Shown here in pieces: positions 1 through 64,000 of a DNA stretch of 64,000 nucleotides. Numbering within the stretch: position 1 is the first letter of the stretch; each line of letters starts with the position of its first letter. A program made the translations under genes and the position numbers. The notes under the pieces are model-generated. The model made no database searches. It saw only the letters and a list, made by a program, of their open reading frames with translations, and was not told where the DNA came from. This stretch comes from Protonemura montana (lineage: Eukaryota; Arthropoda; Insecta; Plecoptera; Nemouridae): the NCBI GenBank assembly GCA_947568835.1, contig OX387604.1, forward strand, positions 26,255,076 through 26,319,075, in the 5' to 3' direction.

Positions 1-19
1 CATGGTGAACGTAACTCAC

Positions 20-215
20 CCGTTTTGATTTTCCCAGTCGGGTTATACATGTCAAACGCTCCTCCGTACCCGTGAACAATAATTTTCATGGGCAGCGAAG
101 CGTGAAATCCCTCCCCAGCGTCTGGCGCAGTGACATTCAAACGGATGAACGTCTCCTTGTGCTGTCTAGTTGGTTTGAATACACAATCATTGAACAAATA
201 ATTTAACACTTTTTC
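20..215 (-). CDS. Exon of a carboxylesterase-like alpha/beta hydrolase (partial gene)
   Basis: On the minus strand this stretch reads without a stop and ends at a good splice donor (ACGG/GTGAGT). The translation contains ETFIRLNVTAP, then about ten residues, then LPMKIIVHGYGGAFDMYN. This matches the layout of type-B carboxylesterases, where EDCLYLNVYTP is followed by LPVMVWIHGGGF, the strand and oxyanion-hole loop near the N-terminus. The HGYGGAF piece corresponds to the oxyanion HGGGF with a Tyr replacing one Gly. The proposed acceptor (AATTAG/GAAAAAG at 216-217) is weak, so the upstream boundary is uncertain. The rest of the gene, including any catalytic Ser, lies left of the window. A lipase-like hydrolase or an esterase-derived adhesion protein cannot be excluded. 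Confidence 0.5.
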
Positions 216-760
216 CTAATTAAGCTTTCAAATAGTCTACTTACTTGTTGTACAATTTAAATTGGATAAATTCCGAGTCACATTTGGCAAATAACTGTAA
301 CACACATGGACCAATCGTGTTCTTTTCTTGCTGTTGAATCACGATTTGAGCACCGCCTGTCAAAAAACACACGCACAATCGCATCCGTGTAAAGATTTAC
401 TCCAAATACATATGTCACATCACATTTCACTTATTTTTCAAACCCTGGAACTCACCTGGCGCAAAAGCTTGAAAGAAAATCAAGTACCACATGACCGTTG
501 CTGGTGCTCGAACGCAGAGCAAGTGCCGTTGACGGTTGCGTCGAGAGCATTGCAAGTCGGTGCTGGGTGCTGGGTGCTCGTTGTCTGGTATTAACACTAA
601 GTATAAGCAATGGGGTCAATCGGCACAGTCTTGCACACTTTTCTCATCATATTTAGCATTGACTTACTGGACTGAAATTAATAATTCATGTCGCATACAA
701 ACACGTCCGAGGCACGAGCCTAGTTTCCTTCCTATGTGACTTATCGTTTCAATCAACGAA

Positions 761-1140
761 TGCCACTTACCAATATTTGGACTGAATTATTTGGGGAAGG
801 TCACTTACCAATAGTTGGACTGAATTATTTGGGGAATGCCACTTACCAAAAGTTAGACTGAATTATTTGGGGAATGGCACTTACCAAAAGTTGGACTGAA
901 TTATTTGGGTAAGGTCACTTACCAATAGTTGGACTGAATTATTTGGGGAAGGTCACTTACCAATAGTTGGACTGAATTATTTGGGGAAGACCACTTACCA
1001 GTAGTTGGACTGAATTATTTGGGTAAGGTCACTTACCAATAGTTGGACTGAATTATTTGGGGAAGGTCACTTACCAATAGTTGGACTGAATTATTTGGGG
1101 AAGACCACTTACCAGTAGTTGGACTGAATTATTTGGGGAA
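761..1140. repeat. 38-bp minisatellite, ten copies
   Basis: Ten head-to-tail copies of a 38-bp unit (consensus begins GGTCACTTACCAATAGTTGG and ends in ATTTGGGGAA) fill exactly 380 bp with few substitutions. On the minus strand every unit contains TTGGTAAGTG, a near-consensus 5' splice-site sequence, so the array is a row of potential cryptic donors between the esterase exon and the Expansion gene. Confidence 0.95.
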
Positions 1141-2761
1141 CGTAACTTACTGAACAAAGCAAGAAATCTGTCAGATACTTCTTTGCAAATCAACGAAAAC
1201 TTAATACTTTAAACTTCCGGTAGTAGGAACGAGGCAAGTTTTGGGAAAAATATGAGATTCATGAGACTTAACATTGTGGGAGAAAAGACATGAAGTAGCA
1301 ACCTATGAACCTGCGGAACCTGCGGAACCTAGGTTTACAATCTCAATCCGGATTTGCGCTCCATCTTAAAGACTTGTTGGTGCTGTCTTATCCCGTGAGG
1401 TCGACTTGCCGCCTGTCAGATAAGATGGTCGGGTCGCCTACCTACAGGGGCAATAACTCCCATCAGCTATCCGCTATGAGTTGGAGTTGGAGTTGGGATA
1501 ATATTTTCACGGTGCCCTCGTGTTGCATTCATGCATCATCCATGAGTTAAAGTTAAACAACATGATTCTTATTTTTCTTGTCAGGTATCGAATGGAAACA
1601 ATCACTTAAGTTACCTCTACAAGGAATTTAGGTAAACAGAAACAAACGGAGTTCACTTCATTCCGCCACCATTTTATTGTAAATTTTTTCTTCGGTATAT
1701 AATAATAAAAATAAGTATTGTGAATTTAAAATGAAAACATTACGCCCAAGCTACTCTTGACAGAAACTAAAAATATCAGATCTCTAATTGATTACGTACA
1801 ACAAACATATCCAAAAATGTACCAAATTCTTACAATTCACTTGGTAAAATATAAGAAGAAAACACATTATTGGACAGCAACAATAGTTCACTTCAGTTAA
1901 ATTGAAATATGTCAGAGACTCCGTCGTGTCGGACAAATTTCCATTGATTAGTTATCCATTTTGTATGTCAAGTTGAGACATATTTCACTCTGGATTTGTC
2001 TTACGTTTGACTTGTCAAGTCCAGTAGGTTATGAAATGAGTGTAGTACATGGATATACTCCGTTACTAGGTCTTCATATACAAAACAAACTTCCTGGATA
2101 AACAGTGAGTGCCTTGCAAGGCATTAAACACGAACCTATAGGTTATGTTAAAAATATCAAATAATATTCCTCTCATTATCATTGTCGTGGCATTCTGATA
2201 ATATTCTTGAGAAGATGAGAAGATGAGCCTGGGGTTTGGAGTCACATGCTATTCTTGATTCACAAAGATGAATCAAGTTTCATTAAATAGTCATTAACAG
2301 CTAGAACTTAAAAGCGGAGAGGCACGCTGTGTTAGTAAGTCAGTTACATGTACGCATAGCATATATGGGCATTCCATCGAATAAAAGAGTAAATTGGTAC
2401 AAAACAAACATGCAATGCTTAACAAACAAATTAGCACTGGATTGTGTAACAACTTTAACGTTACAATATTATATAAAAAAATTAGGTTTCTCAAAAGTAA
2501 ATCATTTGATTTACCTCTTTTCATACCTAGACGTCTTAACATAGGTGTATTAACTCATCATTATAAATGGTACTGGTCAATTATGTGTACGACAAAACAT
2601 TTATACACACATTAAATAATAAAATCAAATTCAGCATTTACACGTGGGGTCAGTAAATATATGTACTGTCGGAAATGTCAAAGTTTCTGATATGGTGAGT
2701 GCATCTGAGATAGTGCATCTGAGATAGTGCATCTGAATTTGATTGCGTGGCAAGATCTCGT
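1141..2761. other. Non-coding stretch, probably includes the 3' UTR of the Expansion gene
   Basis: No coding exon recognised. It is AT-rich. A small repeat (GTGCATCTGAGATA, about three copies) lies at 2697-2738. The part nearest 2761 should be the 3' UTR of the minus-strand gene that stops at 2762, but its end is not visible. Confidence 0.5.
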
Positions 2762-5700
2762 TTAGTCCCACTCTCCTATAAACATAGCTCTTGGCTGTTG
2801 TGGAATATACGCCCTCGTGGGAATTGGCAGTCGACCGTAGATATGGTTATACGGCGAGTCCAAGGCCTCCGAATCTAAAAAAAAAAAAAAACGCCATAGA
2901 TTAAAAAACTACAACTGATAAGTCATAATATTAGGTGCATCTTCTGTTTGTGTGATAATTCCTCTTACCCATTCCGCTCTCGTAGCTCTTAGCGTGCCAC
3001 ATCATCGGTTGGGGCTGTCGATGGTTGTTATTGTTATTATTGTTGTTATTATTGTTCATCATATGGCTGTGGTGATACTGCTGTTGGACGGGAAGTCCTG
3101 GCTGGGGGAAGACTCGGACGTCCTTCGTCTTTGTCTTGAAGTTCGGGACTCGAGCCCTCATCCCGCAATAATACGGGTCATCTACAAAGCAAAGTTCTTA
3201 AGTTAAAATCCTCGACTTCGGAAGACTTCCGTCCCAAGTGTCATTTCCTTGCACTGTTGCCTCTGCGTGCTCTGGTAAATCATGTCAATCATGTCAATTA
3301 GGTCAGTCATGCATATTGAATAGAGCCTGCCACGTGTATGATCTCGATTCTCAATGGCTGGTCAATAAATACATTGTTTTTACATGTAATTATAGCATGC
3401 ACTTTCACAATCGGCAGGTAAAATACGATCCACGACTATCGCGATATCGCCAAGGAGGCCCACTAACAGTTCGCTTCGAAAACACTTAGCACTGCGACCC
3501 GTACTCTCTTTAACTGGAGTAAACAGAAAATCACTTCCTGCTTCCGTTTCGGTAGGAACAAGACAAATAGAACCTGATTTCGAATGTGTTCACTTACCGT
3601 ACTTCTTGTTGTCTTTAGTTTTGTCTCTACCTCTAGACAGGGCAAAAGGCTTGAGCCTATTCTCTTCCTCGATGTCGTCATAGTCAGGCTGCAAAGAAGA
3701 CAACATTGTCAGTCATTTATTGGAACAATTTGGACGAGTTCGGAAGTTACTGGTAACCTACGAAGCCTTACCTTAGGTATTTCATGGGGATAACCGTTGC
3801 TGTCCCTTGGTGGCAATTTCGGTGGCTTGTCGCTTCTGCGTTGCAATAGCTTCTGCTGTTGCTGCAACAGCTGTTCCCTGGTGGCAGCAACCATACCGGT
3901 GCCTGTTCCGGTTCCAGTTCCGATGCCCGAGCTGCCGCTAGATCCACCGCTTCCTGCCACGCTGTAAGGGTCCTCGTCTGGGATGGGGATCCTGGGTCGA
4001 TTCCTGATGTCTACCACTCGTTTTACTGTAACATGAAGACACATGGTCAGCAAAGTCCGCCCCCGCTCGCAAGTTCCACTACTGGCTATCATCATGGGCA
4101 GGAATTCTCCAAAAATAATTTGACAACAACCTTCAAAATTCAGCACAACCTGTCCATTTATCATCCCCCAGTTTTAAACGAACATCGAGGTTTATCTGTG
4201 TAACGAGACGAATCAATTGGCTTCATAAAAATATCGAATTTTCAAAAAATACACATATTATTCTCGGTCGGCGATAAGATCTTTGGTAAACCCACTAACC
4301 TAGCTCGACTTGCATACTTGAAACCAAAACAATCCGCAACCTATGAATTTATGTTACACTGGTAGACAGAGAGGAAAATAGTCAATTATAAGAGGGTCTT
4401 CTGTCCTCTTCTACAATGCTTCTAGCTGTGACCGAATAGGAAGTAACTATGCAAAAAGTGACCAACTTAAACTATTAATAACTGACAGTTTCCCGCCAAG
4501 TGTTTGCTTCGACCCACGCCTCGAAATACGAACAAAAACATGGGAATTTATATATTTGTCGTAATTATAACTAATCTTATTCTTGTTAATTTCATCCTTG
4601 TGACTGATAATCGCAAGTAGTTTGTAAAAATATAATTTCCTTTTGATAGTAGGTGCAATTTAAAACAGTTAGTCGGCTAGATTTTGCGAGCAGTTCGTCG
4701 CTTTTTCGCCCACTGCGTCACTGCGAAATGCCCTTCGTGTCGCTGGCCTTAAGTCGAAAACGAAATCATCGTCGATTGCAGAAGCAAACAATGTGCACCA
4801 TGGACATTATTTATTTGCGTGGGAACTCCTCCAACAGGTGACGGACAACGGAAGAGGCGAACGCATTTTTCAAGCGTGATTATAAGATGCGTGGCCAGAC
4901 TTTTTATGTGGGGCATTGCTGGAGTAATCAATTGTCCATTCAATTTTCCATACAGAGAGTTGAATACAAACCGAGATTGATCCATTTGAACAGCTTCGAA
5001 TCTAGATCATGAGAAGAATCATTTAATCCTCATTAAAACATCTACTTGCGGCTAGTTGTCTGTTCTTCTCAACATTCACGATTACGTATACCTTAATATA
5101 CAACCTCTTCGGAGATGATGTAAGTAATGATGACCAAACAATTCACCAAATTTGCATTTCCTGCTAACGCATACACCCTGCAGCAAAATGATAGTCAAAG
5201 CAAAGCCATGGGACCTCAGTCCAATAAGAAGATGACGAGGATAGCTAAGAACTGCCCTGTGAGCACCGATACCAACCCACACAATATAAGAACACACTTT
5301 TTGATTTCATTCTTCAGCAATTAGTTAAGCTTTTTGCTGACGCGCCATGCAAAATATGTGATCATCCCATCTAAGTCTACCTCATGTTACGTCCCACGCA
5401 GCAATCGTACGCAGCTCATCGAATGCTTTGCGAATAGTATTAATGATGCGTAATGTTGTGTTGTTTAGATACTTGGAAAAAATATCATATACAACTCCAC
5501 ACAAAGACACACTCCTTTGAACTCGGATTTTTTTGTTCGAGATTGGAATTGTTTTTAAGGGTTTAATCTTTGGTCGCATCTTTGCATGACATGCCATGCG
5601 GTATTTCTTGCCTGGAGGTAGGCGGGACTTGAGCATATCCATAGCAACCACGTTGATGATGAGCACCCAGATGGGGCAGTCAAGAATCTCTGCCTCGCTC

Positions 5701-8700
5701 TTGACAAATGCGACGGCACTCAGGCATTGGCACTCCAAGCGGCGTCTATCTGGGTAAGCTCGGCGCAGTTCCCGTTGCACATTTTGCTGGAACTTCCTCA
5801 TGTCGAACAGCTGCAAAGAGACGTGACGCATGGTAATTAGTTTGATTGTCCAGTCCGAATTATTCTACCTGAACTTTGTAAAATACTGCAAAAGCGTTGC
5901 AAACAGAGCACCGTTCAAGTGGAGCCTGGGGAAAAAATGGTCCACTTGTTCTTTATTCTCGTATGCGTGGGTCAGAAAATATTGTAAAAACGGTCTAATA
6001 TGAGTCATACTTTTAGTGTGACAAAAATAAACGCTTTTTTGAGTAGCTAAATAGTTTTTCAAAGTGGTTCGTACGGACTGGAAGGGAGTTCCTTTCAGGT
6101 AAAAAAGAAAATTGAGTCCATTTCGACTACACGCATAGTAACTCAGTGTGAGTTAAGCATTAACAAAGAACTTAAGATGCACTTTAGAAAGATTTACCAG
6201 CAGTTCTAACTTCTGACAGATATTCTGTTCTTGCTTTATCGGCTATCGCAAGAAAGTTTTAATGGCATTTACTTCTTCACACCTCGTGGAAATAGGTTTT
6301 AGTGCAGTGACCAATCAGCTTTCAAAAGAAAGAAATCGGTTGCAAATCACTGAACGTGGTGATTTGCAACTTAACCTCACTAATTTGAAGCCAAATATTG
6401 ACAAATTGATATCGGAGCATCATGTTCATCATCTCATTAACAGCATTTATTCATTTTATACATGAATTTTACTAGGTTATGATTTGTTTCGTTCCAAATC
6501 CAAATGTTTGCTTGCGTTTAGCTTTCATCAAACAAATTATCTTTTCAATAAAGATAAGAATCAAAATTATGAACTTTTGTTACAGTTGTCCACTTTACAA
6601 AAAACAAAAAAAACATCAGTGAGCAGCATTGCATTCACATTTATATTTAAAAAGTTTAGAAAACTTCAATATGCAAGGGTTTCAAGGGGGAAGACAGTTT
6701 GGAAACTATAGACTAGGCATATTGTTTGTTAAAACCTATACTTTGCGATCTTATCATCCCTCACAAGGGTGAGGAGGCGGGTGGTATCGGCACTTACTTT
6801 CACGGGCTTTTCCATTTCCAGCGCGCAATTTGGCAGCTTGAGAATTTCATTCCCAATGCTCGATTCTTCCCCAGAGCTCGTACTTTTCACGTACACATTG
6901 CATTTCGAGACCCGCTTCACCAAAATGTTGCCCTGGTCGTCCATTTTCACCTTGACACCCTGAGAAACGGCGAGAAGCACTTTAAGTTAGTATATGCGTG
7001 CAAGCAAACTTTGCATACCATTTTCACCTGCATTCCTTTCATTTATAACCAGTTTTAATTAACTTCGATTAAATGTGTAATTTATGAAATAGAATGCGTT
7101 CAATTAGGGTATATCTAATTGGTGCAACAGCCTTGACAGTGCATTTTTGTAGCTCTTGGCATACCTTGGGTTGGCTTGTCAACTAGGGTTGGTGCAATGA
7201 GGAGACATTGAGTGCAAGATGGTGTTCACTTGACAACGCTGACATTGATATACGTCTTGGATAATGGATACTCTTTACTTCTTGAGCCTTGCCTTGGTGC
7301 TAGCTTTTCTCAACAAATTGCTCAACTGTTCCAGTCTCAGCTGTTCCATTCTGACAAGCTACAATCCCAACGTCTCTCTCCTCAAAGTTGGCTACTAGAG
7401 ACCAAAGAACGCAAGATTACTTACATGGCCGATATGTCGTTTCAGCTCCTCGGTCTTCGGGTCTCGCATGGGATTATCAAAACCGCATAATCCGATCCTA
7501 AAATTTAAAAATACTCATTAATATTTTACTTTTTCATGTTTACGCAGCGTCGTGCAAAATTTTCAATCTCGCTGAAGTTTCGATGAAAGAAAATCACATG
7601 TATACCAACAATAAGTTAGGATTTTTCCAAAATTTCGCGACTGTTTTCAGCGTAGTTTTTAACGCTTTTTCTACGCCTGAAAACCGCAAGTCTGTAACTT
7701 GGATAGTTTTTTAGATATCGACTGTAATACGGACCTTTGCACGCTTGGATCTTTAAAAGAGCCCAACTTTGAAAGGTCATATCTCCCACACTAGTTGGCA
7801 TAACATTAAAATATATATATCCTGAGCATTTGGTGACTTGGGTAACAAACGCTGAAATTTTGAAAAGAATCTGAAGGTCAAAATTTGTTTCCAACTGTGC
7901 TGGTATTATGTGAAATGACCCATATGTATATTCACGGCGATCTGGTTGGTATATAGGAACAGTTAGCAAGCAATTCATAATGTGCGATGCAGTCAGCCTT
8001 GAATTATTCAATTCAATGTACTAGATAACGGTACAAAACTTTGTCGTGACACTCTGGGCAGAATCTCGTGCTAGTATATCAGCTGGAGGCTAATATCGAC
8101 TTAATTTTCTCTTCATTTTTCTGTGGTTTTTAAGAAATCGTTCAAATAATAACAGGACCGCAGTGCAACCAAACGAACAAGCAACCTTCCACCATAAAAC
8201 CACACAGTCGAAAACACTCAGTAATATTCTCCTGAAGATGGCGAGACGTACCTCGCCGAAACGTCGAGATTTAAAAGCCCAATTTAGGGCCGCAAACCTC
8301 TTCTATCTAGAGCACAACCGAAAAGCATATCAAATCATTGTTCACAGAGAAAACTCAACTTTAATACCTCAGATGACGTTTGGAAAAAAGACAAATGATT
8401 TGATCTCTAAAAAGTGTACGATTTGGTGCTCGAACAGAGTTGACATCTTTGAAATCATCTGGATCAGTAAGATAGTTAATCGAGAAGGGTTGAAATGTCC
8501 TTCTACCTCCTATTTTCCACTTGAAAACTTGAAGAAATGAATGCCACTGAGTTTTTAACATGTTGCTTCACAGCGTTGCGATAGGATAGTTTCACGCTAG
8601 AGACATTTCAAATTGCAGCCGAAGTATAAAAACTTACCGGAAGCCATCAAATCCATCGTCACTTCCGTTAACTGTCAAAACTGGAGCACGGGCGTAAGCT

Positions 8701-11700
8701 TTGGCCACTCTTCTATTTCTTTCCAAGACGATCACTTTAGCCCAGATCTCGTCGTCGATCTGGGTCCATTTGTCCAGCACCTCTTGGATGTGATCCTGAA
8801 AATGAGCAATCATTTTGTTAACACAAGAACATCTAGATCTAGATTTAGTTAGATTTAGCTGGCCTTTGATTAAAAAAAATGGCGCAAATAGCGAATGCTT
8901 TAGCAAACAACAGCTGGTGGATCATCTACCTTTGATCATAGAATCATTTCTTTCTCAAGTTGATTCTAAACTATGGGCACAGCTGACGCACTGTACAACT
9001 CGGCATTATTTTACGTTGTTGAAGCCAAGAACTGTGTAAAATGGGACATAATTGACTATTTTCCTCTCTGTCTACCAGTGTAACACAAATGGATGGCTTG
9101 AGGTTTGTTTTGGTTTCAAGTATACAAGTCGAGCTAGGTTAGTGGGTTTCCCAAAGATCGTATCGCCGACAAAAGTAAAGTGTATCGTTTTTGGAATTTC
9201 GATATCTTTTATGAAGCCAATCAATTGGTTTGTTAAAGGGTGATTTGTTGACGGTTGGTTTGTTGATAATGAGTTTCGGACCAACGTTCTTGAGCAGTAA
9301 TTAGCAGCAACATTAGCAAAACAGATTTTGCTTCTTCAATTACATACGAATTCCAGTCGACTCAAAGCTTAACTAATGAGCTGACGGTTATGTACTCGCA
9401 TGGAGAATGTTCTTAGCTTAAACCGTGGTTTCGAACAATTCAAACAACACCAAAATACGTCCATCTAGTCACTTATTTGAAGTTCACTTGTTTGAAGTGA
9501 AACTGGCTTCAGTCCCATTGGGCTTACTCGTCGGTTGCGATTACAGCCATAATTTATATAAATTTGACCAAATTATCATGATAATTGCACTAGCAATTGA
9601 TCTATATAATTATGGATAACTCGCGCTTTCTTTTTCTTAGCAAGCTAAGCGAAAGTTCTTAATCTGAAAATCACGATATTTGCGATAACTAAGTTGGTAT
9701 GCCTACCTTTATATAATACCTATACCTACAATCGGAATAGCCTCTAGTAAGTATATATGGTATTTATTACAACTAAACAAAATAGCTAACAATGTACTAC
9801 AGCTAGCAATACGGGCCCCTCCTTTAAGTCTCAACCTTTGGGCGTGGCGGAATCCAACTCAATCTATCTACTCCCAAACCTTGCAGTTGCATTTTTTTTA
9901 CATGTCCACATTGTATACATTTGAATTCCGATTGGACCTTGCTACAAGGTGACAAGGCTACCTCCCGGATCTAACTCAAGCATTGAAGACATTATCGCGT
10001 ACAAGTAATCGATCTCCACCAGTCGATCCCTTGAAGATTTCTCCTCAAATAAACATCCTCTTCCCCGGGAATAGTGTGGCCACATAGCTTGTATGATTAC
10101 TTAAACGTCCGGTCCAATCATTTCTCGTTGAAATGTGATTAAATTGAGTGACGTAACGCAACACTCGTCTCTCAGGTGTAAATGAGGCAATTTTCTACTT
10201 GGCACGCTTCAACAGAAGCTAATGTTGATTGCAAACTTGATCTTCGCGGCGTTTACTAAATTAAGTGTCCATCGTTGTAAGCGAAGGCGAAGCGACTAGA
10301 GTAGAGGTAAGAATAGAGAAGCGAGAATAGAGAGGCTAGAATAGAGGCTAGAATAGAGGCTAGAATAGAGGCTAGAATAGAGGCGAGCAAAGAGAGGCTG
10401 AGACCAGTGAAATCTGCGTTGCGGTCTAACTGAAGTCGCGCTTCAATAATCCGATGGACGCCGCTGAATTGTTAACAACTCAAAAACATCGAAACGAGGC
10501 GTCAGACAAAAGAAGAATACCTCCTATTTTACTCACCACTTCCTGTACTAACTCTTCAAATTACCTCCGCCTTGCTGGCATGCCAGGCAGGTACCTACTT
10601 TCGGAAGGAAATGCAACGAAAGTAACTAATATTTCACGCTAAGCAATAGTGGCCAGTATTTCTCTAGCGCAGACATTACCATTGCTAATCATGTTGGACA
10701 GGTTTCATAGCTTATCCTTGTCTTACTTCAGTAATCAATGCGGACAAAGATTTCAGTTTTCGCTTCCAGACAAGTTTTCACTACAGACAAAAATGGGTGC
10801 CTAGATGTTGTCTAAACGTTTCTGTGATCATCTCTCGGTAATCCACGATTTAGCTATCCTATTAAATGCCTAAATAATTGTCGAATTAATTTGCTACCAG
10901 AATGATTTCAATACACACAATGCTGATGAAACGAGTTGAATGCTTTACTTCTTTCTTTCAAACTCTGTTTCTCTCTTTAGTCGGTCGGTGGGTCAGCGTG
11001 TTATTTTACAATGATCAAACTCGTTTTCAAGCAAGTTTTCAGACTGCTGCAACATGCGATGGCAAAACCGAGATAGCAACTGCCAGCCCAGCTCTCTTAG
11101 AATTCCACTGCCTTCTAACGCTGCTGTCTCCAGCTCTAGCTGATTACGATTGATTATTGTGTTTAGCGACGCACTGTTTTGACATCTGGCCATGCGGCAC
11201 TGGTCTAATGGCGTCGGTGCATAAGTGGATGATGATGAGGATGATAATAAACCTAACCTAGTCTAGAAGGGAGGAGGGGAAACCCGGTGCCGGCACGTAG
11301 CCTACTCCTGTCGAAGACCAAGGGGACCACCGGCTTAACGTCCCTTCCGAAGTACGGTACAACGCAAACAACAGGATTCCTCCACAAATCCATGCTGTCG
11401 AGAGGTTGTTAAGCAAGGCGAGTGAAGTTGCTGTACTAACTTTCACCCCTCCAACCTCTCTCCCGAACAGAACTGGTCATGCGTTTGATGGTCACCCATC
11501 CTATACCTGACTCAGCGCAGTGTTGCTTAACTTCGGTGACCTCATGAGAACCGGTGTTTCCAACACGCCGAACCTTTCGGTTCTGCAGCTCTAGTGATTG
11601 AGATTTCTTGACTCACAAGTTTCTATTTCTATGCGTGCGTTATAAAAAACTGCATGCGCTCGAATAAAACAATTGCTGGGCTCAATTTTCTGCTTTGCAT

Positions 11701-14700
11701 TCCAAGAATATATGATTGACTTGTAAAGTACGCCAATTGATTTCCCCACTTCACAGCATTAAATCTAGTTGTGTAGGTATCGAAGTGGCAGAGTGAAGAA
11801 TTATACGTGTGCTGCCTTCTGCAGCCATACACTAAAAATAAATCAACTCATATAAATGTACACGAGATTGCAAGTAGATTGCAAGTGATTGCAAATATCA
11901 ATTAAAAATACAGCTACAACTTCAATTGCTCTCATTTCACGAAACCTGTTAAAACTTACATCGCTTTCAACGATGTTTTTACTTATCGACAAAACGTACA
12001 CTTTTCCCACTGCCTGTATTACAAAATGGTAGCCAATGTTCAATTAAGCGGTCGAGTTTCGTAGCTAAAGCTGGCGATCCGCTCTGCACGTAGCTAGCAG
12101 AGCAGTAGGTTATTATTAGGTGCAGGGTGTGTACCTATAGCACTGGATTTCACAAGGACGTTCGCTGAGGTCGCCTAGCTTCTAACAGATCGGGCCAAAA
12201 ACCAGAGCAATTTACTCCCGAGGAAAACGACCGAACGCCTGCGGCTCGGTAATACAGGGCCAAAAAAATAGATTGCTTGCTTAGCTTATCACCTGAAAGC
12301 ACCTTTCTAAGGTCGCCAAATATAATAAAAACAGCAAGGCTGTCTGCAAAGGTATAATAATATGTTATTTCTCTTCGGTTGTCATAAAAGTGCAGGGTAT
12401 ATAGTATTTAGGTACGATTATATTATGCTAAATAATATGCCTGGTATGCTTTTATTTCTTGATCTGTTGGGCTAGAGGCACAAATATTTCTACAGCTTCT
12501 GGTCCAATGTATGCAATGGAAGAATTGAACCTTTGTTTTGAGCTGAGAATTCACCTGAACGCAATCATGAACACGTAATCAATCGATTCATCAAGAAAGA
12601 GAGGTATTCAAGTCATCGATGTCTTCATTGCCAAAATCAGTTGCTTGCTAGAAGGTGTTCGTTTAACGACGCACTTAAGCGATGTCTATCGTTATTGAAT
12701 CTAGGGACATGCGCTATAAAACGGCAGAGCGAGGAGACATCTTATTCTGGACTGTATTCCGCAGTGTTGTCACACTGGTACAGTCACGCTAAATTGCCAC
12801 ATTATCGAAAACCCGATCGAGAAAGTAACTGGTAGGCTGAAGGCCACCGCCGCCAAGCACACCTAAAAGTAGTTTAGGTAAGAATCGAAATGTCAAGAAC
12901 ATTAGTTTAAAGGTACTTCATTTATTATTCATCCATTAAATGTTCTATCTAAATCTTGTGTGCTAGCGGAGGCGAAGGCGAAACAATGACATTCCCATTG
13001 AAATGATTTAGCTGACGATGAAATTGAAATCGAAAGGGAAGATCATTTGTATAATAAGATAATATTTATATGTTCAACTATTAAAGATTTGCAGTTTGGA
13101 CATCAAGACGGGGTTTAACACTAATATATCTGTGCTAATATGAAATACTTGTGCCACATGCAGAACGTCACACTCTGCATCACAAGTAGGCCGATTCGGA
13201 AGAAATTAAGACAAAATGCAATCTTAGAAGAAGCTAAAGAAATGTTCGTCATTTAGCTGCAGCAAGATTCACGGACATTTAGTACAGTTTTGAAAATGCT
13301 CTGTGAACGGAAGGCGCTATAATTGCGCCAGTTTTATTCGATTTCGCTTTTCTTGAGAGAAACGTGAGAAATTGGTAGAGAAACTTGCTCAGTTTTATTT
13401 TTCTATCTAATTGAAGAACGGCTTGATGCGAGAGCATTGCTTGATTCGTGGGTTTTGTTTAACGCTGATCAGTCACCCATAGAGCTCCAAAATAACTTGC
13501 AGAATCAAATAAAGCAGTGGACTACCCTTCAAGCCACCCTCCAAACTGTTCAAAATTCCCTCCAAATGGGACCCGAGATAAATAATAACAGAAGTTACCA
13601 ATGAGTAACGAGTAAATGCACTTTTATTCGGAGCACGCAATCAAAATAACTGTAATCAATCCAATTGATCAATGACGTATATGCTTCGAGATGACGTGGT
13701 CGCCCACGTAAAGCATATCGAAGAATATCTAAAGTTAGTTGTGGCATTAAAACCGCTGCAAGCTCTGTTAATATCGCATTCCTTAGACTACGTGCAGTAT
13801 TACCCAAGTACTCATTCACTTTTTGCAATGCTGACACGCCTCAGGTGTGCTAATTGGGTTGCCCAATACCTACACGGCCGGCCCACGCTAGCCGCACTCA
13901 CGATATTGCTACCCCATACATGCCATAAATTTAGACCAATTACTAAACAATCAATGAGATACATGTACATTTCATACTATAAACGGTGATATCTACCGTT
14001 ATTTGAATATCATTTTCTTTTTACTGCAAATAGGAGACGTATACTTTCTGTGGTATGATAATGCACATGCCTTCACAAGCGATATCGCGGGCATTGGGCC
14101 AGATAAAAAACTGTCTTGAGTCAGTATAGATATGCACAAGACGTGCACAAGACGTTCTTGGACGCGTTGGCCGATCCCAAGCCACTCCTGCATCGCTTGT
14201 TCTATCACCGGTTAGGTTGGAGTATCTAGAACTCCATGTAGCGTATCCCATCTCGCTCAATGCTACCCTGGTGCTACCCTGGTACTAACCCGGTGCTACC
14301 CCGGTGCTAAAATTAAGTCGATCTGAGCCAAGAGATGTTCACAGGAATTATTCCCGTCACCCTCTAAATTTTTTGAAAATTTTTTTGAAGGAAACCGCAT
14401 ACACGGCTTAGGATTGAGAGGAAAAAAAATTAATAAGGCTAAGTGTCGGCACCGGGTTTCCCCTTCTCCCTTCTAGGCTAGTTAAGATTCACCATCATCC
14501 GTATCATCATCACCCACTCATCCTTAATCTTTCTAATATCTTGAGGACTAAACTTCAGGGTATACGGCGCCACTTTCCGATGCCCGATCTCTTCGCTACC
14601 TGACCTCGTACTTTTAAAACAGACGTAAACGTAAAAACATGCCCCAGAATCTTAAACGCTAATTTTTTAAACTTTGTCTTTGGGTTGTCTTGAACCTTGT

Positions 14701-16963
14701 CATTAACTTCGAATTCGAAACAAAATATACAATCTATCGTGGAATGTTCAGCACAGAGGCGACGACGAGTGTCCGCTCCTTTGCATGGAGCGAAACAAGC
14801 ACACTAAGCATTGTTACACATCACAAATCAATCGATCAAAATCCTATCATCCTTTCCAAGATGTTCCAAGTTGTTTTAAGATGTTCAAGATGTTAAACTT
14901 GGAAGGTTCAGGGAGAGAACTAATAATGTGATCCTCTCACATTCAACGTAATCCCAATTGGAGCAAGGCCAGTGTACTAATGAAATATCTAGTAGATTCC
15001 GTACCGTGGCATTGCTAATAATAATTGTCAGCACGACTTAGGCCGGCATATCGTGCAAATGCTCTGAGCAGCTAGAGCAGCTAGTGGACCTACAGGAGCT
15101 AGAGGACCTAGAGCAGCTAGAGGACCTACAGGAGCTAGAGGACCTAGAGCAGCTAGAGGACCTACAGGAGCTAGAGGACCTAGAGGACCTAGAGGAGCTA
15201 GAGGACCTAGAGGAGCTAAGTAGCCAGTGCCAGGCCAGATAGCCCGACTAGCCCAGAAAGCCTGCCGGCACTGCCAGGACTGCCAGCACTTTACCTTCAT
15301 TTCCACATACTAACAATTAATTTGTAATTTAAAAAAAAAATCTGGAAGCTACATTTTAACGACTGTTTCGGATACATTGCTAAAGATATTTTTACAAACC
15401 TACCTTTGTGGACTCTGTAATAAGCCACCAGTGACCTCCAGATGAAATAGCTAAATGGCAAATGACGGAGAATGCGTGGTATTTAAGAAAAAGTAGAGAT
15501 CATCACGAATGACGAACTAGTTAGATACTGATGAAAGAAGTATCCGATTTTGCGTGTAACCTTTCGCAGAACGCTGTTTCCTCAAGAGAGCGAAATGGAT
15601 ATTAGATTTGCAAATATTGTTCGATTCTGTGTCACCGTAGGGTCTCTAAGGACGATTACAGAAATCCCGTACGTTGCCTAGAGTGACCTGTATTCAAGAT
15701 AAATTCATTGAAAAGCCAGAGGTGCTCTATGCTCTGCAGTGACAGTTGAACTTCTAGTTTCTAGCAGCTCAAACATTTTAATATTGGCTTGGTTGGTAGA
15801 TCCTTTGGCTAGAACGAAACTGACCCAATTCTTGACTCTCGTGAGTTGGCCGGACTGGTCTTGTTTTCAACCAACAATCCCGTGCCGGCTGCATGTTATT
15901 TGATACAACTCCATACTTGCTATCCTTGAGTTTCAAGTGAAAGTTATACTTTTTGCCTCGCTCAGAAACTGTATCTACAGCTAGCTGTACATTCAAGCCT
16001 TCCTTCAAAGTTAAGACGTGTGCGATATATGATGTAATTCGTTCGCTTTGCTTTTATTTTGATTGTCATGGTTTGACAATCATGTATTGCTATTACTAGA
16101 TAGGTACTGTATGTGTTCAATAAAATAATAAAAATAACTACAAAACAACTATAACGTTGTGATAAATTACTGAAGCACGAGTATTTCACGGGTGCATTTT
16201 TTCGATTTGTTCCTATTTGAAAATTGTCGTCAGACTTCACTTTTCAATTTCCGTGATCTTTCGTCAGTGAGTCGACAGTTTGTCTTCTAGCGCATAAGAA
16301 ATGAGACATAGTCCCTTATGTATTTCCTACCCAGCCGTACCTCACCGAGGTAATTAACATCACGTGTTAAATTAAGTGAAAGTTATTTCGCTTTGCCCTA
16401 TTCCATAAAAAGTGCAATGAAATAGCTGCACGAAAAGGTTATTGCAGCCTCCAGAATGGTCTGTGCATTGGTGTAGTCTAGTGTAGTAATGTTTTATAAC
16501 TTATGTTTAATCCGTTTATTTTCAAATGTGGAACGTCGGGTAAAAGATGCAAGTTGGGTGGAATTGTTGGCAAGCCACGCATCGATGAAATCGATCGAAT
16601 GCGCCCATGCATTGTTATATGACCTTTTCAATTTTCTTCACTGCGGTATTACAAATGACTCAAGTATAGAGAAATGAATTTCAAAACAAAGTCTTTACCA
16701 ATATTCTATGGAATGTTTTAGGCATTTAAAATCCAAGAAATATCTCTGCAATAATCGGTAAGAAAAATTGCTACGCCTTTATTTCTGTGAAAACAATTCG
16801 CACAATTAAAGTGTAATTGAATCGATGGTCTCCTTACCTTGTAGAGTTTCTCCCTTTGGTACCAAACGTCTTCCTCTTCTTCCGCTTGTGGCGGCGTGAA
16901 GGTAGAGTCCAAGTTGAGGTCATCCCTGGATCGGGACAGAATCCGCCTACGAGATACCATCAT
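2762..16963 (-). CDS. exp: Expansion-type MH2-domain protein (Smad-like), complete, nine coding exons
   Basis: Coding exons on the minus strand, in order: 16838-16963, 8638-8795, 7425-7497, 6798-6959, 5612-5810, 3772-4025, 3598-3688, 2969-3181 and 2762-2874. They join in frame to 1389 nt (462 aa plus TAA). Residues about 50-236 form an MH2 domain without an MH1 domain: WTQIDDEIWAKVIVLERNRR, GFRIGLCGFDNPM, RHIGHGVKVKMD, NVYVKS, LPNCALEMEKPVKLFDM, then CPIWVLIINVVAMDML, each aligning with Smad MH2 blocks such as HIGKGVHLYY and CWIEIHLHGPLQWLD. The tail holds a Gly/Ser/Thr-rich run, an SH3-type ligand PPKLPPR (307-313), PDYDDIEEEN, DDPYYCGMRARVPNF and 11 Asn in a row. It ends RLPIPTRAYIPQQPRAMFIGEWD after a strong oligo-T acceptor. 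In Drosophila, Expansion acts in tracheal tube-size and chitin control; the same role here is inferred. The start is the first of two adjacent ATGs (MMVSRRR); a CAG acceptor 29 nt upstream suggests a further 5' UTR exon. Confidence 0.87.
4210..4390 (+). repeat. Dispersed repeat, copy A (inverted partner at 9049-9229)
   Basis: About 180 bp, including GGCTTCATAAAAATATCGAA, CCCACTAACCTAGCTCGACT and CACTGGTAGACAGAGAGGAA, reappear as the reverse complement at 9049-9229 with about 85-90% identity by eye. It lies in the GC-AG intron of the Expansion gene. The family is not recognised. Confidence 0.85.
5607..5612 (-). other. Inferred non-canonical GC splice donor
   Basis: Exon 5 of the Expansion gene ends CCTCCAG/GCAAGA. 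The GCAAG matches the usual GC-AG donor context. Ending there leaves one base, which joins the TA at the start of the next exon (acceptor TACAG at 4026-4030) to make a Val codon and carry on into KRVVDIRNRPR in frame. I found no good GT donor in this exon with a fitting phase. Confidence 0.7.
5612..8795 (-). other. MH2-domain coding portion of the Expansion gene
   Basis: Four consecutive exons (8638-8795, 7425-7497, 6798-6959, 5612-5810) encode the Smad-type MH2 fold of the protein described in the gene entry. Every boundary has an AG acceptor, and the phases run 0-2, 2-0, 0-0 and 0-1. The first three donors are canonical GTAAG sites; the last is a GC donor. Confidence 0.85.
8232..8266 (+). 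repeat. CTGAAGA / stem-loop / GAAACGTCG motif (mobile-element signature)
   Basis: CTGAAGAT is followed by GGCGAG, a six-base loop, CTCGCC and GAAACGTCG. The two G/C arms can pair. The same layout, with different but matching arms, recurs at 35593-35626 and twice at 57526-57640. Sequences of this form are common in animal interspersed repeats. Confidence 0.6.
9049..9229 (-). repeat. Dispersed repeat, copy B (inverted partner of 4210-4390)
   Basis: Reverse-complement relative of copy A, lying in intron 1 of the Expansion gene. Both copies sit in one transcription unit in opposite orientation, so the pre-mRNA could pair over about 180 nt. Confidence 0.85.
10304..10395. repeat. 12-bp tandem repeat (GCTAGAATAGAG)n
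   Basis: About seven degenerate head-to-tail copies of GCTAGAATAGAG inside intron 1 of the Expansion gene. Confidence 0.85.
11152..11582 (-). mobile_element. 5S-rRNA-headed SINE, near full length
   Basis: Read on the minus strand, the 5' end is GGTGTTGGAAACACCGG followed by a 5S-rRNA-like promoter: AAGTTAAGCAACACTG (box A region) and TATAGGATGGGTGACC (box C region; 5S rRNA has TTGGATGGGAGACC). A conserved body with CCGTACTTCGGAAGGGACGT and a 3' end with GCGTCGCTAAACACAA follow. The internal 62-codon frame described under findings is open in this copy. Confidence 0.85.
14258..14312. repeat. Short (GCTACCCTGGT)n tandem repeat
   Basis: Four to five imperfect copies of an 11-13 bp unit such as GCTACCCTGGT. 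No coding potential apparent. Confidence 0.75.
14443..14525 (+). mobile_element. Fragment of the 5S-headed SINE (3' body only)
   Basis: GTGTCGGCACCGGGTTTCCC, TCTAGGCTAG and a CATCATCC-rich stretch match the 3' body of the SINE. The head and the extreme 3' end are missing. Confidence 0.7.
15058..15225. repeat. 9-bp minisatellite (AGAGGACCT variants)
   Basis: Roughly 18 copies of a 9-bp unit (AGAGGACCT, AGAGCAGCT, ACAGGAGCT) with a higher-order pattern. The 9-bp period keeps frames open on both strands (for example GPLAPLGPLAP on the minus strand); I do not regard that as a gene. Confidence 0.9.
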
Positions 16964-17305
16964 CGCGGGGCAGGGTTCAGGATGTCCACCACTGGAACAG
17001 AAGACACCGCGTATTGCAGACAGACGGTCGAGGGAACGAACTAGTACCAACCACGACGGCATCAACGTCTGTGATCTTTGCACGCCAATAAATCGTTTGG
17101 GGGGAAGAGATCGGGACCATCGGGTCGGGAGTGGCTGCCCAACCTACTACCAACCGCTTGATCGCTTTTCACTATTTCTTCAACTTCCCAAGAAGTCAAA
17201 CCGTGGAATTGTTAGCCAGTAATAGATGACGACGCCTGTCACGTACATATCTTTTGTTATGAACCAAACTCCTGGCGTTCAGAAGGAACAACAGTTAACA
17301 TAACC

Positions 17306-17371
17306 ATAAATATGCATAACCAGTGATAAACATGCATAACCAGTGATAAATGTGCATAACCAGTGATAAAT
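17306..17371. repeat. 20-bp tandem repeat, three copies
   Basis: Three near-identical copies of ATGCATAACCAGTGATAAA with one or two substitutions. Confidence 0.85.
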
Positions 17372-19688
17372 ATGTCATCTTCGAGAATATCACTAGAAAT
17401 CTTGCTCTGGAAACCTTGTTCTATGAATCGCGCAACATCAGCAACGTCATCGACATAGGCATATAAATACAAATATTGAAATTCTTTGATTTTTGTAATT
17501 AATTTGTATGCTTGGATTCGATTTTGAATGTTCTAACCGATTTGCTATCACAAAATTCGGATGTGAACTTGAGGTTTTACCTGCGGTTTTACTAAACGAT
17601 TCGATCATAAACAAGTATGAGAGAGACAGTCAATATTTAAAGGTGTCAGACTCTTACAATTGTGTAAACAAAATACCGTTTAAATTTTATCCTGAATTTC
17701 CGATAATACCAAGTGCGAAGTGAAAGAGTGTGGATTGAAAGTGCGCGATACAAACTCTTAGAAACCTTATAACCACTGATTAAAGCTGATTTAGAGTTTT
17801 TTTCGTTATATATTTTATGCATTCGGAGTGAAATGACGTCTCTCCTCCCGATATGGTATGGAACCCCCAACGGTTCACATAATTCTTAAAGAGATATGTG
17901 ATATTGAAATATCAATACAAGTCACCAACTGACATTTCTTTCTTTTTTCAAATATCTTAATCATGACCGAAGATCGAATTTTCTTTGGGTGTTATTTTGG
18001 TTATTATTCACGATCCTATTTGAAAGAGTGTGCTTTCATGAGTAGCCTGGCCTTGTGACCAGAAAGGTTGTAAAAAAGTACCCCTACAAAAAACAAAAAA
18101 AAACGCCTGAGAGCTCCAGTTGAGCGTAAGACAGAGTTCATTGAACCGTGTATATATATCTATAATATTGTGGTGCTGACCAGGTTACTTACTAGCAGTA
18201 GTCCAGCATTGAATCATTATCAGACCCATGCACCGACATCACTCACATAGAAATGTGTCTCTGTGTTCTCTTCAGAGAATAATCATCGAAATTATACGTC
18301 TAGAAATACAAACCCGATACTCCAAGCGAACGTGGGTACTTTTCTCCGAACTTGGATGGTCATTTTATTTTGGTTCCATCTCATATCTCAATACAACGTA
18401 GCGTGGGGAGATTTTTTGCTCGAGGAATTGTGCTACAGAGGTGTATTATATAGAAGACCTGTCGAGGCTGGATTCAAAATATGCCAATTTCAATCCACTA
18501 ATGGAAAATATTTTCGATTCAATGCACTAATGAACATATTTTCAAATGTTCTGTTACAAATGCGAACAAAAGGAATTCTTTGAGCTGTTCGTTTGATTGC
18601 TTAAATGAAGAGCCACCAGACGAAGCAATTCGTTTTTTCCATCAGATTAAGCCGGCGAAAGTGAAGTAGTCCAAGGAAACTCCCACTCAACTCAAGACAG
18701 GAAACTGTATGAACTAGCGCCGCCGCCGCCGTCTTAGCTCAGCTTCAGCCTCTTTTTATTAATAAAACACTAGGATTTGAATGAACCTGACTCCCACTAC
18801 CTGTATACCTACCACTACCTACTGCTAATAACTGAAGAACAATTACCTCCGCCTTTATCTCTCTTTACATCCCGTTTACCTATTCACAGCCCAGTGCCGA
18901 ACGACCTTTGTGAAGGAACAGCAAGTCCGCTGTCTCTTTTGAAACAATGACCTCTGAATCTCTTGAATTACCCGCACTAAAGATTTCACGCTGCTTCTCA
19001 TTTGTTGCTATTATTAATCACGCACACCAAGTACAAACTAAAGCTGCTAAGCGTTTTTCTGATCAATACCAATATATTGATGAATATATCGATGCTCTTT
19101 CTCCTGCGTAACGAAAAGATTGCTGTCCGTCTGATTTTTTTAGAGTTTACCACCGAGTATTCTCAAAATGTTGAAATACTTCCCAAATCTTAATATAACC
19201 TAGAAAACTATTTATGAGGAGTGTTTTACGTCCAGCCCAGAATTAACCCGATTAGCTCCGAAAATTCCGAAAATATTCTACTGCAGTTCTACTGCATTTT
19301 ATCCTGTAATATCTTTCCAATTTCAGGTATCTAACAAATGTGTCGTGACTTTCGCTTTAAGGCCCGGCTTGGCCATATTTTAAATCCTAGTTAAAGTGCT
19401 GTGGGATTTTAATAATATGCACTAAAAATCTAATATTTTTCTGAAAAAGAAACGAAGAATTTGGCAAAACCTGGCCACGCATTAACTAAAACATCGCCCC
19501 AAAACGTATCTTTGAACGTATCAAGTGTTTTCTTAAATCTTCCTCCTGTTCCTTTTCCACTTTTATTTAAAATTTGATTTGAAAGAGATTGCAACCCAAC
19601 ACACCGATGTGTATTAGGGGAAGAATATAACCCACGCCATGGATTGGAAGAACAATAAAGGGTCAAAATGCCCTTGGGAATGTATATA

Positions 19689-19711
19689 TGTCAGGCGCAA
19701 AACGCCTGACA
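19689..19711. other. Perfect 9-bp hairpin
   Basis: TGTCAGGCG, loop CAAAA, CGCCTGACA. It is an isolated perfect inverted repeat in AT-rich sequence and function is unknown. It is not read as a terminator because this is nuclear eukaryotic DNA. Confidence 0.6.
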
Positions 19712-22475
19712 GTGATTTTTACTTAGCAAAAAAATATTTTTCTGGTGAATTTCGGGACCCCGTTGTTCAATGGGTCACACACTTTGGGATAATTTAATAA
19801 CTTGATCGAACCTCATCTCTATTAGATACTTCTCAATATTAGCACCGATTTAAAACTGTGAGTTTAATTCGCGGGCTGTTCGTGTTGAGACTTTGTTTCT
19901 CAGCAGAGATGAACTGCATCTGCAACGGGAGGGAGGCAGTGAAGATGGGAGGAGGGGGGTGCTACCCACTCATTGCAAGCGAAGGCGACTGGACCACGGA
20001 CTCCAGACTACACCAAGGAACGAACCATGCGATCTCTGTGCCTATATATGGAAAGTACCCGTCATCATTCTGCGCTTAGCAACGCCTAGAAGCTCTGTTG
20101 TAAAATAGTACCCGAGAAGACTTGGCTAGACCTGATACCTGATAGTACCCCTTTCTAAACCCCCTATAGATCATCGAATACACCATTATGTGATCAATCC
20201 ACCGCAAAACCCACGCTAAAGTGCTTCACTTTTTATCTTTTTATATCGCTTTGAGTGACTTATATCCAATGTTTTCAGATGAAATCTGGTTCGTGAATAT
20301 TATTGCTGACAGCACTAAAGAATGATATTCAGAACAATGTCTAGATATTTCTGTCTCGTGTTCTTGGAGTATTCTAGTCGCAGATCAAGCCCAAGATGCA
20401 TTTTGGCTCCACCCCCTTAGTTACAGGACATTTAATAATCGCCGGTTATTTTTCTGGAAAAATGTTTCGATCAGATCGCGAATTTGTGCTATTTTCTAGA
20501 ATAAAATAAAGCAAAATGATCAGTAAAACGTGTGCCAGTTCAAACTGAACATTCTTGCAAGAAAACAGATGGAATTTGGACTTGAATTGTGCGCAAACCT
20601 TTGTCGTTATTTTCTTTGTTTGTAGAAACCCGATCATCTTGGTAAATATTTGCATCATAAAGCTATAATATAATTTCTCTTACCAATTGCTTTGTACGTG
20701 AATGTCTGGACATGTTTACATTCTGTATATCTGAGTTACTTAGAGGAACACAATGTTCGCATCCTGCTTAAGTTCATGCTCCAGACACGTATTAGCAGTT
20801 GAACGATTCAACCTAAGTTTGTGCTTTTCTCAGCCTAAAAATCCTCGATGAGCACTTGATTGCAGTTAATACGTGCCGAAATCAAGGAACAATCAATTTG
20901 TTTGCATTCTTTAATGTTATGTTTGCGTATGACGGCATGAAAGATGGAAAACGATTCAATCCCCAGTGCAGTTGTCTCATTAAAGAAGATTTTCAATCTC
21001 GTGCGCTTGCTTCGAAAGCCCAAAATCAACCGTCATTCGAATTACATATGTTTGCTCTGCAATCCGCTGTTTGCTCTGGAGTCCGCTGTTCGCTCTGCAG
21101 AATTGTAATCCGCATTTCATTCCTCGGTGCTCAAATGTTTGGTCAATGAAACCACACTCAGGATTCAAATAAAGCGACTCAAAATGAAGTTGGTGCTACT
21201 TGAGCGAACGACGGGGTTTCTTTTCATGCTTCATGACAAAACTGCGTGAAAGTGACACCCATTTATGTGGCACACCCGACAACAGCACTAACAGCTGTTT
21301 GGTCCCGCAGAATACATTACAATGCTGCAAGCATTTCTTCATAACACTTATTCCATGACGACTGCCAGTGATTAGGATTTCAATTGGTTGTTTTAATGAC
21401 TGGCGAAGGTAGCATGCCCCTGAAATTGATGTCGGTATTACTTGTAAACTGCAGTCATCTAGGTTTATGTAGAGCTAAGCAATCAATGTCAGAGAAACGG
21501 AATACGTTTGAGCAGCAAGAGACGCAACAGGCGCAGATAGGTTCGTGCCGAGTGAAAAGCTTGGTCCCCGCCAGAGAAATTGGGCGAAGGAAGAAAGTTG
21601 TGAGTGTGGTGAATGGATAGCGGAGAAGGGGAGGTTGAGAGAGGAGGGAGAAGCATTGCCATCATGAATGTTGATCAAATGCAGAATAGGTACATCACAA
21701 TGCTGTCCTCAAGTTCTAACCATATGGCTTTGTTCATGTTCGAATAGGTAAACATACCTTTGCAAATAATCTGATCAACATTGACGGTATCGTATTCGTA
21801 CTTTATAGGTGCAATACAGAAAAAAACTCACACAAAAATGGTGTTTCTTGTCGCCAGCCCCTGATGCCTGCTTGCCGATATGTTAATTCTTGCCTGAATC
21901 AACACGCCTAGCCACTGAACGAGACTGCTAAGTCACTAAGTTTCCTTCCTTATCTTATTAGCATCACCTTAGCAATTTTTCCTGTTCCTTCCAATGAACG
22001 TTTTGTTCGATACGATTGCTACATTTGGTGAGCCTCGAACGACACTAACGATAGAACAAGAAGACTTTTATTACTTGTTATACTGATCGGAACCCAGTAG
22101 CCGTGATATCTCCTACAAATCTTGGCAAATCGAGTTTCACTTCTACTTTTTCTCCGCTTTGCTCTGCGCTCCTCGTTTTACTATCGCTTTGTTTCATGAC
22201 GTACTTTCAGAAAAAGCCGTGCAAATGATTTGGCAGGCTCAAGCGCATTTCGGTACCGTGTGCTTGTCCGTTATTAATTCATTTAATATTCACCGTAGCC
22301 TCGCGGTAAGCTTGTACACTGTCCACCTTCCACATTCCACATTCCACTTTCCACTTTCCACTGACAAGGACGCCATGAACACCTTCATTATCTCACATTC
22401 CTACTTTTGCTCACTTATTCGCTAATTTATTTAATCGTCAACATGTAAGGCGTCGGAAGCCAATACCTACTCAAG

Positions 22476-22612
22476 GAATCAGGCAGGAGTCAGGGAGGAT
22501 TCAGGGCAGGAGTCAGGGCAGGAGTCAGGGAGGAGTGAGGGAGGAGTCAGGCAGGAGTCAGGGAGGAGTCAGGGCAGGAGTCAGGTAGGAGTCAGGGCAG
22601 GAATCAGTACTG
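22476..22612. repeat. 11-12 bp minisatellite (GGCAGGAGTCAG / GGAGGAGTCAG)
   Basis: About twelve copies alternating between GGCAGGAGTCAG and GGAGGAGTCAG. Confidence 0.9.
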
Positions 22613-24201
22613 CAAATCCAAGATTGTTTTACCGATGTCGACTTCTACTTCCCTATTAAGATCTCCAATTGATCCAATGGAACAAATGCAAGAGTGGCAT
22701 TCAACAACCACCAAGCGATATACTCTTGAGCTGACTTGGTTTTTCCTGGACTCTGGAATGATCTACATTATATATCGGTAATTTCGTAGAAGACAAATGT
22801 GTACATTTAGTAGAAGTTTGCTGTGGTCAATTTTATCGCACGCGTTTAGCCAAACCTAGAAAAACCCTCACAAGTGAAGCAACATTGCACACTGAGTCAA
22901 GTATTTAAGAGTGATGCTTCCTCCTATGCAAGCAGAGGTCCTCGCGGTCACACTTTTGTGGTCTGAAATTACTTGAAAAGATCTGAAAAATCAGTGTAAA
23001 GAGGAAAAGTTTGTCTATGGTTGCTACTCAATCAGATTTTGATATTTTGAAAAGGCGCTAAAATGCACATATTTGGAGGCTTTGTGTGAAGACACCGAAG
23101 TTTCAATTGAACAATAAAATAGTATCAACCATGACCACAGTCTTTCTCTATGCAATGGTTTTTTAAGATGTTTTGAACCTCAATAAAAACTTTATCGCTT
23201 GGCTTGAGTCGAAGCCAAGTATTAACTAAGCATGTGCAATGAAAACCCTGATTTCGAACAAAAAAAAATCTCCGTATTCTACTTTAAAGTCTTTGATTTT
23301 GAAAACTTTGATTTCACGTCAACCATAATCTGCTTTCAAAACGGAATCCAATTTACCAAAAAAAAAAAACTTACAATTTTTGTGTACATTCTTATTCACT
23401 GCGTTTGTCTTCAACGTCCTTACAGGACACCTCAAAACACATCGCAGTTTCTGTTCAGGAGCGAAGCTAGAAGATCTGTAATTGCGTTACTTAAACTTGC
23501 AGCAAAACTTCAATCTCACAACAACGCTTTTCGCTTTGCATACCGTATTTTAGAAAATACACTAAAAAGCAGTGGTTTTATTCGTGCTCTCCCACGGGTC
23601 AAGTATACTAAGCTACTAAGAAACTAATGTATTCACTTCCCATCTTGCATTGGTTATATGAATTAGCATTCTTCTTCGTTTTCCCTTTCTATCCATTTTT
23701 GTCATCTGGTCAAAACGGCGCAAAAGTGCCAAACTCGCAGTCAATAGATTCCGCAGCTCTGGCATCGCATATTCATCGCTTATTGTGCATCGTATTTTCT
23801 TGTGCACATATCCAATGCAACCTCTGATGGGACAATGGGTATAAAACACTTCCTTGCCACTGTCTTTCACTTGATTTCAAAACATTGTACCACACACATC
23901 ACCTACAATACATAATGCACCTGAATTTCTAAAAGCTTTACCTCCAAATACCGTCTAAAGTGTAGTGCACCTTGTTTAAAATAGTTTGCCATTTGCCAAC
24001 AAAGGTTTCAATCTTGGATAATTACTAGTTGCCTTGACGGCCTTTAGCAAGTAACTTTCTCTGCTGAGTTTTTGATTGAGAGCATTGACTTCAGGCTAGT
24101 TAGCAATAACAGCGAGAGCTGGATAGTTAATACTGGTAACACACTAGGCTTGACCTATCAACTTATTGACAAAACAACACTCGCCAGTACGTGGTGCCTT
24201 C

Positions 24202-24478
24202 CCAGGACAACCCTGAACAACCCTGGACACCCCTGAACAACCCTGGACACCCCTGAACAACCCTGGACAACCCTGGACACCCCTGAACAACCCTGAACAA
24301 CGCTGGACAACCCTGGACAACCCTGGACAACCCTGAACAACCCTGAACAACCCTGGACAACCCTGAACAACCCTGGACAACCCTGGACACCCCTGGACAA
24401 CCCTGGACAACCCTGGACAACCCTGGACAACCCTGAACAACCCTGGACAACCCTGAACAACCCTGAACAACCCTAGTG
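24202..24478. repeat. 10-bp minisatellite (CCCTGGACAA / CCCTGAACAA)
   Basis: About 27 copies of a 10-bp unit with CCCTGGACAA, CCCTGAACAA and CCCTGGACAC variants. The three minus-strand frames here read as 10-residue repeats (GLFRVVQGCP-like), as expected of any 10-bp unit without stops. Confidence 0.95.
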
Positions 24479-24734
24479 CACACCCCTGCAAACCCTCGAT
24501 GTTACAAAATGAACGGAATTTACTGATATTTATTGTCATTGAGCATGGAAAGCTGCAACTCTGGTATATTAACATATTACAAGAATGTTTGAAATAATAT
24601 GCCGAAATATTGTTCTCAAATTGTTTGGTCTCTGAGGTTGTATCCAAACCTTCGAACAGTTTAATTATGGTCAAAAACACGTGATATTTTGGTCGGCCGT
24701 CCGTTGTCTTGGTAGAAATTAAATAAGTATCGAA

Positions 24735-25213
24735 CTCCCTGGGCCCTGGGCCTGGGCTACCTGGGCCTGGGGCTCCTGAGCCTCCTGGGCTACCTGGGGC
24801 TCCTGTACCTCCTGGGCTACCTGGGCCTCCTGTACCTCCTGGGCCTCCTGGGCTACCTGGGCTACCTGGGGCTCCTGAGCCTCCTGGGCCTCCTAGGCTA
24901 CCTGGGGCTCCTGTACCTCCTGGGCTACCTGGGCCTCCTGTAGCTCCTGGGCCTCCTGAGCTACCTGTACCTCCTGGGCTACCTGGGCTACCTGTACCTC
25001 CTGGGCTACCTGGGCCTCCTGTACCTCCTGGGCCTCCTGAGCTACCTGTACCTCCTGGGCTACCTGGGCTACCTGTACCTCCTGGGCTACCTGGGCCTCC
25101 TGTACCTCCTGAGCTACCTGGGCCTCCTGTACCTCCTGGGCCTCCTGAGCTACCTGGGCTACCTGGGCCTCCTGTACCTCCTGAGCTACCTGGGCTACCT
25201 GGGCTACCTAGTT
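24735..25213. repeat. 9-bp minisatellite encoding Gly-X-Y triplets on the minus strand
   Basis: About 53 copies of a 9-bp unit (CCTGGGCTA, CCTGGGCCT, CCTGTACCT, CCTGAGCTA). On the minus strand this reads as a collagen-like run of Gly-X-Y triplets ([12 protein letters not shown]) inside a frame that opens at 25271. The run has no charged residues, no flanking collagen propeptide and no visible splice signals, so it is listed as a repeat and not a gene. Confidence 0.9.
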
Positions 25214-26132
25214 CTACCTCGTGACACGGATATGTTTGAAACTTCACTGGTGACCGCATTTTCTCCTGCATTTACTCGGCACCGTCGCCTAGACTTGGCG
25301 CAGCTGCCGCGGTGAAACTTCTCAAATGTTCACAAATTGGCAAATAGTGTATCAATTGCGTGCTTCTTGCACCTCGCTGTACCGCTCGCCACTGCATCGC
25401 TCGCCACTGGGGCTGCTTGGAAAGGTCACTAAGAGAATAAATACTCTGCTTCACTGACATGAAACTTTAAATCCCACCAAATGAAATCAAAAGTAAATTT
25501 GCAACATTTTTGTAAACAACCGTTCGCGGTATTTGGGACATGCACGATGCATTTTCATTTCGGAGGTTGGAATCACTGATTTTCTAATAAAGTGATTTCC
25601 CAAATTCTCTCGAACCACGCTGAACTGACAGATCTCAATTCAGAAGCTGAGACGTCCGCTCAAAATTACCGAAATCATAAGTCGTATCCAAAAAAAAAAT
25701 ATATAACAGATATCAAAAATAAAATAATATTTCCAACGCTTTCCCAAAATTTTTTCAATTGTGTAAGCCCCAAAAAAAAAAATCACTCACCTTCAATAGT
25801 ATTCCAAAATAGTTAATCCAGTGATTTGGCCACTAGCACTTTCGTAATCCACTTTCAACACAGAGTTGAAACTGCAACATATGCTTTGAATTTCAGATAA
25901 GGAACATTGTGAGAACAGAACACTGGCACGGAGGGGTGGGGGGTTACCACGGACAGCACTGCCGAGCGACAGCACCGAGCCAGACAAACTCACGCGACCA
26001 CGGTTCTTGCAAGACTGAAAGTCAGTCTCCTAGTCGCCGCCTGCAGACCTCAACACCGCTCGCTGGAAACTTTCTTTATTCTCTTTCGAGCAACGCGCTC
26101 TCCGAGCTCCTCAAGGTACACATAACTGCTAC

Positions 26133-26530
26133 AAGTTAAGCAACACTGTGCTGGCTCATGTATTGGATGGGTGACCATCACACTCAAATACCAGTTCTCT
26201 TCGGGAGAGAGGTTGGAGGGATGAAAGTTAGTACAGCAACTTTACTCGCCTTGCTTATCAACCTCTCGACAGCATGGATTTGTGGAGGAATGCTGCTGTT
26301 TGCGTTGTACCGTCCTTCGGAAGGGACGTTAAGCCGGTGGTCCCCTTGGTCTTCGACAGGAGTAGGCTACGTGCCGACACCGGGTTTCCCCTCCTCCCAT
26401 CTAGACTAGGTTAGGTTTATCATCATCCTCATCATCATCATCATCCACTCATTCACCGACGCCATTAGACCAGTGCCGCATGACCAGATGTCAAAACAGT
26501 GCCATGTTAAACACCACAAATAAATAAATC
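26133..26530 (+). mobile_element. 5S-headed SINE, slightly 5'-truncated
   Basis: Begins within the 5S-like head (AAGTTAAGCAACACTG, TATTGGATGGGTGACC), continues through the conserved body (CCTTCGGAAGGGACGT, CACCGGGTTTCCC) and ends TTAAACACCACAAATAAATA. The internal 62-codon frame (26221-26409) is open. Confidence 0.9.
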
Positions 26531-26532
26531 AG

Positions 26533-26770
26533 ATTCAAAGACCAGTTCTGTTCGGGAGAGACGTTGGAGAGAATAACTTCACTCGCCTTGCACGAAAATC
26601 CTGTTGTTCGCGTTTTATCGTTCTTCGGAAGGGACGGGGGTGCTCTTCGTCAGGAGTAAGATACGTGCCGGCTCTTCTAGGCTCTCCACCCTTCTAGGCT
26701 AGGTAAGGTTTATCATCATCTTTACCATCACCTTCTAACTCAGCGACGCCATTACATTAATGTCACAGGG
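26533..26770 (+). mobile_element. Second, diverged 5S-headed SINE body in tandem
   Basis: Headless copy starting near CCAGTTCTGTTCGGGAGAGA and carrying CTTCGGAAGGGACG and the CATCATC stretch, immediately after the previous copy. It is more diverged, and the internal frame is broken. Confidence 0.75.
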
Positions 26771-27744
26771 CTCATTGTGATTTTCTCGGAAGGAATATAT
26801 TCATATTTTTCAGTCAGCTTTTGTAATATGTTTTGGCTTATAAATGATTTATTGTTAAAAACTCGAGCTCTTAGATAGAGCATTCAATAGCATATAAATG
26901 TTATGTAATAATAATAATGTAAGCAGGTCATGAGGTGGTCCTGCTGTTATGTTCCGGCTTTAGAATTCTGTATGTCTGAATGACATTTATGCTTTTAGTT
27001 AAAGGATTTTAAGTTCGTTTGGGATTTCGGTGCAAGATTTTGGTCAAGTTTCATAAGTTGTGATTAGGGTTATGTGCCTCAGTGCTATAGCGATCCTTGA
27101 CTTGAAGACCATGGACAATATAAATCCGTTCTAGACCGTCGAAAGCGTACTCAATTCAAGAAATACATGTTTCCAAAAAAAAATTTTTTTTAAACATTGT
27201 TTTTCCAGACTTTAATTTCGATCGTATAAATGTTCCACACTCGTCTCGTATTAATTTCAAAGAATGTATACAATTAAATCCACGCGTTTATTAAAATCAT
27301 TAGATATATTTTCACTCGATCAAGAATTTTGCCTCATAAATGTACCCTAAATAATACGCTCTCATTAATGGGAAGTATGTAGCTCATATTTCTGTTCGCG
27401 GTGAGTTTTCTATTTGCCTGCTGGAGCTAATGCAGAAAGCGAGAAGTTTATTATTGTTGTATTATATAAACCAAGCAGAGAATTGTTACTGCAATTTTCT
27501 GTATAATTGCACGAGCTACAAAACCGTTAAATAGTTATGCAAATATGCTTTGCGTCACTGTTGTATTCTAACCGTTATCATTTCAAATATTCGGAGCACA
27601 CTCAAATTGTGGTGCTTTTATGTCATCTTTGCCGCATTTTTAATGTGCATCCAATATTTACTAATTTACTAAGACATTTTCTGTAATTGATCTTCGACTA
27701 ACACTTTGTGATGAACTGCCCGATGCCGGGCACGAGTTACTTAT

Positions 27745-28075
27745 CAGAAGTCCTCGTTAGATCACCGAAGTTAAGCTAGAATACACTTAAAATTAGTTAA
27801 AATTGGCTTCATAACCTAACTCCAGTTTCTTTTTCAAAATAAGTGCTATTGTTCAGTAAAAACATGAGCGTAGATACTGTAATATTCAATGTTCGAGTTT
27901 TACCGTCCTTCGGAAGGGACGTGCCGACACCGGATTTCCGCTCCTCCCTTCTAGGCTAGGCTAGGTTTAGCACTGTCCTTATCATCACCCACGCATTTAC
28001 CGCCGCCATTAGACCAGTGTCACAAGGCCATATGCGAAAACAGTGCGTCGTTAAACACAACAAATCAATCAATAT
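27745..28075 (+). mobile_element. Rearranged 5S-headed SINE remnant
   Basis: A short head piece (GATCACCGAAGTTAAGC near 27760) is followed by unrelated sequence and then, from about 27900, by CCGTCCTTCGGAAGGGACGT, GGCTAGGCTAGG and GTGCGTCGTTAAACACAAC. The middle of the element is missing. Confidence 0.7.
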
Positions 28076-29164
28076 TACTTTGAGCTTTTTTTAAATAAAA
28101 GATGAGATGTGGGGAAGAATTAGGAAGAAAATAAAATAACATTTTCTCGGGAAAAAACGAGAATTTAGATCCACATCACGATTGAAGAAGACAATATCGC
28201 AAATATTTGAAAAATATCAGATGCTTTTCTTATTTACTTGCGTTGACTTATGATTTGATCATTTAATTCCCAACACGTGATCATTTAAATGGAACAAGAA
28301 TGAAGGAGAATTTAAATATTGACTTGAATAGTTTGTGTGGAATAAATTTACTGGTGAGACAGGTATTAGTGGCGTTGTACAAAATATTGCAGGCAGATTT
28401 GAAAATTAAGACAACTTCAAAATTCAAGACGAAAACAATGAATCTCTTTATTAGAAAGGAATTTAATGCTACTGATATCTTTGCATGGTATTTTTCAGTA
28501 CAAACAATCGATACCAATAATAATAATGTTTATTAACCTCCTTTTTTTACATTGTAGTGATGTACATTGTAGTGATGTACATTGTAGTTATACATGTAAG
28601 TGTAATTTGTTGACCAATTATATTTAATTACATGATTCACGTGGTCTTTATATCTTTCTTTGTTTAAGAAATGGCCAAGAATCAATCAATCAATAAAATC
28701 CAACTAGTTTCAAACATTGGACAATCTATGTTTAGTCTTTACATGGAAAAACTCTTATACCGCAATCTCGATGGGAACGTAGTAAACAAATTTCGGAAGT
28801 CATGTCAACATCATTCACTGCAAATACAAGAGATATTTTTTTAAAGATTCCTCGAAGAATCATTTGCTTGATCGATGTATAAGTACACTGAATCTTGATA
28901 AGTGGTCGGCTATCTTTACTCGAGCTGTTGGCAGTTAAACACACTTTCACCAATCATAGTCTACCTGTGCACTGAGTTTCACACTTTCCAAACCGGCCGA
29001 TTAACATTACCTTCCTCTACTTGTAGGAAACAGAACACTTCGATTAGATTCAGCTGCGTGCATCTACGTGTCGATCGATGTTATATTATGCATATCAAGA
29101 ACGCATGGAATCTATATACGGATCAGTGACAAATGCACGATATCATTGAATTATTATTATGATT

Positions 29165-29593
29165 ATTTGTGGTGTTTAACGACGCACTGTTTTAACATCT
29201 GGCCATGCGGCACTGGTCTAATGGCGTCGGTGAATGAGTTGATGATGAGGATGATGATGAACCTAACCTAGCCTAGAAGGGAGGAGGGTAAACCCGGTGT
29301 CGGCACGTAGCCTACTCCTGTCGAAGACCAAGGGGACCACCGGCTTAACGTCCCTTCCGAAGGACGGTACAACGTGAACAACAGGATTCCTCCACAAATC
29401 CATGCTGTCGAGAGGTTGATAAGCAAGGCGAGTGAAGTTGCTGTACTAACTTTCATCCCTCTAACCTCTCTCCCGAACAGAACTGGTCATGTGTATGATG
29501 GTCACCCATCCAATACCTGACTCAGCGTAGTGTTGCTTAACTTCGGTGATCTCATGAGAACCGGTGTTTCCAACACGCCAAACCGTTCGGTGA
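29165..29593 (-). mobile_element. 5S-headed SINE, near full length
   Basis: Minus-strand copy running from the 5S-like head near 29593 to GTTAAACACCACAA at 29165. The internal 62-codon frame (29268-29456) is open. It lies just left of the 9-bp repeat at 29645. Confidence 0.9.
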
Positions 29594-29644
29594 TACCTTC
29601 GAATGCCTTTGCATGGAAGCCAGTCAATGAGTGACAAATGCACG

Positions 29645-29962
29645 ATACCCCGCACGGCCCGCGAGCCCCGCACGGCCCACAAGCCCCACACGGCCCGCAA
29701 GGCTTACAAGCACCGCACGGCCCGCAAGCCCCGCACGACTCGCGAGCCCCGCACGGCCCGCAAGGCCTTCAATATCCTAAAGACCCACAAGACCCACATG
29801 CCCCGCAAGGCCCACAAGCCCCGCAAGGCCCGCAAGGCCCACAAGCCCCGCACGGCCCGCAAGGCCCGCACGGCCCACAAGCCCCGCACGGCCCGCAAGG
29901 CCCACAAGCCCCGCACGGCCCGCAAGGCCCGCACGGCCCACAAGCCCCGCATGGCCTGCGAC
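29645..29962. repeat. 9-bp minisatellite (CCGCAAGGC / CCACAAGCC / CCGCACGGC)
   Basis: About 35 copies of a GC-rich 9-bp unit arranged in a higher-order 27-36 bp pattern. Frames stay open on both strands; translations such as HGPQAPHGP are a product of the period. Confidence 0.95.
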
Positions 29963-30029
29963 CGCCAGTTTAGCGGCCATATTGAGATGGTGGTTATTAA
30001 TTGCATTCACTCCACCAGAATTATGTCAA

Positions 30030-30228
30030 TACTAGATTCTGTCAATACTTGATTATGTCAATACTTGATTATGTCAATACTAGATTATGTCAATACTACA
30101 TCATGTCAATACTACATTATGTCAATACTACATTATGTCAAAACTTGATTATGTCAATACTACATTATGTCAATACTTGATTATGTCAATACTTGATTAT
30201 GTCAATACTAGATTATGTCAATACTACA
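30030..30228. repeat. 16-bp minisatellite (TATGTCAATACTTGAT)
   Basis: About twelve copies of TATGTCAATACTNNAT, an AT-rich array directly after the GC-rich 9-bp array and about 440 bp before the TPR-like gene. Confidence 0.9.
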
Positions 30229-30682
30229 TTGAACAGATTAGACGGGACCCAGATGATTTGGGTGATCTTTACCAAATCTTGTTTGAAAACATTTCCTTTG
30301 TGTGTTCATCCCTCCTGGGAAAGAATTGGGTTTCAGGTTTAGTCAGAGTCTCTGTATTAATGTTTAACCATGTCCGCGCAATCCCAGAGAGATAATTCCT
30401 GTACTGACACAAAGATTCTTGCAGATTACTTTCATTTGAGACTAATCTTTATTAATGCTAACCTCGTTGACTAATAAACATTTATCGATATTTTAAGTCG
30501 TAAATATTTCACTGCAGGTGTTTATAGTTAAGGGCGGTCGAAAGCGCCATCAGGTGGCCACAGACATTATTGCGTATTTTAACAATACATCAACTATACT
30601 ATAACGAACTTTCTTTTACTTATATCTAATGACTAATAATCTATACGTACTTAATATTTTTTTAGGAGACATATCGAGGAAA

Positions 30683-32907
30683 ATGGAGTCAAGCTCTCTG
30701 AACAAATTCGCCAAACTGGACTTCCCGATGTTTTGGAGTCTAGAATCTCTACGAGTCGATGGTTCAATTATTCTGACGGAAGCATTCGGCAAGCGGAAGT
30801 CACTAGAAACTACCGACATGCCCTGGCGTATGTTCGCTATCGACCTCGTCATTTGTTTTGAACAGTTCGGGCTAAAAAATCACGAGAAGGCTCTGGAATC
30901 ACTGATCAAATGCGATGAGGACATCGACGCTATAATGTCTTGGGACAACCCCTTGTCTGTGTACTGTCCAGAGGCTCTCGAGCACGTGGTAGTCGCCTCC
31001 CGTGGCTGGATCTTAGCAGCAATGCCGGGCCTTCTAGCCAGAGGAACCACTCTGCTGGAAGACTGCTTAGTTAGGTTCAAAGAAAACATCCGGGTCCCTG
31101 AGTTTCAATCCATGTTGATTGGGATACGAAGCGCCGTATTCATGGCGTATGGAGTGCCTGGTATGCGTCAGGCACTAGACTATGCTGGAGAAGCTATGAA
31201 GCTCGATAACGAAGTGGCTGAGTGGCATTTTCTGTATGGGAAATGCACGGGACGGTTGCGACGGGTCTTTACATACACTGATGTTCCATCCGACTTCGAG
31301 TTAAAGCACCACAAACTTGCTGTTACGTTGACAAATGGCCAGGTGCCGTACTACATTGTCTACGTGGCACAATGCCAGAGGGAAATGGCGTTTAGACTTG
31401 GAAGGTGCGAAGAGGTCGACGTGCCGTTGTCACCAAAGTGCATTCGACTATTGGATGAGAGTAATGTAAACTACCGAGCTGCTTACGAAGTGGCTCCAAC
31501 CTGCAGTCACGTGCTCACCAGATGTGCACTGGGATTTTTGAAGTTACCAGATCACTTCAATGATGTTGGTTTGGCTAATAAAATTATGGTGAAAGTCTTG
31601 GATTGGTGTCCCGAAAACCCGATGGTGCTTCACATTTGGGCCCTGATTAATGAAAGAGGATATCGAAATCCGAAAACGGCGTTGATTTTCTTTCAGAAGG
31701 CAGCTGAAAAGAACATTTTTGTTGGGTGGAAGGACCTTATACGGCTTACCTATCTTGAAAACAAAAAAGCATACGACCCGGTACCTGATTTAACACATAT
31801 GCTCACTTTATTTCCCGATGCTTACCTCAAGCAAAGAATTCTGCTTCAGATTGGCTCGTTTTATTTGTTTCAAAAGAACAATGTTTTCAAGGCTTTGGAT
31901 TACATCATGGAAGTTTTCAACAATGATCCTGGCTCACAAAATCTCACGGTAAATGTATTATGTGTTTGGTCTTCCTATTTAAACCCTCCATTTATTGCTT
32001 GGTACTGATTCTAAATGTTTTTTTTTTCTGTTTAGATTCATCGCAATATCTTTATGGGATTGGGACGCCCGATAAATTTACTGCAAATTACTTACGACTA
32101 TTGCCGATCGAGGTGTGCCCACCCAAAAACAAAAGATTTTGTGAGAAAGAAATGTAAAGCAGTTGTGATCATTTGGACCTTAATGTATCCGGAACTTTCG
32201 GAAGTGACACTCACAGATTCAAGGAGAGAAATCATGCACGAATCGTTCGTTTACACCCACCCATGGTTCCGAAGGCAAGGGCGCGAGCGTCGCCGAAGAG
32301 AAGTTAAACAACCCGTCAAAAAAACAAACAGCCAAAGCCGCAGTTAGTATTTTACACTTCTTAGCATGCAACAAATCAAAACCAAACAATTATGTTCAAT
32401 GTTTTCAGAATAAAACTAAACCAACAAACATACTTTCTAAATTACAAAACAAAAATTGCATCCTGTAATGAAAAACTGTTGGTTTCAGGTAAAAGTTGTG
32501 ATCAGGCAAAAGTCGAAAACGAAAATGAGCCCATAATACAGCCTTATTGCCAGAGGAATACGACACAACCCCAGGGGGATCCCTACATTCCAAGGTCATA
32601 TAGGCCTGACGTACCAAGGTCATATAGCCCTGACGTTCCAAGGTCATATAGGCCTGACGTTCCAAGGTCAGTTTCTGTTGGAAATGAGAAGCGAGCTTTG
32701 TCAACGAACTGGAGAACTGAATCTCACTCGGTCGGAGGAACGGAGCCCATCGTACCCGAGTCTAGATTCTTCTCACAGGATGCAAGAAGCTACAAGACGT
32801 CTTCCAGTGCAACTGCATGGAGTGCAGTGAAAGAACGCTGGCCAGCTCGGAACGGCACCAGTCCCAGATCAACCAGCCCTTACAACGACAGGCACAATTG
32901 GGTATGA
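30683..32907 (+). CDS. TPR-like helical-repeat protein, three exons, function unknown
   Basis: Exons 30683-31948, 32036-32342 and 32489-32907 join in frame (donors ACG/GTAAAT and GCA/GTTAGT; acceptors TTTAG and TTTCAG) to 663 aa. I do not recognise the family. Exon 1 is rich in amphipathic helix pairs resembling tetratricopeptide repeats, for example GMRQALDYAGEAMKLDNEVA and NPKTALIFFQKAAEKN. Exon 2 ends in a very basic stretch (RRQGRERRRREVKQPVKKT), possibly nuclear or RNA-binding. Exon 3 encodes a low-complexity Arg/Ser/Tyr-rich tail with three to four copies of the octapeptide PRSYRPDV. The start follows an acceptor at 30661-30665; the reading frame continues upstream only into intron-like sequence, so a 5' UTR intron is likely. 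The tail may continue in another exon, since the stop lies just after TTGG/GTATGA, a possible donor. Confidence 0.75.
32578..32672 (+). repeat. In-frame 24-bp coding repeat (PRSYRPDV)
   Basis: Three full 24-bp units (CCAAGGTCATATAGGCCTGA plus CGTN) and a fourth partial one inside exon 3 of the TPR-like gene. Because 24 is a multiple of 3, copy number can change without a frameshift. Confidence 0.85.
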
Positions 32908-33209
32908 TTATTCCCCAGTCTCGTTTCATCTTCAGCAGCAGATACCTACAATCAGATTAATTGTAATGCACACCGCTTTTAAGAATCCATTCTCAACCCT
33001 TGGTCGTAAAATCTTGAGTTGGGGGGCAGGCTTGGGTCGTGCAGAAATCCACCGCGCACAAGACCCCCCCAATTGTTTGAATATAACATTTTAAGACGCT
33101 GTAAGACACTCAAAGTCAATATTAGAATGTATTTTAATCTTGAAATCGGGCAGCTCGTTATAATTCACATTCTGTTGCTGTATGGCGTCAAGTCGTGAAG
33201 TCGAAGTCG

Positions 33210-33215
33210 AATAAA
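33210..33215 (+). terminator. Candidate polyadenylation signal (TPR-like gene)
   Basis: AATAAA about 300 nt after the stop of the TPR-like gene, in sequence with no other feature. Confidence 0.5.
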
Positions 33216-33517
33216 GTTCATGTTGACTTTTAGCAGCTCAGCTTCTAGCAAACATTGGAGATGCAGAAAAATGCGAAGAAAACGATGCATGATCATGTTT
33301 GCTTCTATTTATTTTTTATTCAGAGTTTGGTATCGTCCATTTACTTCACGTTTATTTTAAAAAAAATACATATATTTGTTGCAGTGTTTTTTGGTTCTCA
33401 CAGTGACAGACCATTCTGTCCTGTGGCCATTGATGAACTCGTCCATGCGAGTCACCTCGGCTTCTTCCCCCTCGAGGGGATCCCTTATCCCACCCCCGCG
33501 AAAACTGGAATATGTGT

Positions 33518-33590
33518 GTCCGGATAGCTCAGTTGGTAGATCACCCGACCGGCAATTGGGAGGTCCCGGGTTCGTATCCCGGTTCGGTTG
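33518..33590 (+). repeat. tRNA-like SINE head (Ala-GGC-like)
   Basis: The sequence folds as a tRNA: TAGCTCAGTTGGTAGA D arm, CCCGA-CCGGCAA-TTGGG anticodon arm (GGC), and CCGGG-TTCGTAT-CCCGG T arm. Acceptor ends GTCCGGA and TTCGGTT mostly pair. Position 33 is C instead of the invariant U, the D stem has a mismatch (GCTC/GATC) and the acceptor has a T-T mismatch, so a SINE head or tRNA pseudogene is more likely than an active tRNA. A microsatellite (AT)n follows at about 33620. Confidence 0.6.
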
Positions 33591-33639
33591 CACATTTTTC
33601 CAGTCTAGCTTCCTTTCCATATATATATATTTATTTTAA

Positions 33640-34158
33640 AATTTTATTAATTTTAAAAAAATCTCAATTTGTAATAGTAGTAACTCCAAAGACACTCTTT
33701 TTACACTGTTTTTTTATTTTTTTATTATTGGAATCATTTTTAATTATTTGATGCTTATCACTAAGGGGTTTCAACGCTTTAAACACACTTAATTTCATCC
33801 ATGTTACATGTTTTTTTGTTTCCTATTATGACACCAAAAACACTGTCATAGTCATCTAAATATGTATGCACCAACCTACCTTTGCCACAAATCTCTGTCC
33901 TGAAAATGATATTATAACCACTTCAATGTTCCAGCGCACTGAGAACTTGGGACTCTCAAACCTCACACTGGGATCATCATTCGAGCGCAGTAACTCTGCT
34001 GGAGGTCGGGGTGCTGGAGGTCGGGGTGCTAGAGCTCGGGGTTCTGGCATCGCTTGGAACCAACGAGACAAGAGTAACTCTCATAATGCGCCCAAATAAT
34101 CAGGTACAGTTCGGAGATTGACCACATTCAGTGGCACTAGCAGTAACTTCGTAACACT
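33640..34158. other. Non-coding stretch
   Basis: AT-rich sequence with long T runs, then a short GGTCGGGGTGCTGGA-type tandem repeat near 34000-34040. No exon recognised. Confidence 0.5.
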
Positions 34159-34582
34159 CGAACGGTTTGCCGTGTTGGAAACACCGATTCTCATGAGATC
34201 ACCGAAGTTAAGCAACACTGCGCTGAGTCAGGTATTGGATGTGTGACCATCATATACATGACCAGTTCTGTTCGGGAGAGAGGTTGGAGGGATGAAAGTT
34301 AGTACAGTAACTTCACTCGCCTTGCTTATCAACCTCTCGACAGCATGGATTTGTGGAGGAATCCTGTTGTTCGCGTTGTACCGTCCTTCAGAAGGGACGT
34401 TAAGCCGGTGGTCCCCTTGGTCTTCGATGGGAGTAGGCTACGTGCCGGCACCGGGTTTCCCCTCCTCCCTTCTAGGCTAGGTTAGGTTCATCATCATCCA
34501 CTCATTCACCGACGCCATTAGACCAGTGCCACATGACCAGATGTCAAAACATTGCGTCGTTAAACACCGCAAATAAATAAAT
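34159..34582 (+). mobile_element. 5S-headed SINE, full-length reference copy
   Basis: The clearest copy. It runs CGAACGGTTTGCCGTGTTGG, AAGTTAAGCAACACTGCGCT and GTATTGGATGTGTGACC (5S-like box A to C), then CTGTTCGGGAGAGAGGTTGG and the 62-codon frame (34292-34480). The body has CCGTCCTTCAGAAGGGACGT, and the tail GCGTCGTTAAACACC is followed by (AAAT)n. Confidence 0.92.
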
Positions 34583-34839
34583 AACCAAGCACCAATATGT
34601 CTGGTTGGGAATTTTCTCAGACGTGACTGCCGATAACGTTTCATTTGTCCACTTATTGCTTAAGTCGATCAAATATAGTATTTTTGCTATTCTGCAGTTA
34701 TCACAAATCGTGAAGTGTATTTCTAAAGAAATGCAAGTATTTAACCGTCAACGTAAGACTGAGACATTGGACACCTTTCAAAGCTCCCCTAACTCCGGCA
34801 CTGAGGAGCTATGGAGCTGTCTCATGGACAGATTGATTG

Positions 34840-35268
34840 ATTATTGGGGTTTAACGATACAATGTTTTGACATCTGGCCATGCGGCACTGGTTCCCGTTG
34901 CCAACACGTAGCCTACTCCTGTCGAAGAGACCACCGTCCTTTCCGAAGGACGGTACAACGCGAACAACAACGCGAACAACCTCTCTCTCCCGAACAGAAC
35001 TGGCCACGTGTTTGATGGTCACCCATCCAATACCTGACCAAACGCAGTGTTACTTAACTTCGGTGGTCTTATGAGAACCGGTGTTTCCAACACGACAAAC
35101 CGTTCGGTGGTCACCCTTCCAATACCTGACCCAACGCAGTGTTACTTAACTTCAGTGATCTCATGAGAACCGGTGTTTCCAACACGACAAACCGTTCGGT
35201 GATCACCCTTCCAATATCTGACCCAACGCAGTGCTACTTAACTTCGGTGATCTCATGAACACACCCAG
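34840..35268 (-). mobile_element. 5S-headed SINE with three tandem heads and a deleted body
   Basis: On the minus strand, two complete and one partial copy of the 5S-like head (AAGTTAAGTAACACTGCGTT, GTATTGGAAGGGTGACC) lie 100-110 bp apart at 35268-35010. They are followed by a body with a large deletion and then TTAAACCCCAATAATC near 34845. Confidence 0.8.
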
Positions 35269-35592
35269 GTAATATTCAGTGTTGTTGCTTGTAGGTGACC
35301 ACCCCGGCGTCTGGAATGTTTCGTAGCGAGAACAGCAAGATTTTCACGGAACCTGTGTGACATTATTTCGCTATATGTATCCCATGATTTATCAATAAAG
35401 ATTCCAATAAAAAAGGCACATCCTTTTTTTTCAATAAATATGCTGATTTAAATTCCGATTCCAAAACACAAAAACAAACAAACAAAATATTCTAAGAAAG
35501 ATTTTGAGAAACCAGGAAAAAAAATCCGATCTCGTCCATTACACTGCATCTTAAGTTTGGTGGGTTTCTGGGTGACACATTTTTTAACAATC

Positions 35593-35626
35593 CTGAAGAT
35601 GTCGGCGCCATCGCCGACGAAACGTC
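35593..35626 (+). repeat. CTGAAGA / stem-loop / GAAACGTCG motif, second copy
   Basis: CTGAAGAT, GTCGGCG, loop CCAT, CGCCGAC, GAAACGTCG. The arms pair perfectly but differ from those at 8232-8266, so pairing is kept while sequence changes. Confidence 0.65.
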
Positions 35627-35639
35627 GACTTCTTAGGTC

Positions 35640-36640
35640 CTTTTTAGGACCGCAAGTCAATCGCAACAGAGCAAGTCCGTTACTTACCACAACAAATTTT
35701 TTAAAGTTTTATTTTATAAAATCGTGGCTTATGAAATAGCATATAATCAACAGCAATAATCCTATCCCTTCAGTTGCTGTCACAAATTAGTGCGAATTAG
35801 TTTCTCTAGGTACAGGAAACATAAAGTGTCCCCGAGGCAAAGGTGAAAAAGAAATTCCTTTTGTTCCTCCGAGCAGGTATTCAACGCGAACCAGTGTTGC
35901 TTACCCAACTGACTTGACGAAGCGACAGGGCAGGGAACATCTATAAACGTGGTTTATAAAACGATGATTTTGACGTTGAAAAGGCTGATTAATATAAAAA
36001 TCTAACGCCAATCTAACGCATAAAAATACCTCTTTGTTGTCGCCAACACCACTCGTGCCGCAGGGTGGTCACGCCCCTACGAAGAGAACGCCCAGCCATG
36101 GACAAAAAAAGCTAACATTTACCAAAATTCTGTTTCATTCATTTGCTAGAAAATGAAGGGGGGGGGGGTACCTCCTTGAATTTTTCACAGAAGAAAGAGT
36201 GCAGAAGGTAGATAGAAGATAAATGTATCACGATTTTTACAAGTTTTATATTTTCATTTACTCAGAGTAAATATTAAATGTAAAGTACGTATATCCATTA
36301 TAATATCCATTAATATCCAAAATATCCAACATAAAAGCCAAAAGATTTCTCTGTGGTTCACGGTGCGACTTCACACGTCTGTATGCTCGGTTAAAAATTG
36401 AAAATGAAGAAAACCTGGAGGAGCTGTGATCCGGCAACAAAGTTCCACTGGAGTTTCTCCATTCGCGCTGTAATACATCATCGCGCTAGATCTTGCCCCT
36501 GCAACTATGCAACGATGCAACTATGCAACTATGATGGGGCAAATCCTTCTATTTCGGCGCTGTAACTGGAATTTTCTTCTCGATTGATGGCTTCAGATAT
36601 TTGGCCAAACTACTTCTAACAAAGAAAAATAAAAGATAGT
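35640..36640. other. Non-coding stretch
   Basis: No exon, repeat family or RNA gene recognised; a G10 run occurs near 36160. Confidence 0.5.
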
Positions 36641-36647
36641 CGGCGGG

Positions 36648-36712
36648 AATCGAACGCGTACCTCCATGTACTGCAATCACACACCTTATCCGCTCGACCA
36701 CGAGTCAAGATG
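36648..36712 (-). repeat. tRNA-like module (type II head)
   Basis: Minus strand: ACTCGTGGTCGAGCGGATAA (D-arm-like) and GCGTTCGATTCCCGC (T-arm-like). Stems are imperfect; probably a SINE head. Confidence 0.45.
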
Positions 36713-36861
36713 AACATATGGTAAGTGTTCTTTGTATTACCAAACTATGAAGAAGAGAAGCAAGTTGGTAATTAGGAAATATATTGGTTACTTCAGTCGA
36801 AAATTGAATTGTTAGCAATTTAGTTGGTTTATTTCCCGTACCTAAGAACCGTGGAGCGTAG

Positions 36862-36930
36862 CTCTGTAGTAAGCGCTGTGCTTCGTGTCGCGCGGGTGAT
36901 GCGTTCGATCCCGGCGCAGCTGCTTTTTGG
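36862..36930 (+). repeat. tRNA-like module on the plus strand
   Basis: GTAGCTCTGTAGTAAGCGC (D-arm-like) and GATGCGTTCGATCCCGGCGC (T-arm-like) surround a poor anticodon arm. It faces the minus-strand module at 36648-36712. Confidence 0.4.
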
Positions 36931-37008
36931 TTTATTACCATCGAACTTAAAAACAATTGATCAAATATGAGCAATTATTAAACGTCCAGAAGGTAGTACC
37001 AGATTCTG

Positions 37009-37023
37009 CCAGCAGGTGGCGCT
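37009..37023 (+). promoter_or_regulatory. CTCF-like motif 1
   Basis: CCAGCAGGTGGCGCT contains AGGTGGCGC, the core of insect CTCF sites, and fits the vertebrate core CCASYAGRKGGC. Carried by a composite SINE body. Binding is unproven. Confidence 0.4.
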
Positions 37024-37231
37024 GATTGAATTTAACACTAAGTACCTACCGTTCCTATATACTTGATGCTAGAAGTAGGAGCTGCACACGGGGATAGGTG
37101 GGGTTTGGGGTCGTGGGAACGTCCCGCAAAATTGGCGGGTGCGACTGGCGCGAAGCGCCAGGAGCCCCCGGCAATTTTGCTACTGTCTTAACCATTCGCC
37201 CCAAAAAGAAAAAAAAAATCCACACAACGTT

Positions 37232-37318
37232 GTATTAAGAATGTGATTCGAACCTAGTATGTCCACTTTCTTTCGTCGAAGTTACTATTTTTTTCCATGC
37301 CTTTAACCGCACGAGCAT
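37232..37318 (-). repeat. tRNA-like SINE head (Ser/Leu-like)
   Basis: Minus strand: TGCTCGTGCGGTTAAAGGCA followed about 45 nt later by CTAGGTTCGAATCAC. The D arm and T loop are clear, and the spacing suggests a variable arm. Confidence 0.55.
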
Positions 37319-37776
37319 ACAGACATTATAATATGGTTCATTTTTGAGATATTGAAGTCTCCTGACTCCTGCTACCACTGGTGGTTGTTGGATGCCGTAT
37401 TGCAACAGTAACGATTCCCCCGTCGAGCACATTCGATGCAGGTAGCGGATACCTTTGACGGTTCCTTCGTACATTTTCGCAATTTTCTTGGTTGGCACAT
37501 GGTTATGACAGTGGCAAGATTGACGGGCGCTCCTGGCGCTTTGCGACAGTCACGTCCGCCAAATTTGTTTCCCACTACCCCAAACACCACCTATACCCCA
37601 GTTTGGATTTCATTTTGGGCAAATAGTTTAGACAGTAGCAAAATTGCCGGGCGCTCCTAACGCTTCGCGCCAGTCGCACCCGCCAACTTTACGGGACGTT
37701 CCCACGACTCGTGTGCAGCTCCTACGTCTAGCATCAAGTATATAAGAACGGTAGGTACATAGTTTTAACTTCAATC

Positions 37777-37791
37777 AGCGCCACCTGTTGG
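37777..37791 (-). promoter_or_regulatory. CTCF-like motif 2
   Basis: CCAACAGGTGGCGCT on the minus strand, in the inverted repeat unit. Confidence 0.4.
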
Positions 37792-37883
37792 CAGAATCAG
37801 GAACTACCGCCAGTCTATAACGTATCAAACTATTGAACAAAAATCAACATTTTTAAACGTCTAGAAGGTAGTACCATATTCTG

Positions 37884-37898
37884 CCAACAGGTGGCGCT
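37884..37898 (+). promoter_or_regulatory. CTCF-like motif 3
   Basis: CCAACAGGTGGCGCT, 93 bp from motif 2 and facing the other way. Confidence 0.4.
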
Positions 37899-38099
37899 GA
37901 TTGAATTTAACACTAAGTACCTACCGTTCCTATATACTTGATGCTAGACGTAGGAGCTGCACACGGGGTATAGGTGGGGTTTGGGGTCGTGGTAACGTCC
38001 CGCAACATTGGTGGTTGCGACTGGCGCGAAGCGCCAGGAGCGCCCAGCAATTTTGCTACTGTCTCAACTTAAAAAAAAAACAAAAAAAAATCCCCACAA

Positions 38100-38192
38100 C
38101 GTTTTGGGATGAACGTGATTTGAACCTAGTACTTTCACTTTCTTTCGACTAAGTGACCATTTGTTTCCATGCCTTTAACCGCACGAGCAAGC
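38100..38192 (-). repeat. tRNA-like SINE head (Ser/Leu-like)
   Basis: Minus strand: GCTCGTGCGGTTAAAGGCAT and CTAGGTTCAAATCACGTTC. Same module as 37232-37318, similar spacing. Confidence 0.55.
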
Positions 38193-38888
38193 TGACATTT
38201 CTGTCCTCATGCACTTTTGAAATATATAGGTCTCCTGACTCCAGCTTCTTCTGGTAATATTGGATGCCGTTTTCCAACGGTAAAATGGATTCCGTAAAGC
38301 GGATTTAATCCAGCTACAGGGTACCTTGACGATACCAAACCAGCGACTATACCAATGTGCCACACAGGCGGCCGTGTACTGAGGAGAAAGATTAACCTAT
38401 TTAATTTCATGTTTGAAAATCCGGCTCACTGTGACGCTACATGACTCCTGAGTCTCCTGACTCCCGCTACCACTGGTGGTTGTTGGATGCCGTATTGCAA
38501 CAGTAACGATTCCTCCGTCGAGAACATTCGATCCAGGTAGCGGATACCTTTGACGGTTCCTTCGTACATTTTCGCAATTTTTTGGTTGGCACATGGTTAT
38601 GACAGTGTCAAGATTGACAAGCGCTCCTAGCGCTTCGCGCCAGTCACGTCCGTCAAACTTGTTTCCCACTTCCCCAAACACCACCCATACTCCGGTTTGG
38701 AGTTTTTTTGGACGAATGATTTAGATACTAGCAAAATTGCCGGGCGCTCCTGACGCTTCACGCCAGTCGCACCCGCCTATTTTGCGGGACGTTACCACGA
38801 ACCCAAACCCCACCTCTGCCGCGTGTGCAGCTCCTAAGTCTAGCATCAAGTATATAGGAACGGCAGGTACTTAGTGTTAACTTCAATC

Positions 38889-38903
38889 AGCGCCACCTGT
38901 TGG
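38889..38903 (-). promoter_or_regulatory. CTCF-like motif 4
   Basis: CCAACAGGTGGCGCT on the minus strand, in another inverted repeat unit. Confidence 0.4.
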
Positions 38904-38996
38904 CAGAATCTGGTACTACTGCCAGTCTCTGGGGTATCAAAGTATCGAACAAAATATGAAAATTTTTAAACATCCAGAAGGCAGTACCAGATTCTG

Positions 38997-39011
38997 CCAA
39001 CAGGTGGCGCT
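38997..39011 (+). promoter_or_regulatory. CTCF-like motif 5
   Basis: CCAACAGGTGGCGCT, 93 bp from motif 4 and divergent from it, repeating the arrangement of motifs 2 and 3. Confidence 0.4.
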
Positions 39012-39084
39012 GGTTGACGTTTGCAGTTTTGCTACTGTCTAAATCATTCGCCCAAAAAAATATCGAAACCAAGAGGTGGTCTGA

Positions 39085-39178
39085 ACGGGAACCGGACCTA
39101 GTAGCTGCGCGTTTCCTCGAGGAGGTGACCAATTGATTCCATGCCTTTAACCGCTCGACCAAGCGGACGTGTTCAGCT
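39085..39178 (-). repeat. tRNA-like SINE head (Ser/Leu-like), best preserved
   Basis: Minus strand: CTTGGTCGAGCGGTTAAAGG, CCTCCTCGAGG (variable-arm-like) and CTAGGTCCGGTTCCCG. It has the highest GC and best D arm of the family. Confidence 0.55.
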
Positions 39179-39807
39179 CTGCATGTTTGAGATATAAGTC
39201 TCCCGACTCCAGCTGCCACTGGAGGATGTTTGATGTCGTATTCCAATGGTAAAATGGTTCCTCCGTCGTGTGGATTTGATCCATGTAGCGTGTAAGTTCA
39301 TCGTTACCGAAGCAGCGACTATACCATTGTTCCACGCAGACGGCCATACATAGCAAAGAAAGATTAACCGATTTGAATTTCAATATCTAAAAACTTGGCT
39401 TAGTGTAGTATTACAAGACATCGACCGCACCCTTTGTTTAGTTTGCAAACAAGAGCTACCACCTCATCTAGCAGCTCAAACGTACTAGGTCGCCACACCT
39501 AGCAGTGCACAAGCACTCGATAACTAAAAAATATGGGTTCTAACCATTTGCTGCAAGCTAACGTGAGAACGGCTTTAGAGGCTGACTAGAGGAACGCCAG
39601 TCTAAGACCGATGCACGAGCACAGCGCCCCTATTTACTCTTATTTGTTAAGTTTCACCAAACACACCTTATCGTGTTAAGACGCACCGTGACCCCCAGCG
39701 CAATCTGTTGGATATCAAATGTACTCGATCAATCAATGCTTTGCTGGACTTCGGTCGGTAACCTGGATATTGATACGCCTGATGATTAAAAAATACATTT
39801 ATATTTA

Positions 39808-40443
39808 CCGAACGGTTTGGCGTGTTGGAAACACTGCGCGGAGTCAGGTATTGGATGGGTGACCATCATACACATGACTAGTTCTGTTCGGGAGAGAGGT
39901 TCGAGGGATGAAAGTTAAGCAACACTGCGCTGGGTCAGGTATTGGATGGGTGACCATCATACACATGACTAGTTCTGTTCGGGAGAGAGGTTCGAGGGAT
40001 GAAAGTTAAGCAACACTGCGCGGAGTCAGGTATTGGATGGGTGACCATCATACACATGACTAGTTCTGTTCGGGAGAGAGGTTCGAGGGATGAAAGTTAA
40101 GCAACACTGCGCTGGGTCAGGTATTGGATGGGTGACCATCATACACATGACCAGTTCTGTTCGAGAGACAGGTTGGAGGGATGAAAGTTAGTACAGCAAC
40201 ATCACTCGCCTTGCTTATCAACCTCTCGAAAGCATGGATTTGTGGAGGAATCCTGTTTTTCGCGTTGTACCGTCCTCCGGAAGGGACGTAAAGCCGGTGG
40301 TCGTGCCGGCTACGTGCCGGCACCGGGTTTCCTCTCCTCCCTTCTTGACTATGTTAGGTTCATCATCATCCACTCATTCACCGACGCCATTAGACCAGTG
40401 CCGCGTGGCCAGAGGTCAAAACAGTCCATCGTTAAACACCTCA
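39808..40443 (+). mobile_element. 5S-headed SINE with about five tandem 5S-like heads
   Basis: After ACCGAACGGTTTGGCGTGTT, a 91-bp unit holding AAGTTAAGCAACACTGCGC and GTATTGGATGGGTGACC repeats about four to five times (39830-40180) before one normal SINE body and the end TCGTTAAACACC. The internal frame is damaged (missing segment near 40300). Confidence 0.9.
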
Positions 40444-41059
40444 AATAATAATAATAATAATAATATAAACAGCTACGTCATTGCCAACCCCATGCTTTAC
40501 ATCCAATGATATAATATGTTCCAATACTAAGAAATCTTATTTAGAACAAATCGCATATTCGGTCAAAAGAATTCATCTTATTATAATCTTATATAATCTT
40601 AGGATTGACTTCAAAAATAATTAAAGAAATCTTTTATATGAATAATAATAAATTTGTGAGGAATGACTTTTAACGCATTGTGACTAACGGTTGCTTTTAT
40701 CGAAACCACTCCCAGCTAATATTTGAAAACGTTAACCGGGCTTAGCACTTCGCTAGCCTTCAAAGCAAAAAGGTAACAGATGTTCGTGATTCTGGGTTTC
40801 TAAAAATAGTAAACCCAAAGAATGTATTTCTTAGTTAGCCTCAGGCAAGTCGGTCAAGTAGTCCCGGGCAAGTCTCCATTTCCAACTTTTGCACAAAAAG
40901 TAACTGTACCCGACACGCGATCGAGCGTGATTCCAGAACAAACATTTTTTCTAGCAAAAAATCACCCTTTTATACCTCTAAGCTTATTCGGCTAAACCTA
41001 ACCCATTCTTTACTCTAAGATAAAACTAGCCCATTTCATAGCCCCCAGAATCGGGTGTT

Positions 41060-41424
41060 GCCGGTTCTCATGAGATCACTGAAGTTAAGCAACACTGCGC
41101 TGAGTCAGGTATTAGATGGGTGACCATCATACACATGACCAGTTCTGTTCGGGTGAGAGGTTGGAGGGAGAAAGTTAGTACAGCAACTTCACTCGCCTTG
41201 CTTATCAACCTCTCGACAGCATGGATTTGTGGAGGAATCCTGTTGTTCGCGTTGTACCGTCCTTCGGAAGGTGCGTCAAGCCGGTGGTCCCCTTGGTCTT
41301 CGACAGGAGTAGGCTACGTGCTAGCACCGGGTGTAACCTCCTCTCTTCTAGGCTAGGGTAGGTTCATCATCATTCTCATAATCATCCACTCATTCACCGA
41401 CACCATTAGACTAGTCCCACATGG
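41060..41424 (+). mobile_element. 5S-headed SINE, both ends truncated
   Basis: Starts in GGTTCTCATGAGATCACTGA, keeps the head and body, and breaks off at CCACATGG, where a LINE fragment begins. The ATG of the internal frame is lost (GAGAAAGTTAG), but the rest of the frame is open. Confidence 0.85.
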
Positions 41425-41945
41425 GATGTGGAGTATAATCTTAAAAACAAACAGAAATGCTTAATCAGCGCCTGGTCTTCTGCAGCTAAAAATATTTTCA
41501 CTAAGCAAAAAAGGGCCCTAAGAATAATCAGTCGTACAGGAAGGAGACAAACATGTAAACCATTATTTATAAAGTTCAAGATCTTAACTATGACATGTCT
41601 TTATATCCGGTAGGATCTTAATCTATAGATTTAATTTTATTTGTATTTGACAATCCTGAAAGTTTTGCAAGTTTTGCAAGTTTTGCAAGTTTTGCAAGTT
41701 TTGCAAGTTTTGCAAAGTGATTTTATTGATTTTAATACAAGAAGAGGCAACAACTCCCGACAACCGAGAACAAGACTGACTATCGCAGAAAAAACACCAT
41801 CAAGCCTAAGAGCAAAGATTTTCAACAATTAACCTGAGACTAACAAAATCAGAAACCTCAGTAGACAGGCTTTTAAACAATCGACAAAAATGTTTTTAGT
41901 GAACCATGCATTGTATACATTAGACGAATTTGAAGCTTACAGGAA
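41425..41945 (+). mobile_element. 3' end of a non-LTR retrotransposon (reverse transcriptase C-terminus), decayed
   Basis: The translation QKRALRIISRTGRRQTCKPL then FIKFKILTMTCLYI matches the conserved C-terminal part of arthropod non-LTR reverse transcriptases (xKRAIRIIxxxxxxxHCxPLFxxLxILxLxxLY). After a frame change it continues NTRRGNNSRQPRT, AEKTPSSLRAKIFNNLP and FLVNHALYTLDEFEAY, the usual end of such proteins. A 9-bp array (GTTTTGCAA)n at 41652-41718 is inserted between the two parts. The catalytic domain is absent. Confidence 0.8.
41652..41718. repeat. 9-bp tandem repeat (CAAGTTTTG)n within the LINE fragment
   Basis: About seven near-perfect copies of a 9-bp unit. Confidence 0.9.
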
Positions 41946-42800
41946 TTGTATTTGTAACTACAGCAGATTCTATTACTAGAATGGATGTGACGATGATATT
42001 TAATGAAAAAACCTATGTGTATCAATGTAAAATTTTAGACTTGTCTCCATGCTCCTACATAATATGTCATAATATCAAAAAGTGTTTTCTTCAGAAAAAT
42101 GGAAATAAAGGAACAATTACAATTCCAAAAGCTTCAATTACTTACCTATCAGAAAAATAGTATATTTGCACCCAATATTTAATGGTCAAATTCATCCAGT
42201 GTGGAAAAACTGAAGATAAGGACTGAGTATGTAAGTTGTAATCTTTGCTTGTAACTCATTGACAAACATGCACCATCTTGAAATTGAATCTGCCGCTCGA
42301 TCAAAAGCATATGTGGTCGTGCAACATTGCCAAATTTACATTCCTCATAACCATTGAATTTGATTTAGATGCTTGTACGGAGGGACGCAAAGAAATCGTC
42401 TCTAAGATCAGGTATAATTTTTTTTAAAACAAAATTTTCCCCAAAAGACACATGGATGTTATTTTGTGTATTGAAAAGGGAATCTTTGGGGACTTTTATG
42501 CTCTAGTCACCGAGGTTCTATGTATGAGACTTGGCAATGCTGCTCACCAATCATTGTACACCAACCTAAAAATTTTTGCGTTGGCGTTGGTATGTATATT
42601 TGTTTTGTTCCGAGTTAATAGTGTCGAATTTATAACGTCAATAACAAAAACAATTAATAACGACTTATAACGATATCTTTATTATTATACACTTATTCTC
42701 TCCGATAAAATTACTTGAATCCTCATAAGCTGTATCAAAAACCAAAACTAACCTTGAGCTCTCCCTTTTCAGATTCTGATTTTTTTTTTTTTTTAAATAT
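41946..42800. other. Non-coding stretch upstream of RED
   Basis: No exon recognised. It should hold the promoter and untranslated first exon of RED if the acceptor at 42816-42817 is used. Confidence 0.5.
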
Positions 42801-42817
42801 CTACTAAGGATTTCCAG
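42801..42817 (+). other. Branch point and acceptor of a probable 5' UTR intron of RED
   Basis: CTACTAAGGATTTCCAG follows a T16 run. TACTAAG is a close match to the consensus branch point, and AG lies five bases before the RED start codon. Confidence 0.6.
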
Positions 42818-42822
42818 TGAAA

Positions 42823-44346
42823 ATGCCTAATCAGGATCACGAAGATGATGTGGAGCGGTCGGAGCGTCTCACTAACGCTGACTTCAGGAGATTGTTAATG
42901 ACTCCTCGGTCGTCAGTTCCATCGTCGTTGCCGGCAGCTCATGCTCCCGTCAGCAGTAATCGTGATGCTCCCATACCTGCACAGACTGTGGAAGGTGAAG
43001 ACCGAGCAGAAAGACGTCGTAAAAAGAAAAGCTTCTATGCCAAACTTAAGAAACAAGAAGATGATAAGATGGCAGAGTTGGCCAAAAAATATCGCGATCG
43101 GGCTGTTGAGAGACGAGATGGAGCTAATCCAGATTACCAGGCAGAAGATCCGATGTCATCGGCTAGTGGATATCGAGCAGTTGCTCCAGATCTGAAGTCA
43201 GGTATGGATCAAGCTGAACGCAGGAGACAGATGATTCAAGAGTCAAAATTCTTGGGAGGAGATATGGAACACACTCACTTGGTCAAAGGACTGGATTATG
43301 CGCTGTTACAAAAGGTACGCAGTGAAATACAAAACAAAGAGCAAGAAGAAGAAGATGAACTAGAAAAACTTGTAAAACCTAAGAAGGAAAAGAAAGATGA
43401 AGTTGAAGAGATGGAATTCAAAACTAAAATTGGGCGTAATATTTACCGGGCTGCTTTCCCATCAAAAGTACTCGAGAAAAATGAGTTATTTGCTCCGGGT
43501 CGTATGGCATATGTGATTGACTTGGAAGATGAGTTTGCAGATAGCGACATTCCTACCACGGTTATTAGAAGCCGCGCTGACTGTCCGAGCCTGGAAACAT
43601 CAGCGACATTAACAACCAACGACATTGTAATCAACAAGTTGGCTCAAATACTTTCCTACTTGAGGCAAGGCGGTCGCCACAGCAAAAAATCCCGTAAAAA
43701 AGATAAAGGCCGAGTTGTGCAAGATATAAAGCTTGAAAAACCCCAGGAAGAGAGCATCTATGGTGAAATTGGTGATTACACCCCATCCACTTCAAAAATG
43801 GCTGAAAATCGTGAGAAACAGAGAGGACCTTACTTCGAGAAGCCGGAAGAAAACTGGGTCAGTGCTGATAGCACGAGGATAGAAAGCAGAAAGTCAGAGG
43901 AAGTCAAGAAATCCTCTTATGTTAAAGAAAATGCCAGTCGTTCCCAACAACTTTTAACAAGGCTTGCTGCTGAACCCGAGGGGTATGCAGAATGTTACCC
44001 TGGGCTGGAAGAAATGCAAGATGCAATTGATGATTCAGATGATGAAGTCGACTACACAAAGATGGATCTTGGTAATAAAAAGGGCCCCGTTGGTCGCTGG
44101 GATTTCGATACTCAAGAGGAATACAGCGACTACATGAACAACAAGGAAGCTCTTCCAAAAGCTGCATTTCAATACGGAGTGAAAATGGCTGACGGACGTC
44201 GGACCAGAAAAAATCACAAGGAGAAAAATGAAAAGGCCGAGTTGGATCGAGAATGGCAGAAAATTCAGAATATTATACAAAAGCGCAAAGGACCATCTGC
44301 AGTTTCTACCTCTAATGATTTTGCATTCAAAAAGCCTAAATATTAA
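42823..44346 (+). CDS. IK: RED/IK, spliceosome-associated protein, single coding exon
   Basis: A 507-aa frame from ATG (MPNQDHEDD) to TAA. Strong match along the whole RED protein: LTNADFRRLLMTPR near the N-terminus, RRRKKKSFYAKLKKQE, LAEKYRD-type motif LAKKYRDRAVERRDGAN, ESKFLGGDMEHTHLVKGLDY, PGRMAYVIDLEDEFADSDIP, LTTNDIVINKLAQILSYLRQ, VDYTKMDLGNKKGPVGRWDF, NNKEALPKAAFQYGVKM, and a final FKKPKY where human RED ends KRPKY. RED is a nuclear component of the spliceosomal B complex and is needed for splicing and mitosis. The long Arg-Glu-Arg-Asp repeat of vertebrate RED is missing, which explains the shorter length (human about 557 aa). The frame has no introns. An upstream branch point and acceptor favour a genuine gene with a 5' UTR intron over a processed retrocopy; no decay is visible. 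Confidence 0.95.
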   Translation: MPNQDHEDDVERSERLTNADFRRLLMTPRSSVPSSLPAAHAPVSSNRDAPIPAQTVEGEDRAERRRKKKSFYAKLKKQEDDKMAELAKKYRDRAVERRDGANPDYQAEDPMSSASGYRAVAPDLKSGMDQAERRRQMIQESKFLGGDMEHTHLVKGLDYALLQKVRSEIQNKEQEEEDELEKLVKPKKEKKDEVEEMEFKTKIGRNIYRAAFPSKVLEKNELFAPGRMAYVIDLEDEFADSDIPTTVIRSRADCPSLETSATLTTNDIVINKLAQILSYLRQGGRHSKKSRKKDKGRVVQDIKLEKPQEESIYGEIGDYTPSTSKMAENREKQRGPYFEKPEENWVSADSTRIESRKSEEVKKSSYVKENASRSQQLLTRLAAEPEGYAECYPGLEEMQDAIDDSDDEVDYTKMDLGNKKGPVGRWDFDTQEEYSDYMNNKEALPKAAFQYGVKMADGRRTRKNHKEKNEKAELDREWQKIQNIIQKRKGPSAVSTSNDFAFKKPKY

Positions 44347-44485
44347 GGTAAGAAAAGATAACTTGCTGTATTGTAAATCAGTTTTTATGTTTTGTTGTTT
44401 TTTCCAACTGCTGAGGTGATCTTGAAATAATAATAATTTAATAATAATAATAATGCAGAGGAATATTACCAGCTACCTCTGTGAA

Positions 44486-44491
44486 AATAAA
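44486..44491 (+). terminator. Candidate polyadenylation signal (RED)
   Basis: AATAAA 140 nt after the RED stop codon. Confidence 0.6.
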
Positions 44492-45400
44492 TAACGCCTC
44501 TGGACAATTTGTTCATTGGCAATCCTAATTCATCTGCGTGGGAATCTTGCAAAGTCTAGACATTTATTTAAAGTGATCGTTATATGAAATTAAATGCACA
44601 CTTGATGAGTGAGCTTTGATGAGAATGTCACATCGATCATTGTCCATAATATCTAATAATGACTTGTTTTAAGGATTGGCTTTATTCTACAAACCTATCT
44701 ATGAACCAGACATTTCATTCAAAGCACTCGGCATTTTCAAGACTTTGAAAGACTTTTGGCTTAATTTGTGAAATTGTTTTCAGAATTTTGTTTTAATTGT
44801 ATTATGTGAAACTAAGACGTGGTTAAAAGTTGCTGTTCGGTGACTGGTTTTGCTCTGCTGAGATTGCTTTGCTCTCAAAACGACTTAAGTGCAAGCCAAC
44901 GTTTCATCTGTGTTTGTGTACACATGTTCAGCACTGTGATCGCTGATTATATCGGCTGTTTTCCACATGAAACTCTTGCAAAGCAATCTCAACAGAGCAA
45001 AGCTATGAAACACTGCACCACTGTATATTATAATAAATTTTATTCCTAGCTGGAAAAAGGATTGCATTTCAGGCTCTAGTTTATTATTGCCTAATTATTG
45101 TTGATTACCATCTGAGTGCCGTTTTAGTTTCATTCTTGAGATCGTAACACAAGGTCCAGCAACTCACTTTATTTTTGCTTAAATATCCTATTTTATGTGG
45201 GCAATCAGATTTCATACATGTTTCATCTGGCAGGATAGGTACAAGTACAATTTAAAATACAATCTACCAATGTCTGTTTATCAGTGTCAGCTCTGCATTA
45301 TAACCAATGTTCTACCAATGTTTTTTCATAAATTGCTAGAAGTAATGTTTCTAAGTTTAAGGAATGAAATCTAGAAATGCTTAAAGATTGGTTTAACAAA
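44492..45400. other. Convergent intergenic stretch between RED and DNAJA3
   Basis: AT-rich, no exon or repeat recognised. The two flanking genes point toward each other across it. Confidence 0.5.
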
Positions 45401-45406
45401 TTTATT
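45401..45406 (-). terminator. Candidate polyadenylation signal (DNAJA3)
   Basis: AATAAA on the minus strand, about 120 nt after the DNAJA3 stop. Confidence 0.6.
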
Positions 45407-45526
45407 GAACTAAACATATTAAATGGTAACAAGTCAAGATACTTCTTCATCTAAAATGCATCAATTGAATGTAATACTATTTCTCATTGTTGCTAAAATG
45501 CGTGCAACTTTTTGGCGGCCATTTAC

Positions 45527-48500
45527 CTATCCTAATAAAGCTTTCTTGATCCTAGAGAAGAAACCGGGACTTTCAGCTTCTTTCTCCACCTCACTTTCTT
45601 TGACGTTTTCTGTGAACATAAGGAAATCCCAAGATGAGCATTAACTGCATATTTGTTCATTAAGTTGCACACAATCCTAGTTTTTTCAATATAAACACAA
45701 CAGCAATCAAAGTGGCATTTTAGCGTCGAGTGTAGGTTATAGCTAGAGAAACAACGTCAATGTTACGGCCTCTGCGTGAAAAATGACTACCTTGCCGACA
45801 AAAATGCAGATTACCGGAACGTCACGTTAAGTGGAGCCACTGTCGTATGAAATTTAATATCGATATTTCTCGTAAGTTAACGTGTATATCAATCGTTGAG
45901 GTAAACATCGATGGAGATTTTTTGAGCATGAAAAGTCTCAAAAGCGAGTTAACCTACGAGAAATATCGAAATTAAAATTCATACGACAGTGGCTCCACTT
46001 AACGTGATGTTCCGGTACTCTGCATTTTTGTCGGTAAGGTAGTCATTTGGCGGCCATCTTTCACGCAGAGACTGTAACATTGACGTTGAAACTCTACCTA
46101 TAACCTACACTCAACGGTATTAGTATTCTGCAAGAAATACGCCGTTCCTGGAAAGTTGAGATTGAAACAAAGAAGTGTCAAGTGATCCTCACCCTTTCTG
46201 TTCGGGTTCACCCCTCTTATAGTGCCTGGCGTGTCAGTCTCGAGCTGGGCATATGACTTAATGAGGTCTCGTTGCATTCTGCTCAAACCCGTTGGAATAT
46301 CTATCCGTAAGTACACGTAGTGGTCCCCGTAGCCAAAAGATCCGAGGTTTTTCATTCCTTTGCCACGTAGATGAATTTTTGTATGAGACGATGTCCCAGG
46401 ACTTATCTGAAACAGAAGAACCAACAAAATTTAGTTGGTTAAGAAGTGAACCCCTTTATCTTTACGCTGATAATATTCTATAGCTTTATTACACATTATT
46501 ACACATTATTAAACATTTCAAAGGCTGTAAGCCATCAAACAAGTCTCAGATCACCTAGCAGAAATAAAAAATCTGTGGTTTTGCAATTTCTGTAAATTAA
46601 TTCAAATACTAAAGGTTTTTATTCATTTACAGGTTTCAGAACTAGTAAAAAAACTAATTTAGCTAGGTCAATGACATGGTTCATTCGATTTTTATTCCAG
46701 ATTCCAGCCAATGTTCAATCTAAGACTTCATACGTCAAGTTCAGGTTTTACTGGACGTTTCGTTATTGAGTTTGCATCGAAAGAATTGGCTGATAAAACG
46801 GTGGACAGTGAAACCACTGAAGGTTAAGATTGTTTTTAAAGAAATTTGCTGCTGCTTTAAACTAGAAATGAACTAGAAACACAGGTGTTGATATGGTAAG
46901 CAACAGGCGAGTCCTTTTTGTTTGATGAAGGTTTAGGTTTGATCCAAATCAGTATTGATTTACAATTTAATAATAATAGAAGAAGTGATACTCTGACTTA
47001 TTATAATTTAGTCACAATGGTAGCAGAGTTGGTGGTAGCGTTCTTTTTGCACAAACAGGTGTGCATTTGGAAGTATTTGTCAAGAAAGCATAAAGACTCC
47101 AGACAAATATTCTTAGACAAATAGTACAGCCTCTAATTTCTTGAAGTTTTCAATGACATATTTACTAAATATATATTATTAATTTTAGTAATTATTATTA
47201 ATGTATTGGACTCCTAAGCTTCAATAAACAAACAAACAAACAATAAATTGGCAACTTGAAAATGTTCCCTTTAAAAGTTTCACAACATGACATTGGTTTT
47301 GCTTCTGGGAGGCTTGGCAAGCTAGGCAAGCTAGGCAAACTAGGCAGGCTAGGCAAGCTAGGCAAGCTAGGCAGGCTAGGCAAGCTAGGCAGGCTAGGCA
47401 AGCTAGGCAGGCTAGGCAAGCAAGGCAAGCTAGGCAAGCAGTTAACCACTCAAGACTTGTTTGGAACGGCTGGGAATCAGCAAGGGAAGGGGAAAGATGG
47501 GAAAGTAGCTACGTACCTGTATAGTCTGATCCTCATAAAGCCCTTCAACGCGAATTGTTCCTCCAAGAACTGCTTGGGACAAACTGATGCTAGCATCTGT
47601 GTGAAGATCTGCTCCATCCCGAGTAAAATAATCCGATTCAGACACTTTGAAGGTTATGAATATTTCTTTCTTGCCTACGGGCATTCGTACAGTTTGGCCG
47701 TCTTCTACACCTAAAGAACAGAAAACATACAATGCTTAAAACAAGGACTGCACAGGCCAATATTTAAAATAAAACCTGTGCAGACTGGTATCTGGTATCA
47801 GGTATCTGGTATCTTACTTATTTATTGTTGTACATAATATAGACAAAGTCATAATATTCCAACTAAATACAACACATCTTAAAATAATAATATAAAGAAA
47901 AGAAACACAACGTAATGCGACAGTACTGGTCAATGTATAGCTAAAAATTCATTAAGGGAAGAATTGATGAGATGGAATTAAAGATGAGTGGTAAACTGGT
48001 TGTAAGAGAAAGCTGATTTTATATGTTGAGGGAGGTTATTATAATTGGACACACATAGTGACTGTGGGCTTTTTTTTTTGGAAGATCTTGGTATTGAGGG
48101 TATTATTGTGAAATTGTAAGTTTGATCTGGTTTGATTCTGAGGATACAAGTCAGGGTTTACTATAAACAAAGGTAGCAGCTGTTTGAATTAGAGTGGATG
48201 TGAGGTTATTATTATTATTATTATTATTATTTGTTGTGTTTAACGACGCACTGTTTTGACATCTGGCCATGCGGCACTGGTCTAATGGCGTCGGTGAATA
48301 AGTGAATGATGATGAGGATGATGATGAACCTAACCTAGCTTAGAAGGGAGGAGGGGAAACCCTGTGCCGGCACGTAGCCTACTCCTGTCGAAGACCAAGG
48401 GGACTACCGGCTAAACGTCCCTTCCGAAGGACGGTACAACGCGTACAACAGGATTCCTCCACAAATCCATGCTGTCGAGAGGTTGATAAGCAAGGCGAGT

Positions 48501-51500
48501 GAAGTTGATGTACTAACTTTCGTCCCTCCAACCTCTCTCCCAAACAGAACTGGTCATATGCATGATGGTCACCCATCCAATACCTGACTCAGCGCAGTGT
48601 TGCTTAAATTCGGTGATCTAACGAGAACCGGTGTTTCCAACACGCCAAACCGTTCGGTGTGGATGTGAGGGTTAGGATTGGTAATTTGGTAAAAAATGGT
48701 ATAAATATGGTGAAATTTGGTATCAGGTAACTGGCATCAGGAATCTTGGTACATGAACGTTTAAGAGGGATTTCATTTTACTGCCATGACAAGATCAAAT
48801 GACAAGAAGTGAGATAAACTGGTTCCCCAGTGTTACAAGGTTAGGTTGTTAGTGTTACACCTGTAACACCTGACAAAAAGATAATGTAATGAAACGTACC
48901 TGCAGGGACGGGTATAGTGACTTTCCTCCGCTGTACGGTGGACCCCTTGCCCTGGCACTCAGTGCATGGGTACTTAATGAACATGCGAGTCCCGTGACAA
49001 TATCGACAGGTCGAGCGCATGACAAACGGGCCAGTGGATAGAGTTTCGACTCCAGTGCCGTTGCAGTAACTGCATCTCACTGCCTTCGTGCCCAGCTCAG
49101 CTTGAGATCCCCTGCACTTCGGGCAAGTGTCCACTGTGTTCACTTCCACGTCTCGGTTGCAACCTCTAGCCGCTTGGGGGAATGTCAATTCCATTATCAC
49201 CTGCATCGAAAGAATAAGATTAATGCACTGAGCTAGGTAAGCTTTGCTATGTAAACTAGGTTTGCTAGGTAAACTAGGTTTGCTAGGTAAGCTTTGCTAG
49301 GTAAGCTTTGCTATGCCAGTAGCATGAAAAGATGTTGAATTAAGACCGACATTTTGGTCAGTTGCAGAACAACAAATGTACAAATAAATAAATAACCTCC
49401 TGGGCAGCTCCAAATCCAAAAGAAGACTCTGCAAAATTTGCAAAATCTCCAAAATCTGCACCAAAGCGTCCAGATTTAAAGCCAGCATTGCCAAAGATCT
49501 TGCGAAAAAGTTCCTCTGGATCAATTGATGACCTGAATTCCCAACTTTGATGGAAATTTTGGCCTTGAGTTCCTGCCCCCTGCGGTCGTTGAGCAGACCC
49601 AGCTGTTTGATCTGTAGATCCCCAAGTGTCGTATTGTTTCCGTTTCACATCATCACTCAGTACCTGAGAAAAGTAACCGGTTTCACTTTGACCGCCAGGA
49701 AGAAAAAGCACAAGAATTACAGTATGTCAGACTCAACATTATTTCATTTTGCAAAACATGAGTGCAACACATTTTTCAGCTGGTCTTGCAATGGTTTAAG
49801 AAATCAAGTAGAAAAGTGTCTCACTGTACTTAATTATCATACGGCAAGCTAATTGATTGAGTTGATGAGTACCATACGTAAATTTAGATATGCTAACAAG
49901 CAATAAATGGTGCAATGCAATATCTATGAGACAATAAATGTGTCAATAGGCCAATGGGAATTAAAAAAGATGGATTATATGAAAAACAGCCTGAAATACA
50001 TAAAAAATTAAGACATTTTAGATCAAATTTATCAGTAATTGAAAAGTCTGTGGAATCTACCTACAACTGGTTTTGTTTGTCAGTATCGAAAGAACGAGAT
50101 ATGCCAGTTTTTATGGAAAAGGTAGTAAAATGGCCAGGGGGTTGGAACGGACATCCTTAAGCGAAAAATCTAGAAGCATCTATCCTTATTTGGTTCTGGG
50201 CCAATTCCTATAATAATAATAATTTATTGTCAGAGTGATCAAATACATGACATTTAGTCAGTAAAATATGTACTTATGTCAGAGCTTTTCAACCTGTTTC
50301 ATCAAAATATTCTTTTGTGCTTTAAAAACATTTATCGACTAGAAACAACTTAAACTTCTTTGAAATTTTTCTTGAGATTTTCATAATTTGGAAGCGCATT
50401 AAAACATGATATTCAGCTATGGACTGGTCCTCTCGGCTTGCTTTCCCAATGATTCTGATTGATCTTTACTGCAGTTTGAACATTTGCTCTGAGTGGTCGC
50501 AGTTACCCCATAGCTCAATCCTAGCCTGTAGTGAATGAACACGTAGTAAACTTGTAGAACCGTTTAATAGTTAACAATATTCTACAGTTTTTTAATTAGA
50601 TAATCTGTTTGGGAACATTTTTTATATGGCTTACCCAGTCTAGTTTGTTATTTATCAGTAATCTAAGAAATTTTATTTGCAAAACCTCATCAATGCTTTT
50701 ACCTTGCATCTAAATCAATTTGCACTGGTCAATAGTTTGCTAATGAGCTTGAAATTGACACTGTTTCCAGTAAATTATTAATAAATTTGTTCTTATCACA
50801 CCAACTGGTCTTTTGGTTTACTTCTGCATTTGCCAAGTTGGATACGAGACTTCTCACTTTCTCAGTTAAGAAGTGTGAAGTATTGTCGGCAAATAGTGTA
50901 AGCTGCCCTAAAATTACGCATTTTTGAATATCGTTAATTAATAATTAGAACAAAAGCGTCAAGATTTTATCATTGCTAAATGCTAAAATGTAGCTACGGA
51001 CTTGAAAAAATCATATGGAGCTAACTCGTGCCAAGGATGGACTTTCAACGTCATCTGATTTTTTGGTGTAGTTATTCAAAATGTATCAGAAAGTTAGTTA
51101 AAATGGTTTTCTACTTTTATAATCTCACCTCATAAGCCTCGGAAACTTCGTGAAATTTTTTGCCCGAGTCAGGATCATTCTTGTTTGTGTCGGGATGAAA
51201 TTTCTTCGCTAATTGATAATAGGCCTTCTTTATATCTTTAGAAGATGAATTTCGGGAAATGCCTAACACTTCATAGTAGTCCCGTTTCACTTTATTTAAT
51301 CCATCTGATGTGCGAAATTTCCGATCGAAAGTCAAACTTGGGCACTTTGCAGCTAGGAGAACTGCAAATATAGTTAGAGCAATATAAAAAAATTAGAAAA
51401 GTAGATTGTGTTGTGACAGAGTGACTACCAAGGAATGAGATTGCTCAAATAAGATTTCTCGTCTTTTTATGAATTACTTGAATATCTAAAATAGAATATC

Positions 51501-51718
51501 ATAACCTCACAACTATACTTACGTCTTTTTGGTTTCACCGGTCTGGTGGCCCAGATATATGGGACCTTAGTCCCAAAAAATCGTCTACGGTCGTGGAACT
51601 TGTGAAAATTACAGACAAATGTTTTAAATAATGAGACTAGTGGTACAATTTGGACCTTTTTCAATGGTAAGAGCCCGGACACACATGGCTTGACAGCCAT
51701 ATTTCCAGACTGTAACAT
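45527..51718 (-). CDS. DNAJA3: Mitochondrial Hsp40 co-chaperone DNAJA3 / Tid1, complete, seven exons
   Basis: Minus-strand exons 51523-51718, 51129-51361, 49397-49663, 48900-49200, 47517-47710, 46193-46406 and 45527-45609 join in frame to 1488 nt (495 aa). All introns are GT-AG. Residues 1-65 are basic with few acidic residues, as in a mitochondrial presequence. The J domain (about 92-150) has DYYEVLGI and the HPD triad (121-123) that stimulates Hsp70 ATPase. A Gly/Phe-rich linker follows ([18 protein letters not shown]). Exon 4 encodes the four CxxCxGxG-type zinc motifs [23 protein letters not shown] and CTECQGKG; the first and third differ at the last position. Exons 5-6 form the substrate-binding C-terminal domain ([35 protein letters not shown]). 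The end is [13 protein letters not shown], typical of Tid1. Partner: mitochondrial Hsp70. The start codon opens only 270 bp from the stop of RAB3GAP2 upstream. Confidence 0.95.
45723..46117. mobile_element. 395-bp fold-back MITE in DNAJA3 intron 6, flanked by TA
   Basis: Left end GCGTCGAGTGTAGGTTATAG, right end (reverse complement) CCGTTGAGTGTAGGTTATAG, then about 140 bp of nearly perfect inverted arms that include TTTCTCGTA and GCCACTGTCGTATG. A roughly 100-bp centre holds TATCAATCGTTGAGGTAAAC. It is flanked by TA on both sides (45721-45722, 46118-46119), as for Tc1/mariner-type elements. Non-coding. Confidence 0.88.
46500..47190. other. DNAJA3 intron 5, left part
   Basis: AT-rich intronic sequence; nothing recognised apart from the minisatellite that follows. 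Confidence 0.5.
47308..47442. repeat. 9-bp minisatellite (CTAGGCAAG)n
   Basis: About fifteen copies of CTAGGCAAG / CTAGGCAGG in DNAJA3 intron 5, about 75 bp from the donor of exon 5. Confidence 0.95.
48231..48657 (-). mobile_element. 5S-headed SINE, near full length, in DNAJA3 intron 4
   Basis: Minus-strand copy with GGTGTTGGAAACACCGG, AATTTAAGCAACACTGCGCT, GTATTGGATGGGTGACC, the conserved body and GTCGTTAAACACAACAA at the end, next to (ATT)n. The start codon of the internal 62-codon frame is mutated (ATG to ACG). Confidence 0.9.
49243..49316. repeat. 18-bp / 9-bp tandem repeat (GCTAGGTAAACTAGGTTT)
   Basis: About four copies of an 18-bp unit made of two related 9-mers, in DNAJA3 intron 3. 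Confidence 0.8.
49664..51128. other. DNAJA3 intron 2
   Basis: No recognised element. A 68-codon plus-strand frame at 49954-50160 matches nothing I know and has no supporting signals. (AAT)n lies near 50212. Confidence 0.6.
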
Positions 51719-51919
51719 TCTGGAATCGAAGGAAGGACTACAGCATTGCTAAGATTCTGCGCCAAACTCAAGCGGAAAAAAAGTTACGATCCAGTGATAC
51801 AACTAAAATGAGCTAAGAAATTTCGTCCGCAGTAGGTTCGAGCTTCCCTGGAACTTTTCAGGTACATGAAATAGTAGACTTAAAAAACATTTTTAATATG
51901 GCATTCATATATGTAGCCT

Positions 51920-51925
51920 TTTATT
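51920..51925 (-). terminator. Candidate polyadenylation signal (RAB3GAP2)
   Basis: AATAAA on the minus strand about 65 nt after the RAB3GAP2 stop and about 200 bp before the DNAJA3 start, so the RAB3GAP2 3' end and the DNAJA3 promoter must share this short gap. Confidence 0.6.
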
Positions 51926-51988
51926 GGGTTCAATTCAACTTAAAAATAAACAATCTAAAACAAAAACACCTCGTGTTGGATGATTTTG

Positions 51989-54900
51989 TCACGAGCCATC
52001 CGAGTCTCTGAAGGAATGGACAGCATCAACCATTTGAAGAGCAAGATTATAATCCGTGTGGCTCTCTGGAAGGTATTGCAATACGTGCACCAGGAGCTGT
52101 GCAGTATCAGCCAAAGGACACGTACAATTCTTCAAATTATTATCCTAATAACAGAAAATACATATTTACAGCACATCTGCTTAAAAATGAATAGGTTATC
52201 ATCAGAACTACTAAATGAAGAAGTCAACATTCTGCAAAATAGACAATATGTTCTCCACAATGAAAACTAATGAAATAACTGAAGAAACATACCAAGCTAT
52301 AGGAAAGCCAAGTAGAGAGGCTAGGACTGAGTTTTGAAATCTTTTCTCCAAGATCAGAAGAAGTAGAAATGATGTAATTGATGCGTTGGCCCACAATAAG
52401 CATCAGTTGAGATGCCAGGAGTGACAAATCAACGACAGCAGGAATTATCTAAAAGCACGAACACATTGATTTTCAATTTTGTTACAAACCTCACAAGAAT
52501 TATCACGGCAAGACAATTTATCCAAGGAGGAATGGTGTGAGCCAGAATGTGTGGTTATCAGGCAAACAGCATTAGTGAAACATTTTTAACTAAATTGGAA
52601 AAACTATTTAAAAAGAATAAATAAGTGTGAAGCAATATAATATATATATATATGCCTATTAGTTTGTAGCAAAATAAAATCTTTACAAACAAATAAATAC
52701 TTATTCAGTTACAGTTATTCACTTGCCTCAATCTAACATGAAGTACATCCAGGTTTAAATATTTTTTTTTACATTATATCAGAAGAATATTTTTTACTTT
52801 TGAGTACATGTAGCAAAGTAATTGACTTCATAACCAAAGATATCAAATATATTTCTTCTTAAATTCTAAAAGAAACCTACTCATGGTTCCAATTGCATAT
52901 GCTTTATAAAAACTGTATAGATTACCTCTTCAGCCAGTTGATCAAATCCACTTGAGTAGAGCTCACAAACTTGATGCCTGCGTAGTTTATCACTGCTAAC
53001 CCCCCAGTCGTTTCCGAGAGCATAACATTTGCTCATCCAGAAGACAGCAATGGAAGGGTCTGGAGGGGTTTCATCCGTCTCACTTGTGTAGTCCGGGAGT
53101 CGAATCAGCTGTGTTCCAGCTGAGATTGCCCGGAACAGGAATTGGTACCGGATGTCCAGGAGCTTCTGGTCAGGGTTGTGACTTGGTACACTTGGATGAC
53201 CAGCAAAGTCAGAGAAGAAGACGGCTTGGCCCTAACAGAAAAATAACAGTCTCACTCAGAATCATTTTTGTAGCACCAAATTGAAATCTTAAAAACTGTA
53301 AGCAATAAAAATAAAGTAGGCTTAGAACAGAAAAAAAAATCTAAATTTTATCTAGAACTGTCCATGCGCAATAACAGTCCGAACTTTATCACTTTTGAAT
53401 GTTAATATTGCACGTCTTTCACAACATTTGGGCTTATAACTAACGACCTATTAAAGATAGCGAACAAATAAAAACACCTCTGAAAAGGTGAGACAATTTA
53501 GGTCAGTTGCAGGTGACAAAAATGCATGAAAACGTTAAACATTCAATTCATAGAGTTGCCCGTGTTTCAAATTAAAAAAGATACATTTCAGAATTGTGTC
53601 TAGAAGTTGAAGCTCTCTAGAAAATTGGTCCATAGAAAAGTGCAGAGTGTCCCCCACTTAACTCTTCTTCTTCAACTTCCCTTAGTTGCATTCCTTCTTT
53701 CCTCTCTACTGCGTACTCTCCTAACATGGTCTGTGAGTTGCATATTCTTCTATCATAGTTGATCTATCATAGTATCATAGTTTGTAGGTATGTTCCTACC
53801 ACACTAGTATTACCACTATACCATCAGAATTATTATTATCATTATTACTATATTAGTATCATAGTTTGTAGGTATGTTTCTACCACACTAGTATTACCAC
53901 TATACCATCAGAATTATTATTATCATTATTACTATATTAGTATCATAGTTTGTAGGTATGTTCCTACCACACTAGTATTACCACTATACCATCAGAATTA
54001 TTATTATCATTATTACTATATTAGTATCATAGTTTGTATGTATGTTCCTACCACACTAGTATTACCACTATACCATCAGAATTATTATTATCATTATTAT
54101 TATAATTGTATTATATTAATATTACTTTTATGTACTATCCTGACGATCCCTAATGGGATTCATGGCTTGTAAATGTTTTTTTTTTTAATAAAAGCCAATA
54201 AAGGAAATCAATCAATCAATCAAAAAATCAATCAACAAAGTTTACTAGTGATCTTACCGAGTTGTCGAAGAGAGTTGAAAGAGGACGTGTGCACTTGATA
54301 TTTAGCACCAACATCATGTGCATTGCAAGCGCCAGCTGATGATGAAGATTGACGACATCATATTCTGCAGTACGTTGTTCCAGAACAAGGTCTACTAACG
54401 AAGGAGGACAACAAGCATCGTCTCGCCAGAGTTCCTCGCTACGATTTGGATACAAATCTCCAGCGACTATTTCCGTAGAACAAATCACCTGCAAGGAAAC
54501 TCACTGTCAGTACACACAGCAATCTTGCCTTAACAATAGTAATTAGTTCCTTGCAATTGACAGGAAATTTTTTAAGACGAGCACACTTTTCGAAATCGGG
54601 AATTCTTACCCCAGTCTGCAATTTTTACGGGTCTTGCAGTAATAATCTGAGCTTATTGAACACAACCTTGCTAAGAGATACTTTAAAAAAAAAAACACAA
54701 TTTGGGACACATTCTTTTTCAGGGAATGCCAAGGTTAGTTCAAACTCTCCAGTCTTAGGAATATAAAATATCAAATAATTACTAATGAGGTGGGAAAAGA
54801 GTGGGAAATGAATTGGGGACTTAGAAAGAATGAGACGCAAACGACCAAGGTAGAAACCGTTGATTGCAAAAGATAAAGAGTCTCTTTCTTTCCTTTTCCC

Positions 54901-57900
54901 CAAGTCAAATTAATTATTAGTTTATAACTAATAATAATCATGTGATAATTGCACCTGCCTCCATGAAAAGATCGAAGAATCTCTGAGAAATGCCGAAGAA
55001 ATGCTGCAACTCCGTCTCAGACATAGAAACTTCTTGTCTAATCAGCCGTTCTCTGGGAGCTTTCCCAACTTTCTGCATCAAAAGCACCGCCGTCTGAAAC
55101 CTCTGTTTCAAGTGCATCGTCCAAACAAGATTACACAAACCTGTGAGAAAAATCAAACATTTGTCAAATATCATTTCAACATTTCAATAGTTAATTGATA
55201 TTTCCATTAAACACACCTTGTTTGACAGGTAATGAAGGTACAGCTTGCAAAAAGCTAAGAGCAGGTTCCAATGCATCAAATGCTTGATGCCAGGCAAGCA
55301 TATATTCCCAGCAAATATTAGTCAGCAAAACACTAGAAGACAAACTGTAAGGGAAATGCTTTTTCAGAATAGAAATGCACTCGAGTATTTCTGAGTTCAC
55401 TTCGTTGTGCTTCGTTGCATCTGCTCCTATCTCCAAACTCTCCTGTTTCCCTTCCTCGTTGGCCACTTTGCTTGGAGAGGCAGAATTGCATCCCTCCAGC
55501 TGCTCATCTGTCAGATCAATCAGCTGTTCAGGCTCAACACAGGAGAAACTGATCCACTTTGCAACAAGCTCCGACACCGAACCTGTCCCTTTGTTCAAGA
55601 TTTGACTCAATGAAACTTCCATGTTGCTAAACGGGATGCAGTATCTTGGACAAGTCTTTTCTTTTGCTGGTTTCTGACTGAAAATGTTCAACACAAATCA
55701 AAGTATAGTCTAATAGCATCAAACTAGCTTGTATATCCTCTTATTTCTGTGAAATTCAATGATATTTACCGTAGAACAGTAGCTAGTAGTGCTACATCCT
55801 CCAACTGACCTATGAGTACACTCCACTGACACATATCGATGGAAACATTCTCCCACTCAGCACTGGCATTTCGTGCTAGGGTGTCTAGGGTGTTCGGTGC
55901 TTCCAGATCACCTTTCCCAACTGTTCCTGGCGTCACTTCGACAACAGCTGATTCACTTTCTTTCCGCACCTATCACAAACAGAGAACAGAAAAATAATTA
56001 AAAAAAATTGTTTTAAAATTACTGTAAGTGCACTAATCGAACAAGCAAGCTGAAACCCTGTAAATGATATAAGATTATGTTAGACTTGTGCTTGATAGAT
56101 AAACTTACCACTCGATCCTTGTTGTCTTCCATCTGAAGAGCAACAGCACGGCAAACGATAGCGGCAGTCAGACCCATGAAGGGTTCAGTGGCATCGCATA
56201 AGAAGACCCGTACATTACGCCACCAGGGAGAAGCCTCGTTAGATCCAACACAGACCACCTTCAAGTCTGAAACATCAGAAATTTAAGCAACACTGCGCTG
56301 GGTCAGGTATTGGATGGGTGACCATCATACACATGACCAGTTCTGTTCGGGAGAGAGGTTGGAGGGATGAAAGTTAAGCAACACTGCCCTGAGTCAGGTA
56401 TTAGATGGGTGACCATCATACACATGACCAGTTCTGGATGATGGTGAGGATGATGATATACAAGCCTAGTGTAGAAGGGTGGATGGGAAACCCGAGAGGC
56501 TGATAAGCAAGGCGAGTGACGTTGCTGTCGAGAGGTTGATAAGCAAGGCGAATGAAGTTGCTGTCGAGAGGTTGATAAGCAAGGCGAGTGAAGTTGCTGT
56601 CGAGAGGTTGATAAGCAAGGCGAGTGAAGTTGCTGTCGAGAGGTTGATAAGCAAGGCGAATGAAGTTGCTGTCGAGAGGTTGATAAGCAAGGCGAGTGAA
56701 GTTGCTGTCGAGAGGTTGATAAGCAAGGCGAGTGACGTTGCTGTTGAGAGGTTGATAAGCTTGGAGAATCAAGTTGTTTCACCAACTTTCACCTGTCTAA
56801 CCTTCCTCCGACAAATAGGCATATGTTAAAAAATTATTTCATATTGCCCTTCACTATCTCTACTTACACACTTCTTCTTAAACCATTTGACTTACGTACA
56901 TAATTATGATCGGATTATAAAAAGAAAAAATACGTCAGATTTTATTTTAAACGCGTATTTGAACACAATGATAATGATTAAATAGTAATCTTAAAGAGAT
57001 TTCCCTTTTCTCCTAAATGAGGAGCAAGAAATGTGCATTGTTTAATAAATGCAGATAAGACAGACATCTTCCACTGACCTGCTAATGTACAAATTGCTGT
57101 CAGTATTTCAGCAAAACGAAGCATCTCTACTTCAAGCGCAACACCTTGCTTGCGTTTTAGCCAAAACACGAGAGCTAGTTTCATCAGATCAGCTGGAAGA
57201 ATACCACTTCTGAAGACAGCGTCTTTCCATTCTTCGATGCTGCAATCACTGTACAATGTGCCTTGGTATAATAACTGACCTACAAGAGACAAATGAAAAT
57301 CACATTAAATATTGTTGACTAATAACCAACTATGATATGTAATGCATTATATATTTTTGTCTGTGATAACTGATAAGTTTAGTATATAAGTGTGGTTAGC
57401 TACAATATAGGCATATAATATTGATAAGAGTAAAGTATAATAGAAATAACAATAATAATAATTGGTTTTAACAAAAACTATTTCAACTGGGTTTTGAATG
57501 CTAAGTGAAGAACGACTAAATTTCCCAACGTTTCGTAACTTGTACCTGTTACTTCTTCAAGGGTCCTTATGTATCTCTTTGAGGTTAGTCTAGGGTTAGA
57601 GTTCCCTTGAAAAAGTAACAGGTACAAGTTACGAAACGTCAGCAAATTTAGTTGTTCTTTACTTAGCATTCAAAACCCAGTTGAAATAGTTTTTGTTAAA
57701 ACTAGTGCTAAGTTTACATCAAGTAGATATGAGTCTAAAAACCATCACAATTATTGGTTTAGTTCCAAGAGATTTACATATTTACAGATGACAGTTTTGG
57801 AAATTGTTAGAAAGGTAAGATATGGTCTAGCTAACACAATAAATATCTGAAAAAGTGCTTACTAGCTCTCTTAAGCTGTTCCTCCAACAATCCTTCCTTG

Positions 57901-60900
57901 AAACTAATGACAGCTTCTTCTTGGTTTGTGCGTGTTTCAAAACATGAGACAAATTCAATGAAGTGCGACTGAGTTCCAGCACTGAAAGTAACTCGACCTT
58001 CACATTTTGAAACACTCTTCACATTCAACGCTTGAATCGTTGTGATTAAATTCAACAGGATATCGATTTCTCGTTGCGGAGTGAAAAGTTTCTCAGATAG
58101 CACCGAAGCATTTAAAATGCTGTCTACGACGGTGGAATAATCGGGAGGCTTTTGATTGAGTTCGAACAAATAGCGGTAGAGAGATACAATACGTTGTAAT
58201 TTATCAATCAGTTCTGACAGCGGCTTCATTGCAGGAGACACTTGCTGAGATTCTGAAAATAACCACATTTTAACATTTTATAACGTGTGTTTCACGTTAG
58301 CATTCAAAAAATCCGCCTTCAAAGCAATCGCTTGGCGACATGGCAATGCCATGTATATTCAGGTCGATATTTCTCGTAGGTTACTCGCTTTTTAATATCG
58401 TTTTGTGTGTATCAATCGTTGAGGTAAACATTGATGGAGATTTTTTAAGCATGAAAAGTCTCAAAAGCGAGTTAAACTACGAGAAATATCGAAATTAAAT
58501 TTCATACGACAGTGGCTCTACTTAACGTGATGTTCCGGTACTCTGCATTTTTGTCGGTAAGGTAGTCATTTGGCGGCCATCTTTCACGCAGAGACTGTAA
58601 CATTGACGTTGTTACTCTACCTATAACCTACACTCAACGCTGCTACTTACCAGCATCATTACCAACTTGCCACTTGTCATGGGCTATGTTGCAAGCAATC
58701 CAGAGTGTATCTGGGGAGATAGCTTGGTTGGAAGAAAGAAATTCAAGGGCTTGCAGTTGAATTTCAGTGCTAGTAAGCTCTGCAAGTGTTTTCACTACTT
58801 CCTCCTGCAATGCTTCTTCACTAAACTCTTCAGCTTTCAGAAACATTTTCAGTTTCTTTAGAATGTGGACATCTCGCGCTTGTTTGCTATTCTTTGCACT
58901 ACGGTAAGAAAAATAAGAAATTGTTTTCGATGAGACAATAAAAAAATTATGATTAAAAAACATTTTTCTGCATTCGCGGGGCTACGATCGTGACTTACCA
59001 CAGAGCGAAGTGGAATGGAACGGACATTTCTCTGATGGAACCGCTTTGGTCAAGAAATATGCACGGAGTTTGGCTGTAGTTGCCCCCTTTAAGCTGAATA
59101 TTGTTCAGCCCCATCAGCCCATAATCAATGTAAAGCAGCCTTTGGGAAAACAAACAACAAAATGTAAAGAGCATTTTCAGAGAAGTATTAAACATGTTTC
59201 AATCAGTACCAGAGGCAGCTAATGAGTCTTAGACAATGAGGTTATAGTTTTACTCAATCCTGCCAATTAACTCGGTAATAACTTGATTATTTTATCAACA
59301 CTTTTCCCTCTTATTAAACTGTTAGTGGCAGGAGAAATTATCTCGTGTTAATTAAGAACTGTTTCAAAGCATGCAGTAAAACAGCACAATAAGTGACTTT
59401 GACAACAAAACACCTGCAATTTACTGAACTTGTAAATGAAGTCCCTCCACAGGTTGTTGCTGTCTCTACAGTTTTTACTGCTCTTTTCAAATAACCTACA
59501 GTTTGTAAATGTTTACTATAAAATTACATCTGATAAAAATATCTACGAGACTCTCAATGGTGAATTAGCAACAGTTCGGGAAACCAAGCACCCTTTTTAT
59601 ATTTAACTTTGTTCAAATTTTACCGTCCAGTTTTGGAGACTGAAAATGAGGCTATTTTAGGGCCTTGCTGCATTGCCCATATCTCAATGATTCCCTTCTT
59701 TGGGGAGTAGATGACGAGAAATAACGCAGTCCTTGGATTCCTGCTGGAACGTTGGCCTCTCTTTCCTTCTTCCATAGCCTCGAGCCAGCCACACTGCGCT
59801 TCTCGATAACCTGTTGGCATAGACATGGTCAGCATAGAGTCTATAGACATAGACATATTGCCATCATATACCAGCAAAACAGTTCATCTCAATCAATACT
59901 TTGGGCTGCTTCGTTTTCAAGTGAACCAAATTATTTTACAAGTTTTCTACGTATTTAGATTGAAAAAAAAAACTTAATTATTAGCAAAAATGAATGTTTA
60001 AGTTTGCAAGCAGATTTGTCTAATGAGTAGAGCCACGATTATATGGTGATGCGCGAAATCGCGAATTGTTCTTATCTCTTGTTATTCTTACAAATGAGTG
60101 CGATTCATTGAATTCCCAACTCAAATATGTAAGAAGCTCATCGCGACAAAACGCGAAATTCACGAAAAATCATCCATAACAACGAAATCAACTATTTCCC
60201 GCGAAATCATCGCGAAATGAGCCTTTTCCCATCCAATTATCTTAAATTTCAGATAATCGTTTTTTTTTTCATTTTTATCAAACCATATTTCACAGAAAAT
60301 AAATAAACAAATAAAATAACCTGTTTGTTTTTATGTTAAATTAAGAGATAATGAAGCTATTTCACTGAAATATGTGTATTTTGCGAAATAGCCACTTATT
60401 TCCATGCAAAATATTTCAAATGTTTATTTTATCTCTCTAAACACACATTTCCATGAATTTGTCATATTCAGGTCTGTTTCTCATCAAATGCTGTCAACAT
60501 TCCTAAGTTTAGGGGGTAGAAGTAGTGGGGCAAAATGTTTGCAGTAGGAAACCATTGCCATTGGTTGGCTGAATCTTCCCCTCCTTGCCATGTGTGCACC
60601 AGCACCACGTGCATTCAGTCTATATAGAGATTAGCTGGGATTTCAAATTTCAATGGGGTGTAATAAATCTTTGACTTTTGAGGATCAAGCAAAGCAACTC
60701 TTTGTGAGTGATGGATATATTTTCATGTGTGGAATCTGGAACACCAGACTTGTCTGGGAGAAAAAAGACAATCTTGCAAAGTATGTTGTTAGTGCAGTGG
60801 GTCTAATTCAAATTCTAATGGACATAAAAATCTCAAACTTCTCATTTGCAGTTCTGACTTAGCAAACTATTTGGGCCCCAGTGAACAGTGTTGATGCAGA

Positions 60901-63900
60901 GAGGTTTTTTAGGGAAGCTACCATTGAAACTTGTTCAATGTTCAGTTTAACAAGTGGTAGGTGTCGCTCTTACTGCCATACAATGTATTTCATGGTGGCA
61001 TTTATGTAAAATATTGATTTGTGCTATTAATTTTGTTCCAAGTCCCTAACAAATACCGATGTTGAGGACCTACACTAAATATTTGCTTTATTGTAATTAT
61101 TATTGATCACTTCTTTATTAAAGATCCCAGTGCTTACCCTAAATCTTCATTCCTTTCGAATGTAGATCGCAAAACCCCTTTTTTCTATTTAGATTCATTT
61201 AGATTTAAATTCAAATAATTAGCACTAAAATTTCGATAAAACTAATGCTAAAAACACGTTTTTTCTTTTTTTCGTCACCTATGTCTGAAATCTGTTATAG
61301 ACATAATATTCTGTACTTTTTCCATAACACCGCCATAACACCGAAATCCAAAAAGCTTACCACGAAATTATCGAAATCATAACACCGTAAAATCTTGGCT
61401 CTACTAATGAGCCATTTTGATGGTATTAAAAATATGCACCAACCAATTTATTTCGATCAACATTAGAAATATGAAATGGAAATGAGTATTAAGAAAAACT
61501 ATTTGAACTGGGTTTTAAATGCTAAGTAAAGGGCTACTAAAGTGTCCTTAAGAAAAGAAAATGCTAAGTAAAGGGAAATTTTAGCAGCCCTTTACTAAGC
61601 ATTCAAAACCCAGTTCAAATAGTTTTTCTTAAAACTAGTGCTAAGGATAAATCAAGTAGATAAATCAAGTCTAAAAACAATCGGAAATGAGTATTGTTCA
61701 GTACGGAAATAAACTTGATGGAAACCTTGTCAACTAGTTGCATCTTAAAATGTACATCAACTAAAATCTTCACTCACCTTTCCACATTCGAACAGCGATT
61801 CCCTTCTTACAATCGATGAGAATCACACGACCAAGGCTGTCAGTGACAACACATAGTCGACGATTCGGTGAGATTACAAGACGATTGCCTAACCTCCAAT
61901 TATCACAGAGACCAAACCTAGAGGAATACAAGCCAGTAAGTATATAAGTCGGTAGCAATACAGTTCTGCCATTGGGTTTAAATGAATAGTCAGAGTCACA
62001 GCCCTAATGCTAAACGCCCTGCCATTGGGTTTACAGGTTAAGTCAGAGTCACAGCGCTAATGTTAAACACCCTGCTGGGTTTACAGGTTTAGTCAGAGTC
62101 ACAGCGCTAATGTTAAACGCCCTGCCATTGGGTTTACAGGTTTAGTCAGAGTCACAGCGCTAATGTTAAACGCCCTGTCATTGGGTTTACAGGTTAAGTC
62201 AGAGTCACAGCACTAATATTAAACACCCTGTCATTGGGTTTACAGGTTAAGTCAGAGTCACAGCGCTAATGTTAAACGCCCTAGCTTAGGTCAAGTCAAT
62301 GCTAACCTGCACTCCATTGTTTCAGTTGGTTCAGATGGCATTTCCTTTGGTTTATCAAGATGACTGCTCTTCCTTGCACCAGACAGCCAGCCTCTGCAAG
62401 GAATAAAAACACTGAACAAAACGCTTCTAATTCAAAGTTGCATGATATTGCTTCATGTTGGGTATTAACAGAGCTTACGGGACGGCATTGCCGATGGCAG
62501 ACTTGAGTTTGTTGGCCATCACTTTAGCTACGTCAGCTAGAACTGGAGTTGTGCCTCCTTCCAGAGAGTAGTGGAACCCAACAAAAGGTTTCTTTCCAGA
62601 TGAAATTACCAGCGATGTTTGAGGAGCACTCGATCGATACCACGAATCAAATCCACCACAAACTGAAGCAGTCATCAGGTGGTCAAATGTATTCTCAGTT
62701 GAATTTCCTACCACTTCACAATCTGTTACCAACTCCTGCTCAGTAAAACCAAACTTCTTCAAGCCTAACGGAGGCGCCTGAATTACTTCCATACAGTTGG
62801 CTTGCACTGCAAAAAACAAATTTATTAATCTTACTGTAAGAAAGTCAGCCAATATAAATCGATTGAGGATCCAAGATATTGCTGCGTTGTAAAATAGAAC
62901 GGGTGTTTTCAACAACGTTTGATTCAACTGCAAGAAGTTGCAATTATGAAGGTAAAATTTCATGTACTTTTATTAATTTGCAGTTTAATTTGATAATTTT
63001 CCTTTAGATCAAGTCAATTCGAAAAGCGTTACAGTTTTTAGAAACAAATGCTGTTAATTGCTACACATTGACATCTGTCACTAATGACCTGAGAGAAGTT
63101 CAGATTAATTAACATAAATTGACTTTGGAGCCACTAATAAAATCATAAATAAAATCTATATAAAACTAAATATGGTATTCAGATGAAGGTGATGATAGTA
63201 TACCTCTGGCCAGCTGGTTGCGACAAGCACGTAGAGTTTGGAACAAACCAAAGCCAGGAATGATGCAAACTACCGATGAATAAACGGCGTAAATTTCCTC
63301 CGTTGGTTCTGGAGACGTAGTGTCGTGAGGAGTTTGGAAAGTCTGGCACTTGAGATGTTTCACAGGTTCATTATGAAGCATTTCACTTACAAGAAGATCA
63401 CAATTCTGTCAACAACAAATGATGGTTAAAAAAACCGACAAAAATGATATCGCAGAATCTGATTCTTTGGGGGCCCTGTCATTTATAGCTCTGGTTCAAT
63501 CTGTCAATTTGCTTCATGTTTCTAGAAATGAGTTACTTCATCACAGTTTTGATCCTAGATTTCTTAGACATTATTTAATCAGAGGACCTACTGGTGTAAA
63601 ATTTAGTTGGGAGTCTGGCACAAGCCAGTCTAATGATAAGTCACCTCAGATAAGAAGGATATCAAAATGTTTTATTTCTAAAACCGTAAAAGGGGTGTAA
63701 AAAAGTAAACTGGCTGCTCCTTTGATCTCTGTACCGCACTAAGTAAGGTGGAGTGAAAGTATCTCAAATATTTTACCCGTATTCTGGTAACCAGAATCCA
63801 AGTGGGATTATATTTCTCTTGTGAAATTAGTGAAAGCCTTTACAATAATCTGTTAGGTATCTCCAGTCCAGGCACCTTGAATTTTGTACCATTTATACTT

Positions 63901-64000
63901 ACTTCCGTGTAAAACCGAACGCAACCCGATGAAAATCCAGCAACAATACAAGTCCAATCCGGCCCACAATAAGATCTCTTGCCCTGAGAAATCAATGGCA
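51989..64000 (-). CDS. RAB3GAP2: RAB3GAP2, non-catalytic subunit of Rab3 GTPase-activating complex (5' end outside window)
   Basis: Eighteen minus-strand exons: 63903-63983, 63204-63405, 62479-62806, 62307-62393, 61778-61917, 59624-59810, 58999-59139, 58651-58898, 57863-58252, 57079-57279, 56109-56266, 55770-55969, 55217-55677, 54959-55140, 54258-54488, 52927-53231, 52293-52448 and 51989-52144. They give about 1,284 residues; human RAB3GAP2 has about 1,390, so roughly 90 N-terminal residues are missing. Matches span the family: [105 protein letters not shown], and [14 protein letters not shown] near the end. With RAB3GAP1 it acts on Rab3 and as exchange factor for Rab18 at membranes. The exon at 54959 appears to end in a GC donor. 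My count leaves exon 52927-53231 one base short of its expected frame, which may be a counting slip or a real indel. Confidence 0.94.
52449..52926. other. RAB3GAP2 intron (penultimate region)
   Basis: AT-rich with (AT)n at 52640-52652; no element recognised. Confidence 0.5.
53768..54230. repeat. 84-bp tandem array joined to a LINE-like 3' tail
   Basis: Four copies of an 84-bp unit (TATCATAGTTTGTAGGTATG ... CATTATTACTATATTAG) at 53768-54110 run into CTGACGATCCCTAATGGGAT, TTGTAAATG, AATAAAAGCCAATAAA and (AATC)n, a typical 3' end of a non-LTR element. Inside a RAB3GAP2 intron. Confidence 0.85.
54954..54959 (-). other. Inferred second GC splice donor
   Basis: The RAB3GAP2 exon 54959-55140 ends ATGGAG/GCAGGT. 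Only a break after GAG gives phase 0, which the next exon (GTG ATT TGT, translating [13 protein letters not shown]) requires. The GT four bases on would give phase 1 and the wrong frame. Confidence 0.6.
56281..56435 (+). mobile_element. Two tandem 5S-like SINE heads beside a RAB3GAP2 acceptor
   Basis: Two copies of the head unit (AAGCAACACTGCGCTGGGTC, GTATTGGATGGGTGACC) begin about 15 bp from the acceptor of exon 56109-56266, antisense to the gene. The intron branch point therefore probably lies in SINE-derived sequence. Confidence 0.85.
56436..56820 (-). repeat. 36-bp tandem expansion of an internal SINE segment
   Basis: About seven copies of GAGAGGTTGATAAGCAAGGC GAGTGAAGTTGCTGTC (36 bp), the stretch found once in each normal minus-strand SINE. 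SINE-body sequence flanks both sides. Confidence 0.9.
57475..57695. mobile_element. Fold-back element, RAB3GAP2 intron
   Basis: Arms AACTATTTCAACTGGGTTTT ... GTAACTTGTACCTGTTACTT and their reverse complement surround a 50-bp centre. Both arms carry the TGAAGA / GTAAC stem / GAAACGT motif (57526-57560 minus, 57606-57640 plus). It continues as TTAAAACTAGTGCTAAG, shared with the element at 61492. Confidence 0.8.
58363..58635. mobile_element. Second copy of the fold-back MITE, left arm truncated
   Basis: About 90% identical by eye to the centre and right arm of the element at 45723-46117 (TATCAATCGTTGAGGTAAAC, GTGATGTTCCGGTACTCTGC, ACCTATAACCTACACTCAAC). It occupies most of the 398-bp RAB3GAP2 intron 58253-58650 and ends 15 bp from the donor. 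Confidence 0.88.
60028..61403. mobile_element. Non-autonomous hAT transposon with terminal repeats and 8-bp target duplication
   Basis: The ends are TAGAGCCACGATTATATGGT and, reverse-complemented, TAGAGCCAAGATTTTACGGT. Both are flanked by the identical 8-mer CTAATGAG (60020-60027 and 61404-61411). Inside, 60650-60790 encodes a BED/CGGBP1-like zinc-finger piece ([27 protein letters not shown]), and about 60870-60915 encodes [13 protein letters not shown], the start of the hAT C-terminal dimerisation region. The transposase core between them is gone, so the 1376-bp element is an internally deleted derivative. It sits in the RAB3GAP2 intron 59811-61777. Confidence 0.9.
61492..61665. mobile_element. 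Second fold-back element of the AACTGGGTTTT family
   Basis: AAACTATTTGAACTGGGTTT TAAATGCTAAGTAAAGGGCT is mirrored by its reverse complement at 61570-61635, followed by TTAAAACTAGTGCTAAG as in the copy at 57475. It lies in the same intron as the hAT element, 80 bp away. Confidence 0.8.
61985..62290. repeat. About 53-bp minisatellite in a RAB3GAP2 intron
   Basis: Five to six copies of CCCTGCCATTGGGTTTACAG GTTNAGTCAGAGTCACAGCG CTAATGTTAAACG, ending 17 bp from the donor of exon 62307-62393. Confidence 0.9.

Follow-up and report, generated by a model that had tools for sequence, protein, structure and literature searches.

Outward-paired CTCF-like words in a multi-kilobase palindromic repeat of the stonefly Protonemura montana

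Introduction

B2 elements are short tRNA-derived retroposons. In the mouse, these SINEs are a described case of a repeat that spreads CTCF-type words through a genome (available text of PMC8136502). In placozoans, the terminal inverted repeat of Mutator elements holds a loop-anchor motif; the available part of that report describes the loops as mapped, the factor as unknown and CTCF as absent in non-bilaterians (PMC12221973). Among arthropods, CTCF occurs in almost all of the transcriptomes examined, as given in the available part of one survey (PMC5094011). We found no report, in the open-licence literature, of an arthropod repeat that rewires chromosome folding through CTCF words.

The repeat family described here resembles mouse B2 in spreading CTCF-type words; unlike B2, its carrier is multi-kilobase, palindromic and often tandem, the words form outward pairs, the host is an arthropod and the CTCF sites are predicted ones. 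As in the placozoan Mutator elements, so far as the available account of these goes, a folding-linked word lies in an inverted repeat and is thereby placed in inverted pairs. Unlike the placozoan case, the word resembles a CTCF site and CTCF is encoded in the genome; the family is known from sequence alone, and the likeness does not imply that it belongs to Mutator.

Results

The window that we analysed is a 64-kb stretch of contig OX387604.1. It contains five exact sites of the pattern CC(A/G)(A/G)CAGGTGGCGCT, between positions 37009 and 39011, and at each of them CCRRCAGGTGGCGCT is matched exactly:

37009..37023, + strand: CTCF-like motif 1, CCAGCAGGTGGCGCT
37777..37791, - strand: CTCF-like motif 2, CCAACAGGTGGCGCT
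37884..37898, + strand: CTCF-like motif 3, CCAACAGGTGGCGCT
38889..38903, - strand: CTCF-like motif 4, CCAACAGGTGGCGCT
38997..39011, + strand: CTCF-like motif 5, CCAACAGGTGGCGCT

The 9-mer AGGTGGCGC occurs in the window at these five places only (0.08 expected), and the 15-mer with at most two mismatches has six matches against 0.11 expected, a count reached in none of 100 shuffles; the sixth match, at 39697, is weak, with two mismatches. All five exact copies lie within repeats, as the sequence-only reading of this stretch had stated. We take AGGTGGCGC to be the arthropod CTCF core. All five sites are identical to it over its 9 bases, and the longer word CTGCCAACAGGTGGCGCT matches it; a literature text search for the core letters returned no usable source. 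Unlike arthropod CTCF sites, these candidate sites sit in repeats.

The motifs lie in a composite, non-coding repeat about 4 kb long, whose arms are inverted and whose inner unit is duplicated:

35735..39797, + strand: composite non-coding repeat that holds the motif array; its left end is well supported and its right end is approximate
36338..36377, + strand: subterminal inverted repeat, left member (pair I17, 83%; partner 39672-39711)
36974..37205, + strand: arm 1, with the first motif
37050..37081, + strand: second conserved block of arm 1 (CGTTCCTATATACTTGATGCTAGAMGTAGGAG type)
37613..37808, - strand: arm 2, left half of palindrome 1
37719..37750, - strand: second conserved block of arm 2
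37867..38067, + strand: arm 3, right half of palindrome 1 (repeat pairs I1, I4)
37925..37956, + strand: second conserved block of arm 3
38720..38919, - strand: arm 4, left half of palindrome 2 (repeat pair I1)
38831..38862, - strand: second conserved block of arm 4
38952..39021, + strand: arm 5, truncated, with the motif and without the TATA-containing block
39672..39711, - strand: subterminal inverted repeat, right member, holding the weak sixth match (39697-39711, 2 mismatches)

The second conserved blocks were recognised from the sequence and from conservation across copies. The left end is common to another copy (L042), in which homology starts at 35735 and runs at 95.6% over 968 nt. Several other copies lose homology at about 39792-39798, and the right end is approximate because three copies share further sequence. 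The interval first proposed for the repeat, 36640..39420, thus lies inside the element and is too small. Inverted arms are 93% identical for 37710-37808/37867-37965, 91% for 37868-38067/38720-38919 and 92% for 36992-37090/37710-37808, and the duplicated unit is seen in 37710-37857 against 38822-38969 (86%) and in 36974-37110 against 37849-37985 (91%). In each arm module the 18-base word CTGCCAACAGGTGGCGCT is followed, about 25 bases further out, by a TATA-containing block; the arm of the fifth motif ends shortly beyond the motif. A single-unit copy (L068) has the same subterminal inverted arrangement (75 nt, 80%). Plant microRNA names were assigned to the palindromes by Rfam at a lenient threshold, far below gathering scores, and were taken as chance.

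The motif pairs 37777/37884 and 38889/38997 face outward, with 92 and 93 bp between footprints. The layout and the spacing of about 93 bp had been described correctly, but neither the two pairs nor the five sites are independent events: the palindrome itself produces the outward layout, the inner unit is duplicated, and one duplicated palindrome accounts for both pairs.

The element had been called a SINE, and part of this description holds, since it carries modules that resemble polymerase III B boxes:

37203..37327, - strand: B-box-bearing tRNA-like module (family D4; copies at 38075-38199 and 39047-39171)

The minus strand carries B-box words at 37254, 38126 and 39282, and such words exceed the per-shuffle mean in the window element (3 vs 0.475) and in two other copies (L058, 4 vs 0.51; L068, 2 vs 0.225). 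It is nevertheless most improbable that we are dealing with a tRNA-derived SINE family whose units are merely arrayed. A SINE is expected as a short dispersed unit of about 100-500 bp, whereas the unit is about 4 kb both in the window and in a 4-kb subfamily whose copies have common ends; the arms are inverted; and tandem arrays occur with periods near 816-976 and 1787. An A-box word lies upstream of the B-box word in one of three cases in the window element, ARAGORN and Rfam gave no tRNA at the window's B-box module, and across the repeat loci neither ARAGORN (10 loci) nor Rfam (7 loci) detected a tRNA.

The hallmarks of Helitrons are a 5' TC, a 3' CTRR, insertion between A and T, and no target-site duplication. 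The 4-kb subfamily begins with CAGTG and ends in CTA or CTAG, and its insertion sites are not uniformly A/T. A DNA transposon or MITE would be expected to have inverted repeats at its very ends and a target-site duplication of constant length. The two ends of the 4-kb subfamily, compared by eye, do not form an inverted pair, though the inner arms are inverted. One copy (L069) has a possible 5-base target-site duplication; another at a similar site (L070) does not fit. The longest stop-to-stop frame measures 122 aa in the L058 element and 136 aa in the element of the window.

Genome-wide, the exact 15-mer occurs 318 times against 0 for its reversed control, CAGGTGGCGCT 687 times against 61, and AGGTGGCGC 1974 times against 996. 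In the first 27.98 Mb of contig C1, 78 of the 91 CAGGTGGCGCT sites have another such site no more than 2.5 kb away, as expected of an arrayed, palindromic family, although nearness is no proof of membership. Most copies resemble one another closely, the best-scoring matches being 93-96% alike, and the assembly of repeat loci gave 0 mismatches in 69,576 overlapping bases.

CTCF is encoded at C4:8088186-8090104, with 80-98% identity to zinc-finger queries. The stretch C4:8088186-8088338 matches residues 13-63 of an arthropod-style ZF3-6 query at 80%, C4:8089227-8089376 matches residues 61-110 of that query at 98% (with one TAG inside the listed stretch), and C4:8089820-8090104 matches a ZF7-10 query at 86% over 95 residues. 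Human-type zinc-finger queries and the pattern TQSGTMK gave no CTCF match in the genome, owing to the shortness of the exons and to an arthropod form that differs from TQSGTMK. The idea that CTCF is absent, so that the motif would have to serve another factor, is refuted by this gene. The sequence-only reading stood to fail if the motif were not enriched in copies of the repeat or if the species had no CTCF gene; the motif is strongly enriched genome-wide inside the family and the gene is present, so that both of these tests come out in its favour.

Zinc finger 4 of CTCF is swapped by two apparently mutually exclusive exons, whose recognition helices read VEMSKLKRH and VELSKMRNH. This finger presumably reads the middle of the CTCF-like word. 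The genome has many other C2H2 genes. The proteins of two loci (L009, L011) look like Kr-h1 and Kruppel, and the mitochondrial contig (C34; 10,000 of 15,885 bp read) carries ND2-COI-COII-ATP6-COIII-ND3 on one strand and ND1 on the other; these features point to an arthropod and not, as the apparent lack of CTCF had suggested, to a ctenophore.

Two features flank the element in the window:

30683..32005, + strand: upstream open frame, earlier named TPR-like
42823..44343, + strand: RED gene exon, downstream of the element (PF07808, E 3.9e-104; PF07807, E 4.8e-54)

The name of the upstream frame could not be confirmed, with 0 Pfam families at E 0.001.

Selection on the word is clear between subfamilies. 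When 13 subfamily representatives that are less than 85% alike are compared, the motif ranks first in conservation among the 15-base windows of the arm, with 0.041 changes per site against a mean of 0.194. The arms of this comparison came from a profile that was built from 92 motif-bearing arms and so favours the motif; 83 of 114 arms were kept, after removal of 6 that lack a motif-like 18-mer, of 21 anchor arms (an exact 15-mer for each motif-chosen locus) and of the window's 4 arms. The exact core is kept in 63 of these 83 arms, and natural variants of the word include AGGTGACGC and AGGTAGCGC. Among close copies, selection on the word is moderate. In 47 distinct close-copy arms, the motif has 28 changes over its 15 sites, 2.6 times fewer than the 73.4 of an average 15-base window, and ACTTGATGCTAGACGTAGGA has 22 over 20; the TATA-containing block is better conserved than the motif. 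In the second, 4-kb subfamily, the partner motif, which played no part in choosing the copies, keeps AGGTGGCGC in 13 of 14 copies, with a single change among its 15 sites in the 14 copies, though 10% of windows are equally conserved and, ranked among 15-base windows, the motif does no better than the top 4-10%. When arms were found through the TATA-containing block on C1, the exact 11-mer was present in 36 of 55.

These numbers bear on the view that the family is a dead or dying repeat, whose founders held the word by chance and in which the word is abundant since the family is common and young. Any founder word would be abundant in copies as close as the best-scoring ones, the exact 11-mer is absent from 19 of the 55 arms on C1, and the window's two pairs are explained by duplicated units. 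We consider this view unlikely, as the word persists between the divergent subfamilies while its neighbours change, and as it is depleted of changes even among close copies.

The constraint, however, is not centred on the CTCF core: the GGCGC core positions are the most changed within the motif among close copies, which speaks against a CTCF reading. The word might instead be a site of the element's own machinery (for a transposase, for a factor needed in replication or for a host protein that is not CTCF) that acts with the TATA-containing block, its likeness to CTCF being coincidental or of no consequence. The word is just one of several conserved arm blocks, which include GTTAACACT and CGTTCCTATATACTTGATGCTAGACGTAGGAG, and since the conserved stretch reaches well beyond it, the element may keep that stretch for needs of its own. 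Word and block also hold their orientation and spacing in the inverted arms, as is common for terminal or subterminal sites in DNA elements, and the many C2H2 genes would supply other candidate factors. On the other hand, it is at the CTCF-like word, and not at the other block, that conservation between subfamilies is highest, a random 15-base word seldom fits a known architectural motif so fully, and no transposase was found, judged by frame lengths alone. We regard this alternative as possible but rather doubtful.

Discussion

The reading that we prefer, at roughly even odds (about 0.5), is that host CTCF binds the words, that the element keeps the outward pair for its own benefit, and that its copies scatter CTCF pairs over the genome. 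According to this model, a non-coding, repetitive and presumably mobile family carries a palindromic module of two inverted arms, each with CTGCCAACAGGTGGCGCT and the TATA-containing block. Host CTCF would bind the CTGCCAACAGGTGGCGCT words, and the outward pair would help the element, for example because its chromatin stays open or because its own transcription is shielded; the words would be retained for that benefit, and each new copy would place a further outward-facing pair. The analysis shows the sites, their pairing, their amplification across the genome, their conservation and a CTCF gene. We infer CTCF binding, the benefit to the element and any boundary effect at the locus adjoining RED, and the earlier interpretation, taken as a whole, is partly supported.

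One may also speculate on a conflict between host and repeat over folding, in which a repeat has amplified hundreds of outward-paired, near-perfect CTCF words and splice forms with a swapped zinc finger 4 would treat repeat-borne and ordinary sites differently; we think this very unlikely. The swapped exons would nonetheless allow one to ask whether two CTCF proteins with different site preferences act in one animal.

If CTCF does bind the copies, P. montana would provide an arthropod case of a repeat that rewires chromosome folding via CTCF words. The role of CTCF-site orientation in arthropods is debated, and with the outward pairing built into the element, each copy would be a ready-made test of it.

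A CTCF-like word amplified by a repeat family

The five exact copies of a 15-mer resembling the arthropod CTCF core, which the sequence-only reading had picked out in the window (37009-39011), are genuine and far above chance. Genome-wide enrichment, which that reading had proposed to check, was found: in 258.5 Mb the 15-mer, CCAACAGGTGGCGCT, occurs 163+155 times (318 against 0 for the reversed sequence), CAGGTGGCGCT 687 times (61 reversed), AGGTGGCGC 1974 times (996 reversed) and ACTTGATGCTAGACGTAGG, a second word of the inverted repeat segment or arm, 279 times (0 in the control). Of the 91 CAGGTGGCGCT sites on contig C1 up to 27.98 Mb, 78 have another at most 2.5 kb away, so that a good part of the surplus of near-perfect CTCF words there falls in clusters of the kind that the repeat family described below forms.

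The sites lie inside a repeat, as had been claimed, but this repeat extends beyond the interval first assigned to it, from a sharp homology start at 35735 (against L042, another copy on the same chromosome; 95.6% over 968 nt) to about 39797. Homology to several copies ends there, the right end being approximate because three copies share further sequence. Another stretch, L068, is a single-unit relative, which makes the window copy an element with a duplicated middle unit. Its word-bearing arms of ~200 nt are mutually inverted (99-nt pair, 93%; 200-nt pair, 91%), and two back-to-back arms form a palindrome in which ~58 nt separate the 99-nt arms and the words face outward, 92-93 bp apart. The divergent layout thus stands; its recurrence, however, is one duplicated structure and not two coincidences, since the second pair arose by duplication together with its unit (direct repeats of 86% and 91%). 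The same inverted structure occurs elsewhere with start-to-start spacings of 107 (several arrays), 129-133 (the array at C1:20.14 Mb) and 171 (a 4-kb subfamily), indicating that inverted pairing is old and was retained while spacing drifted.

The window also holds a tandem array of 91-bp period (39830-40190), partly 5S-rRNA-like on visual inspection, five complete 5S-like matches at other positions, and long G+C-rich frames (24144-25271) that read as collagen-like GXY triplets or as the same triplets shifted into another frame.

Conservation of the word and class of the repeat

The word is conserved beyond most of the arm, imperfectly, within a longer conserved module. Close copies were compared in 12 stretches fetched via DNA adjoining the word and not via the word itself (53 arms, 47 distinct). 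Among the distinct arms the word carries 28 changes, against 73.4 per average 15-base window, and within it the G and C of GGCGC are the most variable positions; 11% of windows are conserved to the same degree, and ACTTGATGCTAGACGTAGGA is better conserved (22 changes over 20 sites). Among 13 arms less than 85% alike the word outranks every other 15-base window in conservation (0.041 versus 0.194); the profile with which these arms were found had been made from arms carrying the motif, a bias towards the word. When arms on C1 were located via the other conserved block, the exact 11-mer was correctly placed in 36 of 55 (16 of 27 clusters) and absent there in 19. The partner core is retained in 13 of 14 copies of the 4-kb subfamily, as are the adjacent bases.

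The family had been proposed to be a SINE, but it is not a classical one: it is ~4 kb long, arrayed and palindromic, and no tRNA was recognised in the repeat sequences, although the minus strand of the window element does carry B-box words (3, versus 0.475 by shuffling). In one examined set, 14 of 20 loci belong to the 4-kb subfamily, with common ends (5' CAGTGTCGGACTGG, 3' ATCACATCTA(G)), no frame longer than 122 aa, and perfect G+C hairpins standing in a row. Features bearing on its class are mixed: judged by eye its two ends are not inverted copies, a possible 5-base target-site duplication in one copy (L069) does not fit another (L070), and 3' ends of CTA or CTAG go with a 5' end of CAGTG and insertion sites not uniformly A/T, where a Helitron would have 5' TC and 3' CTRR. 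This hairpin row (3058-3327 in the stretch L058, folding z -22.65, and in 13 related copies on C1) has stems of 13-28 bp and three-base loops, GAA or GGA on either strand. Loops occur in both orientations while stems remain paired, as if hairpin centres had been flipped among copies.

Hairpin loops among 14 aligned 4-kb copies (L058 positions)
3095-3141: GGA 9, TCC 5
3140-3198: TTC 11, GAA 3
3202-3230: TCC 8, GAA 4, TTC 2

The CTCF gene and its tandem exons

The species encodes CTCF, on contig C4, with these matches to arthropod-style zinc fingers:

C4:8088186-8088338, 80%
C4:8088379-8088540, 70%
C4:8089227-8089376, 98%
C4:8089820-8090104, 86%

Human-type finger queries did not recover the gene in the genome, owing to short exons and low human/insect finger identity, given as 44-53% in PMC2749850. 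The exon reading, which rests on 391 bases, contains two tandem 137-nt exons separated by a 59-nt intron:

C4:8088196-8088332 (L073 27-163), CAG/GTGAGC
C4:8088392-8088528 (L073 223-359), CAG/GCAAGC

Each has an acceptor and a donor. They are of equal phase and their length is 2 modulo 3, so that a transcript including the two together would lose its reading frame. Their products are alternative versions of the last part of zinc finger 3 plus the complete finger 4, with 36 of 46 residues alike, 24 synonymous versus 10 amino-acid-changing codon differences, and finger 4 helices VEMSKLKRH versus VELSKMRNH. The two are apparently mutually exclusive, swapping the end of finger 3 and finger 4. PMC2749850 describes the entire finger region of fly and Trichinella CTCF as lying within one exon. 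Among the matches listed in a literature search on CTCF and mutually exclusive exons, no title concerned exons of CTCF itself.

C2H2 zinc-finger genes are densely clustered at C1:19.77-19.84 Mb and C15:3.24-3.41 Mb, many matches in the latter recurring at ~26-kb steps. Mitochondrial COI copies lie in nuclear contigs (C4:5760925-5762262, C4:5776811-5777755, C12:1429388-1429777), one matching the copy of the mitochondrial contig C34 in completeness.

Discussion

Beside the directly established sequence, pairing, amplification and conservation of the words and the CTCF gene, we put at roughly 0.5 a mechanism in which host CTCF would bind the words and the element would gain from an outward-facing pair beside TATA-containing blocks, for example through open chromatin or shielding. 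A boundary at this locus, as the sequence-only reading suggested, is conceivable and rather unlikely; it would lie between an upstream frame, for which Pfam returned no family, and RED, confirmed as neighbour by PF07808 and PF07807.

In mammals, the spreading of CTCF words by repeats is already established. Placozoan Mutator elements are described as holding a loop-anchor motif in their inverted ends (PMC12221973), much as the present repeat holds a CTCF-like word in its inverted arms. Among the titles and abstract openings listed from the open-licence literature we found no arthropod repeat spreading CTCF words.
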